This document shows, piece after piece, positions 1 through 64,000 of a stretch of DNA of 64,000 bases. Location: the NCBI RefSeq assembly GCF_004634385.1, contig NZ_CP037895.1:1649245-1713244 (forward strand), read 5' to 3'. A program made the translations under genes and the position numbers. Every line of letters begins with the position of its first letter. The first letter of the stretch is position 1. Source of the stretch: Thermaerobacter sp. FW80 (GTDB lineage Bacteria; Bacillota; Sulfobacillia; Thermaerobacterales; Thermaerobacteraceae). Below the pieces are notes generated by a model. That model worked only from the letters and a program-made list of their open reading frames with translations. It had not been told where the DNA came from and ran no database searches.

Positions 1-85
1 TGACGGCGGTAGCTTCGACATCGTCATCCTGACGGACAACGGCAAGACTGCCAGCGTGACGATCAAGGTGCCGGCCCAGCAGTAA
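1..85 (+). CDS. C-terminal end of an unidentified, probably exported protein (partial)
   Basis: Only the last 27 codons are present, read from base 2 to a TAA at 83-85. The peptide contains FDIVILTDNGKTASVTIKVP, an alternating beta-strand pattern like the last strand of an immunoglobulin-like or S-layer-type domain. This is too short to identify. A strong terminator follows 17 bases after the stop, so the gene ends its transcription unit. Confidence 0.45.
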   Translation, partial: DGGSFDIVILTDNGKTASVTIKVPAQQ

Positions 86-101
86 AAACGAAGGGACTGG
101 T

Positions 102-138
102 GCCGAGGGCGGACCTTCGTGGTCCGCCCTCGGCTTTT
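102..138 (+). terminator. Rho-independent terminator
   Basis: A perfect 14-bp stem (102-115 pairs with 121-134) with a 5-base TTCGT loop is followed by TTTT at 135-138. It lies directly downstream of the partial gene that stops at 85. Confidence 0.85.
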
Positions 139-374
139 CCTGTGTTAGGTTGAATCCCAGATGTTCTGTGGCGGGGCTAACGTATCGCCACTGTTCGACG
201 ATCGAACTGATGGCAGTGCCAGCGGATGAATAGTCGCGGCGCCTTGGGCGGCGTTGTTAGTCTTCTGGGCAAGGGTGGTAGGTGCACGTGTGGCCAAGGC
301 ATCATTTGGGTCACTCTGGGCGCCCATCTATTGATAGCTTCACGGCTAGAGGGTCCGGCCGCGTTCGTAAGAGG

Positions 375-515
375 GTGGGAAGAGTCTCCACGTTGGTCCT
401 GTTGATGTTGGCCCTAGCTGCATCTTCGATGCCCCCCTTCTTTACGCGGGGTACTCACGCCGCCGACGCAGACAGGGGTCGTGATATGAGAACGCCGGCG
501 GCGGTTCCTGGATAG
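375..515 (+). pseudogene. Signal-peptide segment cut off from the downstream subtilase by TAG
   Basis: From a GTG at 375 the frame encodes a basic start, the hydrophobic stretch STLVLLMLALAASS and a small-residue region ending in THA-A, which is a typical Sec signal peptide. It stops at TAG 513-515. Beyond this codon the same frame continues without interruption with IIVKPKPG, the usual start of an inhibitor-I9-type propeptide, and then the protease at 552. The simplest reading is one secreted protease gene with a nonsense change. A sequencing error or stop-codon read-through could give the same picture. Frame identity is seen directly; the ancestral single gene is inferred. Confidence 0.65.
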
Positions 516-551
516 ATCATCGTCAAGCCAAAGCCGGGTACAAAGCTGGGG

Positions 552-3347
552 ATGAGCTTGGCGAAGATCGAAGCGCGCCAGGACCTGCGCGTCCAGGTTG
601 ACGTGGCAGAGGCGCTACCGACGGGTGCCCGGCTGCTGAAGGTCGACGAGCCGGACCGCACGGACGAGGTGCTGGCCGCCCTGAAGGGCTCGGGCGATTA
701 CCTGTACGTGCAGCCGAACTACATCTACGAGCCCACCGGGGCGGCCAATGATCCCTACTTCCCGCAGCAATGGGGGCTGCACAACACCGGACAGGTCATT
801 CTCGGGCGGCCCGGAGTGCCGGATGCGGACCTCAATGGTCCCGAGGTCTGGGACGTGACGAAGGGCTCCAGGGACGTGGTCGTGGCCGTGATCGACACCG
901 GGGTCGACGTGAGCCATCCTGACCTCCGGGACGCGATATGGGTCAACGAGGCCGAAGCCACCGGGAGCCCCGGCGTGGATGACGATCACAACGGTTATGT
1001 GGACGACGTCCACGGATTCGATTTCGTCAATGGCGACGGCACCGTGTTCGACCCCGAGGACGGCGACGAGCACGGCACCCACGTCGCCGGCATCATCGCC
1101 GCCCGCTGGGGTGATCGTCAGGGCGTGGCCGGCCTGGCGCCCGGCATGCGGATCATGGTGCTGAAGGTTCTCGGTCCGGGAGGGGGTTCCACGGCCAACG
1201 CCATCGAGGCCATCGCGTATGCCCAGAAAATGGGGGCGAAGATCGCCAACCTCTCATGGGGCAATTATTCGTATGACCCGGCCCTCTACGAGGCCCTTCG
1301 TGGGGCGTCGCTGCTGTTCGTCGCAGGAGCCGGCAACGATGCTTCCAACAATGACCGGACCCCCTTCTATCCCGCGTCCTATCGGATTTCCAACCTGGTG
1401 TCCGTGGCCGCGGCGGACAACCGCGGTGCCCTGGCCGTGTTCTCCAATTACGGACCGGGTACCGTCGACCTGGCCGCGCCGGGGCAGGACATCCTGAGTA
1501 CCGTACCACCGTTGCCCGACTCGGGAGCTGCCCTGCAGGTGGATGCCGGGCTGTACAGGGCCGTCGTGTTGGGCTTCGACCTCCAGCAGGTACCCGATGC
1601 CGCCATCCAGCGGCTCATTCTCCAACGGGCTCTGGCGTTCTTCGGTGTAGAGCGAGGGGATCGCGTCCTGTTGGTCGATGACGACGGTAGCAGCGACTTC
1701 GACTCCTGGCATGTCCCGGATGTGTCCTCGTACTACGAGATGGCGTTGCGTGGTTTGGGGCAGGCGTACGACGAAATCGAGGTCGCCGGTCCGGGCCCCG
1801 CACCGTTGCCGGATCTCGACCCCGCCCAGTATCCGGCGGTGATCTGGTTCACCGGCCACACGCCTGGATCGTTCTCGGAGCCCAACTTGACGTGGGTGGA
1901 CCAGTACCAGCTGGCTCGTTACCTTCTGCAGGGGGGCGCGTTGCTCCTGGCCGGGCCCGATGCCCTTCAGCATGTGGAGGGATCGGTCTTCGTCCGGCAG
2001 TACCTCTACACCTCGGTTGCAGGCGAGGAGACGCAACGCCTCGACGTGATCGCCACTCGAGGCTCGCTGTGGAACGAGGGCCTGGCCTTCCGGTTGACGC
2101 TGTCCCCGAACACGTACACGATTCCCGACCGCCTGGAGCCCGCTGGTCCCTGGGCGCACAAGGCCCTGATCTACCCCGCGCAACCGGATCGGCTCTACGC
2201 CTACGAGAGCGGTACGTCGATGGCCGCGCCCCACGTGACGGCCGTGGCGGCCCTGGTGGCCAGCCGCTACCCCGCGATGACCGCGGCCGAGATTCGCGAG
2301 CGTATCCTGGCGACGGGCAAGCCCATGCCCGGCCTGGTGGGTCGCATCGCGAACCCGGTGTTCCCTGATGCTGCAGCCGCGGTGGGGAAGCGTGAGGAAT
2401 CCGAGGAGCCCCCTGTTGCGCCGCCGGCGCCGCCCGAGCCACCCGAAGGGCAACCGCCCCAACCCGAGCCGCCGGGCGGATCACCCCCGCCGGGCTCCGA
2501 ACCCCAACCCGATGGGCCCGCCTTCCGGGACGTTCCGGCCTCCATGGCCTTGGCGGACGCGATCCGGCGGGCCGCGGCGCTCGGCGTGGTCCAGGGATAT
2601 AAGGATGGGACGTTCCGCCCGCACGACCGGGTGACCCGCCACCAGTTCGCCAAGATGATCGTCTTGGCGTACGAGAAGGCGCGGGGCGCGTCCCTGCCCG
2701 CACGTCCCTCGGTGGACTTCTCCGACGTCGACGAGCGGGACGGCGGGCTGGGGACCTATGTGGCCAAGGCAGCGACGGCCGGTTGGATCACGGGGTATGC
2801 GGACGGCACGTTCCGGCCGACCCAACCCATCACGCGGCTTCAGACGGCCGTCATCGTTGCCCGGGCGCTGCGGCTTCCACCCGAGCCCGCCCATCCGTTC
2901 GCGGACGTCGGCGGTCCCTTCGCAGGGGCCGTTGGAGCAGTTGCGCGTGCCGGTATCATGAAGGGGATGGCGAAACCCGGCGAGCCGCGGACCCTACTGT
3001 TCAAGCCGAATGCCTCGCTGACGCGCGCCGAGGCTGCGGCGGTCGCGGTGCGGGCCTACGACTACGCGAGGTCTGCCGGAACCGTGAGGGATCACCGCGC
3101 AGCCGGCGACTCACACGCTGCGGCCGGTCCAGCGACCGGATCCATGCCTGAAGCGCGAGGAGTGAACATCGGTTGGCCGAAACGGGAAACCGAGTCCGGA
3201 GGGCGCGCATCGCGCTGGTCGCGATCATCGGCTTGGCCCTGGCCCTGCGCCTGGGCCTCGCCGCATACCTTCGCCCCGTCCCCATTTCGGATTTCAAGGC
3301 CTACTGGAACATCGCCGTGGACTTGGCTCGCGGGGAGGGCTACGTGA
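552..3347 (+). CDS. Subtilisin-like (S8) serine protease with three SLH domains
   Basis: An extracellular endopeptidase anchored to the cell wall by S-layer homology domains. Counting from ATG 552, the catalytic Asp is near residue 115 (VIDTGVD), His near 174 (HGTHVAG) and Ser near 556 (GTSMAAPHV). Between the Asn region and the Ser box lies an unusual insert of about 230 residues (positions 320-550) with LLVDDDGS and VIWFTG, like the alpha/beta module seen in some secreted peptidases. A Pro-rich linker (about 615-655) leads to three SLH repeats, the first near 657 with GYKDGTFRP. The signal peptide lies upstream behind a TAG at 513, so as written the product may not be exported. The last 58 codons overlap the next gene and look like shadow sequence, so a lost stop or frameshift after the third SLH repeat is possible. 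A paralogue lies at 49804-51633. Confidence 0.8.
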   Translation: MSLAKIEARQDLRVQVDVAEALPTGARLLKVDEPDRTDEVLAALKGSGDYLYVQPNYIYEPTGAANDPYFPQQWGLHNTGQVILGRPGVPDADLNGPEVWDVTKGSRDVVVAVIDTGVDVSHPDLRDAIWVNEAEATGSPGVDDDHNGYVDDVHGFDFVNGDGTVFDPEDGDEHGTHVAGIIAARWGDRQGVAGLAPGMRIMVLKVLGPGGGSTANAIEAIAYAQKMGAKIANLSWGNYSYDPALYEALRGASLLFVAGAGNDASNNDRTPFYPASYRISNLVSVAAADNRGALAVFSNYGPGTVDLAAPGQDILSTVPPLPDSGAALQVDAGLYRAVVLGFDLQQVPDAAIQRLILQRALAFFGVERGDRVLLVDDDGSSDFDSWHVPDVSSYYEMALRGLGQAYDEIEVAGPGPAPLPDLDPAQYPAVIWFTGHTPGSFSEPNLTWVDQYQLARYLLQGGALLLAGPDALQHVEGSVFVRQYLYTSVAGEETQRLDVIATRGSLWNEGLAFRLTLSPNTYTIPDRLEPAGPWAHKALIYPAQPDRLYAYESGTSMAAPHVTAVAALVASRYPAMTAAEIRERILATGKPMPGLVGRIANPVFPDAAAAVGKREESEEPPVAPPAPPEPPEGQPPQPEPPGGSPPPGSEPQPDGPAFRDVPASMALADAIRRAAALGVVQGYKDGTFRPHDRVTRHQFAKMIVLAYEKARGASLPARPSVDFSDVDERDGGLGTYVAKAATAGWITGYADGTFRPTQPITRLQTAVIVARALRLPPEPAHPFADVGGPFAGAVGAVARAGIMKGMAKPGEPRTLLFKPNASLTRAEAAAVAVRAYDYARSAGTVRDHRAAGDSHAAAGPATGSMPEARGVNIGWPKRETESGGRASRWSRSSAWPWPCAWASPHTFAPSPFRISRPTGTSPWTWLAGRAT

Positions 3348-4492
3348 CCAAGGAGGGGGAGCCCAGCGCGTACCGGCCCATCGGATATCCGCTGCTGCTG
3401 AGCCTGGTGGTGCGGCTCTTCGGTGAGGACTGGTGGTACGCGATCGTCATCCAAGCCCTGATGGGTACGGGCGTCGTCCTGGCGACCTACTGGTTGACCA
3501 CGCGCCTGTTCGGTACCACCGCGGGCTTGGCGGCGGCCGCGCTCACCGCCATCATGCCCGATCACCTGCTGTGGAGCACGGTCCTCGACTCCGAGGTTCC
3601 CTTCATGGTGTGGATGTTGCTGGGCGTGGCGCTCTGGGTGCCGCCCCGAGGGGCGGCCGGGTTCGTCCCGTCCCTGGGCACCCTGGTGGTCAGCGGGGTG
3701 TTCTTGGGGCTCGCAGCGCTGACCCGCCCCGTCATGCTGCCCGCGGCGGGTGTGTTCTTCGTCTACGCGATGCTGTGCGCCCGGGACGGCTGGCGGTCGC
3801 TCGCCACGTGGCGCCGGGCGGTGACCGGCACCGCGGCGGTGGTCCTCGGCATGGCCCTGGTCGTCGCGCCCTGGACGGTGCGGAACTACGTGGCGCTGGG
3901 CGCCTTCGTCCCCGTCTCCACCAACGGGGGCGTCAACCTCTGGCAGGGGAACAATCCCGATGCCAATGGGGCGTTCTTCTGGCCGACCGATCCCGCCAGG
4001 AATCCCCTGTCGGGGGTGCGGGACGAGGTGGAGCGCGATCGGCTGGGCCGTCGCCTCGCGCTGCAGTGGATCCGGGAGAACCCGCTGGAGTTCGCGCGGC
4101 TGGGCCTGACGAAGTGGCGACACCTGCTGACCGACGTCCGTACCGCGCCCAATTTCGCGATCCGCAAGGCGTCGCGGCCCGTGCCGTCGGTGGTGCGCCG
4201 GCACGTCTACCCGGTGTTGCAGTGGGCGCTGAACATCCTCCTCGCCCTGACCGTGGCGGGGCTGCTGACGTGGCTGGGACGAGGCTGGAAACATCCGGCG
4301 GGGGAGCTGGCCCGGACGTCGCTCCCGGCGCTCTTCCTCCTGTACATGCTCGCCCTGCACTTCGTCTTCCCGGCGTGGGACCGCTTCCGTTTCCCCTTCA
4401 CGCCCTTCATGCTGGCGCTGGCGGGCCTCGCCCTGGCGGTGCCCATCGAGGCCCTGCGATCCCGGAGGGACGCGCGCCGGGCCCCCGTCTAG
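3173..4492 (+). CDS. GT39-family (ArnT/PMT-like) membrane glycosyltransferase
   Basis: A multi-pass membrane protein of 439 residues. The first membrane segment (IALVAIIGLALALRLGLAA) is followed by an Asp-containing outer loop (VPISDFKAYWNIA), the arrangement of polyprenyl-phosphate-sugar-dependent GT39/GT-C enzymes. At least eight further hydrophobic segments follow and the C-terminus is basic. TTG 3173 is chosen because GAGGAG lies about nine bases upstream. It would transfer sugar from a polyprenyl-phosphate donor on the outer face of the membrane. The convergent gene at 4489-5649 makes such donors. The two stop codons overlap in CTAG (4489-4492). The acceptor cannot be read from sequence. 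Confidence 0.75.
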   Translation: MAETGNRVRRARIALVAIIGLALALRLGLAAYLRPVPISDFKAYWNIAVDLARGEGYVTKEGEPSAYRPIGYPLLLSLVVRLFGEDWWYAIVIQALMGTGVVLATYWLTTRLFGTTAGLAAAALTAIMPDHLLWSTVLDSEVPFMVWMLLGVALWVPPRGAAGFVPSLGTLVVSGVFLGLAALTRPVMLPAAGVFFVYAMLCARDGWRSLATWRRAVTGTAAVVLGMALVVAPWTVRNYVALGAFVPVSTNGGVNLWQGNNPDANGAFFWPTDPARNPLSGVRDEVERDRLGRRLALQWIRENPLEFARLGLTKWRHLLTDVRTAPNFAIRKASRPVPSVVRRHVYPVLQWALNILLALTVAGLLTWLGRGWKHPAGELARTSLPALFLLYMLALHFVFPAWDRFRFPFTPFMLALAGLALAVPIEALRSRRDARRAPV

Positions 4493-5649
4493 TGGCCCGG
4501 CGCCGATCCCGACTGCGACCGCCGCACCGGTTCTGGCTGCGGCAGCCGGCTGGCGATCCGCGCCGCCGCCGCACGCTGGGCTCGGCCGGGTTGCGGGCGG
4601 CCGGCCCACGTCCAGCGGTTGTTCAGGGTGAAGTTCCACCACACCGCCGCACCGCTGGCGATGAGGTTGGCCAGCAGGTAGTGGACCGCGCGGTGGATCA
4701 ACTCCAGGATCCCTGCGCTGATGAGGACGCCCGTCGCCGAGACCACCAGGAACCGAGAGGCGCGGACGTGCAGACGGCCGCCGCGCGCGTCCCGCCACGT
4801 GAAGCGGTCGTTGAGGATGAAGTTGGACGTCATGGCGGCCAGTGCCGCCAGCGCCCCCGCCAGGGGCACGTAGAGATGGGCGAGGTTCACGAGCATCCAG
4901 TAGATGGTGAAGTTGACGACGACCCCCGACGCCCCCACCAGGCAGTAGAGCCAGAAGCGGCGATCCTCCGGCGAGGAGGCGACCAGCCGCACCAGGTGGA
5001 CGAGGTACTCCCACTGCTCCCGCAGGCCCATCTTGGACTCGCCCGCCGCGCGCGCCTCGAAGGCGTAGGGGATCTCGACCACCCGCTCGTACCGGCCCTT
5101 GACCAGCACCTCGATGAGGATCTTCCACCCGATGGGGTTGAGCTCGACGCCCTCGACCACGCGACGGCGGACCAGGAAGAACCCGCTGGTCGGGTCGGTG
5201 ACGGGACGAACGCGGCGCAGCAACGCCCGGGCCATCCAGCGGGCCGTCCACGACACCAGCTTGCGGGAGGGGCTGAGGCCGCCGTCGCTGCCACCCGGGA
5301 CGAACCGGCTGGGGATGACGATGTCCGCACCCCGTTCGGCCTCGCGGACCAGGTCCATGAGCTTCTCCGGCGGGTGCTGGAGGTCGGCGTCCATCACCGC
5401 CAGCAGGTCGCCCCGGGCGATGCGGAAACCGGTCACCACCGCGGAACCCAGGCCCCGTTCGCCCTCCCGGTGGAGGAAGCGCACCTGCGGGTACTTCGCG
5501 GCGAGCCGGGCGAGGATTTGCGGCGTATCGTCCCGGCTGTCGTCGACGAACACGATTTCGAAGGGAACGTGGACGGCGGCGGTGATCCGTTCCACCAGCC
5601 GCTCCACGTTGTCGCGCTCGTTGTAGGTCGGCACGACGATGCTCAGCAT
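4489..5649 (-). CDS. Polyprenol-phosphate mannose synthase-like GT2 fused to GtrA-type membrane domain
   Basis: The N-terminal GT2 domain begins LSIVVPTYNERDNV, has the nucleotide-sugar motif DADLQHPPE near residue 92 and the DPTSGFFLVRR region typical of DPM1-like polyprenol monophosphomannose or glucose synthases. The C-terminal third has four membrane segments with the GtrA signature (NFTIYWMLVN, NFILNDRFTW, NFTLNNRWTW). Such fusions make and possibly flip a polyprenyl-phosphate sugar, the donor used by GT39 enzymes like the neighbour at 3173. ATG 5649 is chosen because the GT2 fold starts at its second residue; the upstream open frame has no domain. One copy of the GGACGAACCGG word lies inside (5298-5308). 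Confidence 0.85.
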   Translation of the reverse strand: MLSIVVPTYNERDNVERLVERITAAVHVPFEIVFVDDSRDDTPQILARLAAKYPQVRFLHREGERGLGSAVVTGFRIARGDLLAVMDADLQHPPEKLMDLVREAERGADIVIPSRFVPGGSDGGLSPSRKLVSWTARWMARALLRRVRPVTDPTSGFFLVRRRVVEGVELNPIGWKILIEVLVKGRYERVVEIPYAFEARAAGESKMGLREQWEYLVHLVRLVASSPEDRRFWLYCLVGASGVVVNFTIYWMLVNLAHLYVPLAGALAALAAMTSNFILNDRFTWRDARGGRLHVRASRFLVVSATGVLISAGILELIHRAVHYLLANLIASGAAVWWNFTLNNRWTWAGRPQPGRAQRAAAARIASRLPQPEPVRRSQSGSAPGH

Positions 5650-5995
5650 GTCCGCACCCACTTCGTCGTCGACATCCACGACCCGAGACCGCGGGCCGCG
5701 CCGGGTCGGGTCGCCTCCTGGCGTCGGTCCCGCGGCCTGCCGGCGCGCCGCCGTGGTTGCGGCAATCCGGGCCCCGGTACGAGGCCAGTATAGCGGAAAT
5801 TCCCTGCGGTGCGGGTGGATGCAGGGTGGTGCGGCCCGTGCGCGCAGCGGGAGCCGGTTCGTCCTGTGGTGCACGACGGTGCGTCCCTTTCGGTGAGGAG
5901 AAGGGCGAAGAGCCTATAAGCGGCAGGGCGGCCGCATGTCGGCTCGCCGCCTTCGTGTTACCCTTGTCCCAGGTTCGCCGCGGGAGGAACCGGGA

Positions 5996-7186
5996 TTGAA
6001 CGTCTTGCTGGCGACCGCGTTCGAGTATCCCCACCTCGGTGGCTTGTCGACCCACATGACCTTGCTGGCGAAGGGGCTCCGGGCGCAGGGGCACGACGTC
6101 CGCATCCGCTCCTTCACTGATCTCAGCCGTGTCCAGCGGGCGGCGACCCGCGGGCCTGCCTGGCTGTTGAACCGGGTGCAGCGGGGATGGGGCACCTGGT
6201 GGACGACCGCCATGCGCATCCGCTTTCTCGTCCGTCTCCTCAGGGCGGAGTCCGCGTGGCTCGACGTCCTCAATGTCGAGGACCCGATGGCTGCGGTGGC
6301 GGCCCAGCGGGCAGGCCTCCGGTACGTGTACACGGTGCACGGTTACGCCACGGACGAGCACGTCGCCGCAGGGCGCATCCGGCGCGACAGCTGGGTCCAC
6401 CGGTGGCACCTCGAGCTGGAACGGCGCGCGCTGGGCGGTGCGCAGCACGTGGTGGCCGTGGATTCGCGGATCCGCCGGCACGTCGAGCAGTTGGCGGGGC
6501 ATCGCCGGGTGACGGTGATCCCCAACTTCGTCGACGGCGACTGGCCGAGGCAAGCGCCCGACAGGACGGCCGCGCGGGCCACGCTGGGCCTTGCCGACGA
6601 CGCCTTCGTCGTCCTGTGCCCACGACGCCTGACCCCGAAGAACGGCGTCGTCTACGCCTTGGAGGCGATGGACCTCGTGCGGAACGGCGAGGTGGAGTGG
6701 CCGGCGGACCGCCGCCCGCTGCTCGTGGTGGTGGGCACCGGCGAGCAGTGGCCGGCGGTGCAGGCCTTCGTGCGCCAGCGAGGGCTCGCGCCCTTCTGCC
6801 GGCTGGAAGGCGGCCGGCCGCACGAGGCGATGGCGGTCTACCTGAGGGCCGCGGACGCGGTGGTGATCCCTTCGATCCACGCCGCCGGGGTGGAGGAGGC
6901 GACCTCCATCAGCGCCCTGGAGGCCATGGTCTTTGGCGTGCCGGTGGTCGCCTCGGCGGTGGGGGGCTTGAAGGAGATCATCCGGGACGGCGAGACGGGG
7001 TTGCTGGTGCCGCAGAAGCGCCCCGACGCCCTGGCTCGAGCGCTGGCCCGCCTGGCGGCCGAGCCGTCCCTGGCACGGCGTCTGGCCGAGGCGGCCCGGG
7101 CGTATGTGCTCGCCCACCATTCGCACCTGGCCGCAGCCGCTCGTTTTCTGCACATCTACGGCCAGGCGACGGCCCAGGTCGGTTGA
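5996..7186 (+). CDS. GT4-family glycosyltransferase
   Basis: A GT-B enzyme of about 396 residues. The N-domain starts LNVLLATAFEYPHLGGLSTH with the Gly-rich acceptor loop. The C-domain has VIPNFVDGDW, CPRRLTPKNG, the donor-site stretch EEATSISALEAMVFGVPVVA with the usual E-x7-E spacing, and GLLVPQKRPDALARAL. TTG 5996 is preferred because GGGAGG at 5982-5987 sits eight bases upstream; an ATG at 5936 in frame is an alternative. It opens the envelope cluster 5996-15859. Substrate sugars cannot be predicted. Confidence 0.85.
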   Translation: MNVLLATAFEYPHLGGLSTHMTLLAKGLRAQGHDVRIRSFTDLSRVQRAATRGPAWLLNRVQRGWGTWWTTAMRIRFLVRLLRAESAWLDVLNVEDPMAAVAAQRAGLRYVYTVHGYATDEHVAAGRIRRDSWVHRWHLELERRALGGAQHVVAVDSRIRRHVEQLAGHRRVTVIPNFVDGDWPRQAPDRTAARATLGLADDAFVVLCPRRLTPKNGVVYALEAMDLVRNGEVEWPADRRPLLVVVGTGEQWPAVQAFVRQRGLAPFCRLEGGRPHEAMAVYLRAADAVVIPSIHAAGVEEATSISALEAMVFGVPVVASAVGGLKEIIRDGETGLLVPQKRPDALARALARLAAEPSLARRLAEAARAYVLAHHSHLAAAARFLHIYGQATAQVG

Positions 7187-7574
7187 CGCGCACCGCGGCG
7201 CGGCGCGGGGCGGGTGTACGGCTTGATCCCCACATCTTGGTGGGCGACCGGCCCCTTCGCGGGAGAGGACTTTGTTGCAGAGGGACGAATCTTGTATGTT
7301 CGTGCGCTTCCTTTTGCTTGGCCCGTGCCGGAACGGCGTGCCCGGACCAACGTGCCGTGCCCGACGCGCGGGACCCGGCGACCGGGCCGCCGGTGTGGGG
7401 GGCGGGGGACCCGTACCGGTCTCGCCGGGGGTCTCTGGCCCGTTTCGGCCTTGCCGGGCGTCCCGTGCACGGGTCCCGAAGCGGTGACGAGCCATGGGAC
7501 CGCTGACCACCCGACAGGCGACGCCACAGAAGGAAATGGACCGTCTTGCGACAGCGCCTGGAGAGGATGCCCGA
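7187..7574. other. Gene-free stretch of about 390 bases
   Basis: GC-rich spacer between the GT4 and the O-antigen-ligase-type gene. Short open frames exist but none has a recognisable domain or a convincing ribosome site. It holds the candidate promoter at 7272-7300. Nothing else was recognised. Confidence 0.5.
7272..7300 (+). promoter_or_regulatory. Possible sigma-A-type promoter
   Basis: TTGTTG at 7272-7277 and TATGTT at 7295-7300 are separated by 17 bases in one of the few AT-richer patches here. The match to TTGACA/TATAAT is moderate. It could drive the gene at 7575 and those after it. Confidence 0.3.
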
Positions 7575-8999
7575 ATGGTGACACACCCCGTCGCGGGCAC
7601 CGGGGCTTGGCGTGGGTCCCGGACGACGGTTGCCTTGCTGCGCGGCTTGACCTTGGTCACGATCACGTACCTGGCCTTCCGGTTCGTCCTGGTGGACTAT
7701 GTGTGGTCCCCCCTGCGCTGGATCAGCGATGTGCTGTCCCTCAGCCTGGGCGGGCTCGCGGTGCTGGCCCTGTGGAGGGATCCCGCTTGGCGGCGGGCGG
7801 TTTGGGCTTGCCGGCCTGGGCTTCGGAACGTGCTCCTCGGGTTGGCGGGGGCGATCGTCCTGGCCGTCGTCACGGTGCTCGCCTCGGGTCTTGCCAACGG
7901 ACGCGGGCTCGTGGACATCGCCACCGGCATCCGGAGCCTCGTGCTGTGGTGCACGCTGCTGGCCGCCGTGGGACTCGTCGCGGCCTGGGAGTTGGCCTAC
8001 GGACCGGGTCAGGCCCAGGGTGCCGGCCGACGCCCCTGGGCCTTGCGCGTGCTTTCTTGGGTCGTCGCCCTCGCCGTGTTCATGGCGCTGGTGGAAACCG
8101 CGGGCGTGTTGCTCTTCGGGTGGTACGGCCCGGCGGAGTGGGTGGCGACCTTGACGGGGTCCAACGCCGGGCGGGCCGTCGGACTGATGAAGAACCCCAA
8201 CACCCTGGGATGCTTTCTGGTCCTGGGCCTGCTGCTGCTCTGGCCGCGATGGGTGGCGGCGGTGACCCGGCGGGTGCGGGATCGAGCCGTCTGGGCGTGG
8301 GCGGTCCTGCTGCTCATGGGGCTGGCGCTAACCTACTCGCGGCAGGGGTGGCTCGCCGTTGCCGCGGGTCTGCTGGCGGCCGGATGGGTGGCCCGCCGCC
8401 TCGTCCCGTGGCGCGTGACGGCGCTGTTGATGCTGGTTGTCGTCGTGGTCACCGTGCTGACCACGATGTTGCCGGTGCCGCTGTTCGCCTGGGGCGACGA
8501 TGACGGGATCTCGCGGACCCGTCAGTTGCAGTTGCGGAGGATCTCCGAGACCTTCGACGAGGAGACCGTGGACAAGAGCCGTGCCACCGGGCGGCTGGCC
8601 ATGGTGCGTTACGCGCTGGCCATGCTGCGCGACCACCCGGTGCTGGGCGTCGGGCCCGGCCGCGTTGGTGGGGCTGGGGCGCTGAATCCCGACCATGAAC
8701 TCCAGGTCCGGTACGGGTTGCCCGACCATGCGTACGCGGACAACCAGTACGTGCGGACCGCCATGGAGCTCGGCACCCTCGGGCTGCTTGCGTTAGGCGC
8801 GATGATCCTCGCGACCCTTGCCCTGGCGTACCGCACGGCACGCGTCGATCCCCTGCAAGGTGCTGCGTTCACGGCGGTCGTGGTGGCGATGGTGAGCTTC
8901 GGGCTGGGTCAGAACGCGTGGGAGAACCAGCCCCTGGCCGCGGTCTACTGGCTGTCCTTGGGGGCGGCCTGGGCGCTGCAACTCCGGCAGGAACGATGA
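7575..8999 (+). CDS. O-antigen ligase/Wzy-type membrane protein
   Basis: A protein of about 474 residues with ten or more hydrophobic segments and one long outer loop (DDDGISRTRQLQL to DNQYVRTAMELG) that contains HPVLGVGPGRVG, the pattern of the O-antigen ligase/polymerase (Wzy_C) family. GAKxPNTxG-like motif appears as LMKNPNTLGCFLVLGL. It should join or polymerise lipid-linked glycan on the outer face of the membrane. ATG 7575 is chosen over an ATG at 7494 because GGAGAGGA lies eight bases upstream. One GGACGAACCGG word (reverse) lies at 7679-7689. Confidence 0.8.
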   Translation: MVTHPVAGTGAWRGSRTTVALLRGLTLVTITYLAFRFVLVDYVWSPLRWISDVLSLSLGGLAVLALWRDPAWRRAVWACRPGLRNVLLGLAGAIVLAVVTVLASGLANGRGLVDIATGIRSLVLWCTLLAAVGLVAAWELAYGPGQAQGAGRRPWALRVLSWVVALAVFMALVETAGVLLFGWYGPAEWVATLTGSNAGRAVGLMKNPNTLGCFLVLGLLLLWPRWVAAVTRRVRDRAVWAWAVLLLMGLALTYSRQGWLAVAAGLLAAGWVARRLVPWRVTALLMLVVVVVTVLTTMLPVPLFAWGDDDGISRTRQLQLRRISETFDEETVDKSRATGRLAMVRYALAMLRDHPVLGVGPGRVGGAGALNPDHELQVRYGLPDHAYADNQYVRTAMELGTLGLLALGAMILATLALAYRTARVDPLQGAAFTAVVVAMVSFGLGQNAWENQPLAAVYWLSLGAAWALQLRQER

Positions 9000-9096
9000 G
9001 ACGGCGCCATGCGGCCGCACCCCGCCCCAGGCGGACGGGGGTCGGCAAGGCCGCTAGGATCCGGTCCGCTGTCTGGGGAAGAAGGCAGAGCAGGCG

Positions 9097-10290
9097 ATGA
9101 AGTGGTTATGGGCACTGGGGCGTCGGCTGGCCGGGCTCGCCGAGGTCGTCCTCGTGTGGGCCGACGCGTTGGTTCCCAAAAGACGACAAATCCTGTTCTC
9201 CTCCGGCAATGGACGGATGTATGCGGACAATGCCCGGTATCTGTTCGAATACATGGCGCGCCATACGCGGGAACGGCTCGTGTGGTGGTTCCACGATCCG
9301 CGCCTCGTGGCATGGGCCCGTCAACGGGGAGTGCAGGCCGTGTTCGCACGGAGCCTGGCGGGGTTGTGGACGGCCCTGCGCAGCGGGGTCTGGGTGATGG
9401 ATCATGGCCCCATCCTCCCTGCGTGGCATCCTCGGCGGCGCGTCACGGTCCAGTTGTGGCACGGGGTCGGGCCCAAGCGGGAGCCCGCGCGAACGGCGCC
9501 CATCCGGGTCGTCCGCAAGCAGCGGGAGTTCTTCTCGAAATACGATCTTTTCACCACCACCTCGTACGAGGTGGCCCCGGAGTGGGGCACCCGGATCCCG
9601 CTGAAACCGGGCGCCCTGGTCCTCGACGGCTATCCACGGCACGACGCCATCCTGCGGGATGATCGCGAGCGGGCCCGGGAGCGGATCGCGCGCGTGTTGG
9701 GTCGGCCTGGATTGCCGGCGCGCATCCTGCTCTACGCCCCCACGTGGCGCGAACAAGGGGCAGAAGCCGAGCCAGACTGGACACGGTTGGAGGAATTGGT
9801 GGAGAAGTCGGACACGCTGGTCCTGCTGCGAACCCACCCCCTTTACTCGCGCTGGCAGCCGTCCCGGCTGGATCGCCGGTTCGTCCGATTCAATGGGGAC
9901 GTGGCACCCGATATCTACGAGTACCTTGCAGGGGTTGACGTGCTCGTGACCGACTACTCGAGCCTATGTGTGGACTTTCTCGTCCTGCGGCGACCGATCG
10001 TCTTTTGCGTGCCCGATCTTGAGGAATACGATCGCGTGCGGGGCATTCACTGGCGGTATCCCGACGATTTCCCGGGCGACGTGGCAGCATCCATGGACGA
10101 GCTCGTCCCGGTGTTGGAGCACGTACTCACCCGCGGCCGTCTCACCGAGGCAGGGGCGCGGCGACAGGCCGTGCTCTACGACCGGTATTTCGCTCTGCCG
10201 CCGGGCCGGGCATGTGAGCGCTTGACCGCCCGGATCGAGGAGTTGATGGACCGGCGATGGCCACGCCACGACCAGCGTTCAACGCAGTGA
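9097..10290 (+). CDS. CDP-glycerol glycerophosphotransferase (TagB/TagF) family protein
   Basis: 397 residues with the markers of the teichoic-acid transferase family: an N-terminal hydrophobic/amphipathic segment, FSSGNGRMYADNARY, the catalytic-type QLWHGVGPKR near residue 125, LLYAPTWREQ, and near the C-terminus VTDYSSLCVDFL with the conserved Asp-Tyr-Ser-Ser. Family members move glycerol-phosphate or ribitol-phosphate units from CDP-polyols to a lipid-linked primer on the inner face of the membrane. The next genes encode a nucleotidyltransferase and a glycerol-1-phosphate dehydrogenase, so the donor may be a CDP-polyol made here. It overlaps the next gene by 34 bases. Confidence 0.85.
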   Translation: MKWLWALGRRLAGLAEVVLVWADALVPKRRQILFSSGNGRMYADNARYLFEYMARHTRERLVWWFHDPRLVAWARQRGVQAVFARSLAGLWTALRSGVWVMDHGPILPAWHPRRRVTVQLWHGVGPKREPARTAPIRVVRKQREFFSKYDLFTTTSYEVAPEWGTRIPLKPGALVLDGYPRHDAILRDDRERARERIARVLGRPGLPARILLYAPTWREQGAEAEPDWTRLEELVEKSDTLVLLRTHPLYSRWQPSRLDRRFVRFNGDVAPDIYEYLAGVDVLVTDYSSLCVDFLVLRRPIVFCVPDLEEYDRVRGIHWRYPDDFPGDVAASMDELVPVLEHVLTRGRLTEAGARRQAVLYDRYFALPPGRACERLTARIEELMDRRWPRHDQRSTQ

Positions 10291-11063
10291 TCCTGGGCGC
10301 AGGGGTGGGAAGCCGCCTGGGCCCGCTGACCGCCGATCGACCCAAGGCCCTGTTGCCCCTGGCGGACGGCGGCGACACGTTCCTCGATCACTCCCTGCGT
10401 TGCCTGCAAGGGACGCCGGTGCGCCAGGTGCACGTGGTGGGCGGCCACGCCTTCGCCGCCCTCGAGGCTCATGTGGCGGCGCGCTGGGGGGACTGGCTGC
10501 GCAGGGGCGTCCTGGTGTTGCGGCGGTTTCCCGACTTCCGCACGGTGAACAACATCGGCACGCTGTACTTCGCGCGGGCGGCCTTCGTGGAGCCGTGCCT
10601 GCTGCTGAACTCGGACATCGTCTACCACCCGGCGATCCTGCGACGGGCCCTGGAGCACATGGCCCAGGAAGCGGACCAGTCCTTCATGGTGGTGGACGGC
10701 AGCGTGGATCTGGCCGAGGAGGAGATGAAGGTCGCCGTCGGCGAGGAGGGGTTCCTCCGTGCGGTGAGCAAGCGCCTCGCCCCTGCGGAGTCCGCGGGCG
10801 AATACATCGGGATCCTCTACCTGACGCCGGCCGATGCCGACGTGGTCCTGTCGGCGGCGGCGGACCTCCTGGCGGCCGGGCGCACCGACCTGTACTACGA
10901 GGACGTCATCCACAGCGTCCTGGATCGCATCCGATTGCGGCCCCTGTTCATCGACGGCCTGCCGTGGACGGAAGTCGATACGGTAGAGGACTACCAGCGG
11001 GCCCGGGCGCTGTACAGCGAGCTCAAGCGCGATGCGGCCGGGGGCAGCCATGCGCACCATTGA
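10257..11063 (+). CDS. Sugar/polyol-phosphate nucleotidyltransferase (LicC/IPCT-like)
   Basis: 268 residues with the Rossmann-like nucleotidyltransferase fold. The N-terminal signature is AVILGAGVGSRLGPLTADRP-K, then NNIGTLYFARAAF, LLNSDIVYHPAIL with the metal-binding Asp, and the C-terminal WTEVDTVEDYQRA. The NNIGTLY and EYIGILYL pattern is closer to phosphocholine or inositol-phosphate cytidylyltransferases than to hexose-phosphate enzymes. With a glycerol-1-phosphate dehydrogenase overlapping downstream and a CDP-alcohol transferase in the operon, a CTP-dependent enzyme acting on glycerol-1-phosphate is the best guess. This is inferred from context. ATG 10257 overlaps the TagB/F gene. Confidence 0.75.
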   Translation: MATPRPAFNAVILGAGVGSRLGPLTADRPKALLPLADGGDTFLDHSLRCLQGTPVRQVHVVGGHAFAALEAHVAARWGDWLRRGVLVLRRFPDFRTVNNIGTLYFARAAFVEPCLLLNSDIVYHPAILRRALEHMAQEADQSFMVVDGSVDLAEEEMKVAVGEEGFLRAVSKRLAPAESAGEYIGILYLTPADADVVLSAAADLLAAGRTDLYYEDVIHSVLDRIRLRPLFIDGLPWTEVDTVEDYQRARALYSELKRDAAGGSHAHH

Positions 11064-12114
11064 AGTGAGCCGGATCCTCAAGGTGGTCGAAACGACGGCC
11101 GACGCCGGCCGACAGATTGCCGAGGCCCTGGCGGTGCTCGCGGTCCGGCGCCCGGCCGTCTTTTGTGGGCCGGGTCGCACCCGCGAACTGGCGGAACAGA
11201 TCGTGGGCATGTTGGGCGCGGCGGCACCGCTGCTCGTGGTCCGCGAGGCCAGCGCGAGGGAGAGCGAGCGTCTCGAGGCCGAGGTGACCCGCCTGGAGAG
11301 CGACGCCATCGTCGCCGTCGGCGGGGGGAGCGTCCTGGACACGGGCAAGTTCGTGGCTGCTCGCCTGGGGATGGCGGTGGTGGCCGTCCCCACCCAGATT
11401 TCCCACGACGGCATCGTCTCCCCGGTCGCTGTGATCCGTGACGGGGACAACCGGAAGCGCAGCTTGGCCGCTACGATGCCGGCGGCCGTGATCGCCCCGC
11501 TGCACTGGATCCAGGACGCTCCCACGCCGATGCTGCTGGCGGGCATCGGCGACCTGCTCTCCAACTTCTCGGCCATCGAGGATTGGCGGCTGGCCCAGGA
11601 CCACCAGAGGGACCGGTTCGACGACTTCTCGGCCTTTCTGGCACGGCACGCGGCGCGTTCGGTGCTGCGCTCCTTGCTGCAGGGGGCGCCGGTGCGGTCG
11701 CGGGACTTCGTCCTGGAACTATTGGAGGGGCTGATGCTCAGCGGGCTGGCCATGGCCATCGCGGGCACTAGCCGTCCCTGCAGCGGCAGCGAGCACCTCA
11801 TCAGCCACGCCCTCGACTACCTCTACGGCGGTGTCGCGGCCCATGGCCTGCAGGTGGCGGCGGCGACCGTGCCCATGCTGTTGCTCCAGGGGCAGGACGG
11901 GCTGGCCCGCGACGTGTTCCGTGTCTACCGGGCACTGAACATGCCCACGAGCCTGCCGGACCTTGGTCTCACCCGCGACCAGATCGTGGAGGTCGTGCGC
12001 CAAGCCCCGCGAATGCGCCCGGGCCGATTCACGATCCTGGATGTGGCCACGCCCTCGCAGGTCGAACGCGTGCTCAAGGCCCCCGTCCCGTCCTGCTGGC
12101 CGGCCACTCCGTGA
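11050..12114 (+). CDS. sn-Glycerol-1-phosphate dehydrogenase family protein
   Basis: A 354-residue iron/zinc alcohol-dehydrogenase fold. The NAD(P) site is GGGSVLDTGK near residue 94. The family motifs follow: PTQISHDGIVSPVAV, GIGDLLSNFSAIEDWRLA with the metal Asp, SRPCSGSEHLISHALD with the first metal His, and AAHGLQVAA with the second. These match glycerol-1-phosphate dehydrogenases (EgsA/AraM family) rather than general Fe-alcohol dehydrogenases. The reaction would reduce dihydroxyacetone phosphate to sn-glycerol-1-phosphate, the archaeal-type stereoisomer. ATG 11050 is preferred; an ATG at 11032 is possible. It overlaps the nucleotidyltransferase gene, which suggests the product is activated next. 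Confidence 0.8.
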   Translation: MRTIEVSRILKVVETTADAGRQIAEALAVLAVRRPAVFCGPGRTRELAEQIVGMLGAAAPLLVVREASARESERLEAEVTRLESDAIVAVGGGSVLDTGKFVAARLGMAVVAVPTQISHDGIVSPVAVIRDGDNRKRSLAATMPAAVIAPLHWIQDAPTPMLLAGIGDLLSNFSAIEDWRLAQDHQRDRFDDFSAFLARHAARSVLRSLLQGAPVRSRDFVLELLEGLMLSGLAMAIAGTSRPCSGSEHLISHALDYLYGGVAAHGLQVAAATVPMLLLQGQDGLARDVFRVYRALNMPTSLPDLGLTRDQIVEVVRQAPRMRPGRFTILDVATPSQVERVLKAPVPSCWPATP

Positions 12115-12208
12115 CCGTCGCTGCCCCGGCGGCTGCGCCGGCGGCAGGGCGCCGGCGCCGGGCGGCACCAGGTGCGACGGGTCCCTGTTCGTGGAGGCAT
12201 CGACGGAC

Positions 12209-13792
12209 TTGGCTCGATACCGCCTGGCTCGCTCTGTCGCCTTGTTCGTGCTGCTCACCACGATCGGACGCCTGCTGGGCTTCGCTCGCGAGATGGTCTT
12301 GGCGGCGGTCTTCGGTGCGAGCGAAGTGACCGACGCCTACACCATCAGCTTCTCCATCCCGGGCGTCCTCTTCGCTGCCGTGGGCACCGCCATCACCACG
12401 GTGATGGTGCCCATGCTGGCGGCCCACCGGGCGAGGGGGGACGATGTCGCATTCCGACGGCTCGCGTGGACCCTCTTCCACGCCCTGCTCCTGGTTCTGG
12501 TGATCCTCCTGACACTGGCCCTCGCCGGTTCGGGCTGGCTGGTGCGGCTGTTCGCACCCGGGTTCACCGGGGACCAGTTTGAGTTGACCCGTCGCCTGAC
12601 CATGATCATGTTGCCCGGCATCGTCTTCATGGGGCTCACCGGGTGGATGGAGGGCGTCCTCAACTCCAGCAAGAGCTTTACGGCCCCGGCGGCGGTCTCG
12701 ATCCCGATGAACCTGGTCTTGATCGCGGTCACCTGGTTCCTGGGGACGCGCTACGGCATCGAGGCCGTAGCGTGGGGTACGCTGGCCGGCTTCGCCTCCC
12801 AGGTGGTCCTGCAGTGGACCGCGCTGCGCAAGATAGGACTCCCCTACGTGCCGGTGCTGGACTGGGGCGATCCCGATCTGCGGGCCGCCGCCCGCCGCAC
12901 CACCCCGGTGCTGCTGGCAACGGTGACCCGTCAGGCGAGCCAGGTGGTGAACCGTGCGCTGGCTTCCGGCCTGCCCGCGGGAAGCGCCGCATCCCTGTCC
13001 TTCGCGTACCGCGTGTACCTGCTGCCCCTGGGCTTGCTGGCGATCCCGCTGGTGACCGTGCTGTATCCCGACATGGCGGAGCAGGCGGCCGGCAACCGGA
13101 TGCAGGCCTTGTCCGCCACCATCAACCGGGCCCTACGCCTTTTGACCTTCATCATGGCACCCCTGACGGCGGGGGCGGTGCTGCTACGGGTGGAGATCAC
13201 CGCGCTGATCTACGAACGGGGCGCCTTCGACCGGATGGACACGCTGCTCACGGCCACCGCTCTGCTGTACTACAGTCTCGGCATGATTCCCTTCGCATGG
13301 CGCGAGCTCCTGAGCCGGGCCATGTACAGCCTCGGCGACACGCGGACCCCTGCCACCAACGGCATGATGTCCATGGGCCTCAGCATCGTGCTGTCCCTGC
13401 TGTTGGTCCGGTTCATGGGCCACGGGGGCATCGCGCTGGCCACCGCCCTGGCCACATGGTGGGCCGCATTGAGCCTGATGTTCCGTCTGCGGCGGCGGTA
13501 TGCGCAGTTGCGCTTCTACCCTCTGGCGGTGGGCTCGCTGCAGGCCGCGGTGGCGACGGCCGCGATGTCGGTCGCCGTCTGGGCCTTGCGCGGGCCTCTG
13601 CTGGGGCGGCTGGGACAGCATGCCGGGTTCGTGCCGCTGACGGCAAGCACCCTGGTCCTGGTCGGGGTGGGTGCCGTCGTCTACCTGCTGGCCTTGCTCG
13701 CGCTCGGCGTCGAAGAGCGCCGACTCCTGACTGACCTGCTGGGTCGGGCGCTGGCTCGCCCCCAAAAGGAGCGACGAGTGGGAAATGGCTGA
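12209..13792 (+). CDS. MurJ/MviN-type lipid flippase (copy 1)
   Basis: About 527 residues with 14 predicted membrane segments. The N-terminus has the family pattern LLGFAREMVLAAVFGASEVTDAY and the middle has QVVNRALASGLPAGSAASL. It belongs to the MOP superfamily that flips lipid-linked cell-wall precursors. TTG 12209 is chosen because GGAGG lies at 12192-12196 and because the upstream frame is Pro/Ala-rich shadow; GTG 12191 is an alternative. It sits between the glycerol-1-phosphate dehydrogenase and the CDP-alcohol transferase and overlaps the latter by eight bases. It may therefore export that pathway's lipid rather than lipid II. Two further copies lie in the window. Confidence 0.85.
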   Translation: MARYRLARSVALFVLLTTIGRLLGFAREMVLAAVFGASEVTDAYTISFSIPGVLFAAVGTAITTVMVPMLAAHRARGDDVAFRRLAWTLFHALLLVLVILLTLALAGSGWLVRLFAPGFTGDQFELTRRLTMIMLPGIVFMGLTGWMEGVLNSSKSFTAPAAVSIPMNLVLIAVTWFLGTRYGIEAVAWGTLAGFASQVVLQWTALRKIGLPYVPVLDWGDPDLRAAARRTTPVLLATVTRQASQVVNRALASGLPAGSAASLSFAYRVYLLPLGLLAIPLVTVLYPDMAEQAAGNRMQALSATINRALRLLTFIMAPLTAGAVLLRVEITALIYERGAFDRMDTLLTATALLYYSLGMIPFAWRELLSRAMYSLGDTRTPATNGMMSMGLSIVLSLLLVRFMGHGGIALATALATWWAALSLMFRLRRRYAQLRFYPLAVGSLQAAVATAAMSVAVWALRGPLLGRLGQHAGFVPLTASTLVLVGVGAVVYLLALLALGVEERRLLTDLLGRALARPQKERRVGNG

Positions 13793-14537
13793 TCAAGACG
13801 TCCAGGCATCATCCAGAGGCGTCCGGGGCATGCTCAAGCCCATGGATGCCTGGTGGACGGTGCTGGTGATCGATCCCATCGCCGTCCGCCTGACCGTTTG
13901 GATCGCACGCTACACGCGGTTGACCCCCAATGCCGTGACCGCCATCGCCAACCTCATCGGCTTCCTGGCAGGGCTGGCCTTCCTCACCGGTTCCCTGGCG
14001 GCAGGGGCTGTATTGTACCAGGTGGCCTTCCTGTTCGACTGCGTGGACGGCAAACTGGCCCGTTACAAGGGGATGAGCTCGCCGGTGGGGGCGTTCCTGG
14101 ACTGGATCCTGGACCGGTCCATGGACGTCTACGCCGCGGTGACCCTGGCCGTGGGCAGCTGGCGGCAGGCGGGCGACGACCGCCTGCTCATCGCCGGGCT
14201 CATCTGGCTTGGTCTCTTTTGCATTCGGTACCTGATGGTGCAGCGGCGGCACGTGCTGCTGGGCTTCGGCCGGGAGCCGGAGGAATCGGTCCGGCAGTCG
14301 GTGGCCCGTGGGGGTCTGGGGCGCCGCTGGCTGGAGTTTTGCCGGCGCCACCGGCTCTACCCCGTGCCGAGCAACATCGAGATCTTCCTGGTGACCTTCA
14401 CCGTGTTTCCCCTGTTGAACCGGCCTTTGTGGGGCTTTGCGCTGGGCGCGGCCGCCTTTGCCTTCCTCTCGGTGACGGGGCTCCGCACGGTCCTGAAGGA
14501 GCTGGGGCGGGTGGCGCGGCAGGAGGCCGCCCACTAG
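13785..14537 (+). CDS. CDP-alcohol phosphatidyltransferase family protein
   Basis: 250 residues with about six hydrophobic segments and the complete family signature D-x2-DG-x2-AR-x8-G-x3-D-x3-D: DCVDGKLAR near residue 85 and GAFLDWILD after it. The enzyme swaps CMP of a CDP-alcohol for an acceptor hydroxyl in the membrane. In this operon the CDP-alcohol could be CDP-glycerol made from glycerol-1-phosphate, or CDP-diacylglycerol with a polyol-phosphate acceptor. The start ATG 13785 overlaps the stop of the MurJ gene in ATGGCTGA, so the two are translationally coupled. Confidence 0.88.
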   Translation: MADQDVQASSRGVRGMLKPMDAWWTVLVIDPIAVRLTVWIARYTRLTPNAVTAIANLIGFLAGLAFLTGSLAAGAVLYQVAFLFDCVDGKLARYKGMSSPVGAFLDWILDRSMDVYAAVTLAVGSWRQAGDDRLLIAGLIWLGLFCIRYLMVQRRHVLLGFGREPEESVRQSVARGGLGRRWLEFCRRHRLYPVPSNIEIFLVTFTVFPLLNRPLWGFALGAAAFAFLSVTGLRTVLKELGRVARQEAAH

Positions 14538-14704
14538 GGCGGTGAACTGCCCACAGTACCAACCGGCGCCATGGGCGAGAACAGGACCGGACACCTCCCA
14601 GGGGGTAGCCGAGAGCACGGCGCAGGCAAAGCCACGGCTCGTCGTGCAGGTGCGGTTCGGTTGGGGCGTGATGGCGCATCGTACCAGCGCAGGGAGGCGA
14701 AGGC

Positions 14705-15859
14705 ATGAACCTGTACGACGTGGTCGTGGTGGGGGCCGGGCTGGCGGGGCTGCAGTGCGCCCGCCTGCTGGCGGGTCAAGGCGTGAAGGTCCTGCTGGTC
14801 GACCGCAAGCCACAGGTGGACCGGTTCGTCCACACCACAGGCATTTTCGTGCGGAAGACGCTGGAGAGCTTCGACCTGCCCGCCGATTGCCTCGGGCCGG
14901 TGGTACGGGACGTGGTGCTGTATTCCCCGGCGGGGCGTGCCCTTCACCTGTCGAGCCTCCACGACGAGTTCCGCGTGGGCCGGTTGCGGCGCCTGTACGG
15001 CCGGTGGCTCGACGAGGCGGTGGGGGCCGGCGCCCACTGGGCGGGCGGCACCCGGTTTCTGGGCTCCGAACCGGGTCGAAGCGGCGGGGTGTGCCGGGTC
15101 GACCTCGAGACGGGAGGGCGCCGCTGGGCCGTGCAGGCCCGTTTTCTCATCGGCGCCGACGGCTGCCAGTCGGCGGTAGCCCGGGACCTGGGACTTGACG
15201 TGAACCGGGAGTGGATCGTGGGCGCGGAGGAAGTCTACCGGGGTGTGCCACTGGACGGCCCGCCCGCCTTCCACTGCTACCTGGACCCGCGGCTGGCGCC
15301 GGGGTATCTGGCCTGGGTGGTCCACGACGGGGAGGAGGTCCACGTGGGCACGGGGGGCTATCCCGACCGCTTTCACGTCACCACCGCCCTGGCGGCCTTC
15401 AAAGAACGCGTGGCTCCCCGTTTGGGCCTCCAGCGGGGCCGGCTGGTGGAGCGGCGCGGCGGCCGCATCCCCGTGGGTGGTGTTCTGCGGCGCATCGCCT
15501 GCCCGCGGGGGCTTTTAGTGGGCGATGCCGCCGGTGCCGTGTCGCCCCTGACGGCCGGCGGTCTCGATCCGTGCCTGCGGCTGTCCGACCTGGCGTCCCA
15601 CGTGGTGGCGGCCTACCTGGACCGGGGCGACCCCCGCATCCTCGAGCTGTACCACGGTGGCGCCTTCCAGCCTCGCTTCCTCTCCCGGCGCTGGATGCGG
15701 CGCGCCCTGGCGGCCTTCCGGCATCCCCTGTGGTATGAACTGGCCTGCGCGGCCTTCCGTGGCACGCCTTTGCGCCGGCTGGCCTGGCAGGTGTTTTTCG
15801 GCCGCGGTTCGTTCCCCGATGTGGAGCCGCTGAAGGCGGCGCTGGGGGTGGGGGTGTGA
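14705..15859 (+). CDS. Geranylgeranyl-reductase-family FAD oxidoreductase
   Basis: 384 residues. The N-terminal dinucleotide fold is VVVGAGLAGLQCARLLA with an acidic/basic end at LVDRKPQ; a second FAD motif is LIGADGCQSAVAR near residue 155, and LLVGDAAGAVSPLTAGGL near 275 is the third. This is the layout of the p-hydroxybenzoate-hydroxylase/geranylgeranyl-reductase family. Members saturate isoprenoid chains of lipids or quinones. Behind the glycerol-1-phosphate genes it may reduce a polyprenyl lipid of the same pathway. The substrate is unproven. A gap of 167 bases separates it from the upstream gene, and the frame contains one reverse GGACGAACCGG word at 14821-14831. Confidence 0.8.
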   Translation: MNLYDVVVVGAGLAGLQCARLLAGQGVKVLLVDRKPQVDRFVHTTGIFVRKTLESFDLPADCLGPVVRDVVLYSPAGRALHLSSLHDEFRVGRLRRLYGRWLDEAVGAGAHWAGGTRFLGSEPGRSGGVCRVDLETGGRRWAVQARFLIGADGCQSAVARDLGLDVNREWIVGAEEVYRGVPLDGPPAFHCYLDPRLAPGYLAWVVHDGEEVHVGTGGYPDRFHVTTALAAFKERVAPRLGLQRGRLVERRGGRIPVGGVLRRIACPRGLLVGDAAGAVSPLTAGGLDPCLRLSDLASHVVAAYLDRGDPRILELYHGGAFQPRFLSRRWMRRALAAFRHPLWYELACAAFRGTPLRRLAWQVFFGRGSFPDVEPLKAALGVGV

Positions 15860-15922
15860 GGCTTGGCGAGGGCGATGGATGGGAGGCTTCCGCTTCGGAG
15901 CGCGGTGCAGGAGGCGAGGGTG

Positions 15923-16225
15923 GTGGGGAAGAGCCGGCAAGCGATTGTCGCCGTCTCCGCCTACATTACGAATGACAAGGGAGAGGTTTTGCTGGTAAAG
16001 AGTCATGCCCGTTCAGGCACCTGGGAGTTGCCGGGCGGGCAGGTGGAGGCGGGGGAGGCGCTCGACGAGGCGATCCAACGCGAGGTGCTGGAAGAGACTG
16101 GTGTTGCCATCCGCCTCATCGGATTGAAATCCCGGGTGCTCGATGCGATGAAGGGTGCAACGGTCGTTCCGTACGAAACATGGGCGATGGAGCCGAGCCG
16201 CCGCGTCGCACGGCTGGAGCGGTAG
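15923..16225 (+). CDS. NUDIX hydrolase domain protein, C-terminally short
   Basis: The Nudix box is complete: GGQVEAGEALDEA, then IQREVLEETGV, which matches G-x5-E-x7-REVxEExGV. Such enzymes hydrolyse nucleoside diphosphates linked to other groups. GTG 15923 is chosen because AGGAGG lies at 15909-15914; TTG 15863 would add 20 residues. The product ends after about 100 residues, where most relatives continue with two more strands and a helix. The tail after VVPYETW looks out of frame (SRRVARLER), so the 3' end may be broken. Confidence 0.7.
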   Translation: MGKSRQAIVAVSAYITNDKGEVLLVKSHARSGTWELPGGQVEAGEALDEAIQREVLEETGVAIRLIGLKSRVLDAMKGATVVPYETWAMEPSRRVARLER

Positions 16226-16261
16226 CCGGAGCCCGGCTGAGCCCCCTGGGGAGGTGCCACC

Positions 16262-17956
16262 ATGTCCGCCGTCCGCACCATTCGCGCGCCACGCGGGTCC
16301 ACCCTCACCTGCCGGGGGTGGCAGCAGGAAGCGGCCATGCGCATGCTGATGAACAACCTGGACCCGGAGGTGGCGGAGAATCCCGACCAGCTCATCGTCT
16401 ACGGAGGAACCGGCAAGGCCGCCCGCAACTGGGAGGCCTTCGAGCGCATCGTCGAGACCCTCAAGGTCCTGCGCAACGACGAGACCCTGCTGGTCCAGTC
16501 GGGCAAGCCGGTGGCCGTCTTCGAGACCCACGAGCGGGCGCCGCGGGTGCTCATCGCCAACTCGCTGCTGGTGCCCAAGTGGGCGACCTGGGAGCACTTC
16601 TGGGAGCTGGAGGGCAAGGGGCTCATCATGTTCGGCCAGATGACCGCAGGCTCCTGGATCTACATCGGCTCCCAGGGCATCATCCAGGGCACGTACGAGA
16701 CCCTGGCCGCCGTGGCCCGGCAGCACTTCGGCGGGTCGCTGGAGGGCCGGGTCGTCCTGACCGGTGGCCTCGGCGGCATGGGCGGCGCCCAGCCCCTGGC
16801 CATCACGATGAACGGCGGCGTGGGGCTGATCATCGAGGTCGACGAGCGGCACATCCGCCGCCGGGTCGACATGGGTTACTGCGACCGTTGGACGGCGGAC
16901 CTGGACGAGGCCCTGCGCTGGGTCGAAGAGGCGCGCCAGAAGAGGGAGCCCTTGTCCGTGGCCCTCCTGGGTAACTGCGCCGAGGTGGAGCCGGAGCTGG
17001 TCCGCCGCGGGTGGATCCCCGACGTGGTGACCGACCAGACCTCCGCCCACGATCCGCTGGGAGGCTATGTGCCGGCGGGGCTGACCGTGGCCGAGGCGGA
17101 GCGGCTGCGTTCGTCCGACCCGGAGGAGTACGTGCGGCGGTCCATGGCCAGCATGGCGGCCCATTGCGAGGCGATGGTGGCGTTCCAGAAGGCGGGGGCC
17201 GTGGTCTTCGACTACGGCAACAACCTGCGGGGCCAGGCGAAGGCGGCCGGGTTCGACGAGGCCTTCAGCTATCCCGGGTTCGTCCCGGCGTACATCCGGC
17301 CCCTGTTCGAGGAGGGCAAGGGACCCTTCCGCTGGGTCGCCCTCTCGGGGGACCCCGAGGACATCTACAAGACCGACCGGGTGATCCTGGAGGAGTTCGG
17401 GCGCGAGAACGAGGGCCTGGCGCGGTGGCTGCGGCTGGCGGGGGAGAAGATCCCCTTCCAGGGGCTGCCGGCGCGGATCTGCTGGCTGGGCTACGGCGAA
17501 CGGGACCGGGCGGGGCTGCTGTTCAACCACATGGTGAAGAAGGGCGAGCTCAAGGCGCCCATCGTGATCGGCCGCGACCACCTGGACGCGGGGTCGGTCG
17601 CCTCGCCCTACCGCGAGACGGAGGGGATGAGGGACGGCTCCGACGCCATCGCCGACTGGCCCATCCTCAACGCGCTCATCAACACGGCGGCGGGGGCCTC
17701 CTGGGTGTCGGTGCATCACGGCGGCGGCGTGGGCATCGGCTACTCGATCCACGCCGGGCAGGTGGTGGTGGCCGACGGCAGCGACGAGGCCGAGTGGCGG
17801 CTTGCCCACGTGCTGCGGACGGACCCGGGGATGGGCGTGGTGCGGCACGCCGACGCGGGCTACGAGCGGGCCCAGCAGGTGGCCCGGGAACGGGGCATCA
17901 AGATGCCGTCCCTGGGGATCGGCATGGACGCCGGGAATGGGCGCCAGGGCGGCTGA
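16262..17956 (+). CDS. hutU: Urocanate hydratase (urocanase)
   Basis: 564 residues, the normal family length, and similar to known urocanases throughout: [14 protein letters not shown]-type start ([14 protein letters not shown]), [27 protein letters not shown] for NAD binding, [11 protein letters not shown], and [16 protein letters not shown] near the C-terminus. It converts urocanate to 4-imidazolone-5-propionate with tightly bound NAD+. GGGGAGG lies seven bases before ATG 16262. It is the first of three histidine-degradation genes here. Histidine ammonia-lyase (hutH), which makes urocanate, is not in the window. Confidence 0.97.
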
Positions 17957-18169
17957 CGGGGGCGGGGCGGAGAACGGGGCGCGACCGGAAACGGGACGCG
18001 GCCTTCAAAGGCGTGGTATATGACGGTCGACGAAGTACGGGGGGCCGGGCGCCACCGGAAACGGGAGGCGGCCGGAGACGGGGCGTGGCCGGGCCCCCGA
18101 CGCCAACGAGAGCCAAAGCCAACGCCAGTGCGCGGGGAAACGCCGGTGAGCGATGGAGGGACGTCGACC

Positions 18170-19813
18170 GTGCATCCATCCCGGGAACCCGTCGACCTGC
18201 TGATCGGACCTGCGGCCCAGGTGGCGACGCCCCGGGCGGCCGAGCGGCCGCCGGCCGGCCCCCAGCAGGGGCGGCTCGAGGTGATCCCCGGTGGCGCCGT
18301 GGCCGTCCGGGACGGGCGGATCGTGGCCGTGGGGCCCTACGCCGACCTGGCGCGGCGCTACGACCCGGCCGAGGTGCTGGACGCTTCGGGCTGCACCGTG
18401 GTGCCGGGGTTCGTCGATCCCCACACCCACCTCTGCTTCGCCGGGTGGCGGGCGGAGGAGTTCGAGCGGCGCCTGGCCGGGGCCAGCTACCAGGAGATCC
18501 TGGCGGCGGGCGGCGGCATCCTCGATACGGTGCGCCGGACCCGGGAGGCGTCGGAGGTCGAACTGGCCGCCGCCCTGCGCCGGCGGCTCCTCGAGGTGCT
18601 GCGCCTGGGCACCACCACGGTGGAGGTCAAGAGCGGCTACGGCCTGACCACCGCCGACGAGCTCAAGATGCTCCGGGCCATCCGCCGGGCGGCCGACCCG
18701 GCCGACGACCTCGACGGCACCTGGCCACTGGGGGCCGGGACGCGGGGACCCGGCAACGGCCCGCGGCTGCGGAAGAACCGGCCCGGGGCCACAGGAAGCG
18801 GGGGGCCGGGTAGCGGCAGCGACGTCGACGCCGGCGACGGCGCGGGTGGCGCTAGACTCGCTGGTGGCGGGACCGCTGGTGGCGGGGCCGCTGCCGGTGC
18901 GGGCGGTGCGGCCGCAACCTGGGCCGCTGCCGGTACGGCCCACGCCCGACCGACGGCCGGCACCGCCCCCCCTCGTGCGGCTGCCGGAGCTGCTGCCCGC
19001 GCAGCGGTTCCTGCGGCTGGGCCCGTGGCCGCCGGACCGGCCGCCGACCGGGCGGGTGGCCACGGGGATCTGGGCAGCGGGCTGGTTCTTCCCGAGGTGG
19101 TGGCGACCTTCCTTGGGGCCCACGCGGTGCCTCCGGAGTACCGGGGCCGCCCGGACGAGTACGTCGATCGGATCGTGGAGGAGATGCTGCCGGCGGTGGC
19201 GCGGGAGGGCCTGGCCGAGTACGCCGACGTCTTTTGCGAGCAGGGCGTGTTCGACCTGGAACAGACCCGGCGGATCGTGGAGGCTGCCCGGCGCCTGGGC
19301 TTCCGCATCCGCCTCCACGTGGATGAGCTCACTCCCCTGGGCGGGGCGGGGCTGGCGGCCCAGGTGGGGGCGGTGTCGGCGGACCACCTGCTCCACGTGC
19401 GGGACGAGGACATCCCCCGGCTGCGGGAGGCGGGGACGGTGGCGACCCTGCTGCCGGGAACGGCTTTCTTCTTGCGGGAGCCGCATGCCCCCGCCCGGAA
19501 GCTGATCGAGGCGGGCGTTCCCGTCGCCCTGGCCACGGACTACAACCCCGGAAGCCACCCGGCCGGCAGCATGCCCCTGGTGATGGCCATCGCGTGCGTG
19601 GGGATGGGGATGACGCCCGCCGAGGCCCTGGTAGCATCCACCCTGGGTGGCGCGTGGGCGGTGGAACGGGCCCAGCGCCTGGGCAGCCTGGAGCCCGGCA
19701 AGCAGGCCGACCTGGTGGTGATCGACGCACCCTCCTACCAGCACCTGGCCTACCGGCTGGGAACGGTGCCGGTGGTGGCGGTGGTGAAGGGTGGCCGGGT
19801 TGTTGAGGTGTGA
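18170..19813 (+). CDS. hutI: Imidazolonepropionase with a large low-complexity insert
   Basis: Amidohydrolase that opens the imidazolone ring to N-formimino-L-glutamate. Motifs are FVDPHTHLCFAG near residue 83, EVKSGYGLTTADELKML, HVDELTPLGGAGLAA, DHLLH and ATDYNPGSHPAGSMP, so all metal ligands are present. An insert of about 130 Gly/Ala/Pro-rich residues (roughly 175-305) separates LRAIRRA from VVATFLGAHAVP; the family is about 410 residues long, this one 547. It keeps the frame, and part of it repeats at a 36-base spacing. GTG 18170 is chosen because GGAGGG lies nine bases upstream; the open frame extends to 18020. Confidence 0.93.
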   Translation: MHPSREPVDLLIGPAAQVATPRAAERPPAGPQQGRLEVIPGGAVAVRDGRIVAVGPYADLARRYDPAEVLDASGCTVVPGFVDPHTHLCFAGWRAEEFERRLAGASYQEILAAGGGILDTVRRTREASEVELAAALRRRLLEVLRLGTTTVEVKSGYGLTTADELKMLRAIRRAADPADDLDGTWPLGAGTRGPGNGPRLRKNRPGATGSGGPGSGSDVDAGDGAGGARLAGGGTAGGGAAAGAGGAAATWAAAGTAHARPTAGTAPPRAAAGAAARAAVPAAGPVAAGPAADRAGGHGDLGSGLVLPEVVATFLGAHAVPPEYRGRPDEYVDRIVEEMLPAVAREGLAEYADVFCEQGVFDLEQTRRIVEAARRLGFRIRLHVDELTPLGGAGLAAQVGAVSADHLLHVRDEDIPRLREAGTVATLLPGTAFFLREPHAPARKLIEAGVPVALATDYNPGSHPAGSMPLVMAIACVGMGMTPAEALVASTLGGAWAVERAQRLGSLEPGKQADLVVIDAPSYQHLAYRLGTVPVVAVVKGGRVVEV

Positions 19814-20110
19814 CGGGCCGGGTATCGTGGAGGGTGTCACGAAGAGGGCGGGGTCTCGTGCGGTTGGGGCCCGGCGTGGTGAGGACCCGGCGCCGTTGGC
19901 GGCCGGCGCGGGTAGAACCCGGCGCGATTGGAACCCGACACTGGGGGGCCGGCGTCGTTAGAACCCGGTACGGTTGGCGCCGCGCGCTGTTGCAGCCCGC
20001 GTAACGGGTCGCCGGCGGAACCGGCGGGGGGCGGCCGTGCCGTGCCGCAGGCCGCAATGGAGGCCGCAAGCTGATAAGGAAGGCATGCCCATGGTGCCAC
20101 GGCCGCACAA
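19814..20110. other. Intergenic region with degenerate GAACCCGG repeats
   Basis: About 300 bases. Between roughly 19865 and 19985 the words GACCCGGCGCCGTTGG, GAACCCGGCGCGATTGG and GAACCCGGTACGGTTGG recur with spacings of about 31 and 46 bases. There is no clear hairpin with a T-run. A nine-codon frame at 20084-20113 ends just at the next start. Confidence 0.4.
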
Positions 20111-20803
20111 TTGAACGGCGACAACCTGGCCGCCGGCCCGGCCAAGAACCGGGGCGTCAAGCCGGCCGGCAACCGGGCCGGCGACCCGGGCACCAGCCCG
20201 GATGGGCACCCGGGCGGCCACCCGGGCAGCGGCTCGGGCGGCAAGGACCCCCGCGTCGGCGACCTGCTCCAGCGGGAAACCCGCTGGCGGGCTGAATTCA
20301 GCAGGCTGCGGTCCATCCTCCTTGACCGGCCCCTGGAGGAAACCGTCAAGTGGGGGCAGCCCTGCTATACCCACGGCGGCAAGAACGTGGTGCTGATCCA
20401 CGGCTTCAAGGACTACTGCGCCCTGCTCTTCTTCAATCAAACGGAGACGGTGCGGGTGGCCCGGCAGATGCGGTTCACGAGCCTGGCGGAGATCGAGGCG
20501 AAGGAGCCGGTCATCCGTGACTACGTCCGCCGGGCCATCGCCGTGGAGGAAGCGGGCTTGGGGGTCGACTTCGCCGAAGGGCGGGATCTGCCGGTCCCCG
20601 GCGAGCGTGAGGAGAAATTTGCCGCGATGCCGGAACTGAAGGCGGCCTGGGAGGCGCTGACCCCAGGGCGCCGGCGAGCTTACACGGGTTGCCTGTTCCT
20701 CGGGCTGGGGCTTGGGATGGTGTTCGACAAAACGGGTGCCGGTGTCCTGATCGGCCTGGGTGCCGGGCTTTTGCTGGAGTACTTCTGGGGGCACCGGGCG
20801 TGA
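20111..20803 (+). CDS. DUF1801 (YdeI-like) protein with a C-terminal membrane hairpin
   Basis: 230 residues. After a Gly/Pro-rich N-terminus (1-50) comes a DUF1801 domain: LEETVKWGQPCYTHGGKNVV, GFKDYCALLFFNQ and IRDYVRRAIAVEEAGL. This fold may bind small ligands; its function is unknown. Relatives usually end after LTPGRRRAY with a lysine-rich helix. Here that helix is replaced by CLFLGLGLGMVF and GVLIGLGAGLLLEYFW, two hydrophobic segments likely to insert in the membrane. TTG 20111 has no good ribosome site, so the true start is uncertain. It lies between hutI and the hutG-like gene. Confidence 0.65.
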   Translation: MNGDNLAAGPAKNRGVKPAGNRAGDPGTSPDGHPGGHPGSGSGGKDPRVGDLLQRETRWRAEFSRLRSILLDRPLEETVKWGQPCYTHGGKNVVLIHGFKDYCALLFFNQTETVRVARQMRFTSLAEIEAKEPVIRDYVRRAIAVEEAGLGVDFAEGRDLPVPGEREEKFAAMPELKAAWEALTPGRRRAYTGCLFLGLGLGMVFDKTGAGVLIGLGAGLLLEYFWGHRA

Positions 20804-21011
20804 CGTGTGCTGGGGGCCGGTTCGCCTCCGGTGACGCACCAGTCTAGTGACAGCATGAACGCACCGGGTGACGGCTCAAGGGACGAGCCCCCACAGCCCG
20901 GGCGATGCCGATGGGGGCCGCGGCGGGGATGCACCGGCAGAGGCGGCAGCAACGATGCACGCAGCCGGCGACACGGCAGCCGGCGATGGCAAGCAGAGGG
21001 GGGTCAAGGCG

Positions 21012-22487
21012 ATGCAGGCGCCGCAGCAGCCGAAGGCCGGAATGCCCTTCACCGGCATTGCCACCTTTGCCCGGGCGCCCTACGTGCCGCCCAAGGCGCT
21101 GCAGCCCGGCCAGGCCGATTTTGCCGTCATCGGGGTGCCCTTTGACGCGGCCGTGGGCTTCCGGCCGGGCCAGCGGCTGGCGCCGCGGGCCATCCGCGAC
21201 CTTTCGACCCGTTACGCCCTGCCCTGGGGACCAGCCAACCCCGGCTACTGGGACATCCAGGACGACCGCTGGTATCTTCAGGGCTGCCGGCTGGTCGACC
21301 TGGGCGACGCCGACCCGCTCTACACCGACCTGGATCACCTGGATCGCAGCGTGGAGCACGTGGTGGGCGCCGCCTTGCGGGCGGGGGCCGTGCCGGTGGT
21401 GCTGGGGGGCGACCATTCCATCACGTACCCGGTGCTGCGGGCGTACGGCGAGCTGCTGAAGTCCGCGGGCGGCCCGGGGGCCCCCCTGGCGGAAGCCGGC
21501 GCCGGTATCACGACGGGACGAACCGGCCCGAGCCTGTTGCCGTCACCGGGCGCCCGGTCACCGGGGAGCCCAGGCGCCCGCACGATGGAAGCGATGGGGC
21601 CCCATGGGCGCGGCGAGGGACGGCTTCACATCCTCCAGATTGACGCTCACCTGGATTTCTCCGCCGATGTGGCCGGGTTCCTCCGGTCCAACTCGAGCCC
21701 CTTCCGCCGGGCGGCCGAACTGCCCTACATCGGGACCATCACCGTCATCGGCGTCCGCGGCATCCGCACCAGCCCCGAGGCGTATGCGGCCGCCGTCCAG
21801 CGGGGAAACCGCATCGTGACCATGGGGGAGTGGCGGGCCGCGTGGGCCAGGCGAGGGGCCATCGCCGCGGGGGCGGGCCCGGGTTGTGGGCCGAACCCAG
21901 GTGGTACGGCAGGATCTGACCATGCGGCGAGCTTAGGCGGTACCACGGAGCCTGGCAATGGGGCGAGCGCAGGCGGGGCGACGGGGCCTGGCATTGGGGT
22001 CAGGGCGGGCGGTGCGACGGAGTCTGGCAATGGGGCGAGGGCGGGTGGAGCGACGCAATCTGGCGATGGGGCCGGCCCGGTCGGAGCGGCAGGGGCAGGT
22101 GGCGGAACGAGCCCGGGCAGCGAGGAGCAGGCCGGCAGCCGGCTGAGCTGGCCACCCGCATCAGGGGACGACGCGAACCCGCTGGCGCCCTTCCTCGAGA
22201 CCATTCCCCCGGGTGAGCTGCTCTATATCAGCCTGGACATCGACGGCTTGGACCCGGCGGTGGCCCCCGGCACGTCGAGTCCCGAACCGGGCGGCCTGAC
22301 CTACGAGGAGGTCCGGGAGATCCTGCGCCTCGCGGCGAGCCGCGCCCGGGTGGTGGGCATCGACATCGTGGAGGTCAACCCGTACCTGGACCCGGGTGGG
22401 ATGACGGCGCTGCTGGCGGCTCGCCTGGCCATCGAAGCCATGGCGTTCAGCCATGATGCTCTGGCTCGGACGGCACCGGGGTCCTGA
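21012..22487 (+). CDS. hutG: Arginase-family formimidoylglutamase-like hydrolase with two inserts
   Basis: A Mn-dependent ureohydrolase fold. Metal motifs are GGDHS near residue 133, DAHLD near 211 and SLDIDGLDP near 407. Next to hutU and hutI it most likely cleaves N-formimino-L-glutamate to glutamate and formamide; agmatinase activity cannot be excluded from sequence alone. Two inserts break the core: residues about 148-203 (Gly/Pro-rich, holding one GGACGAACCGG word) and about 285-388, built from six 12-residue units. At 491 residues it is much longer than the usual 310-320. ATG 21012 follows an AGGGGGG site; upstream frame to 20868 looks like low-complexity filler. Confidence 0.82.
   Translation: MQAPQQPKAGMPFTGIATFARAPYVPPKALQPGQADFAVIGVPFDAAVGFRPGQRLAPRAIRDLSTRYALPWGPANPGYWDIQDDRWYLQGCRLVDLGDADPLYTDLDHLDRSVEHVVGAALRAGAVPVVLGGDHSITYPVLRAYGELLKSAGGPGAPLAEAGAGITTGRTGPSLLPSPGARSPGSPGARTMEAMGPHGRGEGRLHILQIDAHLDFSADVAGFLRSNSSPFRRAAELPYIGTITVIGVRGIRTSPEAYAAAVQRGNRIVTMGEWRAAWARRGAIAAGAGPGCGPNPGGTAGSDHAASLGGTTEPGNGASAGGATGPGIGVRAGGATESGNGARAGGATQSGDGAGPVGAAGAGGGTSPGSEEQAGSRLSWPPASGDDANPLAPFLETIPPGELLYISLDIDGLDPAVAPGTSSPEPGGLTYEEVREILRLAASRARVVGIDIVEVNPYLDPGGMTALLAARLAIEAMAFSHDALARTAPGS
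21900..22115 (+). repeat. Tandem 36-bp repeats inside the hutG-like gene (six units)
   Basis: Six in-frame 36-base units begin at 21900, 21936, 21972, 22008, 22044 and 22080. The peptide units run GGTTEPGNGASA, GGATGPGIGVRA, GGATESGNGARA, GGATQSGDGAGP and so on; outer units are more diverged. They form most of the second insert. Confidence 0.85.
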
Positions 22488-22590
22488 GCCTTCCCCCTCG
22501 GGTGAGCACGCTGGGATCGATGCGCCAGGGCGGGAGCCCGAGGGGGAAGCGCACGGAAGCGCAATGCGATCGGTGGGAGGCAGCCGGCGA

Positions 22591-23442
22591 ATGGACCGAA
22601 CCAACGGGGCGGCGTCGGGGTGCAGCGGCGGGCAAGCCGTGCCTTCTTCCACCGAGATCCAGCGCCTGGCGACCCTCATCCGCGGGGCGCGCCACATGGT
22701 GGCCTTCACCGGGGCCGGGGCCAGCACCGAATCGGGCTTGCCCGACTTCCGCTCGTCGCAGGGCCTGTGGCGGCGGGTTCCGCAGCACATGGCCAGCCTA
22801 GCGTTCATGGAGCGCCACTTCGACGAGTTCGTGGCCTTTTACCGCCAGCGGATCGCGGCCCTCGAGGGGGCGCGGCCCAGCCGGGTCCACCGCATCCTGG
22901 CCCGGTGGGAGGCGGCGGGATGGCTGAAGGCCGTGATCACCCAGAACGTCGACGGCCTCCACCAGCAAGCTGGATCGCGCCGGGTGCTGCCGCTGCACGG
23001 CGACCTGCGGACGTGCCGCTGCCAGCGCTGCGGACGAACCCAGCCCTCCAAGGCCTTCCTCAGCCACCCCTACTGCGGTTGCGGGGGGCGCCTCCGGCCC
23101 AACGTCGTGCTCTTCGGCGAGCCCCTGCCAGCCGCGGTCTGGGAGCAGGCCCGGCGCGAGGCGCTTCGCTGCGACTTGATGCTGGTGGTCGGTTCGTCCC
23201 TCGAGGTCTATCCCGCCGCGTCCCTTCCCGAGCTGGTGGCCAGGCGGGCGGCCGCCGGCGAGGCTGTGCTGGCCATCGTCAACCGCGACCCGACGCCGCT
23301 GGATGAGGAGGCGGGGCTCGTCCTCCGCGGCGTGGCGGGGGACGTCCTGGAACGGGTCGACCAGGAACTGGCGCGGATGGAGTCGAACCGTACCGGCAAG
23401 CGGCGCGAAGACGAGGCCCTGCCAAGCGATCCGTCCGGCTGA
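22591..23442 (+). CDS. Sir2-family NAD-dependent protein deacylase (sirtuin)
   Basis: 283 residues. NAD-binding GAGASTESGLPDFRS near residue 40, TQNVDGLHQQAG, catalytic LHGD, a zinc site with CRCQRC and CGCGG, then VVLFGEPLP, VVGSSLEVYPAA and NRDPT. Sirtuins remove acyl groups from lysines and form nicotinamide and O-acyl-ADP-ribose. ATG 22591 is preferred because GGGAGG lies ten bases upstream; ATG 22564 is in frame. It stands between the hutG-like gene and a DinB-fold gene, which could mean control of the catabolic enzymes by deacylation; that link is only positional. Confidence 0.92.
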   Translation: MDRTNGAASGCSGGQAVPSSTEIQRLATLIRGARHMVAFTGAGASTESGLPDFRSSQGLWRRVPQHMASLAFMERHFDEFVAFYRQRIAALEGARPSRVHRILARWEAAGWLKAVITQNVDGLHQQAGSRRVLPLHGDLRTCRCQRCGRTQPSKAFLSHPYCGCGGRLRPNVVLFGEPLPAAVWEQARREALRCDLMLVVGSSLEVYPAASLPELVARRAAAGEAVLAIVNRDPTPLDEEAGLVLRGVAGDVLERVDQELARMESNRTGKRREDEALPSDPSG

Positions 23443-23528
23443 GGACGTGCATGGCGCTTCGGTAAGGCAGCGGGTGGTTACCGTGCGTCCTTGCACCAGA
23501 CGCGGGTGAGTGGGGGGGAGGGAAAGCC

Positions 23529-24035
23529 GTGACGGGAGCGGCCCAGGACGGGAGCCGCAACAAGGGGACCTTGCTCGATCCTGCCGGGCTTCTTGAAATC
23601 CTTGAGAGCAATCGCCGCCTCACCGTGCGGGTCATCGAAGCGTTCCCGGAGGAGGCCCTCTTCCAATACAAGCCCGTGGAGATCCTGCGCCCCTTTGCCG
23701 AGATGGTCCAGGAGATCCTGAACATTGAAGACGATTACGTCCGCGGCATTGCCCTGGGCGAGTGGTACTTCGGCAAGGTGGCGGACGACGCCCGCACGAA
23801 AGCCGACCTCCTGGCCGCTTGCGAACAGGTCCGGGCCCGAACGCGCGAACTGTGGCCTCGGGTGACGACCGAGCGCCTCTTGCAGGTCGAGTCGGATCCC
23901 TTCTTCGGAGGCCCGCCCCAGAGCCACTTTGAGCGGTTGGTGTATGCCCTGGAGAACGAGATCCACCACCGGGGGCAGGGGTACGTGTATCTGCGGGAGC
24001 TGGGCATAGAGCCGCCTCTGTTCTATGAGCGCTGA
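23529..24035 (+). CDS. DinB-fold protein
   Basis: 168 residues in a four-helix pattern. Conserved positions fit the DinB/YfiT family: the first helix with LLEILESNRRLTVRVIEAF, the mid-protein EMVQEILNIEDDYVRG, and the C-terminal HHRGQGYVYLRELGIEPP with clustered His residues that usually hold a metal. Many relatives are thiol-dependent transferases or of unknown function. GTG 23529 follows a GGGGGAGGGAAAG stretch. No substrate can be inferred. Confidence 0.75.
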   Translation: MTGAAQDGSRNKGTLLDPAGLLEILESNRRLTVRVIEAFPEEALFQYKPVEILRPFAEMVQEILNIEDDYVRGIALGEWYFGKVADDARTKADLLAACEQVRARTRELWPRVTTERLLQVESDPFFGGPPQSHFERLVYALENEIHHRGQGYVYLRELGIEPPLFYER

Positions 24036-24293
24036 AGCATGGACGGCGCCGGGCCACCGATTTGGTGCTACCGGCGGCCCGGCTCCGTCTTGTCCTGTGT
24101 CCGCCGCCCCAAGATGTCCATGGCCGAGTCGTCCGGGGAACCAGTCCCGTCCTTGTGGGGAAGCCGACCCGGAGCCTCCGGACCGAGCGCAGTGTCTCCG
24201 ATCAGCCCCGGTGGTTCCGTAGCCGAGGCTACCGGGATGTGCTGCGGGCAGTGCCGAACACCACCGTCGCAATCGGACACGAGGAGGGATGCC

Positions 24294-24551
24294 ATGCAGT
24301 TCCGGGTGCGTCTTGGCCCCGACCTGGCCAGGGCGGCCGGGGTGCCGGTGGCGGTTGTCGAAGCGCCCATCGAGACCACCGTTGAGCAGATCCTGTTGCG
24401 GCTGGGCGAGGACTATCCCGCCCTGCGGGAGGCCCTGTCAACGGCGTTGCTGGTTGCCGGCGGGCGCGTGTTAGGCCGCCGGGAAGTAGTTCCGGCGGGG
24501 GTTGACCTGGCCTTGCTGCAGCCCATGGCGGGCGGGCAGGGAGGCGGGTAG
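24294..24551 (+). CDS. MoaD/ThiS-family sulfur carrier protein
   Basis: 85 residues with a beta-grasp pattern: MQFRVRLGPDLARAAG, VEQILLRLGEDYPALREAL, LLVAGGRVL and a Gly-rich end, MAGGQGGG. The double-glycine terminus of this family is adenylated and thiocarboxylated; here GGG follows, so the last residues differ slightly from the usual GG end. ATG 24294 has a strong GAGGAGG site six bases upstream. The 258 bases before it hold no gene; small GC-rich hairpins are present but do not match a known riboswitch to my eye. The partner E1-like enzyme is not in the window. Confidence 0.7.
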   Translation: MQFRVRLGPDLARAAGVPVAVVEAPIETTVEQILLRLGEDYPALREALSTALLVAGGRVLGRREVVPAGVDLALLQPMAGGQGGG

Positions 24552-24579
24552 CCTCTAGCATCCCTTAGGGGGGAGATCC

Positions 24580-25896
24580 ATGGCGTTGCCCTTGCGCACC
24601 GCGGACGAGACCGTCTTCGTCGACCGCTTCACCGACGGCGTCTTGGACCCTGCACAGCCCATGCTGGGACCCGTCCGCGACGGCGGGCACATCGTCGCCA
24701 ACACCGCCCCCGGTTGCTGGGGGCCGATGATCACGCCCCACCTCAAGGGAGGGCACGAGGTGACCGTGCCCGTGGCCGTCGAGGGGGCGGAAGTCGGGGA
24801 CGCCGTCGCCATCCGGATCAAGGACATCACGGTGACCTCCATCGCCACGGCCTCGGGCAACGACCGCCCCATGGAGGGGCGTTTCGTCGACGATCCATAC
24901 TGCGCCGCTCGCTGTCCCCAGTGCGGCACCATGTACCCGCCGACGCGGCTTGAAGGCATCGGGCCCGAGTCGGTCCGCTGCGCCAACTGCGGCGCCGACG
25001 CGACGCCCTTCACCTTCACCAACGGCTACACCATCGTGTTCGACGCCACGCGGCGGGTGGGGGTGACCGTCCACCGCGAGGCGGCGGAGGCCATTGCCCG
25101 CGACGCGGCCCGCTATGCCGCCCTCCCGGCCCGTTCGACGCAGAACCCCATCCTGCGATTCGCGCCCCACGACCTGGTGGGCGTGGTGGCGCGGCTGCGT
25201 CCCTTCCTCGGCCAGCTGGGGACGGTACCGGCGATCCGCATGCCGGATTCCCACAACGCCGGGGACTTCGGCGCGTTCCTGATCGGTAAGCAGCACGAGT
25301 TCGCCTTGACGCCGGAACAGCTTGCCCTTCGCACTGACGGGCACATGGACTGTGACGCGGTACGTGCGGGTGCCATCGTGATCGCACCGGTCAAGGTGCC
25401 AGGGGCTGGGGTCTACCTCGGAGACATGCACGCCCTCCAAGGGGACGGTGAGATCGCCGGCCACACCTGTGACGTCTCCGGCACGGTGACCCTTCAGGTC
25501 GAGGTCATCAAGGGCCTGAACATCGACGGCCCCATCCTCTTCCCGGTCCCGGAGGACCTGCCCTACTTGGCCCGGCCCTTCACGGAGGAAGAACTGGCCC
25601 GCGCCCGGGCTCTGGCGGAGCAGTGGGGGCTTCGCGAGTTGGAGCGAACGGCCCCCATCTCGGTGATCGGCACGGGACCGGATCTCAACGCGGCCACCGA
25701 CAACGGCCTGGAACGGGCCGCTCGGCTGCTCGACATGACCGTACCCGAGGTGAAGAACCGGGCCACCATCACAGGGGCCATCGAGATCGCGCGGCACCCC
25801 GGCGTAGTGCAGGTGACCTTCCTGGCCCCCGTCGACCGGCTGGCACGGATTGGGCTTGGGCCGTACATCGAGGCGCAGTATGGGATCAAGGCGTAG
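24580..25896 (+). CDS. Acetamidase/formamidase family protein
   Basis: 438 residues of the FmdA/AmdA family, which hydrolyses formamide to formate and ammonia. Visible marks are NTAPGCWGPMITPHLKGG, a CPQCGTMYP and CANCGAD zinc-ribbon-like pair near residues 110-145, RMPDSHNAGDFGAFL and GVYLGDMHALQGDGE. Formimidoylglutamase releases formamide, so this enzyme fits as the last step of the hut route in this cluster. It starts 28 bases after the sulfur-carrier gene at ATG 24580 with GGGGGGAG upstream. About 300 bases without a gene follow before the pilus operon. Confidence 0.87.
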   Translation: MALPLRTADETVFVDRFTDGVLDPAQPMLGPVRDGGHIVANTAPGCWGPMITPHLKGGHEVTVPVAVEGAEVGDAVAIRIKDITVTSIATASGNDRPMEGRFVDDPYCAARCPQCGTMYPPTRLEGIGPESVRCANCGADATPFTFTNGYTIVFDATRRVGVTVHREAAEAIARDAARYAALPARSTQNPILRFAPHDLVGVVARLRPFLGQLGTVPAIRMPDSHNAGDFGAFLIGKQHEFALTPEQLALRTDGHMDCDAVRAGAIVIAPVKVPGAGVYLGDMHALQGDGEIAGHTCDVSGTVTLQVEVIKGLNIDGPILFPVPEDLPYLARPFTEEELARARALAEQWGLRELERTAPISVIGTGPDLNAATDNGLERAARLLDMTVPEVKNRATITGAIEIARHPGVVQVTFLAPVDRLARIGLGPYIEAQYGIKA

Positions 25897-26193
25897 GTCG
25901 CCTTGGCTCCCTCGGTCGTTGCGGCCGGACCAGGGGCATCCGTGTCGAGGCCCCGCGACCGTGGGACATGGTCGGTGCGACGCCGCCCCCCGAACCCGCC
26001 GCGTGCGGGACGATGGGGGGCGGCGCCGCTCTGGGGCGTCCATGCGGTCGGGCGCTGGGCAACGCAGTCGGCGCGGCAGAACGGTGAAAGGCGTCCCTTC
26101 GACAGGAATCCCCCTTGGCAAGCGCGAACACGATGTCTCTGGATTTGGTGGACTGGAACGGCGTGGATGGACCGCCGCTCGAGGTGAGGGGAC

Positions 26194-27228
26194 GTGGCAG
26201 GGCCGGAGCTGGCCCTCTGGTTGCGCCAGGCGGCCGAATGCGGCGCCTCCGATCTCCACCTGACGGTGGAGTCGCCGCCGGTGGTGCGGGTCCACGGCGA
26301 GTTGCAGGACCTGCCGGGACCTCGGCTGCGACCGGAGCATGTCGCGGCGCTGGTTCGTCCGATCCTGGACCAGCGGCTCCAGGAGCGGCTGGAGCGGGAC
26401 GGGCAGGTGGACTTCGCCTACAGCCTGCCCGGCGTCGGCCGCTTCCGGGCCAACGTCTACCGGCAGCGGGGCAGCCTGGCGGCCGCCTTCCGCCTGATCC
26501 CCACCTCCGTACCCGATCTGGGCGAACTCGGCCTGCCGCCGGCCGTGGCCGGCCTCTGCGAGCTGTCCCAGGGGCTCGTGCTCGTGACCGGCCCCACGGG
26601 CAGCGGGAAGTCGACCACCCTGGCGGCGATGGTCGACCGGATCAACCGCACCCGGCGCCTCCACATCGTGACGTTGGAGGATCCCATCGAGTACCTGCAC
26701 CGCCACCGCCGGAGCCTGGTGAACCAGCGGGAGGTCGGGATCGACGTCCCCACCTTCGCGGCCGGCCTGCGGGCCGCCCTGCGGGAAGACCCCGACGTGA
26801 TCATGGTCGGGGAGATGCGGGACCTGGACACCATCGCCACGGCGTTGACGGCCGCGGAGACCGGGCACCTGGTGCTCGCCACCCTGCACACCCCCAGCGC
26901 TCCCCAGGCGGTGGACCGGATCATCGACGTCTTCCCCGCGGAGCAGCAGAACCAGGTGCGGGTGCAGCTGGCGGGGGTCCTGGAGGCGGTGATCGCCCAG
27001 CGGCTGGTGCCCACCGCCGACGGGCGGGGTCGGCACGTCGTGGCCGAGGTCCTGCTGGGCACCGCGGCGGTGCGCAACCTGATCCGCGAGGGCAAGACGG
27101 CCCAGCTCCCGGCGGTGATGGAGACCTCGCGGCAGTACGGGATGGTGACCCTGCGGGAGAGCGCGGGGCAGCTGCTCGCCCGGGGGTTGGTGACGCGAGA
27201 GGCGCTGCTTCGCGCCGGGGTGCGCTAG
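26194..27228 (+). CDS. pilT: Type IV pilus twitching ATPase PilT
   Basis: 344 residues, the usual length. The N-domain begins with ASDLHLTVESPPVVRVHGEL. Walker A is GPTGSGKSTTL near residue 132, the Asp box and His box include HIVTLEDPIEY and EDPDVIMVGEMRD, and the late motif is HLVLATLHTPSAPQAVDR. The retraction motif usually written AIRNLIRE appears as AVRNLIREGK. PilT powers pilus retraction in twitching and DNA uptake. GTG 26194 follows a GGTGAGGGG stretch. It heads the pilus operon. Confidence 0.95.
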   Translation: MAGPELALWLRQAAECGASDLHLTVESPPVVRVHGELQDLPGPRLRPEHVAALVRPILDQRLQERLERDGQVDFAYSLPGVGRFRANVYRQRGSLAAAFRLIPTSVPDLGELGLPPAVAGLCELSQGLVLVTGPTGSGKSTTLAAMVDRINRTRRLHIVTLEDPIEYLHRHRRSLVNQREVGIDVPTFAAGLRAALREDPDVIMVGEMRDLDTIATALTAAETGHLVLATLHTPSAPQAVDRIIDVFPAEQQNQVRVQLAGVLEAVIAQRLVPTADGRGRHVVAEVLLGTAAVRNLIREGKTAQLPAVMETSRQYGMVTLRESAGQLLARGLVTREALLRAGVR

Positions 27229-27451
27229 GCCACGGCGACCCCCGCCGCGCCCGGGAGATCGGCGGTGCCTGCGGCGACGCCGCCGGGAACCGGGGCTTGG
27301 TGGGGCGCATCACCCGCACCGCTCGTCGCCCGCTGTGGCGGGGACGCCGCTCACGCCCGCCGCGGGACCGGGCGCGCCGGCGGGAGCGAGGCGTCCAAGG
27401 GGCCGCCACCGTCCGACGGGCCGTCATCGTCATGCGGGAGGGGAGCGGGCC

Positions 27452-28273
27452 ATGGGGCCGGTGGCGACCGCCGCGGCCGGCGTGGTGGGCCTTGCCGTCG
27501 GCAGCTTCGTCAACACCTTCATCGACCGCTGGCCGCGGGGCCAGTCGGTGATCGCGCCGCCCTCCCGCTGCGATCGCTGCGGCCGGCGGCTCCGCCCGCT
27601 GGAGATGGTGCCGGTGCTGAGCTGGATTGCGCTGCGGGGGCGGTGCCGCACCTGCCGGGCGCCCATCGGCTGGCAGGCGCCGGTGGTGGAGGCGATGACG
27701 GGCGTCCTGTTCGCCGCGGTGGCGGCCACGGCGGCGAACGGGGCGCAGCTCATGCTGGGGCTCGGGTTCGTCGCCGTGCTGGTCGCCGTCGCCGGGGTCG
27801 ACCTGCGCTGTCAACTCATCCCCGACGTCGCGCTGCTGACGGGGGCGGGCTGGGCGCTGCTGGTGAACCTCCTGATCCCGGCGGACGAACCGGCTCAGGG
27901 GCTCGCGACGAGCTGGCTCCGGCCCCCGGCGGTGGGGGGCGGAGGGGCCCACTGGGCCGGGTCGCTGGGCGCGGCGGCCGTCGCCGGCGCGGTCTTCCAG
28001 GTCCTCCGGTGGGGGTCCCGCGGCGGCCTGGGCTTCGGCGACGTCAAACTGGCCGCCTGGCTGGGCCTCTACCTGGGGCCCCGGGCCCTACCGGTGGCCC
28101 TCTTCGCGGCGGCCCTCCTCGGGGGCCTGGTGGCGACCGGGCTCCTCGTGGCCCGCCGCCGTGGACGTCGGGATGCCATCCCCTTCGGCCCCTTCCTGGC
28201 GGTGGGAGGCCTGGTGGGGTGGTTCGGCGGCGAAGCCCTGTGGGCGGCCTACGTGGGCGTCGGCCTGCGGTAG
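27452..28273 (+). CDS. pilD: Prepilin leader peptidase/methyltransferase PilD
   Basis: 273 residues and about seven membrane segments. The N-terminal GSFVNTFIDRWPRG and two Cys pairs (CDRCGRRL, CRTCRAP) belong to the methylase domain. The aspartic peptidase residues are in GVDLRCQLIPD near residue 128 and GLGFGDVKLAA near 194, the conserved GxGD. It cleaves the leaders of the prepilins encoded downstream. ATG 27452 follows GGGAGGGG; an upstream in-frame extension to 27335 is low-complexity. One GGACGAACCGG word lies at 27883-27893, in a non-conserved loop. Confidence 0.93.
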   Translation: MGPVATAAAGVVGLAVGSFVNTFIDRWPRGQSVIAPPSRCDRCGRRLRPLEMVPVLSWIALRGRCRTCRAPIGWQAPVVEAMTGVLFAAVAATAANGAQLMLGLGFVAVLVAVAGVDLRCQLIPDVALLTGAGWALLVNLLIPADEPAQGLATSWLRPPAVGGGGAHWAGSLGAAAVAGAVFQVLRWGSRGGLGFGDVKLAAWLGLYLGPRALPVALFAAALLGGLVATGLLVARRRGRRDAIPFGPFLAVGGLVGWFGGEALWAAYVGVGLR

Positions 28274-28531
28274 GACGCGCCCCGCAAGCTGCTGGCCTTC
28301 GGCTTCGAAGCTGGGGGCGGCCTGCGCGGGCGTCGCTCTGGGGGGTAGGGCTGGGGCGGCCACCGGACGCAAGGGGACGCCGCCGTCGGGGGAGGGACGC
28401 CCCCGACGGCACGCCAGCGCCCGGACCGTCCGGTCACCAGGGTCGGGGCGTCGCCGAACCGCGGCCGGGCGTCCGCCGCGAGGGAGGGTCGCGGATCGCC
28501 GGCATCGCCCGCACCGGGTGGGGGGAGGACC

Positions 28532-30508
28532 ATGGCGCGGTGGCTCTTTCGCGGCCCACTGGGAGACTACCTGGTGGAGCGGGGCTGGATCACCCCCCAA
28601 CAACTGCAGGCCGCCCTCGACGAGCAGCGCCAGAGCGGCCGGCGGCTGGGCCAGATCCTGCTCGACCACGGTTGGATCACCCGGGCGCAGCTCCAGGAGG
28701 CGCTGGCAGCCCAGCTGGCGGTGCGGGTCTGGGACCTCCGCCAGAACCCGCCCGACCCCGCCGTCGCCCGTCGCGTGCCCGACTGGGTGGCCCGGCGGTA
28801 CCTGGTGTTGCCGGTGGCGGACGACGGTCGCCGCCTGGCGGTGGCGATGGCGGATCCCACCGACCTGGAGGCCCTGGACCAGGTGCGCCTGGTGACGGGT
28901 CGCGAGGTCGAACCCGTCCTGGCCGACGAGGACGCGATCAGGGCATGGCTGGCCCGCATCTTCGGCCTGCTCGAGGTGGCGGAGCGGGCCCTCCAGGCGA
29001 CCCGGACGTCCGGGGAAGCGGGGACGCCTCACACCCGGGACGAACCGGCCCCAGGCCGGACGGCTCCGCGGGGGATGGGACGGCCGGGGGACGGTGCGGA
29101 CGTGCCCGGACACGCCGCTGCGGCCAGGGATCCCGAGGCCGGGCCCGACCCCGGCGGGCTGCGGGGGGTCGGCGGGGCGTTCGACGCGCTGGATCCGCAC
29201 GCCTCCTCCCGAGGCAGCACCGCGGGGTCCCGCGGCCGCGGGCCCACGGCTCCGCGGCCGCGGGACCCGGGCGGGAGGCCGGTTCGTCCCGAGCGGGATC
29301 CCGCCGCGACCCCGGCCCCCGTGATCGAGCTGGTCCAGAACCTGCTGGAAGAGGCGGTGCGGCAGCGGGCCTCGGACGTGCACGTCGAGCCGGGGGACGG
29401 CACCTTCACCATCCGCTTCCGCATCGACGGCACCCTGCACGTGGCGATGACCCCGCCGCCGGCCCTGCACCCGGCCGTGACCACGCGCCTGAAGGTGCTG
29501 GCGGGGATGGACGTCGCCGAGCGCCGGTTGCCCCAGGACGGCCGGTTTCGCATCCGGGTGGACGGTCGCGAGTTCGACTGCCGCTGTTCCACGATGCCGA
29601 CGGTCCACGGCGAGAAGGTGGTGATCCGCCTGCTGGACCGCTCCCTCGGGGTGGCGCGGCTCGACGACCTGGGCCTGCCGCCGGACGTCGTCGCGCAGCT
29701 CCGGGAGCTGGTCCGTCGGCCCCACGGCCTGTTGCTCGTCACCGGGCCCACCGGCAGCGGCAAGTCGACCACCCTGGCGGCGCTGCTGCAGGAGATCGAC
29801 CGGACGCGCCTGAATGTGCTGACCATCGAAGATCCCGTGGAGTACGAGATCCCCGGCGCCAGCCAGAGCCAGGTGAACCCCCGGGCGGGCCTGACCTTCG
29901 AGGTGGCCCTGCGCCACCTGCTGCGCCAGGATCCCGACGTGATCATGGTGGGGGAGGTCCGCGACCGGGAGACGGCGGACACCGCCGTGCGGGCGGCGCT
30001 CACCGGCCACCTGATCCTGGCCACCCTGCACACCAACGACGCCCCGTCCAGCGTGACGCGCCTCGTGGACATGGGCGTCGAGCCGTTCCTGCTGGGGTCG
30101 TCGTTGCTGGCCGTCCTGGCCCAGCGCCTGGTGCGGGTCCTCTGCCCCCACTGCCGGCAGGCGTATGCGCCCGGCGAGGCGGTGCGCTCGGTCTTCGCGG
30201 CCGCCGGCGTCCCGCTGCCCACCGATGGGGTGCTCTACCGGCCGGTGGGGTGTGCCGAGTGCCGGGACGGTTACGCCGGTCGGCGGGCGATCGCCGAGCT
30301 GATGGTGACGAACCCGGCCCTCCGCGACCGCATCGCCGCCGGCGCCACCGCCGCCGAGCTCGGCCGACGGGCGGTGGCCGGCGGGATGCGGACCCTGCGG
30401 CAGGCCGGCCTCGACCTGGCCCTGGCGGGCATCACGTCGGTCGAAGAGGTCTTGCGGGTCACCGAGGCGCCCGGCTGGGACGAGGCGGGGCGGGGGCGGG
30501 AGGCGTGA
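28532..30508 (+). CDS. pilB: Type IV pilus assembly ATPase PilB/GspE
   Basis: 658 residues. Residues 1-145 form a GspE N-terminal (MshEN-type) domain, which in relatives can bind cyclic-di-GMP. A low-complexity linker follows (about 150-265), with one forward and one reverse GGACGAACCGG word 241 bases apart. The ATPase has GPTGSGKSTTL near 406, LTIEDPVEYEIPG, QDPDVIMVGEVRD and HLILATLHTND, then a CPHC and CAECRDGY zinc site typical of PilB. It drives pilus extension. ATG 28532 has GGGGGAGG upstream, and the stop overlaps the pilC start. A gap of 258 bases without a gene precedes it. Confidence 0.95.
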   Translation: MARWLFRGPLGDYLVERGWITPQQLQAALDEQRQSGRRLGQILLDHGWITRAQLQEALAAQLAVRVWDLRQNPPDPAVARRVPDWVARRYLVLPVADDGRRLAVAMADPTDLEALDQVRLVTGREVEPVLADEDAIRAWLARIFGLLEVAERALQATRTSGEAGTPHTRDEPAPGRTAPRGMGRPGDGADVPGHAAAARDPEAGPDPGGLRGVGGAFDALDPHASSRGSTAGSRGRGPTAPRPRDPGGRPVRPERDPAATPAPVIELVQNLLEEAVRQRASDVHVEPGDGTFTIRFRIDGTLHVAMTPPPALHPAVTTRLKVLAGMDVAERRLPQDGRFRIRVDGREFDCRCSTMPTVHGEKVVIRLLDRSLGVARLDDLGLPPDVVAQLRELVRRPHGLLLVTGPTGSGKSTTLAALLQEIDRTRLNVLTIEDPVEYEIPGASQSQVNPRAGLTFEVALRHLLRQDPDVIMVGEVRDRETADTAVRAALTGHLILATLHTNDAPSSVTRLVDMGVEPFLLGSSLLAVLAQRLVRVLCPHCRQAYAPGEAVRSVFAAAGVPLPTDGVLYRPVGCAECRDGYAGRRAIAELMVTNPALRDRIAAGATAAELGRRAVAGGMRTLRQAGLDLALAGITSVEEVLRVTEAPGWDEAGRGREA

Positions 30509-31731
30509 CGTACGTCTATCTCGCCCGGGACATCCGCACCGGCCGGCGGGTGCGCGGGCGGATCGAGGCCGCCTCGCTGCAGGAGGCCCTGGGGCGGCTG
30601 CGGGAAGCCGGCTACGTGGCGCTGCACGTGCGACCCCTGGTCTGGTGGCGGGACCTGGACGTCCGGGATTGGCTGCGGCGCGATCGCCTGCGGCTGCACC
30701 CGCGGGAGCGGGCCGTGTTCTTCCGCCAGATGGCCGCCCTGCTCCGGGCCGGGATCCCGCTCACCACCGCCCTCGCCTCCCTGGCCGCCCAGAGCCGCGG
30801 GCGCCTGCAGGAGCTGAACCGGCGGCTCCACCGGTCCATCGACGCGGGGCGCTCCCTCCACGAGGCGCTGGCCCTGCAGGCGGGGGCGTTCCACCCCGTC
30901 CACCTGGCGCTGGTCCGCGCGGCGGAGCTGTCGGGCACGCTGGACGAGGCCATGGCGCGCCTGGCGGCGGACGAGGAGCGCAGGGTGCGGGTCGAGGGCA
31001 AGCTGCGGGCGGCCATGGGCTACCCGCTGTTCGTCCTGGTCGTGACCCTGGGCGTCCTCGTGGTGATGGTGACGTTCGTCGTGCCCACCCTGGCGGGGAT
31101 CTTCGCCCAGTTCGAGCTGCCCCTGCCGTGGCCAACGCGCTTCTGGGTCGGCGTGGCCCGGGATGGGCGCGGGCTCGCCGGGTTCGTGGCGCTGGCGGCG
31201 TCCATCGGGGCCGCGGCGTGGGGGTGGGCGCGGTCGCCGGCCGGCGGCCGGCGCTGGGACGCGTGGAAGCTCCGGCTGCCGATCATCGGGCCCCTGGCCC
31301 AGGCCCTGGTCCTGGCGCGCATCACCCGCGCCCTGGCCACCCTGTACCGGTCCGGTCTGCCGATGCTGGAGTCGCTGGCCGCGGCGGGCGCCCTGGCGGG
31401 CAATCGGGTCTTCACCGCCGCCCTCGCCCAGGCCCGCTCGGCCCTGCAGCGGGGCGCCAGCCTGGCGTCGGCGCTCGGGGCGCCCGGCGTCTTCCCCCAG
31501 GTCCTGGTCGACCTCGTCGCGGTCGGGGAGGCGACGGGGGCGCTGGACGAGCTGCTGGATCGGGCCGCCCGTCTGTACGAGGACGAGGCGGACCGACGGC
31601 TGGACGGCTTGACCACCCTGGTGGAGCCGGTGCTGGTGCTCGTGATGGGCGCGGTGGTCGGGTTCGTCGCGATCTCCGTGGTGCTGCCCATCCTCGCCTT
31701 GCTCTCCGGCGTGACGGCCCTGGGCGGGTGA
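30505..31731 (+). CDS. pilC: Type IV pilus inner-membrane platform protein PilC
   Basis: 408 residues with two GspF-type domains. Each has the pattern FFRQMAALLRAGIPLTTAL or ITRALATLYRSGLPMLESL, and three long membrane segments are visible, e.g. FVLVVTLGVLVVMVTFVVPTL and the last one near the C-terminus. It links the ATPases to the pilin subunits. GTG 30505 overlaps the pilB stop (GTGA), so translation is coupled. Confidence 0.94.
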   Translation: MTYVYLARDIRTGRRVRGRIEAASLQEALGRLREAGYVALHVRPLVWWRDLDVRDWLRRDRLRLHPRERAVFFRQMAALLRAGIPLTTALASLAAQSRGRLQELNRRLHRSIDAGRSLHEALALQAGAFHPVHLALVRAAELSGTLDEAMARLAADEERRVRVEGKLRAAMGYPLFVLVVTLGVLVVMVTFVVPTLAGIFAQFELPLPWPTRFWVGVARDGRGLAGFVALAASIGAAAWGWARSPAGGRRWDAWKLRLPIIGPLAQALVLARITRALATLYRSGLPMLESLAAAGALAGNRVFTAALAQARSALQRGASLASALGAPGVFPQVLVDLVAVGEATGALDELLDRAARLYEDEADRRLDGLTTLVEPVLVLVMGAVVGFVAISVVLPILALLSGVTALGG

Positions 31732-32043
31732 GGCGTGCGGCGAGCCGTGGGGCGAACGCAGCCGGCGCCCGGGACGCCAGGGGCGCTGGGGGTTGGATGA
31801 ATCAGGAAGCACCATGCCATCCGGCGTGCGGTCGCGGTCGCGTGCCGTTGCGGACGGCGGTCGCCAGCCGCGGGACCTGGTCCGGAATCCGGGCTGCCGA
31901 TGGTTCGATGCGGCAGGAGAGGAGGGTGGGTGTTGCGAATAGGGTTGCCCATCGTCGGTCCGTGTCGCGGCTTCGGGGGACGGGTCCCTGACCGAGGCGC
32001 GGGGCGGGCCGGGGGGAGAGACCTTGGGGGAGGAGGAGCTTCC
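31732..32043. other. Gene-free stretch inside the pilus operon
   Basis: About 310 bases between pilC and the first prepilin. The open frames here have no domain or good ribosome site. No T-tailed hairpin was seen, so transcription may continue through. Confidence 0.4.
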
Positions 32044-32553
32044 ATGCTGCGCTCTTGGTGGAGGGGCGCCGGGGGGCTTCGTCGGCTGCGCCGATGGGGC
32101 GCGCCCCTGACGGGGGGCGGTCGCCGTCGTGGCGCCGGGCGGAGCGCCGGTGGCGGGGTGGAACGGAGCCCCCTGCGCCGGCAGGGGGGCTTCACGCTGA
32201 TCGAGCTGGGCGTGGTCCTGGCGGTCATCGCGATCCTGGTGGGGGTGTCCGTGCCCATGTACGCGATGATCGTCAACGAGGCCCGCACGGCGGAGGCCCG
32301 GCAGACCTGGAACATGGTGCGGACGGAGCTGTGGACCTACTTCGTGCGCTACGGCGACTTCCCCGGCGTGCGCAACGGCTGGTGGACCGGGATCGACCCG
32401 GCGCCGAAGAGCAACTACTGGACCTACACCGCCGTGACGGCCCAGGGCGGGAACAGCGCCACCCTGGTGGCCGCCCACGAGGCGGAGAAGCTGTGCTGGA
32501 CCCTGGACGACCGCGGGCGCGTGACGGAGAAGAAGAACCAGGCCTGCCCGTGA
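32044..32553 (+). CDS. Type IV prepilin (major-pilin candidate)
   Basis: 169 residues. A long basic, Gly-rich leader of about 49 residues ends in RRQGG, followed by FTLIELGVVLAVIAILVGVS, a textbook class III signal with cleavage after Gly and Glu at mature position 5. The mature part is about 120 residues, has paired Trp/Tyr-rich motifs (NGWWTGIDP, SNYWTYTA) and two Cys near the end. PilD at 27452 should process it. ATG 32044 has GGAGGAGG upstream; GTG 32160 would give a shorter, more usual leader. Confidence 0.85.
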   Translation: MLRSWWRGAGGLRRLRRWGAPLTGGGRRRGAGRSAGGGVERSPLRRQGGFTLIELGVVLAVIAILVGVSVPMYAMIVNEARTAEARQTWNMVRTELWTYFVRYGDFPGVRNGWWTGIDPAPKSNYWTYTAVTAQGGNSATLVAAHEAEKLCWTLDDRGRVTEKKNQACP

Positions 32554-33092
32554 TCGGCAAGGGCGGGTGGCGGCCACGGCGTGGCGTCCGGCGCCCCCGC
32601 GGACCCGCCCCGCCGGGCGGGCGGTGCGGGTCCGCGGGGTTGGGCACGCTGGAGGTCGCCGTCGCCCTGGGGATCCTGGCGGTCTTCGCGACGGCCTTCT
32701 TCGCTGGCATGGGGGCCGCCGGGGCCGGCCTCTTCGACCAGCTGACGCGGCAGGCGGCGGTCGGCTGTGCGGCCCGCGTCATGGAGCAGGTTCGGGCGGG
32801 GCTGGCGGCGGGCGGTGCACCCCCGGTCGAGGGCGAGTGCGGTTCGCCGCTGGGCCGCGACTTGCGCTACCAGGTCGAGGTTCGTCCCGATCCGGACCCG
32901 GTGGCGGTGCGGGACGGGTCGCGCCCGGCGACCGAGGGCGATGGTGATGGGGCAGGGGACGCGGTGCTGGTCACGGTGCAGGTCCGGCGGGAGGCCGGGA
33001 CGGGTGAGGCGGCGCCGATCTACACCGTCGCGTCGGTCTTCTGGCTGCCCGGACCCTTGGCGCCTCCCGGGCGGGCGGGAACGCCCCCGTGA
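32550..33092 (+). CDS. Prepilin-like minor pilin (PilV-like)
   Basis: 180 residues. The leader ends in GSAG and the mature N-terminus reads LGTLEVAVALGILAVFATA, with Glu at position 5 and a hydrophobic helix, as in minor pilins. The rest has one Cys pair (near residues 80 and 100) and a late strand SVFWLPG. GTG 32550 overlaps the stop of the prepilin gene, and its own stop overlaps the next start, so the minor pilins form a coupled set. Confidence 0.75.
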   Translation: MIGKGGWRPRRGVRRPRGPAPPGGRCGSAGLGTLEVAVALGILAVFATAFFAGMGAAGAGLFDQLTRQAAVGCAARVMEQVRAGLAAGGAPPVEGECGSPLGRDLRYQVEVRPDPDPVAVRDGSRPATEGDGDGAGDAVLVTVQVRREAGTGEAAPIYTVASVFWLPGPLAPPGRAGTPP

Positions 33093-33735
33093 TGCGGGGT
33101 TCTCTCGGAAGGATGAGGGGCGCTCAGGGAGGGGGCGGCAGGGATCCCAGGCCGGTGCGCTGCTGGTGGAGGTGACCGTCGCCCTGGCGCTCCTCGGCCT
33201 CCTCGCCACGGCCACGGTGGCCATGGTGGCGTGGACGGCCTCGCAGCAGGCCCGGGCCGGGTCGGTCTACGACGGGGTGGAGGCCGGCCACGTCGCCGTC
33301 CAGGTGCTGGGGCGCCTGGTGCGCAGCGCGGGGGCGGCCGGCAGGCCGGCGGTGTGGGAGGCGGCGACGGAGCGGCTGGTCCTCTGCGGGGTCCCCTGGC
33401 AGGACCAGGTGCTGCGGGGCCAGGTGGCCCGGGACGGAGAGGGCCGACTGGTGCTCGCGGCCGTCCCGCCCCCGGCTCCCCCGGACGACCGGTGCGCCGG
33501 TGCGGATCCGCCGGCACCCATCGACCTGGTACCGGGAGCCACCTTCCAGCGCGTGCGGTTCGCGGTGGACCCGGCGTCACCCGGGCCACCGGAGGCGGGG
33601 TGCGGTCCGGGTCCGTCCCGGACCTGCGCAGGGGTGCGGGGCTTGTACGTGTGGATCGAGCCGCGGCCGGTGGATGGGGGCGGCATCCGACCCGTCCACG
33701 GCTACGTGGCGCTGCGCAATCCCGGGGGGCGCTGA
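33092..33735 (+). CDS. Prepilin-like minor pilin (PilW-like) with an apparent frameshift
   Basis: The body from about 33120 reads AGALLVEVTVALALLGLLAT and about 190 more residues in one frame, a clear prepilin N-terminus. That frame has no ATG, GTG or TTG close upstream. The coupled start ATG 33092, overlapping the previous stop, lies in another frame and gives MRGSLGRMRGAQGGGG before going off course. The two fit together if one base is gained or lost in the G-run near 33128-33137. This may be a sequencing error, a real mutation or slippage. Ends are seen; the join is inferred. Confidence 0.6.
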
Positions 33736-35129
33736 TGCGGGAGCGATGGCGTGCCCTCGCTGCGGACGGCCACGCGACCGACTCCCAGCGGGGCCAGGCG
33801 GTCCTGTTGACCCTGGCGGCCCTGCTGGTCGCGTCGCTGCTGGCGGCCGTCGTCCTGACGCTGTGGGTGCGCAGCGCCGTTCGTGCCCAGCGGTTCGGGG
33901 AGACCACGGCGGCCCTGTACGCGGCCGAGGCGGGGGTGGCGCGCACCCTGGCCGCCATGGCCCGCGGGACGCTGGCCCCGCCCCGGGCCGAACCCATCAC
34001 CCTCGCGGGGACGGTGGGCCTCGCGCCGGGTTCCGCCGCCTACACGGTCCGCGTCGTACCCGACGGACCGGCCCGCTGGCGGCTGGTCAGCACGGGCGTC
34101 CAGGGTCGGTCCCGCCACGAGGTGCAGGTCACGGTCACCGCGCCCTTCGTGATGCCGGTCTACGCCGGCACCACCCTGACGTTCCACGTCACGCCCCGGG
34201 CGGGCGCCCTGCGGTTCGGAGCGGCGCCGGGATACGGCGGGGCGCCGCCGCGCTACCGGGGCCCGGGCACGGTCTCCCCCACCCCCGTGGCCGTGCGTAT
34301 GGCCCTCCCGGACATCCCCTTCGGCGTCTTCGCGGAGCTGGCCGGATCGCCCCCTCCGTGGGGCGCCGCACCGGACGTCGGGGCGGGACGCCTGGGCGCG
34401 GGGTGGTATGAAGGCGGCCGCTGTCGCGGGCCGCACCCCGTGATCGTGCCCCGCGGCGTGACGGCCGCCGTCCGGGGAAGCCTTCGGTGCGATCCGGGGC
34501 TGGTCCTCGAAGCGGGGGCGACGCTGGTGGTCACGGCGGACCTGGCGGTCCGGGGCGCCCTGATCCTCGAGCCGGGCGCCCGGCTGGTGGTCGGAGGCGA
34601 CGCCACGCTGCAGACCGTGGAGCTTGGGCCGGCGGGCCCCGGGGCCGCGCCGGTCCTCGTGGTCATCGGCGGCACCCTCGGGGTCGCCGGCGCGATCGGG
34701 GCCACCGCCGGGGCGGCGACGGTCCCACCCCTCGCGGTCCTGGCTCTCGACCGCAGCGACTGCAGCGCGCCAGCCTGCGGCGCGGACCACGCCAACGTCC
34801 TCGACCTCGGCTGGGTCCGGGTGCGCGACGTCCTGGCCTACGCCGAGCCGCTGGCGACGGGGGACGCCGAGGCCAGCCGGATCACACTCGCCCTGGGGGC
34901 CGGCCCTGCGGGGGGTGGGAAGGGGAGCGGGCCCGGGCCGGACGAGCCGGGGCGTGGCCCCGCGGTGGGGACGCTCCGCGTGCGCGGGGCGGTGGTGGCC
35001 GCCGGCTCGGTGACCATCCGCGCCCACCGGGTCGCCGTCGACTGGGACGTGGACCTCGGGCTCTTGACCCGGTACCTGGGCATCGCACCCGGCTTTGTCC
35101 CGTATGCCGTCGAGGCCTGGCAGGGATGA
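33735..35129 (+). CDS. PilX-like pilus-assembly protein
   Basis: 464 residues. The N-terminus has QRGQAVLLTLAALLVASLLA and then LYAAEAGVARTLAAM, as in PilX-N proteins, which carry one membrane helix and no typical cleavage site. The long C-terminal part is rich in beta-like repeats (LILEPGARLVVGGDATL, LVVTADLAVRG), suggesting a right-handed beta-solenoid on the surface. Several Cys residues (RCDPG, DCSAPACG) could form disulfides. ATG 33735 overlaps the preceding stop in TGATG. It could sit at the pilus tip or act in assembly. Confidence 0.7.
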   Translation: MRERWRALAADGHATDSQRGQAVLLTLAALLVASLLAAVVLTLWVRSAVRAQRFGETTAALYAAEAGVARTLAAMARGTLAPPRAEPITLAGTVGLAPGSAAYTVRVVPDGPARWRLVSTGVQGRSRHEVQVTVTAPFVMPVYAGTTLTFHVTPRAGALRFGAAPGYGGAPPRYRGPGTVSPTPVAVRMALPDIPFGVFAELAGSPPPWGAAPDVGAGRLGAGWYEGGRCRGPHPVIVPRGVTAAVRGSLRCDPGLVLEAGATLVVTADLAVRGALILEPGARLVVGGDATLQTVELGPAGPGAAPVLVVIGGTLGVAGAIGATAGAATVPPLAVLALDRSDCSAPACGADHANVLDLGWVRVRDVLAYAEPLATGDAEASRITLALGAGPAGGGKGSGPGPDEPGRGPAVGTLRVRGAVVAAGSVTIRAHRVAVDWDVDLGLLTRYLGIAPGFVPYAVEAWQG

Positions 35130-35277
35130 GTCGGGCGCGGGGCCCTGGACGTCGCCCGGGCCGGGCTGGGCGGCAGGATCGCCGCCGGCCGGGCGGTGCG
35201 GCGGGCCGGCGGCAGGGGCGTTCATCGGCGGTGGAACCGGTGCGGGGCAGGCTACGCAGAAGGGCGGGTACCCGGGC

Positions 35278-36408
35278 ATGGCATGGCGATGGCCGCGGAC
35301 GGGCGTGGACGTGGGGACGACGGGCGTGCGCTGGGCTACCTACGTGCCGCAGACCGGTCGCGTCGAGCCCAACCGGCAGGGCGGCGGTGGGGTGGTGGCC
35401 GCCCTCCCCGCCGATCAGGCGGTGTTCCGGCTGGTGGAGATGCCGCCCCTCCCGGCGCGGGAGCGCAAGGACGCTCTGCGCTGGGAGCTGCAGCGCATCC
35501 TCCCCCTCCCCGTCGACGAGGCCGTCTACGACTGGGTGGAACTCCCCACGGTCGACGGCGAGGCGTCACGGGAGCCGGGCGGGGGGGCGGCCGTCCGCGC
35601 CGGTGGCCCCGGCGCCGCCGATCCCGTGCGGTTCGCCGTCAGCGGAGCGGCGGTCGCGGCGGTCGACCAGCGGCTGGATGCTCTCCGACGCCGCCGGATC
35701 CGCCCCGCGGTCCTCGAGCCGGAGTGGGTGACCCTGTGGCGGTGTGCCTGGTGGCTGGGTTGCGCTCGGGCGGAGCCGGCGCCCGTGGCCGTCATCGACT
35801 TCGGGGCCACGTCGACCCGCCTGGCGGTGGTCGACCCGCGAGGGAACCCCGTGGCCTTCCATCGCTCGCCGGTGGGAGGGCTGGCCCTCGAGGAAGACCT
35901 GGTCCGTACCCTCGGGGAACTGCCCTCGGCGGTGCGACGGCTCCTGGCGTCCGACGGCGCCCTGGGGCTCGAGGACCTGCAACGCAGCCAGGCGGTGGCT
36001 TCCCTGCTGGGCGACCTGGCCCGCACCCTGCGCCGTGCCCGGGCGGAGCTGGGCGGGCCCTCGTCGCGGCTGGAGCTGTGGGGCATCGGCGGCGGCGCCC
36101 AGTGGCCGCCGCTGCGGGAGGCCGTGGTCGAGGCCCTGGGCGATCGACTCCGCGTGACCGGCGCCGAAGGGGGAGCCGATCCCTTGGGGGCCCTGCCGCC
36201 GCGCTGGGTGATGGCGGGGGCGCTGGCCTTGTGGGGAGCGGATCCGGCAAGGCACCGTCACCGGACGGCCGTCGCGGCGCCGACCGCAGGGGACGATCCC
36301 ACCGCTGGCCTCGATGGTCCGTCCCGTTCGATGGCGCGGGCGTCGGCGTCGAGGGCAGGGGGTGCGGGGGTGGGGGGACGCGTTGACAGCCAGCCATCGG
36401 GGGCGTGA
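35278..36408 (+). CDS. pilM: Type IV pilus assembly protein PilM
   Basis: 376 residues with an actin-like ATPase pattern: GVDVGTTGVRWATYV at the N-terminus, PPLPARERKDALRWELQRIL, VAVIDFGATSTRLAVVD near residue 170 as the second phosphate loop, and LWGIGGGAQWPPL. PilM sits in the cytoplasm and binds the PilN tail. A Gly-rich stretch interrupts the region near residue 100 and a low-complexity tail ends the protein. ATG 35278 is the only well-placed start. PilN and PilO follow, as in other bacteria. Confidence 0.82.
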   Translation: MAWRWPRTGVDVGTTGVRWATYVPQTGRVEPNRQGGGGVVAALPADQAVFRLVEMPPLPARERKDALRWELQRILPLPVDEAVYDWVELPTVDGEASREPGGGAAVRAGGPGAADPVRFAVSGAAVAAVDQRLDALRRRRIRPAVLEPEWVTLWRCAWWLGCARAEPAPVAVIDFGATSTRLAVVDPRGNPVAFHRSPVGGLALEEDLVRTLGELPSAVRRLLASDGALGLEDLQRSQAVASLLGDLARTLRRARAELGGPSSRLELWGIGGGAQWPPLREAVVEALGDRLRVTGAEGGADPLGALPPRWVMAGALALWGADPARHRHRTAVAAPTAGDDPTAGLDGPSRSMARASASRAGGAGVGGRVDSQPSGA

Positions 36409-36451
36409 CCTGGCGAGGCCGTCGGGCCGGAGCCCGGCCTGGGTACCGCGG

Positions 36452-37033
36452 ATGAACCTGCTGGCGCCGCGGCTTCCGGCCCGTCGCATGCAGGTGGCGG
36501 CGCGGTGGACCGTGGCGCTGGCGATCGTGGCCCTCCTCGACCTGGGGGTGGTCCTCGCCTGGTTGGCCGTCGGCGGCCTCGCGGCGGCCGCGGAGCAGCG
36601 CCTCGCCCGGGCGGAGGCGCGCCGGGCCGCGGCCGAGGCGGCCATGGCGCCGCTGCTGCCCACGGTCCAGGAGAAGGTCCGCCTGGAGCGGCGACGGCAG
36701 GCTCTCGAGGCCATCGGCTCGGCACCGGTGGAGGCGGCCGCGGTGGTCGCCGCGGCGCGGGCCGCTCTTCCCGACGGAGTCCGGCTGATGCAGCTCGAGT
36801 TCGCTGCGGCGGACGGATCGGTGCGCCTCCAGGGCGAGGCGCCGTCCTTCGCGTCGGTCGATGCCTACGTCGCCGCCCTGCGCCAGAGCGGATTCTTCCG
36901 CCAGGTCTGGGTCCAGCAGGTCCGTCGCGAGGGCGCAGGGGCGGATGGGGTGGCGTTCGACCTCGGCGCCCGGGCGCCCAGGGCCTGGGTCCCAGCCGGG
37001 GAGGGGGCGTCAGGGCGCGAGGGCGGGCCTTGA
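36452..37033 (+). CDS. pilN: Type IV pilus assembly protein PilN
   Basis: 193 residues. It begins MNLLAPRLPARR, matching the conserved INLLP-type tail that binds PilM, then one membrane helix (VALAIVALLDLGVVLAWLAV), an Ala/Arg-rich coiled coil (about 45-90) and a small beta-alpha-beta domain with GVRLMQLEF and FASVDAYVAALRQSGFF. A frame upstream to 36383 exists, but family length and the start motif favour ATG 36452. Confidence 0.83.
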   Translation: MNLLAPRLPARRMQVAARWTVALAIVALLDLGVVLAWLAVGGLAAAAEQRLARAEARRAAAEAAMAPLLPTVQEKVRLERRRQALEAIGSAPVEAAAVVAAARAALPDGVRLMQLEFAAADGSVRLQGEAPSFASVDAYVAALRQSGFFRQVWVQQVRREGAGADGVAFDLGARAPRAWVPAGEGASGREGGP

Positions 37034-37135
37034 CCGCCGGAACCGTCGCGCGGGGACGGGCCGTGACCGCCGGAACCGTCCGGGGCCGTCTTTCTCTGGA
37101 TCCATGCGAGGGAGAGGAAGGGAGGCGGCGCGCGG

Positions 37136-37954
37136 GTGCGCAGACTCCTCGCCACCGACCTGCTCGGGGCGTACGGGCGGCGGTTGCCCCTGGCGCGTCT
37201 GGTGCCGGTGCTCTGCATCGTCGCCATCGCGTTCCTCCTCGGCTTCACAGGGTTCATCCTTGGTCCCGCCGTGCGGCACCTCGTGGATCTGCATCACCGG
37301 GCCGCGGCGGCGGAGGCGGCGGCCGCGGCGGCAGAGTCGGCGTATCGCAGCGCCGCGCAGGCGGTGGCGGGTGTGGACCAACTGGCGGCCCAGGTGCAGG
37401 TGCGGGAGTCGCAGCTGGTTCCCGCCGCGGATCTCGCCGGGCTCGCGGCGCGGCTGGCGGCCCTGGCGGCGGACTCCGGCGTGACGCTGGAGGCCATCCG
37501 GTTCGAGGGATACGAGCCGCTGGACGAACCCGCCCCATCGGGCGCGGACGCCGAAGGGGACCGACACGGCGAGCCCTCGACCGATCCGGCGACGGACCCG
37601 ACCGGGGGCGGCGGGCTGTCCGGCGAATCGGACGAGGTGGACGGGACAGAGGAGGGGTTCGCGGGGTCCGAACAGGGGGGGCCCGGCGCTCCGACGGTGC
37701 CGGCGCCGGCCGAAGGGGCCGGTTCGTCCGATCCACCGTACGGCGCCGTGACCTTCGCGGCCACCCTGCAGGGCCCGTGGCCGGAGGTCGAGGCCTGGTT
37801 GCAGCGGGTCGATCGGGAGGAACCGGCGGTGTGGGTCGAGGGCTTGGCGATCGGCGTGAGCGACGCGGGGGATCAGCGCGTGGAGCTGTCCGGCCGCGTG
37901 TGGGTGACGGGGGAGGCGCCGTTCCCCGTCGCACCCCCCGAGACGCGACCCTGA
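37136..37954 (+). CDS. pilO: Type IV pilus assembly protein PilO
   Basis: 272 residues: short basic start, one membrane helix (VLCIVAIAFLLGFTGFIL), an Ala-rich coiled coil (about 55-110), then a ferredoxin-like domain split by an acidic low-complexity insert of about 60 residues (130-195) and resumed by VTFAATLQGPWPEVEAWLQ. One reverse GGACGAACCGG word lies in this insert (37719-37729). It pairs with PilN in the membrane alignment complex. GTG 37136 has GGGAGG upstream. It is the last recognisable gene of the pilus operon; no secretin is present, as expected in a monoderm. Confidence 0.82.
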   Translation: MRRLLATDLLGAYGRRLPLARLVPVLCIVAIAFLLGFTGFILGPAVRHLVDLHHRAAAAEAAAAAAESAYRSAAQAVAGVDQLAAQVQVRESQLVPAADLAGLAARLAALAADSGVTLEAIRFEGYEPLDEPAPSGADAEGDRHGEPSTDPATDPTGGGGLSGESDEVDGTEEGFAGSEQGGPGAPTVPAPAEGAGSSDPPYGAVTFAATLQGPWPEVEAWLQRVDREEPAVWVEGLAIGVSDAGDQRVELSGRVWVTGEAPFPVAPPETRP

Positions 37955-38192
37955 CGGCCAGCTATCGCGGTGATCCGCCCGGAACCGCGGGCTGCCCGGC
38001 GCGTCGCCGCCAGCCCACGGGGCATGGGTCCCGCGCGAGTTCGCCGAGCGGCACGTCTCCCGACCTGGACCCGAACCCGTCCCCGGCTGTACCCGTACGC
38101 ATCGCCGGCCGACGGGGCGTGGGCGTTCCCGTCGGCGGCTGACGAGGCGTGGGAGCCGCGCCCGATCCCGACCTCGCGGAACGGCCCCCTAC

Positions 38193-38429
38193 TCAGCGCC
38201 TGCCGTGCCCCGTGATCAGCGCCTGCCACGCCCCGTCGCGTTCGGCCAGGACCATGCCCTCACGAGCAGCCGGTGGCGCCATGCCCCACCCCTCGCGCAA
38301 CATCGTCTTCACTTCCTCGGCGGTGTAGGGGAAGAGTTCCACCGGTACGGCTCCGGGCGGGTACGGGATGCACCGATGGCGTTCGTGAAAGGCCACGTCG
38401 GACTGCTTCAAGACGATGAGCAGGTCCAC
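38193..38429 (-). pseudogene. Truncated MNT-type nucleotidyltransferase (antitoxin remnant)
   Basis: The frame from GTG 38429 starts in DLLIVLKQ and ends with a basic tail. Extending the frame upstream gives GSGRSTAHSDVDLLIVLK, a compressed form of the nucleotidyltransferase signature GSxARGxxxxxSDxDL, but the usual 25-30 preceding residues are replaced by sequence that belongs to the HEPN gene in another frame. So the catalytic start of the MNT domain is missing or fused away. In MNT/HEPN pairs the MNT protein neutralises the HEPN toxin. Decay of this partner is inferred. Confidence 0.55.
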
Positions 38430-38836
38430 GTCGCTGTGGGCGGTCGATCTTCCAGACCCTGACTCGCACAGTAGTCCACCACCTCGCTGGCCAGCCGGAT
38501 CGCCTCTTCGGCATCTTTCGCAGTGTAATGCTGGCCTGCCGGTCCTGCGGGGTGGGCGTCTGGGGACCTCGTGGGAATGTAGAGCCGGTCGAGGATGGCC
38601 ACGCGTTCGATGAAGGCATCGTCCGGCTTGACGTCATCCGGCAACGCGTCGAGGAGCAGGCGGATGGAGTGTCCCCAGGCCACCTGCCCTCTGGCCAAGT
38701 GCAGGGCCTTGAGGGCTGCCTCCGCCGCTTGGTGGGCTGCAAAGCAAGCCCAGGCGTGGTCCCCTGCATCGCGGCTATGGTTGGCATGCCGCAGGTTGAG
38801 TCGCGCCTGGGCCAGCCAATCGCGGGCTCTGTTCAC
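38408..38836 (-). CDS. HEPN-domain protein of an MNT/HEPN pair
   Basis: 142 residues. The HEPN pattern is clear: WLAQARLNLRHANHSRD, CFAAHQAAEAALKALHLARG, GHSIRLLLDALP, LDRLYIPTRSPDA and a final helix AEEAIRLASEVVDYC. The RNase motif R-x4-6-H could be RHANHSRDAGDH. The last 15 residues (DRPPTATWTCSSS) are in the frame of the neighbour's signature and look foreign. HEPN proteins often act as RNase toxins. With its MNT partner truncated, the toxin may be inactive or tamed. GTG 38836 follows GGAG about twelve bases upstream. Confidence 0.75.
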   Translation of the reverse strand: MNRARDWLAQARLNLRHANHSRDAGDHAWACFAAHQAAEAALKALHLARGQVAWGHSIRLLLDALPDDVKPDDAFIERVAILDRLYIPTRSPDAHPAGPAGQHYTAKDAEEAIRLASEVVDYCASQGLEDRPPTATWTCSSS

Positions 38837-39155
38837 TCCCCATGCTCACTCCTTCGTCCAGGCCGGTTGCTACGTCCAGTATAACCGTGACGTCTATTGC
38901 AACCGTTCTGCGCTATCGTAGATCGCCTTTTGGCGATCCATCGCGGGAGGTGACGGCCGAGGCGACTTCAACGGGGCGCTGCGTTCTTCCGGATTTTCTA
39001 TCTTTTGTCTTTCATCAATGCCGATTCGACAAGGGGCTTTCCATGGCGACATGCCCCGCGACCCGCGGCCGGCCCGTCGTTGGCCCGCCCAACACGGGAC
39101 GGTAAACTGGACGAAGGATCGCGATCGCCCCGGAAGACCGGAAGGGAGAGGAGCC
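38837..39155. other. Gene-free, AT-richer region between HEPN and manC-like genes
   Basis: About 320 bases between divergent genes, so promoters for both are expected. On the minus strand TATACT (38877-38882) could be the -10 box of the HEPN gene. A small hairpin with GATCGCC/GGCGATC arms and a TTTT loop is at 38921-38938. No coding sequence was recognised. Confidence 0.4.
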
Positions 39156-40475
39156 ATGCCCAGCTTACCTCGCGTCGCCGTGATCCTCGCGGGCGGCGAG
39201 GGGCGCCGACTGTGGCCGGCCAGCACGCCCCAGCGGCCCAAGCAGTTCCTGCGGCTCTTCGGGGGCCGGACGCTGCTGGAGGCCACCTGGGAGCGGGCCC
39301 GGGCGGTGCCCGACCTCGAGGACGTCTGGGTGGTCACGGGGGCTCCCTATGCCGAGCTGACGCGCTCCGCCTTGCCCGACCTGCCTGCGGAGCACCTGGT
39401 CATCGAGCCGTCGGCGAAGAACACCGCCCCCGCCCTGGCACTGGTGACCGGCTACCTCAGCCGGCGCTACGGGGACGCGGCGGTGCTGGTCCTGCCCGCA
39501 GACCACTACATCCCCGACGTAGCGGCCTTCGCCGCGGCGGCGGACCGCGCCCTGGCGGTGGCCGCATCCCAAGACGCTCTCGTGACCTTCGGCATCGAGC
39601 CCACCCGGCCGGAGACCCAGTACGGCTACATCGAATTGGACGAACCGGCCCCTCCAGCCCCTCCAGCCCCTCCGGCCCCCTCGCCGGCGACCCCGGCATC
39701 GCCCGCGGTCGCGGCACCGGCGTCACGGCAAGACGGCCGGGTGGCAGGCGGTGGCGCCGGAGACCCTGCTGCGGACCATGGGGCGGCGTCCCGCATGGGC
39801 TCAGGGGATGGGGCCGCCGCTGCCGGGCCGGTGTCCGCCGGGGGAGGCGCCGACCGGGCCTGTCGGGTGCGCCGGTTCGTCGAGAAGCCGGGGCCCGAGC
39901 AGGCCGCCGCCTTCCTGGCGTCGGGCCGCTACCTCTGGAACAGCGGGATGTTCGCGTGGCGGAACGCGGTCTTCCGCGCCGAACTGGAGGCGGTGGCGCC
40001 GGAGCTGGCGCGGCTGGCACGGCGGGTGGCCGCGGGCGAGGCCCAGGCGGCATGGGAACCCGATTGGCACGCCCTGCCGGCCATCTCCGTGGACTACGCC
40101 GTGCTCGAGAGGGCCCGCTCCATCTACTGCATCCGCGCGGGCTTCGCCTGGGACGACCTGGGATCCTGGTTGGCCGTCGACCGCCACGGCCCCCGCGATG
40201 CCCACGGGAACGTGGTCCTCGGCGGGGCGCCGGCGGTGGTGCAGCGTTCGTCCGGCGTGACGGTCCTGGCCGAGGACGTGCCGGCGGTGGTGATGGGCGT
40301 GCGCGACCTGATCCTGGCGGCGACCCGCGACGGCGTCCTGGTGGCGGGGAAGGACAGCCTCGCGGGACTGCGCCAGGCGCTGGACGCCCTCGCCGCACGG
40401 CTTCGGGACGCCGAACGGCCCTGCGGCCCGCCACCGGCGCCCGTCGTCCGGCGGATGCCGGTCACGGACCCCTGA
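39156..40475 (+). CDS. Mannose-1-phosphate guanylyltransferase with a loop insert
   Basis: 439 residues. The nucleotidyltransferase start is VILAGGEGRRLWPASTPQRPKQF, with VIEPSAKNTAPA, VLPADHYI, FVEKPGPEQAAAFL and YLWNSGMFAW, all typical of GDP-mannose pyrophosphorylases. SVDYAVLERA and WDDLGSWLAV complete the core. An insert of about 70 Ala/Pro/Gly residues (166-235), beginning with nine-base CCCCTCCAG-type repeats, separates GYIELDEPA from CRVRRFVEKP. A GGACGAACCGG word is at its edge (39638-39648). It would supply GDP-mannose for surface glycans. ATG 39156 has GGAGAGGAG upstream. Confidence 0.9.
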   Translation: MPSLPRVAVILAGGEGRRLWPASTPQRPKQFLRLFGGRTLLEATWERARAVPDLEDVWVVTGAPYAELTRSALPDLPAEHLVIEPSAKNTAPALALVTGYLSRRYGDAAVLVLPADHYIPDVAAFAAAADRALAVAASQDALVTFGIEPTRPETQYGYIELDEPAPPAPPAPPAPSPATPASPAVAAPASRQDGRVAGGGAGDPAADHGAASRMGSGDGAAAAGPVSAGGGADRACRVRRFVEKPGPEQAAAFLASGRYLWNSGMFAWRNAVFRAELEAVAPELARLARRVAAGEAQAAWEPDWHALPAISVDYAVLERARSIYCIRAGFAWDDLGSWLAVDRHGPRDAHGNVVLGGAPAVVQRSSGVTVLAEDVPAVVMGVRDLILAATRDGVLVAGKDSLAGLRQALDALAARLRDAERPCGPPPAPVVRRMPVTDP

Positions 40476-40507
40476 GCCGACGGGGGCGGGGGCGCCGGGG
40501 GAAGGAT

Positions 40508-40579
40508 CGCCGTTCCCTCGCCGCGAAGGGGACTTCCCGAATGGGAAACCCAGCCTGTGGGATTCGGTAGGGAACGGCG
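40508..40579 (+). promoter_or_regulatory. Structured leader (three-way-junction shape) before galU
   Basis: An outer 11-bp perfect inverted repeat (40508-40518 with 40569-40579) encloses two small hairpins: TTCCC-gaat-GGGAA at 40534-40547 and CCCA-gcctg-TGGG at 40549-40561. The whole element ends 27 bases before the galU start. There is no T-run, so it is not a simple terminator. It does not match a riboswitch class I know. Confidence 0.5.
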
Positions 40580-40606
40580 GGTGGTCCATCGAGGAGGGTT
40601 GGTCCC

Positions 40607-41560
40607 TTGCGACGCACCGTCCGGAAGGCCGTGATCCCGGCCGCGGGCCTCGGCACGCGCTTCCTGCCGGCGACCAAGGCGCAGCCCAAGGAGATGCTGC
40701 CCGTGGTCGACAAGCCGATCATCCAGTACGTCGTCGAAGAGGCCGTCGCCGCGGGCATCGACGACATCCTGATCGTCACCGGGCGCGGCAAGCGCGCCAT
40801 CGAAGACCACTTCGACCGCGCCATCGAACTGGAGTGGCACCTCGAACGGGGCAACAAGGACGAGATGCTGGAGTGGGTGCGGTACATCGCCGACCTGGCC
40901 GACATCCACTTCGTCCGCCAGAAGGAACCCCTTGGCCTCGGGCACGCGGTCCTGCAGGCCCGGCGCCACGTGGGCGACGAGCCCTTCGCCGTCCTCCTGG
41001 GTGACGAGATCTTCGTGGGGGACGAACCGGCCCTGGCCGAGCTCATCGACCGGTTCCACGAGACGGGTTCCAGCGTGGTGGCGGTCCGCGAGGTGCCGCG
41101 GGAGCAGGTGCGGCGCTACGGCGTGGTGGACGGCGAGCCCGTGGGCGACCGGCTCTTCCGCGTGCGGGACATGGTGGAGAAGCCGGAACCCGACGAGGCG
41201 CCGTCCAACCTGGCCATCGTCGGCCGGTACATCATCGAGCCGGAGGTCTTCGACCTGCTGGAGCGGGTGGGGCGTGGCAAGAACGATGAGATCCAGCTGA
41301 CCGACGCGCTGCGCCTCCTCGCCCGCCGGCGAGCCGTCTACGCCTGCCCGGTGCGGGCCCGGCGGTACGACGTGGGGGAGAAGCTGGGCTTTCTGCAGGC
41401 GACGGTGGAGTTCGCCTTGATGCGGCCGGAGCTGGCGCCGGCGTTCCGCGACTACCTGATCCGGCTGGTCGGCGACCTCCAGGCTGGGCGGTGGCCGGCC
41501 GCGGTGGACCAGGCAGCGGCCCGGCAGGCGGGCCCGGCGCCTCTCAAGCGGGAGGGATAG
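40607..41560 (+). CDS. galU: UTP-glucose-1-phosphate uridylyltransferase
   Basis: 317 residues. Family motifs: VIPAAGLGTRFLPATKAQPKE-type start, VVDKPIIQYVVEEA, ILIVTGRGKRAIEDHFD, VRQKEPLGLGHAV, VLLGDEIF, MVEKPEPDEAPSNLAIVGRYI and LTDALR. It makes UDP-glucose for surface polysaccharides. TTG 40607 follows GAGGAGG; no nearer ATG fits. The GGACGAACCGG word at 41020-41030 lies over codons for GDEPA. Confidence 0.95.
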   Translation: MRRTVRKAVIPAAGLGTRFLPATKAQPKEMLPVVDKPIIQYVVEEAVAAGIDDILIVTGRGKRAIEDHFDRAIELEWHLERGNKDEMLEWVRYIADLADIHFVRQKEPLGLGHAVLQARRHVGDEPFAVLLGDEIFVGDEPALAELIDRFHETGSSVVAVREVPREQVRRYGVVDGEPVGDRLFRVRDMVEKPEPDEAPSNLAIVGRYIIEPEVFDLLERVGRGKNDEIQLTDALRLLARRRAVYACPVRARRYDVGEKLGFLQATVEFALMRPELAPAFRDYLIRLVGDLQAGRWPAAVDQAAARQAGPAPLKREG

Positions 41561-41597
41561 GGGCCGTCCAGCCGGCATGAGAGGGGAGCGGGATCCG

Positions 41598-42332
41598 TTG
41601 CTTCTCAAGCCCCCGCGGCTTCGCATGGGCGATACCGTGGGCGTCGTGTCCCTGTCGGCGCCGGTGGTGGCCGAGTGTCCCCGTCGCTACCGGCGGGGGC
41701 TGCAGGAGCTCGAGCGGCGCGGGTTCCGCGTCCGTCCCGGTGCCCACGTCGCGGCCCGGCACGGCCACACGGCGGGCACGCCCGAGCAGCGGCTGGCCGA
41801 CCTCCACGTCCTCTGGCGCGATCCGGAGGTCCGGGCCATCCTCAACACCATCGGCGGATACAACTCGCACCACCTGCTGGAAGACGTGGACTACGAGTAC
41901 ATCGCCCGCCACCCGAAGCTCTTCGTCGGCTACAGCGACATCACGGCGATCCACGTGGCCCTTCATGCCCGAACGGGGCTGGTGACCGTTCTCGGCCCGG
42001 CGCTGCTGCCCCAGTTCGGCGAGTATGGCGGGGTGCACGCCTACACCTGGGAGCACTTCCAGCGCGTCACCATGCGGGCCGAGGCGCCGGGGGAACTCCG
42101 CCAGTCTCCCGAGTGGACGGCCGAGCACCTGCGTTGGGACGTGGAAGACGATCGCCCTCGCCGCTTCATCCCCAATCCAGGACCCCGAACCTTGCGCCCG
42201 GGCCGTGCCGAGGGTCCGATCCTGGCCGGCAACGCGGGCACCCTGCTACTCCTCGCGGGGACGCCGTGGTGGCCGCGGGTCGACGGCGTCATCCTCTGCC
42301 TGGAGGCGGCTGAGAGGGAGGGGAGCCGGTGA
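41598..42332 (+). CDS. S66-family (LdcA/MccF-like) peptidase, C-terminally truncated
   Basis: About 244 residues; intact relatives have around 300-350. The N-domain is good: KPPRLRMGDTVGVVSLSAP, ILNTIGGYNSHHLLEDVDY and LFVGYSDITAIH with the nucleophile Ser. GNAGTLLLLAGTPWWP and VILCLEAAE reach the region of the catalytic Glu, and then the frame stops. The C-terminal domain with the catalytic His is absent, so it is probably inactive. It ends 63 bases before the convergent stop of the MurJ-type gene, which fits a deletion. TTG 41598 has GAGGGGAG upstream; ATG 41577 is an alternative. Confidence 0.75.
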   Translation: MLLKPPRLRMGDTVGVVSLSAPVVAECPRRYRRGLQELERRGFRVRPGAHVAARHGHTAGTPEQRLADLHVLWRDPEVRAILNTIGGYNSHHLLEDVDYEYIARHPKLFVGYSDITAIHVALHARTGLVTVLGPALLPQFGEYGGVHAYTWEHFQRVTMRAEAPGELRQSPEWTAEHLRWDVEDDRPRRFIPNPGPRTLRPGRAEGPILAGNAGTLLLLAGTPWWPRVDGVILCLEAAEREGSR

Positions 42333-42395
42333 AGCTCAGCCCCTCCCAGCGACACGGCATCCGGGTCCGAATTGATTTTGCATGAAGATATCCCC

Positions 42396-44087
42396 CTACG
42401 GGCTGCCCGTGCGCCGCATCCCCGGCCGGGCCGTCGCCGCAGCCTGACGCGCCCGGTCCAGCAGGCGCCGCCCTGCCTCCACCAGGTCGGTCACCTCCGG
42501 GGACCGCAGCACCACCAGAGCCAGCAGGTAGGCGACGCAGCCGACGGCACCGGGCCCGGCCACCAGCGCCAGCTCCACCGCGGCGCCCGCCGCCCCGTCC
42601 GCCAGCGCCGACGGGTGGATCTGCCAGTGGGCCAGCAGCGCCCGGTACGCGCCGTGCATCGCCACGCCGGACGCCGCGGCGGCCATCGCCACCCGTCCCG
42701 TCGACGCCAGGAGCCCACCCACGTCGACGGCTCCGTAGCGCCGGTCCAGGTGGGCCACCAGGAGCACCAGGCCGGTGGTGAAGGAGAGCGTGGTGGCGAG
42801 GGCGAGGCCCGTGATGCCGAGCCACGGGCCGAGCACCAGGTCCCCTGCGACGTTGACCCCCATGGCCACGAGGGCCACCCGGGCCGGCGTGCGGCCGTCC
42901 CGGGCGGCATACAGCGCCCGATTGGCCAGGTCGCGCAGGGCCATGGGCACGAGCCCCAGCCCATAGGCGGCCAGCGCGAGGGCGGTCAGCGTGGCGTCCT
43001 GCGCATCGAAGCGGCCCCGCCCATAGACGAAGGCCACGATGGGATCCCGCAGCACGACCAGGGCCACGGTCATGGGTGCCAGCCCCACGGCCAACGCCCC
43101 CATCCCGCGCTGCAGCAACCGCCGGAACGCCGCCCCATCGCCCGCCTCCGCCACCGCCCCCAGGGAGGGGTACACCGCCTGCACCAGCGCCATGGCCACC
43201 AGGCCGTGGGGCAGGGTGACCACGCGAAAGGCGTAGTTCAGGGCGGAGATGATCCCCTCGCCCAGCGTGGACCCCACCATCCGGTCGACGAAGACGTTGA
43301 CCTCGCTGACGGCGGCGCCGAGGAAGAGGGGGGGCAGCAGGCCGGCGATGGTGCGGAGGCCGGGATCGTCCCAATCCAGGAGCCAGCGGTGGCGGAACCC
43401 CACCCAGCGGGCCTCGGGCAGCTGGATCAGGACCCGCAGCAGGGATCCCACGGTGAACCCCGCGGCCAGCGCCCAGGGGCCGTAGGTCGTCCCGAAGAAC
43501 GCGGCCGCCGCGATCATCGCCAGGTTGAACGGGATGCCCGTGGCGGCGGGGCCGGTGAAGCGCCGGTGGGCGTGCAGCAGGCCCGTCAGGAGGTTCATCA
43601 CCGTGACGAAGAGCGACGCCACCAGCAGGAGGCGGGTCAGCCCCGCGGCGAGCCGCACCTGCTCCGGGCCGAAACCCGGCGCCATCCACCGCACCACGGG
43701 CTCGGCCAGGACGCCGAGGAGGGCCAGGGCCGGCACCACCACCACGAGCACCGCGTTGGCCAGCGCGCTGAAGCTGCGGGCGGCTTCGCCCCGGCGGCCT
43801 GCGGCCACGTAGCCCGCCAGCACGGGCGTCGCGGCGGTGGCGATGGCCGTCGAGACCATGCCCAGGACCAGGTTGGGCACGCCCTGGGCCACCAGGAACG
43901 CATCCAGCTCGGGGCTTGCGCCGAAGACCGAGGCGTACACGGTCTCGCGGAGGAAGCCGAGGACGCGGCTGGCGGCCGTGAGCACGGCGATGATCAGGGT
44001 GGCGGCGGCGACGCCCTGCGCCACCGCGCCGGGACGTTCCCGCCGGCCGCCCACCGGCCGGCGCCGGCTTGGAGCCCGTTCCGACAC
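42396..44087 (-). CDS. MurJ/MviN-type lipid flippase (copy 2)
   Basis: 563 residues and about 14 membrane segments. The N-terminus reads ASRVLGFLRETVYASVFGAS, the middle VNVFVDRMVGSTLGEGIISAL and ALYAARDGRTPARVALVAM. It is more diverged from copies 1 and 3 than they are from each other. GTG 44087 has GGGGGAGGG six bases upstream; the frame beyond it is antisense to motA and is rejected. It is transcribed away from motAB. Whether it flips lipid II or another lipid cannot be read from sequence. Confidence 0.87.
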   Translation of the reverse strand: MSERAPSRRRPVGGRRERPGAVAQGVAAATLIIAVLTAASRVLGFLRETVYASVFGASPELDAFLVAQGVPNLVLGMVSTAIATAATPVLAGYVAAGRRGEAARSFSALANAVLVVVVPALALLGVLAEPVVRWMAPGFGPEQVRLAAGLTRLLLVASLFVTVMNLLTGLLHAHRRFTGPAATGIPFNLAMIAAAAFFGTTYGPWALAAGFTVGSLLRVLIQLPEARWVGFRHRWLLDWDDPGLRTIAGLLPPLFLGAAVSEVNVFVDRMVGSTLGEGIISALNYAFRVVTLPHGLVAMALVQAVYPSLGAVAEAGDGAAFRRLLQRGMGALAVGLAPMTVALVVLRDPIVAFVYGRGRFDAQDATLTALALAAYGLGLVPMALRDLANRALYAARDGRTPARVALVAMGVNVAGDLVLGPWLGITGLALATTLSFTTGLVLLVAHLDRRYGAVDVGGLLASTGRVAMAAAASGVAMHGAYRALLAHWQIHPSALADGAAGAAVELALVAGPGAVGCVAYLLALVVLRSPEVTDLVEAGRRLLDRARQAAATARPGMRRTGSP

Positions 44088-44157
44088 GGCCCGCCCTCCC
44101 CCGGGATACGAACCGGGCGCATCCTGTCCGCTATCGTCGGCCACCGGCTCGGGGCGG

Positions 44158-44183
44158 TCAACTCCCCGCCGACCTGACCGATA
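44158..44183 (+). promoter_or_regulatory. Possible flagellar-sigma (SigD/sigma-28) promoter for motAB
   Basis: TCAA at 44158-44161 and GACCGATA at 44176-44183 are 14 bases apart and resemble TAAA-N15-GCCGATAA. The element lies 36 bases before the motA start in the divergent gap. The match is incomplete. Confidence 0.35.
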
Positions 44184-44219
44184 ACCGGGATTGATTCGGG
44201 ACGAACGGGGGGGTGGCCC

Positions 44220-45083
44220 GTGGATCTCGGAAGCGTCGCCGGATTCGTCCTCGCCGTGGCGGCCGTCTTGATCGCCAACGTGATGGAAGGCGGTCACCTG
44301 AGCCAGCTGCTGAACCCCTCGGCGAGCCTGCTGGTCTTCGGGGGCACCCTGGGCGCGACCTTGGCCAGCGCCGGCCTGCAGAACGTGCGCCTCGTGCCGG
44401 CCGCCATCGCCTATGCCCTGCGGTCCCCGCGCCTCGAACCGCGGTCGCTGATCGAGAAGATGGTCACCCTGGCCCAGCAAGCCCGCCGGGAGGGGCTCCT
44501 CTCCCTGGAGGAAGAGCGCAAGAACCTGGACGACCCCTTCTTCGCCAAGGGACTGCAGTTCGTGATCGACGGCGCCGATCCCGAGATGGTGGAGGAGGTG
44601 ATGGAGAACGCCATCCAGGCGGAGCAGCGGCACCACCTGGTGGCGGCGGGGGTGCTGGAGACGGCGGGTGGCTACGCCCCGACCATGGGGATCATCGGCA
44701 CCGTGCTGGGCCTGATCCACGTCCTCGGCAACCTGGAGGACACCTCCAAGCTCGGCCCCGCCATCGCCGTCGCCTTCATGGCCACGTTCTACGGCATCGC
44801 CAGCGCCAACCTCCTCTGGTTGCCCCTGGCCAACAAGATCAAGGCCAACGTCCAGGCGGAGACGGAGGTGCGGCGCATGGTGGTCGAGGGCATCCTCTCC
44901 ATCCAGCGGGGCGACAACCCCATGATCGTCCGCGAGAAGCTGGAGGCGTTCCTGGCCACGGGGTCGGGCGGCCAGGGGACCGGTCCCGCGGGGGCCGGCG
45001 CAGGGTTGGGTGGCGCGGCAGCCGGCGGCACGGCCGGCGCCCGCGCGGAGACGGGGACCCGGATCGCCGGGGTGGGTGACTGA
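44220..45083 (+). CDS. motA: Flagellar motor stator protein MotA
   Basis: 287 residues and four membrane helices: SVAGFVLAVAAVLIANVM, LLVFGGTLGATLAS, YAPTMGIIGTVLGLIHVLGNL and GPAIAVAFMATFYGIASANL. The large cytoplasmic loop has REGLLSLEEERKNLDDPF, as in MotA. It forms the proton or sodium channel of the flagellar motor with MotB. A Gly/Ala tail of about 40 residues follows the last helix and is longer than usual. GTG 44220 is the start; its stop overlaps the motB start. Confidence 0.93.
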   Translation: MDLGSVAGFVLAVAAVLIANVMEGGHLSQLLNPSASLLVFGGTLGATLASAGLQNVRLVPAAIAYALRSPRLEPRSLIEKMVTLAQQARREGLLSLEEERKNLDDPFFAKGLQFVIDGADPEMVEEVMENAIQAEQRHHLVAAGVLETAGGYAPTMGIIGTVLGLIHVLGNLEDTSKLGPAIAVAFMATFYGIASANLLWLPLANKIKANVQAETEVRRMVVEGILSIQRGDNPMIVREKLEAFLATGSGGQGTGPAGAGAGLGGAAAGGTAGARAETGTRIAGVGD

Positions 45084-46144
45084 TGGCTCCACGCCGTGGC
45101 TGGGGATCTGGTCGCGACGCAACCGGACCGCCGGGCGCCACCTCCCTGGGCTTCGAGCGGGAGGCGGCCGAGGACCTCGGCGGCACCGCCGCGCTGCGGG
45201 GACGAACCGGCCGCCGCCGCGGGTGGACGGACGCGGCCGAGGCGGGCGGCCACGGTGGGGGCGGCGGCCACGAGGGGACGGGCAGCATGCGCTGGCTCCT
45301 CACCTACGCCGACCTCATCACCCTGCTCCTCGCCTTCTTCGTCGTCATGTACGCGATCTCCGAGGTCAACGCGGCACGGTACCAGGCCCTGGCGGCGTCG
45401 CTGCGGGCGGTCTTCGCCACCGCCGGCGAGGCCCTGATCGACACCGAGGGCCATTCACCCGATGCGCGGAAGGTCCTGGACGGGCTCAACCGGGACACCG
45501 GCCAGCCCTTTCCCCCGGTGGAACCCGGCGCGGCCGAGGCGCCGCCCGGCGACGCCGGTTCGTCCCCGCCGGTCACGGACGAGCAGGAGCTGGGATCCCG
45601 GGGCGTGCCGGCGGCCGGCACCGCCCTGCCGCCGATGACGGCCGAGGAGCGGCGTCGGCTGGAGGGGCTGGTGGAGCGGGTGAACGCCGCCCTGCGGGAG
45701 GCGGGACTGGGCGGCCGGGCCTCGGCGCGGTTGACCGACCGCGGCGTCGCCATCATCTTCGACGACCAGGTCTTCTTCGACCTGGGGCGTGCGGAGCTGC
45801 GACCCGAGGGCCGCGACCTGCTGCGTCGGCTGGCCCCCATCCTGGCCGCGGTGCCGGGGACCATCCTGGTCGAAGGGCACACCGACGACCTGCCCATCCG
45901 CAGCGGCCGCTTCCCGACCAACTGGGAGCTCTCCACCGCCCGCGCCACCACGGTGGTGCGGTTCCTCGCCGAGCAGGGCGGGATCGACCCGCGCCGCCTG
46001 GCGGCCGCAGGGTACGGCGAGTGGCGACCCCGTTATCCCAATACCAGCGCCGCCAACCGCGCCCGCAACCGGCGGGTGGAGATCGTCCTGTTGCGCCAGA
46101 GCCTGGACCCCACCGCGCGGATCGGCGGCGAGGGGACCCCGTGA
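45083..46144 (+). CDS. motB: Flagellar motor stator protein MotB
   Basis: 353 residues. One membrane helix carries the ion-binding Asp in WLLTYADLITLLLAFFVVMYA (Asp near residue 77), and the C-terminus is an OmpA-type peptidoglycan-binding domain with VEGHTDDLPI and NWELSTARATTVVRFL. The N-terminus before the helix is about 68 residues long and Gly-rich, where typical MotB has 20-25; it contains one GGACGAACCGG word (45200-45210), and a reverse copy at 45555-45565 lies in the linker. ATG 45083 overlaps the motA stop. No other flagellar gene is in the window. Confidence 0.93.
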   Translation: MAPRRGWGSGRDATGPPGATSLGFEREAAEDLGGTAALRGRTGRRRGWTDAAEAGGHGGGGGHEGTGSMRWLLTYADLITLLLAFFVVMYAISEVNAARYQALAASLRAVFATAGEALIDTEGHSPDARKVLDGLNRDTGQPFPPVEPGAAEAPPGDAGSSPPVTDEQELGSRGVPAAGTALPPMTAEERRRLEGLVERVNAALREAGLGGRASARLTDRGVAIIFDDQVFFDLGRAELRPEGRDLLRRLAPILAAVPGTILVEGHTDDLPIRSGRFPTNWELSTARATTVVRFLAEQGGIDPRRLAAAGYGEWRPRYPNTSAANRARNRRVEIVLLRQSLDPTARIGGEGTP

Positions 46145-46302
46145 TCCCAAGGACGGCGCCCACCTCGGGGCGGGTCCGCGTGGTGGGGAGGGCCTGGGAC
46201 AAGCGCCCGGCCGCCGTCGCCGCGACGGCACGCCATGCCGGGGCGGGACCGCTGACCGCCCTCGGCCCAGGAAATTGGGTCTCCGGTCCCAAGGCCCAGC
46301 CG

Positions 46303-46331
46303 TTGATGTTGCCAGCGACTCCCCTTAACTT
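46303..46331 (+). promoter_or_regulatory. Possible sigma-A-type promoter in the motB/HD-GYP gap
   Basis: TTGATG at 46303-46308 and TAACTT at 46326-46331 have a 17-base spacer in an AT-richer patch of the 310-base gap (46145-46454). I see no cyclic-di-GMP riboswitch or terminator there. Confidence 0.3.
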
Positions 46332-46454
46332 GGATGACAAAGTGTGACAAATGATGGGTCTCTTACCGGCAGACGGGGCCAACGGCACCGGACGGGGGTG
46401 CGGATCCGGATCGCGCCCCGTCCCACGCCGACGACGGCAAAGGGAGGGGATGAG

Positions 46455-47471
46455 GTGGCACGTGCAGGCGGCGGTTCCGGTCAGGCCCGAGGTTCGCGGC
46501 ATCCGGCAGCGACCGGGGACGCCTTCCGGCGCGACGGCGGACGGCAAGGCGCCGGGGGGTGCGGGACCCCGCCCGCAGGGCCCGCTTCGGCCCGGCGCCC
46601 GTCACCGCCCGCCAGCCCCGCTGCCCGGACATCCGGCCCAGCGTTGCCCGATGGCCACCCGTCCGCTGCACGGGGGGAGGGCAACCGCCCGCCGGCAGGG
46701 CGCACCGGTGAGCCCGTGGACGGCGCGGCGGCACCGGGCGGTCGGCGGACCGCGGGCCCGGGGGCCGATGCCGCGCAGGTGCGGGAGGCGGTCGCGCCGT
46801 ACCCCGCGGCTTCGCCCCCGGGCGTGGACGAACCGGCCTCTCTCGCAGGGGAGTCCGTCGCCCACCTGGTGACCTCACTGCGTCGGCCGGGCGTCGCCGC
46901 CGTCCGCCAACTCCTGCACGTCCTCCTCCGGTATGACGAGGCGACCTACCGGCACAGCCGCCGGGTGGCCGCCCTGGCCTGCCGCCTGGCCCGGTGCGTG
47001 GGGTGGCAGGGCGACTCCCTGCGCCTTCTTGCCCTCGCGGGCATCCTGCACGACACCGGCAAGCTCGCGGTGGATCGCCGCATCCTGCACAAGCCCGGCC
47101 GGCTCGACCCGGACGAGTGGGAACTGATCCGGCGCCATCCGCTGGTCAGCGAGCAGCTCACGCAGCGGGTGGCCGGGCTCCCGATGGTGGCCGCGTGGGT
47201 GCGCTCCCACCACGAGCGCTGGGATGGGGGCGGCTACCCCGATGGCCTGGCGGGTCCGGCGATCCCGCCCGCCGCCCGCATCCTGGCCGTGGCCGATGCC
47301 TTCGACGCGATGGTGGGAGGGCGGCCCTACCACCGCCAGGTGATCACCGTCGACATGGCCCTGGCGGAGATCGAACGCAACGCCGGGCGCCAGTTCGACC
47401 CCCACCTGGCGGAGGCCTTCGTGACGATGATGGGGAGGGTCCGGGACGCCGCCGCGGGGCTGGAACCGTAG
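46455..47471 (+). CDS. HD-GYP-type phosphohydrolase domain protein
   Basis: 338 residues. Residues 1-130 are Gly/Ala/Pro-rich low complexity with one GGACGAACCGG word (46826-46836). The C-terminal half is an HD domain: YRHSRRVAALACRLA, GILHDTGKLAVDRRIL, RHPLVSEQL, HHERWDGGGYPDGLAG and RILAVADAFDAMVGGRPYH. HHERWDGxGYPxGL is the HD-GYP signature, usually of cyclic-di-GMP phosphodiesterases. No sensor domain is seen. GTG 46455 has GGAGG six bases upstream; earlier starts lead only into filler. It fits as a motility or biofilm switch next to motAB. Confidence 0.85.
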   Translation: MARAGGGSGQARGSRHPAATGDAFRRDGGRQGAGGCGTPPAGPASARRPSPPASPAARTSGPALPDGHPSAARGEGNRPPAGRTGEPVDGAAAPGGRRTAGPGADAAQVREAVAPYPAASPPGVDEPASLAGESVAHLVTSLRRPGVAAVRQLLHVLLRYDEATYRHSRRVAALACRLARCVGWQGDSLRLLALAGILHDTGKLAVDRRILHKPGRLDPDEWELIRRHPLVSEQLTQRVAGLPMVAAWVRSHHERWDGGGYPDGLAGPAIPPAARILAVADAFDAMVGGRPYHRQVITVDMALAEIERNAGRQFDPHLAEAFVTMMGRVRDAAAGLEP

Positions 47472-47496
47472 CCGCCGCGCAGCTGCTATAAAGGAG

Positions 47497-49533
47497 GTGT
47501 TGGGGGGCGAAGGCTTGTTCCGGTCTCGGCTGGCCAGGTCGGTCGTCATCATCTTCATCATCGGCGTCATCAGCCGTGTCCTTGGGTTCTTCCGGGAGAT
47601 GGTGCTGGCGGCGGTCTTCGGGGCCAGCCAGGTGACCGACGCCTACACCATCACCTTCTCCATCCCCTTCGTGGTCTTCGCCGCCTTCGGATCGGCCATC
47701 ACCACGGTGGTCCTGCCGCTGTTGGCCCACTATCGCGCCCGGGGGCGGCACGAAGACCTCCAGCGCGTGGCCTGGACCCTCTTCCACGCCCTGCTGGTGC
47801 TGCTGCTCGGCTTCCTGGCCGTGCTGATGGCCGGGGTCGACGTGGTGTTGCGCCTCTTCGCGCCGGGGTTCACCGGCGAGACCCTGGAGCTGGCGCGGCG
47901 GCTGGCGCTGATCCTATTGCCCGGCATCCTGTTCATGGGGATGAACGGCTGGCTGCAGGCGGTCCACAACAGCGCCCGCAGCTTCACGGCACCGGCCATG
48001 GTCGGCATCCCGATGAACCTGATCCTGATCGCGGGCACCTACTTCCTCGGCCGGCGGTTCGGCATCGAGGCGGTGGCCTGGGCGTCCCTGGCCGCCATGG
48101 CCTCCCAGGTGGTGGTGCAGTGGCGCGGGCTCGGCGCCCTGGGGTTGCCGTATCGCCCCATCCTGGACTGGCGCCATCCCGACCTGCGGCTGGTGCTCCG
48201 CCGCACGGGGCCGGTGCTGGTGGGAACGGGGGCGGTCCAGCTCAGCCAGATCGTCGACAAGGCCCTGGCCTCGGGGCTCCCCGCGGGCAGTGCCGCAGCC
48301 CTGACCTTCGCCCAGCGGCTGCAGGGCCTGCCGCTAGGCCTGGTGACCTTCCCGATCATCAACGTGATCTACCCCGAGCTGGCGACCCGCATCGCCCGCG
48401 GTGAGCGGCGGGGCTTCGGCGCCGCCCTGAACCGGAGCCTGCGCGTGCTCACCTTCGCCCTGACGCCCATCGCCGCCGGTCTGATCCTGCTGCGCATCGA
48501 GGTGACGCGCCTGGTCTTCGAGCGCGGCGCCTTCGACTTCCAGGACACCCGGCTCACCGCCTTCGCCTTGCTGTTCTACATGCTGGGCCTGGTGGGCTAC
48601 GCCTGGCGCGAGCTCCTGGCGCGGGCCCTCTACAGCATGGGCGACACGTGGACCCCGGCCTCGACGGCGGCGGTGGCGATGGCGCTCAACATCGCCCTCA
48701 ACCTGGTGCTGGTGCGCTTCCTCGCCCACGGCGGCATCGCCCTGGCGGCGTCGGCCGCCATGTGGTGGGGCGCGGCGATGCTCATGGTGCGCATCCGGCG
48801 CCGGGCCGGGCAGGTGAGCTACCGGGCGGTGGGCCAGGGCGCCGTCCAGGCCTTGGTGGCCACGGCGGCGATGGCGGCGGTGGTGGAGCTGGTCCGGCGC
48901 TCCGCCTTTGGCGAGCTGGCGCAGGCCGCCCGGGCCGGCGATCCCGTGGGCTTCGTGCCCCTCCTGACCGAGGTGCTGGTCCTGGCGCTGGTGGGTGCCG
49001 CGGCCTACGCCGCCGTCCTGCGGGCCCTGCGGGTGGAGGAGTGGGCCCTGATCCAGGATCTCGCCGCCCGGGCGGTTCGGCCGTTGAGCTCCCTCCGCGC
49101 CGCCCTGGGACCCGCCGCCGGCCGGGAGCCGGTCCCGCCCCAGGGGTCCGCTGCCGGCCGGGAGGTCGCTCCGCCCCAAGGACCCGCCGCGAGCCGGGGG
49201 CCGGCTTCGCCCGAGGGCTCCGCTGCCGCCCAGGGGGGCACCCCGCCCCCGGAACCCGCCGTCGGCCGGGAGCCCGCCGCGCCACCGGCACCCGCCGCCG
49301 GGTGGGGGTCCGCAGCGCCATCGGCACCCAGCGCCGGTCCGGAGTACGCGCCGCCGGCGGGACCCGTTGCCGACCCGGAGCCCGCCCGGCGACCGGGAAC
49401 CGACGCCGTCACCGGGCCGCGAGGCGGGGAGGCGGTCGCGAACCGGGAACGCGACGGCTGCCTCCCGTACCCGGGCGCCACGGCCGACCGGGAGCGAGAC
49501 GGCCTCTCTACCGCACCCGAACGCGAGAGCTGA
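47497..49533 (+). CDS. MurJ/MviN-type lipid flippase (copy 3) with repeat tail
   Basis: 678 residues. Residues 1-520 form the MurJ core with about 14 membrane segments: LGFFREMVLAAVFGASQVTDAY, KALASGLPAGSAAALTFAQR and YAWRELLARALYSMGDTWTP. It is close to copy 1 at 12209. From residue 538 a tail of about 140 residues is made of 12-residue Pro/Ala/Gly units such as GSAAGREVAPPQ, probably disordered and cytoplasmic. AAGGAGG lies just before GTG 47497, which is very close for a ribosome site; TTG 47500 or 47515 are other candidates. Confidence 0.85.
   Translation: MLGGEGLFRSRLARSVVIIFIIGVISRVLGFFREMVLAAVFGASQVTDAYTITFSIPFVVFAAFGSAITTVVLPLLAHYRARGRHEDLQRVAWTLFHALLVLLLGFLAVLMAGVDVVLRLFAPGFTGETLELARRLALILLPGILFMGMNGWLQAVHNSARSFTAPAMVGIPMNLILIAGTYFLGRRFGIEAVAWASLAAMASQVVVQWRGLGALGLPYRPILDWRHPDLRLVLRRTGPVLVGTGAVQLSQIVDKALASGLPAGSAAALTFAQRLQGLPLGLVTFPIINVIYPELATRIARGERRGFGAALNRSLRVLTFALTPIAAGLILLRIEVTRLVFERGAFDFQDTRLTAFALLFYMLGLVGYAWRELLARALYSMGDTWTPASTAAVAMALNIALNLVLVRFLAHGGIALAASAAMWWGAAMLMVRIRRRAGQVSYRAVGQGAVQALVATAAMAAVVELVRRSAFGELAQAARAGDPVGFVPLLTEVLVLALVGAAAYAAVLRALRVEEWALIQDLAARAVRPLSSLRAALGPAAGREPVPPQGSAAGREVAPPQGPAASRGPASPEGSAAAQGGTPPPEPAVGREPAAPPAPAAGWGSAAPSAPSAGPEYAPPAGPVADPEPARRPGTDAVTGPRGGEAVANRERDGCLPYPGATADRERDGLSTAPERES
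49108..49395 (+). repeat. Tandem 36-bp repeats in the MurJ-type tail (eight units)
   Basis: Eight in-frame units of 36 bases begin at 49108 and every 36 bases to 49360. Peptide units include GPAAGREPVPPQ, GSAAGREVAPPQ, GPAASRGPASPE and EPAVGREPAAPP. Degenerate units continue to about 49500. Confidence 0.85.
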
Positions 49534-49803
49534 GCGGGAGCGCGACGGTCCCCCCTAAGGAGCGCGACGTCCCCCCTTGTAACGGGGCGGCTGCGCGCCG
49601 ATCCGCACGCCGGCCCTTGGATCTCCTGGGTCGCCGCCAGGGGCGGGGTTCGACCGGGTGAAGGGTTCGACGCGCCGTGGCGAATACAGGGGGAGACACC
49701 CTGTGTGTCCGCTGCGTCCGGCCTGGCGACGAGGATGTCGCGGTACTGGCGGCGCCCACGGGAAGCGGGCCGGCCGCGGCAGAGGGGAGAGGAGGGCCGT
49801 GCC

Positions 49804-51633
49804 ATGGAGCCGACCGGCGGGCGTCGCTGCGGACCGCGGCGCATGCCGCGGCACCTTCTGCGCTGGCGACGGATCCGGACCCGGGTTCTGCGCTGGACGA
49901 TGACCGTGGGCACCCTGCTGAGCCTGACCGCGCTCGCCGCCGTCGGCCCAGGGCGCGTCCCACCGGCCGCCGCCGCGACCCCGGCGGCCGGGTTGCGTCC
50001 CTCCGATCCGGGCTTCCCCCTGCAGTGGGGGCTCGCCAACGAGGGCCAGGCGGTGTTCGGTCAGCCCGGGACCCCGGGCGCCGACGTCGGCGTCCTGGAC
50101 GCGTGGATCCTGACCCGCGGAGCCCCGACGGTCACGGTCGCGGTGATCGACAGCGGGGTACAGCTGGATCACCCGGACCTGGAGGGCGCCTTCTGGACCA
50201 ACGCCGCCGAGGCCGCCGGCCGCCCCGGCCGGGACGACGACGGCAACCGCTACGTCGATGACGTCCACGGCTTCGACTTCGTCCACCGCGACGCCACCCT
50301 CTTCGACCCCGCCGACGGGGAGGAACACGGCACCCACATCGCCGGCATCATCGCCGCGCGGGCGGACAACGGCGAGGGCGTGGCCGGCGTCGCCCCCGGC
50401 GTCAAGATCATGGTGCTCAAGGTCTTCGACGGGCGGGGCGAGACCGACACGGCCACGGTGATCGAGGCCATCCGCTACGCCCGGCGCATGGGGGCCCGGA
50501 TCGTCAACATGTCCTGGGGGGCGCCGGGCCCGGTCGACCCGGCCCTGTGCCGCGTCATCGCCCAATCGCCCATGCTGTTTGTCGCCGCAGCCGGCAACGA
50601 GGCCCAGGACCTGGACGTCGCCCCCTTCTACCCGGCGTCCTGCGAGGCGCCGAACCTGCTGGCCGTCGCCGCCGCCGAGAACCGCGGCCTGCTGCCCGTC
50701 TTCTCGAACTATGGGCTGGAGGCGGTGGACGTGGCGGCGCCGGGCTGGTCGGTCCTGAGCACCCTTCCCACCCGGGACGAACCGGCCGGCACCGGCCAGG
50801 AACCCGACCCCATCCCCCGCCAGCCGGGCCTCGGCCGCGGGACCTACGGCTGGATGCACGGCACCTCCATGGCCACCCCCTTCGTCACGGCCGCCGCGGC
50901 CCTGGCGGCCAGCCGCTACCCCTGGCTCACGCCCGAGCAGCTGGCGCAGCAGGTGCTGTCGACGGCCCAGCCCTTGCCCGGTCTGGAGGGCTGGGTGGGC
51001 ACGGGCGCCATGGTCTCCGCCGGCAACGCCGTGTGGGCGGAGGCGGTGGCCCCGCCGCCCTTCCGGGACGTCACCGCCGGCATGGCGCTGTACGACGAGA
51101 TCCTGCGGGCGGCGCGGCTGGGTCTGGCCCAGGGCTACTCCGCCACGCGCTTCGCCCCGGACGAACCGGTCACCCGGCACCAGTTCGCCAAGCTGATCGT
51201 GGGCGCGGTGGAGCGGGCGACGCGCCGGCCGCTGCCCGACCGGCCGCCCGACGGCACCCCGGCCCCGGACTTCCCCGACGTGGACGAACGCGACGGCAAC
51301 CTCGGGCCCTACGTGCTCAAGGCGGCGGTGGCGGGGTGGATCCAGGGCTACCCGGACGGCACCTTCCGCCCCCAGCGGCCCATCACCCGCCAGGAAGCGG
51401 CGATCGTCGTCGCCCGAGCCCTGGGCCTGGGGGAGGCCCCCAACCCCTTCGTCGACGTCGCCGGCCGCTTCGCCGGCACGGTGGGGGCCGTGGCACGGGC
51501 CGGGATCATGCAGGGCGTGCGGGTGCGCGGGGTGCGCTACTTCTACCCGCACCGCTCCATCACCCGGGCGGAGGCGGCGGCCGTCGCCCTGCGCGCCCAC
51601 GACGCGCACCCCCAGGGCGCGGCCGCGCGATGA
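49804..51633 (+). CDS. Subtilisin-like (S8) serine protease with three SLH domains (paralogue)
   Basis: 609 residues with a basic start and hydrophobic signal or anchor (MTVGTLLSLTALAAVGPG). The triad is AVIDSGVQLDHPD, EHGTHIAGIIAA and HGTSMATPFVTA, followed by three SLH repeats with FRDVTAGMALYDEIL, GYPDGTFRPQRPITR and YFYPHRSITRAEA. It closely resembles the protease at 552 but lacks the propeptide and the 230-residue insert before the Ser box. ATG 49804 has GAGGAGGG upstream. Two GGACGAACCGG words lie 384 bases apart (50775 and 51159). It should be surface-bound. The 270 bases before it hold no recognised gene. Confidence 0.9.
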   Translation: MEPTGGRRCGPRRMPRHLLRWRRIRTRVLRWTMTVGTLLSLTALAAVGPGRVPPAAAATPAAGLRPSDPGFPLQWGLANEGQAVFGQPGTPGADVGVLDAWILTRGAPTVTVAVIDSGVQLDHPDLEGAFWTNAAEAAGRPGRDDDGNRYVDDVHGFDFVHRDATLFDPADGEEHGTHIAGIIAARADNGEGVAGVAPGVKIMVLKVFDGRGETDTATVIEAIRYARRMGARIVNMSWGAPGPVDPALCRVIAQSPMLFVAAAGNEAQDLDVAPFYPASCEAPNLLAVAAAENRGLLPVFSNYGLEAVDVAAPGWSVLSTLPTRDEPAGTGQEPDPIPRQPGLGRGTYGWMHGTSMATPFVTAAAALAASRYPWLTPEQLAQQVLSTAQPLPGLEGWVGTGAMVSAGNAVWAEAVAPPPFRDVTAGMALYDEILRAARLGLAQGYSATRFAPDEPVTRHQFAKLIVGAVERATRRPLPDRPPDGTPAPDFPDVDERDGNLGPYVLKAAVAGWIQGYPDGTFRPQRPITRQEAAIVVARALGLGEAPNPFVDVAGRFAGTVGAVARAGIMQGVRVRGVRYFYPHRSITRAEAAAVALRAHDAHPQGAAAR

Positions 51634-52061
51634 CGGCAGGCCCTCCTAAAAAATCCTCCATAAAAACGCGATACCAGGAGAAGGAAGGCTGGCCCTCGGT
51701 GTCGAATTCACGTCGGTGACCGGCGGGTTCCGGGGGCATGGGTACCCCGGCAAGCGCGGTGGAGCGGCCCGGGGGAGGGCAGGTCCCCCGGGAACGGCGC
51801 GGCAGGGCGAGGGGCAGGCGCTCCGTCCTCCGGGAACCCGTCCGGCACGCGAGGGCGGGCCTTCGAGCAGGCCCGCCCTCGCGTTTGCCGGGGCGGGTCG
51901 GGAGGGACGCGGCCGTGGGGTGCCTGCGGGGCCGAGTCCCCACCCGTACGGCGGCCGCCGCCCCGGCCGTCGCGACCGGATGCCCGCTGGCGGGAGAACG
52001 CCGGATTCCCGTCCCCGGTGCGGGGACGGCCGCCGACGCGCGGCTGAGGCGCCGCGGGGTC
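51634..52061. other. Gene-free stretch with terminator
   Basis: About 430 bases. The first 40 bases are unusually AT-rich (CTAAAAAATCC, ATAAAAACG). The hairpin at 51849-51882 lies here. Open frames extend across it but show no domain, so the next gene is taken to start after the hairpin. Confidence 0.45.
51849..51885 (+). terminator. Probable Rho-independent terminator
   Basis: A perfect 13-bp stem (51849-51861 pairs with 51870-51882) with an 8-base loop is followed by GTTTG. Its sequence resembles the terminator at 102-138 (both with GAGGGCGG arms), but the T-run is short. Confidence 0.65.
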
Positions 52062-52064
52062 GTG

Positions 52065-53639
52065 ATGGTGGTGACCCGGGCCGATCGCATCGGCGGGGCG
52101 CAGGTGCACGTCTTGCACCTGGCCCAGGGCCTGCGCCGCCGGGGCATCCCCGTCCGCGTGATCACCGGACCGCCCGGTCCCTTCACCGACGCCCTGCACC
52201 GGGCGGGCATCCCGTCCCATCCCGTCCCGCACCTAGTCCGTCCCGTCCGTCCGCTGGACGACCTGCGTGCGCTCCTCGCGATCCGCAGCCTTTTGCGCCA
52301 CCACCGGCCGGCCCTGGTGGCCGCCCACTCGACCAAGGCCACCTGGCTCGCTCGGCTCGCCGCCGCCACCCTGGGCATCCCGTGCATCGTGACGGTGCAC
52401 GGCTGGCCCTGGGACGCGACAGCGGGGCAAGGCGGCATCCTGCGGCGCCTGTCCGTCCGCCTGGCCCTGGAGGGTGAGCGCATCCTGGGCCGCCTGGCGG
52501 CCGCGGTGATCACGGTGTCCCGCCACGACCGCGAGGAGGGCCTCCGGCGGCACCTGTTCGACCCCCGGCGGGCGGTGGTGATCCCCAACGGCGTTCCGCG
52601 ACCGGGTGCCCGTCCGGGGCTCCGTCCGGGACGCCGTCGGGGACGTGAAGCCCGCTTCCCGCTGCGTGCCGGCTCGTCCGGCTCCGGCGATCCGTCCTGC
52701 GGGCAGCTGCCCGCTTGCGCCGAAGGGCTGCTCTGCGGAGAGCTGTCCGCTGGCGCCCAAGGGCCGCCCTGCGGAGAGCCGCCCGCTGGCGCCGAAGGGC
52801 CGTGCGGGCGGCCCTTGCGGGTGGTCATGGTGGCGCGCTTCGAAGCGCCCAAGGACCACACCACCTTGCTGCGGGCGGTGGCCTTGCTGGAGGGACGATC
52901 GCGAGCGGAACGGGGCGCCCGGCGGGTGCCGGCCGCCGGGCACGGGCCCTGCTGCCCTTCGGCACCCTCACGTGGTGCCGAGCCGTGGGCATCCTCCCTG
53001 GCGGCGACCTCGTGGGTCGTCGAGCTGGTTGGCGATGGACCCGGCCTGGGTCCCGCGATGGACCTGGCCCGGCAACTGGGCATCGGTCATCGGGTCCGCT
53101 TCCTCGGCGTTCGGGGTGACGGCGCGGCCGCCGTCGTCGGGGCCGCGGTGGCGGTGCTCTGCTCGCACCGGGAGGGGCTGCCGCTGGCGGTCCTGGAGGC
53201 CATGGCGGCGGGTGTGCCCGTGGTGGCGACGGCGGTCGGCGGGGTGCCCGAGGCCGTGCGCCACGGGGTCACGGGCTTGCTGGTTCCTCCGAACGATCCG
53301 GCCGCGGTGGCCGGTGCCCTGGCCCGCCTGCTCGCCGATCCCGTGTTGCGGCGTCGGATGGGCGTCGCCGGATCCCGGCGCCACCGGGCTCGCTTCACCG
53401 TCCATCGCATGGTCCGTGCGACCCTGGCGGTATACCGGTCCGTGGTGGCCAACGACCTGCGACAGTCCATGCTTCGCCAGCGTCAGGAGAACCCGAGCAT
53501 CGTCCCTGGCGCTATCATGGGGACGTGGGCACGGCAGATCCGCCGGGGCGGATCGACGTCGGCGGGTCCCCTTGAGGAGACCTCCATGCAACGTGACCAG
53601 GCGGGAGATGGTCGTAGTGGACGACCGATCGGCGGCTGA
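52065..53639 (+). CDS. GT4-family glycosyltransferase with a repeat insert
   Basis: About 524 residues. The N-domain has RADRIGGAQVHVLHLAQGLRR with the Gly-rich acceptor loop, HSTKATWLARLAA and IVTVHGWPWD. The C-domain has VVMVARFEAPKDH, VELVGDGPGLGPAM, REGLPLAVLEAMAAGVPVVA with the E-x7-E pair and GLLVPPNDPAAVAGAL. Between the domains is a Cys/Gly/Pro-rich insert with 12-residue repeats (LSAGAQGPPCGE and kin). The frame opens at 51738, but ATG 52065 sits just before the fold; GTG 52062 is equally near. The last 50 residues after the fold are basic filler. Confidence 0.82.
   Translation: MVVTRADRIGGAQVHVLHLAQGLRRRGIPVRVITGPPGPFTDALHRAGIPSHPVPHLVRPVRPLDDLRALLAIRSLLRHHRPALVAAHSTKATWLARLAAATLGIPCIVTVHGWPWDATAGQGGILRRLSVRLALEGERILGRLAAAVITVSRHDREEGLRRHLFDPRRAVVIPNGVPRPGARPGLRPGRRRGREARFPLRAGSSGSGDPSCGQLPACAEGLLCGELSAGAQGPPCGEPPAGAEGPCGRPLRVVMVARFEAPKDHTTLLRAVALLEGRSRAERGARRVPAAGHGPCCPSAPSRGAEPWASSLAATSWVVELVGDGPGLGPAMDLARQLGIGHRVRFLGVRGDGAAAVVGAAVAVLCSHREGLPLAVLEAMAAGVPVVATAVGGVPEAVRHGVTGLLVPPNDPAAVAGALARLLADPVLRRRMGVAGSRRHRARFTVHRMVRATLAVYRSVVANDLRQSMLRQRQENPSIVPGAIMGTWARQIRRGGSTSAGPLEETSMQRDQAGDGRSGRPIGG
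52707..52805 (+). repeat. Tandem 36-bp repeats in a GT4 gene (about 2.7 units)
   Basis: In-frame units start at 52707, 52743 and 52779, the last incomplete. Peptides are LPACAEGLLCGE, LSAGAQGPPCGE and PPAGAEGPCG. A partial copy precedes the first unit. Confidence 0.8.
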
Positions 53640-54540
53640 CGGCTCCCTTCCCGACCCCCGCGACGGCCGGAAGCACCGCAGGCCCCCAACGGGAGCCGAT
53701 CCCGCGACCCGCACCCCCATGCTGCATGCCGTGGGGCTCGGCCGCCGGCTTCCGGCCGGCGGCGACCGCCCCGCCCGCTGGATCTGGCGCGGCCTGGACC
53801 TCGACCTGCATCCTGGGGAGAGCCTGGCCGTCACCGGCCCCTCCGGGACCGGGAAGACGTTGCTCCTCCGCGCCCTGGCCGGGCTCGACCCCCTGGACGA
53901 GGGCACCGTGTACCTGGAGGGCCGGCCCCAGGCGGCGTGGGCCGCGCCCCTCTACCGGGCCCGCGTGCTCTACGTGGCCCAGCGGCCCGCCCTCTTCGAC
54001 GGGACGGTGGCGGACAACCTGGCCCGTCCCTTCACCCTGGCGGTGCGGCGGGGCAGGGCAGGGGCGAGGGGCAAGGAGGGCGGCTGGAACGGGGAGGCGC
54101 GTCCAGGCGGGCGTCAAGGCCGGGCGTTCGCGCCCGGGATGGCGTTGGCGGCGCGCATCGGGTGGGGCGAGGGCCGGTCCCGGGTGGTCGAACCTGGATT
54201 CGACCGCGAGCGGGCGCTCGAGCTCCTCGCGGCCCTGGGCCGGGATGCCGGGTTCCTCCAGCAGCCGGTTACGGCCCTTTCGGGCGGGGAGGCCCAGATC
54301 ACCGCCCTGGTCCGGGCGCTCCTGGTGGAGCCGCAAGTCCTCCTGCTGGACGAGCCCACCGCCTCCCTGGATCCGGCGACGGCCCGGGCGGCGGAGGCGC
54401 TGGTCGCCCGGTGGCGCGAGGCGGGAGGGGGCAGGGCCTGCATCTGGACCAGCCACGACCGCGACCAGCTGCGGCGCGTGGCGCACCGGGAGGTGGCGCT
54501 GGCGCCCGCCGGCGGTCCGTTACGTCGCGGCGGCCTGTGA
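53617..54540 (+). CDS. ABC transporter ATP-binding protein (FetA-like)
   Basis: About 307 residues. Walker A is GPSGTGKTLLL, the Q-loop lies in VLYVAQRPALFDG, the signature is LSGGEAQITALV and Walker B is VLLLDEPTASLD; the H-loop is TSHDRDQ. The protein is the short, stand-alone type that pairs with FetB-like permeases. A Gly/Arg-rich insert of about 45 residues sits between the Q-loop helix and the signature. Start GTG 53617 has GGGAG nine bases upstream; ATG 53608 and ATG 53719 are alternatives. The permease follows 116 bases later. FetAB has been linked to iron export; substrate here is unproven. Confidence 0.82.
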   Translation: MDDRSAADGSLPDPRDGRKHRRPPTGADPATRTPMLHAVGLGRRLPAGGDRPARWIWRGLDLDLHPGESLAVTGPSGTGKTLLLRALAGLDPLDEGTVYLEGRPQAAWAAPLYRARVLYVAQRPALFDGTVADNLARPFTLAVRRGRAGARGKEGGWNGEARPGGRQGRAFAPGMALAARIGWGEGRSRVVEPGFDRERALELLAALGRDAGFLQQPVTALSGGEAQITALVRALLVEPQVLLLDEPTASLDPATARAAEALVARWREAGGGRACIWTSHDRDQLRRVAHREVALAPAGGPLRRGGL

Positions 54541-54656
54541 CGTTGAGGCCGCCGGGCCGCGGCCACCCGGTGCAGGCCGGGATCGGGCGGCTCCGGCGCC
54601 GCCGGTCCGGGACGGAGAGCGCACCGGGTCGCGGGGCAGGGGGAGGCGGACGCGAG

Positions 54657-55466
54657 GTGGACGCTGGTTACATCCGCCTGGGCGGTGGGGAACTCGCCCT
54701 GGCGGCGGCGCTCATCCTGATCAATGGCGCGCTGTCCCTCGCGCTTGGGCTCGGCCTCGAGCGGCGGCTCCTGGTGGCGTCGGCCCGCACGGTGATCCAG
54801 CTGCTGCTGATTGGCTACCTGCTGCGGTTCATCTTCGGGTTGCGCCACCCCCTCTGGGTGCTGGCGCTCGGCCTGGTCATGGTGGTCCTCGCGGGCCATG
54901 CGGCGGCGGGGCGGGTCGGCGGTCGGTTCCGGGGGATCTACTTCGGCAGCACGCTGTCGGTGCTGGTCGCATCCTTCACCGTCACCGGCCTGGCCGTCGC
55001 GTTCATCGTCCGCCCGCGACCGTGGTACGAGCCGCAGTACGTGATCCCCCTGCTCGGCATGGTCCTCGGTAACACCCTCAACGGCATCTCCCTGGGACTC
55101 GACCGGTTCCTCGAGGGCCTGGTCCGCCGCCGGGACCAAGTGGAGGGCTTGCTGGCCCTGGGCGCCACTCGCTGGGAGGCGTGCCGCGACGTCATGCGGG
55201 ATGCCGTCCGGACGGGCATGGTGCCCACCCTCAACGCCATGGCGGTGGTGGGGCTGGTGAGCCTCCCCGGCATGATGACGGGCCAGATCCTGGCGGGTGC
55301 CGACCCCGCCGACGCCGTCCGCTACCAGATCGTGATCATGTTCATGATCGCCGCCGCCACGGCCCTGGGGACCCTGGGGGCCGTGGCGTACGCGTACCGA
55401 TCGTTGCTGGACGGCTACCACCGGCTGCGACTCGACCGGCTGCAGACGCCGCCCGACCCCCACTGA
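54657..55466 (+). CDS. ABC transporter permease (FetB/UPF0014-like)
   Basis: 269 residues with about seven membrane segments. Family marks are TVIQLLLIGYLLRFIF, YVIPLLGMVLGNTLNGISLGLDR, EGLLALGATRWEACRDVMRDA and VGLVSLPGMMTGQILAGADP, the coupling-loop region of this family. With the ATPase at 53617 it forms a transporter of the FetAB type, possibly exporting iron or another metal. GTG 54657 has GGGAGG ten bases upstream. Confidence 0.88.
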   Translation: MDAGYIRLGGGELALAAALILINGALSLALGLGLERRLLVASARTVIQLLLIGYLLRFIFGLRHPLWVLALGLVMVVLAGHAAAGRVGGRFRGIYFGSTLSVLVASFTVTGLAVAFIVRPRPWYEPQYVIPLLGMVLGNTLNGISLGLDRFLEGLVRRRDQVEGLLALGATRWEACRDVMRDAVRTGMVPTLNAMAVVGLVSLPGMMTGQILAGADPADAVRYQIVIMFMIAAATALGTLGAVAYAYRSLLDGYHRLRLDRLQTPPDPH

Positions 55467-56074
55467 CCGGGCCGGCCCGGCCGACGAGCGCCCCGTTCGG
55501 GTGCCCCTGCCCGCTCTCCCTGCCCGCCACCCTTGCCGATCGCTGCCCCTGCCGGTCACCTGCCAGCGGCTGCCGCCCGCCACCCGTCCCTGGCCGGCCG
55601 CCCCTGGCAGCGGCTGTGGCCCGACACCTCTCCTGCCACCCCCTGCTGGCCGCCCCTGTCAGCGGCCGCCGCCACAGCCCCCTGCCGGTTCCCTCCCTGG
55701 CCGCCCGCCTCCGGCTACCCTGGTCGGCCGCCCTTGTGCACCGCTCCTGTTCGCTGCCCCCGCCAGCTGCCCGTCGCCCCTGCCACCCACCCCGCCTGCA
55801 ATGCGGCAGCGGATCGCTCCCGGCGTTGTTCCCGCAGGCCGCGCCGCCACTGGCGAGCCGCGCCGGCCGGTTCCTCCCATGTTCCAGCCCCACGATCCAC
55901 CGATCTCAGGAACAACCAGGACATCCACGATGTCCCTGGGACGAACCGGCCCCGGCCGGGCCGCCGGGGCCGAAGGCGGCACGCACCGTCACCAGCCCGG
56001 TTCGCGCGCGGGTTCGCTCCCGCGCCGGGCCGGCGGGCGGGACCGGGGTGAAGGGGACGGGGGTGAGGGCCGCG
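55467..56074. other. C-rich, repeat-like gene-free region
   Basis: About 600 bases. From 55500 to about 55800 the plus strand is rich in CCGCCCCTGCCAGCGG-like words repeated imperfectly, including CTGCCCCTGCC and GGCCGCCC. One GGACGAACCGG word lies at 55939-55949. Open frames cross it because it is GC-rich, but none has a domain or ribosome site. Confidence 0.5.
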
Positions 56075-59000
56075 ATGGACCCCATCTGGGCCGGTCCGGC
56101 AGGCACCGTGGCCCTGGCCGGCGCGCACCTGGCGCTGGTGGCGGTCGCCCTGGAGCGGACCCGTCGCCCGCTGCTGACCGGCTTTCACGTGTTCCTGGGC
56201 CTGGACGCCGTGGCCTACGGGCTCCGTCCCCTGGCCAGCGTCCTGATCGGCGGCTACCTCCTGTACGGGCTTCCGGCCGACCTGCACCCCGGCGGGGCGC
56301 CGGTCTCCTTCCTGCCCCCGGCGCCGGTCGAACCGGCCGCCTGGGCGGCCTACAACCGCGGCCTGGCCTTGCAGCTGGGTTTCGCGGCGGCGCTGGTGGC
56401 GGCATACCTCCTGGTGCGACCGGTGCCGCCATCGGTCCCGGGGGATGCGCCGGCCCGGCCCGTCGGTTCGGCCCGGTCCCTCGGTTCTCGGTCGCCCGAT
56501 GGGCTGCCGCCCGCCCGGCCGTCCCCCGCGCGGCCGTCGCCCGCGCCTCGCAACCGCACGGGCGCCCAGGTCGCCCGGACCGCCGCCCACCTGCGGGTCG
56601 CGTGGCTGCTCTCGCTGCTCGTGGGGACGGGGGCGGTGGTGGCCATGCACGTCCTCTCCGACGGCGCGTGGCTTCCGGGCCGGCGGGGCGGGACCACGGT
56701 GACGGCCGCCGTCCCGTACGGGAAGATCCTCTTCCCGCTGGCGGCCATCCCCCTGGCGGCCAGCCTGCCCCTGGCCTATGCCATGACGGCCGGGCCCAAT
56801 CGGGGCCCCACCGCGGGCTCCGCGGCGGGACCTGCGGCAGGCCCCACCTGGAGCTCCGCGGCGCGACCCGCCGCGGGCCCCACCGCAGGCCCCGCCGCGG
56901 ACCACGGTGGCTACGGCGGAACCGGCCGCCGCCAGGCGTCGTGCCCCCGGGCGGAGGGGTCCCGGCGCTGGACCGCCTTCGGAAGGGTCGCCCTTGCGGT
57001 CGGGCGCGCCACCCTTCGCGCCACCCCTGGGGTCGGAACCCTCTGGGCCATCGCGCTCCTTCTCCTCCTCTACCAGCGGGGCTATCTGCTCAACGCGGTG
57101 GTGGTCGCCGCCTGGCTGGACGAACGCCGCCGGCCCTGGACCGTCCGCCGCCTGGGGGCCCTGCTGGTCGTTCTGATGGTCCTCCTGGCCGGCGCCCGGC
57201 CCCTGGCGGGGGTGGTGGCGGAGGGGCTCGTGGCCATCCTGGGTGGCCTGCCCCCGGCCCTCCGGGCTCTGCCCGCAGCGGCCCTGACGGACGATCCGGC
57301 CGCCGGTGCACCCGGATCGCGGGCGCCCGCCGGCAAGGCCTCGGGGGCGGCCCGGTCGACGAACCGTCCCGGGCCGCCGGACGGGCCGGCCGCAGCCGCC
57401 ATGCCACGCTGCGCCGCCCCCTGGGCCGCCCGGCCCACTGCCCCGGCCGCAGGGGCCGCAGGCAGCAACCCCGCACAAGGGGCGGTCCGGGCGGAGGCGC
57501 CGGCGCACCCGGCTGCGGGGGAGGCCGCGGCGCCGCGGGCCTCGGCCCTGCGCGGGGCGGTGCCCGGTGCGCTGGGCGCCTGGGTCCTCGGGGCGGCTCG
57601 CTTCGTGGCCCGCACCCCCGACTTCGACGGGCCCGACGTGTGGGTGCTGGTCCAGGGCTTCACCGCCCGCCACGGCCTCCTCGGTGGCCAGACCCTGGCG
57701 GCCGTTCCCGCCCGGCTGCTCCCCCCGGACAACCGGTCCCGCCGCTGCCTCCTCACGGCCGTCGACCTCCTCAACACGTACCGCTGGCGGCAGTTCTACT
57801 GGGGGACGCGCTTCGGCTTCAACGTCTCGCTGGCCCAGGAGGTCTACCTCAACTTCGGGGCCGGGGCGCTGCCCGTGGCCGGCGGGGTGGCGGGGCTGCT
57901 GGCGGCCCTGGCCGACCGTCGGCTGTGGAGCCGGCGCCCGGCGGGGCTTCCCACCGCCCGGGAGGTGTACACCGCGGCGCCGCTGCTGGCCGCGGCCGGG
58001 TTCACCAAGGAACCGGCGGCGACCCTGCTGTGGGCCTTGGCGCACCTGCTGGTCGGCGCCGGCGTGCACGCCGCGGCCGCCGGGGGGGTCCCGCCGCACA
58101 GCGCGGGTCCGCCCCAGCGAGAGCATCCAGGGCAACGGGGCACCGCCCCGTCCCGTCGCGGGCCGGGGGCGCCATTGGACCCCGGAGATGCGCCTCCCGA
58201 CCCCAGGGGCGCGGTGGTGGACCCCGGGGGTGTGGAACCCGCGGGGGCTCCCGGGTGCGCGGAACCCTCCAGCGTCCGGGTGGTGATCTGCCGCTCCAAC
58301 CCGGTCGATCCCGACCCCCGGGTGGAACGCATCGCCCGCACCCTGGCGCGGGCCGGCTACCGGGTGACGGTGGTGGGTTGGGATCGGGAGGGCAGGCGGG
58401 CAACGGCCCAGCGGGCGACGGCGAGCGCGACGGGAGCGGGATCGGTGGCGGGGAACGGGCCGGGCCCCGGGTCTCGGACGGGCCCGGGGGTGGGGAGGGA
58501 AAGGGGACCCGCTCGGGTGGGAGCGGGGTTGGCGGCGGGAACGGTCACGGGAACGGCCCCGGGGACGGCTACGGGAACGGCCCCGGGAACGGGGACGGGG
58601 GTGCACAAGGTGCTCCTCGCCACGGACCTGCCCGTCTTCGGGCTCCGGTCGCAGTCGCGGCCCCGCCCGCCCCGCAGCCCTTACGGCAACGGCCTGCGCA
58701 ACCTGCCGCGGTGGCTCGCCTGGCAGGCTCGGCTCCTCGCCTGGCTCTGGCGCCACCGGCACGGCATCGACGTGATCCACGCCTGCGACTTCGACACCCT
58801 GATCCCGGCGCTGATCGTCCGCAGTTTGGCCGGTGGGCGGCACCGCCTCGCCAGGGCGGCGAACCAAACCGGGCTGGCGCCCCCCGCAGCCAGGGACGGG
58901 GCGGCACGCCGGGACCGCAGCTCGGATCGGACCCGGATCGCCGTGGTGTACGACATCTTCGACTGGTACGCCGACACCGTGAGGGGCCTGCCGCCGCTTC

Positions 59001-60859
59001 TGCGGCGGTTCGTCGCCGCCCTCGACCGGCGGCTGCTGACCCTGGCCGATGCCGTGATCCTGGCGGACGAACACCGCCGCCCCCAGCTGGGCGGGGCCCG
59101 CCCGCGCCGGCTGGCCGTGATCCACAACAGCCCGGACTGGGACAGTCCGCACTGGGACGGACCGCGGGATCCCCTGCCGCCGCAGGAGCCGGGGCCGCTC
59201 CAGGACGCGGCGACGCCCACGGACCCAACGGCATGTCGCGACGCGACGCTGCCGCAGGACGCGCCGCCCCCGTCCGACCCCGCGCCCCGTGCGAACGGCG
59301 AGACCCGGGCGACCCGGCCCGCGGCGGGCCGGCTTGCGTTGCGTCTGGCTTACGTCGGCACCCTGCAGCCGGGACGGGGCCTGGACCTCGTCTTGTCCCT
59401 CATGGCCCGGCACCCGGAGTGGCACCTGGAGCTGGCCGGCTTCGGCCCGGACGAGCCGCTGGTCCGCCAGGCTGCCGCCGCGTTGCCCAACGTGACCTTC
59501 CACGGCCGCGTCGCCCACGACCGGTGCCGCCAGATCTACAGCCGGGCCGACGTCATCCTGGCCCTCTACGACCCCGCCATCCCCAATCACCGCTACGCCA
59601 GCCCGAACCGGCTGTTCGAGGCGCTGGCCCTGGGCAAGCCCGTGGTGGTGGCCCGGGGGACCGGGGTCGACCGCCGCGTCCGGCGCCATCGCCTGGGGTG
59701 GGTCGTCGCCTACGGCGACAGCGAGGGGCTCGAGGCGGCGCTCGCCGACGCCGCACGGTGGAGTGCGGCCCGGCGACGCGCCTTCGCCCGCCGCGTCCGG
59801 CGTCTCTTCAGACGACGTTGGGCCTGGCCTCACATGGAGCGGCGGTTGCTCGCCCTCTATCGGGCGGTGACCCGCCGGGCCGGCGGCGAGCCGTCGGAGG
59901 GGGGCAGGCCCGAGGGCCACCTCCGGCCTACCGGTAGCGGTCCTGGTTCGGCGGGCGATACCCCAACCCACGGCACCGGGCTCCCCCGCGAAAACCCTCC
60001 GTCGGACGGCGGTGCCGACCGCGCCCCTGGGCGACCCCTCGCCACGCCCCACGGCGAACCGGACGCCGATCGCGTGCCCCACGCCGGTGGCGACTCCGGC
60101 GCCCATCGCGATCGCGATCACCCCGGTCGCCACGGGCTCGACCCCTCCGACCTCCCCGGCAAACAGGATCACACCCCGCCTCCCCGTGTCCCGCTGGTCC
60201 CACCCCGGGGCGTCCCCCGGGGTCCCCGCGTGCTCATCGGCCCGAAGGTCCCGCCTGGCGTGCGCCGTCGCGTCCTGATCTGGGCGCTGGGCCACGGGAT
60301 GGCCGTCGACCTCATCCCCGATCCCTACGAGGTGGTGGTGGCCAGCGCCCGGTGGAGCCGCCTGGGGGACGCACCTCTCCTGCGCATCGGCCCCCTCGAA
60401 CCGCCCCCGCTGGCCCGCCTGGCCAAACGCATCCTGGACGTGGTGGGGAGCCTGCTGCTGCTGGTCCTCTTCGCCTGGGCCTTCGTCCTGATCCCCCTGC
60501 TGATCTGGTTGGACGACCGCGGACCCGTCCTCTACCGCCAGACGCGGCTCGGCCTCCACGGTCGCCCCTTCACGATCCTCAAGTTCCGGACCATGGTGGT
60601 CGACGCCGAGCGCGACACGGGCCCCACCTGGGCAAAGAAGGAAGATCCCCGGGTAACGCGAATTGGACGAGTGTTGCGGTCGACCCATCTCGACGAATTG
60701 CCCCAATTGGTCAATGTGCTGTGCGGAGAGATGAGCCTGGTGGGCCCCCGGCCCGAGCGGCCGGAGCTGGCGGCCCGGTTCTCCCTGGACGAACCGGCCT
60801 TCCGGCTCCGCGAGGCCGTCAAGCCGGGGCTCACCGGCCTGGCCCAGGTCGAAAGGTGA
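56075..60859 (+). CDS. Fusion of polymerase-like membrane protein, GT4 and sugar-transferase domains
   Basis: A single frame of 1,594 residues. Residues 1-730 have ten or more hydrophobic segments with QRGYLLNAVVVAAWLDE and TRFGFNVSLAQEVYLNFGA, suggesting an oligosaccharide-repeat polymerase; this part is the least certain. Residues about 734-1280 form a GT4 (VVICRSNPVDPDPRVERIA, YDIFDWYADTV, YASPNRLFEALALGKPVVV). Residues about 1449-1594 match the bacterial sugar-transferase (WcaJ/PglC) domain (LAKRILDVVG, KFRTMVVDAERD, LDELPQLVNVL, GEMSLVGPRPERPEL) but stop at GLTGLAQVER, about 50 residues short. Gly/Pro-rich linkers join the parts. ATG 56075 follows GGGGGTGAGG. Either a genuine fusion or several genes joined by frame drift. 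Confidence 0.7.
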   Translation: MDPIWAGPAGTVALAGAHLALVAVALERTRRPLLTGFHVFLGLDAVAYGLRPLASVLIGGYLLYGLPADLHPGGAPVSFLPPAPVEPAAWAAYNRGLALQLGFAAALVAAYLLVRPVPPSVPGDAPARPVGSARSLGSRSPDGLPPARPSPARPSPAPRNRTGAQVARTAAHLRVAWLLSLLVGTGAVVAMHVLSDGAWLPGRRGGTTVTAAVPYGKILFPLAAIPLAASLPLAYAMTAGPNRGPTAGSAAGPAAGPTWSSAARPAAGPTAGPAADHGGYGGTGRRQASCPRAEGSRRWTAFGRVALAVGRATLRATPGVGTLWAIALLLLLYQRGYLLNAVVVAAWLDERRRPWTVRRLGALLVVLMVLLAGARPLAGVVAEGLVAILGGLPPALRALPAAALTDDPAAGAPGSRAPAGKASGAARSTNRPGPPDGPAAAAMPRCAAPWAARPTAPAAGAAGSNPAQGAVRAEAPAHPAAGEAAAPRASALRGAVPGALGAWVLGAARFVARTPDFDGPDVWVLVQGFTARHGLLGGQTLAAVPARLLPPDNRSRRCLLTAVDLLNTYRWRQFYWGTRFGFNVSLAQEVYLNFGAGALPVAGGVAGLLAALADRRLWSRRPAGLPTAREVYTAAPLLAAAGFTKEPAATLLWALAHLLVGAGVHAAAAGGVPPHSAGPPQREHPGQRGTAPSRRGPGAPLDPGDAPPDPRGAVVDPGGVEPAGAPGCAEPSSVRVVICRSNPVDPDPRVERIARTLARAGYRVTVVGWDREGRRATAQRATASATGAGSVAGNGPGPGSRTGPGVGRERGPARVGAGLAAGTVTGTAPGTATGTAPGTGTGVHKVLLATDLPVFGLRSQSRPRPPRSPYGNGLRNLPRWLAWQARLLAWLWRHRHGIDVIHACDFDTLIPALIVRSLAGGRHRLARAANQTGLAPPAARDGAARRDRSSDRTRIAVVYDIFDWYADTVRGLPPLLRRFVAALDRRLLTLADAVILADEHRRPQLGGARPRRLAVIHNSPDWDSPHWDGPRDPLPPQEPGPLQDAATPTDPTACRDATLPQDAPPPSDPAPRANGETRATRPAAGRLALRLAYVGTLQPGRGLDLVLSLMARHPEWHLELAGFGPDEPLVRQAAAALPNVTFHGRVAHDRCRQIYSRADVILALYDPAIPNHRYASPNRLFEALALGKPVVVARGTGVDRRVRRHRLGWVVAYGDSEGLEAALADAARWSAARRRAFARRVRRLFRRRWAWPHMERRLLALYRAVTRRAGGEPSEGGRPEGHLRPTGSGPGSAGDTPTHGTGLPRENPPSDGGADRAPGRPLATPHGEPDADRVPHAGGDSGAHRDRDHPGRHGLDPSDLPGKQDHTPPPRVPLVPPRGVPRGPRVLIGPKVPPGVRRRVLIWALGHGMAVDLIPDPYEVVVASARWSRLGDAPLLRIGPLEPPPLARLAKRILDVVGSLLLLVLFAWAFVLIPLLIWLDDRGPVLYRQTRLGLHGRPFTILKFRTMVVDAERDTGPTWAKKEDPRVTRIGRVLRSTHLDELPQLVNVLCGEMSLVGPRPERPELAARFSLDEPAFRLREAVKPGLTGLAQVER
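56804..56911 (+). repeat. Tandem 36-bp repeats in the fusion gene (three units)
   Basis: Units begin at 56804, 56840 and 56876, in frame with the fusion protein (residues about 244-279). Peptides are GPTAGSAAGPAA, GPTWSSAARPAA and GPTAGPAADHGG. Confidence 0.8.
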
Positions 60860-61029
60860 TGCGAGGCCTTCCCCCGAGGGGAGGAGGCCACGCTTGGCTG
60901 CATCATTCGGTTGCGGGCAGGGTCTGGTGCCGGTGGGGGGGTCTCCCCTGGGGCGGGAACACGATCCAAGATGGCAGACGGGCCACGGCCTGGGCAGAGT
61001 CCAGGTCGGAGCCAAGCCCGCAACCGCTG

Positions 61030-61204
61030 GGCCCCTATGGGACCGGACTACGCAACCTCCCTGCCTTTCTTTGCTGGGAGTGATGGCTGCAGGTTGGCTG
61101 CTGCGCCAACGGAACCGGCACACCATCATTCATACCTGCGAGTTTGATACGTTGACACCTGCTGTCATCCTGAGGCTGGTATGTAGGAATAGGAAGAGGG
61201 TCGT
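61030..61204 (+). pseudogene. Decayed GT4 fragment
   Basis: GPYGTGLRNLP, a stop, then in a shifted frame RQRNRHTIIHTCEFDTLTPAVI. These match, in order, the fusion protein's GT4 segments PYGNGLRNLPRWLAW and RHRHGIDVIHACDFDTLIPALI. The copy is interrupted by a stop codon and a frameshift, and nothing recognisable remains on either side within 60860-61409. DNA is less GC-rich than upstream. It is a relic of a second polysaccharide gene. Confidence 0.7.
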
Positions 61205-61409
61205 CGACGGCATGCTCAGGCTGGGTTTGCTAGGGGAGGAGCCATTGGTTCGGGATGGATTTACTTCAATGAGCCTGCCACTGTCCGTACAAGCGGAGCT
61301 TCCTTGCAAGTGGCAGCGACGTGGCATATTGTCCTGAGACCTGTGGGGTTCCTCACCGATGTTACGTTTGTCGAAGGGAGCCGGGGGAGAAGTGGGGGAG
61401 AAGTGTGTC

Positions 61410-62906
61410 ATGCGGAGCATCCGGGAGGACGGGGCACGGCCAACCGGAGAGACACTGTCAGGATTGATCACGGAGCGCCACAACAGGCCCGTCAAGGCCG
61501 CGGTTGTACCCGAACTAGGAGCCTTTACCCGCAACGAGCCTGTCACATTACGACGGGTATTCGGCCGACGGTCGCGTCGGGTCGTGCTCCTGGCAGGCGA
61601 CATGATCATTGCCGTAGCGGCCCAGGCGGGGGGGCATTTGCTAGCCGGCGACATGGAGGGACTCCGGGCACTACTTTCCCACGGACCCCTCTCACCGGAC
61701 GGTTTCGCGGCGTCCGTTGCTGCAGCATCTACCATTGTTCTCCTTGCTCTGTACAGGGGTTATCGCGACCTGCACCGGCCCTTCATGGAGTTAGCTCGGG
61801 ATGTCACCACGGCGACTCTGTGGTCGGTCGTTATCACCATGGCCGCCCTTTATCTCTATGTCCCTGCTCGTGGGGTTTCGCGAGCGGCGGAGGTGATCGC
61901 AGGTGTCCTCACCGCGATCTTACTTTCCGTGTGGAGCGTTCCCTTCGCCCGCCGGGCAAAGCACACGTATTACCAACACCACGTAACCCTTGTGTCCGCC
62001 GACCCCCTTGGGTGGCAGGGGCGACTGCCCGCCTACGTCTCGATTCGCCATGCGCTGACGCCGGCTGACTTCCTCAAGACGCCACCGGCGACCGACCGTG
62101 TGGTCCTTGCCTCCGATGTCCCAATGGAGTACCGGGAACGCATCGTGAGTTGGGCGCTTCGAAATCAGGTGGACCTCTACGTCGTGCCCAATACGTATGA
62201 GATTCTGATGGCTTCTGGGCGGCTGACTCACATCGGTGACATACCGTTGATGACCGTATATCGCTTGGCATTGTCAATTGAACTCAGAGCGGTAAAGCGG
62301 GCCCTGGATCTGGCTGGAGCGCTATCGCTTTTAATCGCGTTCCTTCCCGTCTTCCTGATCGTGCCGCTATTAATCTGGCTGGAGGACCGGGGGCCCGTAT
62401 TCTACCGCCAGCGGCGGGTGGGCCGTGACGGGAAGATCTTCGAACTGATTAAATTCCGTACCATGGTGCCGGAAGCCGAAAAACTCACGGGTCCCGTCTG
62501 GGCCCGAGAGGACGACCCGCGGGTAACTCGCGTCGGAAAGTGGTTGCGAGCGACTCGGCTCGACGAATTGCCTCAGGTCTTCAATGTGTTGCGGGGAGAA
62601 ATGAGCTTGGTGGGTCCGAGGCCGGAGCGTCCCGAACTGGTTATGGAGTTCGCAGGGCGTAATGCGATGTTCCGGGCCCGGGAGGCCGTCAAACCGGGTA
62701 TTACGGGACTGGCCCAGGTGTTGGGCAGGTATGACACGGAGCCGGATTCCAAACTGCGATTTGATTTGTTCTACATTACTCGCTGGGGGCTTGGTCTGGA
62801 TCTACTTATCCTTCTTTGGACAATTCCAGTAGTGCTATTTCCGCGCAGTGTTGGTATAGCCGCAAGAAAAATTAGGCAACGAATAGGTCTCGAGTTTCGG
62901 ATCTGA
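61410..62906 (+). CDS. Undecaprenyl-phosphate sugar phosphotransferase (WcaJ/WbaP-like)
   Basis: 498 residues. The N-terminus (about 40-180) has four to five membrane segments, then a Rossmann-like region with DRVVLASDVPMEYRERIVSW, then the catalytic sugar-transferase domain from about 296: KRALDLAGALSLL, PVFYRQRRVGRDGKIFELIKF-type start, RVTRVGKWLRATRLDELPQ, GEMSLVGPRPERPEL and GITGLAQVLGRYD. It transfers a sugar-1-phosphate to undecaprenyl phosphate, the first step of repeat-unit assembly. The C-terminal half closely matches the truncated end of the fusion protein upstream. ATG 61410 has GGGGGAG nine bases before it; the stretch to 61359 is in frame but unlikely. Confidence 0.9.
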   Translation: MRSIREDGARPTGETLSGLITERHNRPVKAAVVPELGAFTRNEPVTLRRVFGRRSRRVVLLAGDMIIAVAAQAGGHLLAGDMEGLRALLSHGPLSPDGFAASVAAASTIVLLALYRGYRDLHRPFMELARDVTTATLWSVVITMAALYLYVPARGVSRAAEVIAGVLTAILLSVWSVPFARRAKHTYYQHHVTLVSADPLGWQGRLPAYVSIRHALTPADFLKTPPATDRVVLASDVPMEYRERIVSWALRNQVDLYVVPNTYEILMASGRLTHIGDIPLMTVYRLALSIELRAVKRALDLAGALSLLIAFLPVFLIVPLLIWLEDRGPVFYRQRRVGRDGKIFELIKFRTMVPEAEKLTGPVWAREDDPRVTRVGKWLRATRLDELPQVFNVLRGEMSLVGPRPERPELVMEFAGRNAMFRAREAVKPGITGLAQVLGRYDTEPDSKLRFDLFYITRWGLGLDLLILLWTIPVVLFPRSVGIAARKIRQRIGLEFRI

Positions 62907-62959
62907 CACTGGGACGCAGACGTTTGCCTCCTTCGTTGCACGTCCGGAGGATGATTAGA

Positions 62960-64000
62960 ATGAACGAACGTGTAGCTTTGTTGTTGCCTTCCTTTGAACT
63001 CGGCGGAGTAGAACGTATGATGTTAAGGTTAGCGGACGGTTTTATCCAACGAGGGTTGGCTGTTGACCTAGTTGTGGTTAGAAAAGACGGACCACTAGCG
63101 ACAGAAGTTCCCGCTGGAGCTCGGATCATCGATCTTGGAGGGACAAGGGCACTTGCCAGCACATTCGCGCTAGTTCGTTATCTCCGTCAGGTCCGTCCTA
63201 GAGCCCTACTCACCGCGAAGGACTACATCAATATAGTTGCCTTGTGGGCGCGCCAACTATCGGGTGTGCCCGTGCGGATCGTGGTTAGCGTACGCATTAA
63301 TCCAATTTTGCACTTTCAGCATGTCACAAAGCTGCGGGAGAAGATAATTCCCATGCTGATGCGTGTCACGTACCCACGAGCTGACAGCGTCGTTGCTGTC
63401 TCACATGGAGTTGCTGTCGACCTCATAAGGTTCATTGGCATTCGCAAGGACAAGGTCCACGTGGTCTATAATCCGGTCGTGTCGGATGCCATTTTCATAA
63501 GAGCCGCGGAGCCAGTGCACCATCCGTGGTTTGCGCCTGGCGAACCTCCAGTGGTACTGGCAGTGGGAAGACTTACTGCACAGAAGGACTTTGGTACTCT
63601 GATCAAGGCATTTTCGTTGGTGCGTAAGGAGCGTATAGCGCGCCTGATGATTTTGGGGGAAGGCAAAGAGCGTCCAACTCTGGAACGTATGGTGCACGAC
63701 CTTGGACTCGATGAGGTCGTGTCCCTGCCAGGATTTGAAGTCAATCCATACAAGTACATGAAACGGGCTGCAGTCTTTGTTCTCTCCTCTCGTTGGGAGG
63801 GATTTGGGAACGTACTGGCTGAGGCCATGGCACTTGGAACTCCCGTCGTTTCTACAGACTGTCCCAGTGGGCCAGCGGAAATATTGGAATATGGCCGGTG
63901 GGGGGATTTGGTACCCGTTGCAGACCCGCAGGCATTGGCCCGTGCCATCCTAAAGCGGTTGGACGAACGGGACGAAACCAAGACTAGAGGAGCAGCTGCG
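62960..64000 (+). CDS. GT4-family glycosyltransferase (cut by the window end)
   Basis: 347 codons without a stop to base 64000. The N-domain is VALLLPSFELGGVERMMLRLA, and the C-domain has VLAVGRLTAQKDFGTLIKAF, LMILGEGKERPTLER, SSRWEGFGNVLAEAMALGTPVVS and CPSGPAEIL. The last pattern is that of GT4 enzymes such as GalNAc- or glucosyl-transferases of polysaccharide loci. ATG 62960 has GGAGG nine bases upstream. Codon use is strikingly less GC-rich than in genes before 60 kb (many ATA, TTA, GTT, CTA codons), which suggests acquisition from elsewhere. Confidence 0.88.
   Translation, partial: MNERVALLLPSFELGGVERMMLRLADGFIQRGLAVDLVVVRKDGPLATEVPAGARIIDLGGTRALASTFALVRYLRQVRPRALLTAKDYINIVALWARQLSGVPVRIVVSVRINPILHFQHVTKLREKIIPMLMRVTYPRADSVVAVSHGVAVDLIRFIGIRKDKVHVVYNPVVSDAIFIRAAEPVHHPWFAPGEPPVVLAVGRLTAQKDFGTLIKAFSLVRKERIARLMILGEGKERPTLERMVHDLGLDEVVSLPGFEVNPYKYMKRAAVFVLSSRWEGFGNVLAEAMALGTPVVSTDCPSGPAEILEYGRWGDLVPVADPQALARAILKRLDERDETKTRGAAA

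Follow-up and report, generated by a model that had tools for sequence, protein, structure and literature searches.

Genes and protein families at the locus

The stretch of Thermaerobacter sp. FW80 DNA analysed here (the window, 64,000 nucleotides) contains six intact open reading frames between positions 9097 and 15859, all on the + strand, head to tail, and with a strong GC bias at third codon positions. Together with two further genes, they comprise the following features:

5936..7186, + strand: GT4 glycosyltransferase of the same locus (family search; homologues in G001, G002 and G003)
7494..8999, + strand: Wzy_C / O-antigen-ligase-type membrane protein (PF04932, 3.1e-23; same order in G001)
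9097..10290, + strand: TagB/F-like member of the CDP-glycerol:poly(glycerophosphate) glycerophosphotransferase family (PF04464, 2.6e-56, 191.6 bits)
10257..11063, + strand: nucleotidyltransferase (NTP) of the LicC/PntC/IPCT kind, GEYIGI subtype (NTP_transf; profile, fold and subtype)
11032..12114, + strand: sn-glycerol-1-phosphate dehydrogenase (G1PDH), EgsA/AraM family (Fe-ADH_2; PRK00843; PDB matches)
about 12191..13792, + strand: MurJ-family flippase paralogue (TIGR01695, 354 bits, over the cut-off)
13785..14537, + strand: CDP-alcohol phosphotransferase (CDP-AP), AF2299/DIPPS/PIPS group (CDP-OH_P_transf; full signature; profile and fold)
14705..15859, + strand: geranylgeranyl-reductase-type flavoprotein (superfamily match below cut-off; a neighbour outside the conserved module)

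Adjacent genes overlap by 34 bases (TagB/F-NTP), 32 bases (NTP-G1PDH) and 8 bases (MurJ-CDP-AP), and a 167-base gap separates CDP-AP from the reductase gene. The MurJ start is at about 12191 (GTG) or at 12209 (TTG), not at 11963. A scan of the GC-rich window stretch found no promoter, and terminator-like matches (10 versus 3.6 in shuffled sequences) fell nearly all within genes. The positions and families given for the six genes in the preliminary description agreed with our open reading frame and family searches and with intact motifs: WHG (121-123) and RTHP (245-248) in TagB/F; G-x-G-x-R, NSD (118-120) and ExD (239-241) in NTP; GGGS (97-100) and D126/H255/H271 in G1PDH; and DCVDGKLARYKGMSSPVGAFLDWILD (85-110) in CDP-AP. 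Several NCBIfam matches were below curated cut-offs, and names are therefore used at the family level only.

For G1PDH, the best PDB matches were G1PDHs (130-141 bits) and 3ce9, named a glycerol dehydrogenase (139 bits), with the next glycerol dehydrogenase at 67 bits. The protein has the Asp/His/His triad, invariant in our alignment, together with GGGS, and is nearer to G1PDH than to glycerol dehydrogenase. Its best NCBIfam model was PRK00843 (242.7 bits), and this score below the curated cut-off of 413 sits less easily with the reading we prefer.

PntC and LicC were the best matches of NTP in profile searches and the top folds for its predicted model (pLDDT 93.5); the inositol-phosphate cytidylyltransferases of T. 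maritima and A. fulgidus ranked lower by fold, among sugar nucleotidyltransferases. The nearest relatives in both rankings use CTP, and CTP use is predicted here. LicC, PntC, IPCT and sugar nucleotidyltransferases have a common fold, from which the substrate of NTP is not readable. Roles like those of IPCT (inositol), PntC (phosphonate) or LicC (choline) were considered and set aside, as the steady neighbour of NTP is instead G1PDH; the families found in the cluster included no inositol-phosphate synthase, PEP mutase or Lic gene. We propose NTP as a candidate CTP:sn-glycerol-1-phosphate cytidylyltransferase.

CDP-AP carries the class I DxxDGxxARx8GxxxDxxxD signature and had profile matches to 4o6m, 4mnd and 6h5a. 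Its predicted model (pLDDT 83.9) also places it in the AF2299/DIPPS/PIPS group, with folds ranked in the order AF2299, DIPPS and PIP synthases; PGP synthase and choline phosphotransferases ranked much lower. The donor of AF2299 is CDP-glycerol, and neither AF2299 nor DIPPS handles lipids (PMC4634129). The closeness to AF2299 by fold thus favours CDP-glycerol as the CDP-AP donor, short of proof. The proximity of CDP-AP to PIP synthases, which use lipid CDP-DAG, points the other way. The MurJ protein is one of three paralogues in the genome and probably flips a polymer or a lipid-linked intermediate, and the Wzy_C protein probably serves this surface-polymer locus as a polymerase or ligase.

Conservation in the genus and across phyla

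We searched four members of the genus, a set that includes the window genome (G000, 3.04 Mb), and found G1PDH in G000 and G001 only. The same two genomes hold the only CDP-AP homologues at high identity in the genus (with weak matches in G003 and G004) and a single PF04464 gene each, located in this cluster; PF04464 is absent in G002-G004. Across the genus, TagB/F, G1PDH and CDP-AP are thus present together or absent together. The order GT4, Wzy_C, TagB/F, NTP, G1PDH, MurJ, CDP-AP, reductase is kept in G001. The reductase is still present in G003 (93% identity) and G004 (77%), which lack G1PDH, PF04464 and a close CDP-AP homologue; in G003 it is preceded by a MurJ gene and another open reading frame that reads as a glycosyltransferase. 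Since it is kept without the module, the reductase is a flanking gene and not a module member, and the isoprenoid-reduction step of the preliminary description is not supported.

We scanned genome contigs with the G1PDH alignment, took the best 80 of 587 relatives, and scored neighbours within 3.5 kb of G1PDH at 30 bacterial and 50 archaeal loci (L125, which lacks a domain entry, being counted among the latter from its title). In this sample, NTP adjoined G1PDH at 21 of the 30 bacterial loci versus none of the 50 archaeal loci (Fisher p 1.4e-12, for loci that are not independent and with relatedness ignored). The pair occurred in at least seven named phyla among the best 80 of 587 relatives, phylum counts being those of a sample, and these include Bacillota, Chloroflexota, Actinomycetota, Bacteroidota, Pseudomonadota, Melainabacteria and Kerfeldbacteria. 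With its order repeated in another Thermaerobacter-group genome (G001) and the G1PDH-NTP pair recurring across phyla, the arrangement is conserved and not a matter of chance. PF04464 or CDP-AP, both users of CDP-alcohols, were frequent beside the pair in the same 80 relatives, and the window carries both types of partner. In a G1PDH tree whose root was not inferred, archaeal sequences grouped in a single clade (100/99), and the bacterial lineages linked to NTP were many and deep.

None of 11 genomes searched, some carrying the pair and some lacking it, had a TagD (TIGR01518) match over the cut-off, the best score in G000 being 30 bits versus a cut-off of 165. Because this absence rests on one family search, an unrelated G3P cytidylyltransferase in the genome is possible. 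G068 has two clusters with a G1PDH-NTP pair, and one of two PF04464 genes is located in each. In G125, G159 and G087, the pair lies downstream of PF00953 (TagO type), PF04464 (TagB-like) and PF03808 (TagA type) genes, a setting that resembles a wall-teichoic-acid locus (families were scanned in the G125 locus, and the other two were read as the same). Given the lack of a TagD match, the placement of PF04464 genes with the pair and the teichoic-type loci, the CDP-glycerol for PF04464 transferases would most simply come from the pair. G000 has two PF00953 genes over the cut-off, both outside the window, one of which is presumably MraY. No GlpK, GlpD, GpsA, PlsX or PlsY motifs were found in the window or in 390 kb of G000.

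Proposed pathway and alternatives

On balance, we think it likely that the genes form a surface-polymer locus using sn-1 (archaeal-hand) glycerol phosphate by way of CDP-glycerol. G1PDH would reduce DHAP to sn-glycerol-1-phosphate, which NTP would convert with CTP into CDP-glycerol of the sn-1 type. TagB/F would transfer sn-glycerol-1-phosphate to an acceptor built by neighbouring glycosyltransferases, either a glycan linked to polyprenyl diphosphate or a growing chain, and the polymer, presumably teichoic-like, would be flipped by the MurJ paralogue and joined outside by the Wzy_C protein. CDP-AP might take the same CDP-glycerol to form a second glycerophosphate product (an anchor, cap or decoration), which is the least certain of the five steps. 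The preliminary description had arrived at the same core, from making and activating glycerol-1-phosphate to its transfer by TagB/F and flipping by MurJ; conservation, co-occurrence and the lack of a TagD match support this order of events, and its idea of a surface polymer likewise agrees with our reading. As a unit, the pathway core is well supported by computation; we infer its chemistry, namely all substrates, the stereochemistry, the polymer and the direction of flipping.

In wall teichoic acid the units are sn-glycerol-3-phosphate and derive from CDP-glycerol; in lipoteichoic acid they are sn-glycerol-1-phosphate and derive from phosphatidylglycerol (PMC7086022). Supplied with racemic CDP-glycerol in vitro, TagF-like capsule polymerases used the sn-glycerol-1-phosphate form, described there as the non-natural substrate (PMC5974469), which speaks for the preferred reading. 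TagB/F enzymes need not be stereospecific, an observation that runs against the sn-1 reading.

The lipid relatives of CDP-AP offer another reading, in which it would make an unusual phospholipid from CDP-DAG and a polyol phosphate such as G1P, with NTP serving TagB/F only. The nearest lipid-handling relatives are indeed PIP synthases, whose substrates are CDP-DAG and a polyol phosphate (PMC4634129), but AF2299 is nearer by both profile and fold. In addition, G128 (85% complete) has the pair and CDP-AP without a PF04464 match, which would leave NTP without a partner there, and we regard this reading as unlikely. The same genome also counts against the preferred reading, in that a single polymer type does not suit all members.

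The NTPs of the compared loci fall into two subtypes. Nineteen, including that of the window, have GEYIGI-like letters (GEY[IV]G), with an adjacent HAD-IIA gene in 0 of 19 cases; 11 belong to a SID[VI]Y subtype that forms a separate clade (100/99), with a HAD-IIA neighbour in 8. A CDP-AP neighbour was present for 12 of the 19 versus 0 of the 11. The subtypes may correspond to two products, the HAD-linked enzymes probably yielding CDP-2-glycerol and the others using G1P directly. In pneumococci, the dehydrogenase gtp1, the cytidylyltransferase gtp2 and the phosphotransferase gtp3 are said, in work by Wang et al. from 2010, to make CDP-2-glycerol. The type 23F gene order is wchX-gtp1-gtp2-gtp3 (PMC3493582), which equals the PF04464-dehydrogenase-NTP-HAD order of L104; the SID[VI]Y loci agree with it, and L044, L045, L085 and L121 hold similar trios (Gtp3 being taken as HAD-IIA and Gtp2 as SID[VI]Y from synteny, with the Gtp sequences outside the comparison). 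The window could accordingly be read as a CDP-2-glycerol pathway of the kind in pneumococcal types 15 and 23F, feeding a PF04464 transferase such as WchX, of which it holds the first three gene kinds. However, no HAD-IIA protein (PF13344) was matched anywhere in G000 or G001, and the window NTP belongs to the GEYIGI subtype, not to SID[VI]Y, which makes this reading improbable.

Archaeal-type lipids, which the preliminary description had entertained, are not supported. In this account, G1PDH would feed PcrB to give heptaprenylglyceryl phosphate-type lipids, as in the Bacillus AraM/PcrB pathway, and the reductase would saturate the chain. The genome does encode PcrB as well as a G1PDH-family protein, and a geranylgeranyl-reductase-type gene adjoins the cluster. 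Unlike in Bacillus, however, PcrB and G1PDH show no genetic coupling: PcrB lies about 0.47 Mb from the cluster in G000 and is also present in G002-G004, where G1PDH had no match; the reductase too is independent, and G1PDH is tied to NTP instead. We consider the account very unlikely.

Phosphodiester solutes are known from hyperthermophiles. Production of such a soluble compound (diglycerol phosphate or glycerophosphoinositol) by NTP and CDP-AP, with TagB/F unrelated, would suit the resemblance of NTP to IPCT and of CDP-AP to AF2299 and DIPPS, which act on soluble substrates (PMC4634129), and an organism apparently thermophilic, judging from its likely kin, but is very unlikely for genes set among glycosyltransferase, flippase and ligase genes, with a CDP-AP orthologue preceded by a TagGH-like ABC exporter in Thermoactinomycetaceae and the pair present in mesophiles such as Vibrio harveyi, Arenibacter and Fictibacillus.

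Relation to known systems and the role of bacterial G1PDH

Under the preferred sn-1 CDP-glycerol reading, the locus differs from Bacillus subtilis wall teichoic acid synthesis (TagD, TagB, TagF), with which it shares a CDP-glycerol donor and a PF04464 transferase, in that G1PDH and a LicC-like NTP replace TagD and the predicted product is of the sn-1 rather than the sn-glycerol-3-phosphate type (PMC7086022). The suggestion that no described pathway has this gene set was too strong, since two systems come close. A Streptomyces synteny block of uncharacterised function contains CDP-AP, a sugar-phosphate nucleotidyltransferase, araM, GT2, tagG and tagH (PMC13118837); it shares the G1PDH-NTP-CDP-AP trio with the window, and the Thermoactinomycetaceae loci L077, L080 and L081 resemble it. 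The window has a MurJ paralogue in place of TagGH export, and it also has PF04464 in the same gene run. Pneumococcal gtp1-gtp2-gtp3 with wchX (PMC3493582) similarly combines an adjoining dehydrogenase, nucleotidyltransferase and PF04464-type transferase in a surface-polymer locus, but the window genome lacks a gtp3-like HAD and its NTP differs in subtype (that of Gtp2 being inferred). As in Archaeoglobus AF2299 and IPCT-DIPPS, cytidylyltransferase-like and CDP-AP domains occur together, and the AF2299 donor is CDP-glycerol; the domains are fused in the archaea and separate proteins in the window. We know of no tie of AF2299 or IPCT-DIPPS to G1PDH or polymer genes. A glycerol-1-phosphate cytidylyltransferase was not named in the literature searched, with subscription papers mostly outside, and its novelty is provisional.

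The role of bacterial G1PDH is unsettled in the lipid-divide debate, where the enzyme is often taken as a trace of archaeal-type lipids (PMC6431249, PMC5059525, PMC13400652). Its repeated occurrence beside a CTP-type nucleotidyltransferase and users of CDP-alcohols offers a non-lipid role. We put forward tentatively that many bacterial G1PDHs supply cytosolic sn-1 CDP-glycerol, through a dedicated cytidylyltransferase, for surface glycerophosphate polymers built in the cytosol. A core pair found across phyla may explain why many bacteria retain an enzyme that is mostly associated with archaeal membranes. If the proposal is true, polymers built in the cytosol would have a stereochemistry until now associated with lipoteichoic acid, which is built extracellularly from phosphatidylglycerol. 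There would then be a second route to sn-glycerol-1-phosphate polymers, and stereochemistry would no longer be proof of an origin from phosphatidylglycerol.

GpsA and PcrB in related genomes

GpsA is the usual glycerol-3-phosphate dehydrogenase. A family search for PF07479 (GpsA) gave no match in any of the four genomes of the genus sample (G000-G003, G000 being the window's own genome), and the same search found the family in 10 of 14 control genomes. A PcrB homologue was located in the genome that carries the window:

G000:C1:1192047-1192703, PcrB homologue, match over the cut-off

Over-cut-off PcrB homologues were present in all five sampled genomes of the family, three of which had no match to the sn-glycerol-1-phosphate dehydrogenase (G1PDH).

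Further MurJ-family genes and an upstream ORF

Besides the MurJ paralogue inside the polymer locus (12191-13792), the window holds two MurJ-family genes, listed with their identity to that paralogue:

47530-49095, MurJ-family gene, 57% identity
42480-44003, MurJ-family gene, 37% identity

Upstream of the polymer locus lies a large ORF, its sequence read by eye:

552-3347, subtilisin-like protease candidate with C-terminal SLH-like repeats

A seemingly shortened NUDIX-like ORF

15863-16225, NUDIX-like ORF, 120 aa

Its homologue in G001, a genus relative with the same cluster order, is 174 aa long and includes an internal segment missing from the window copy, which therefore seems to carry an internal deletion.
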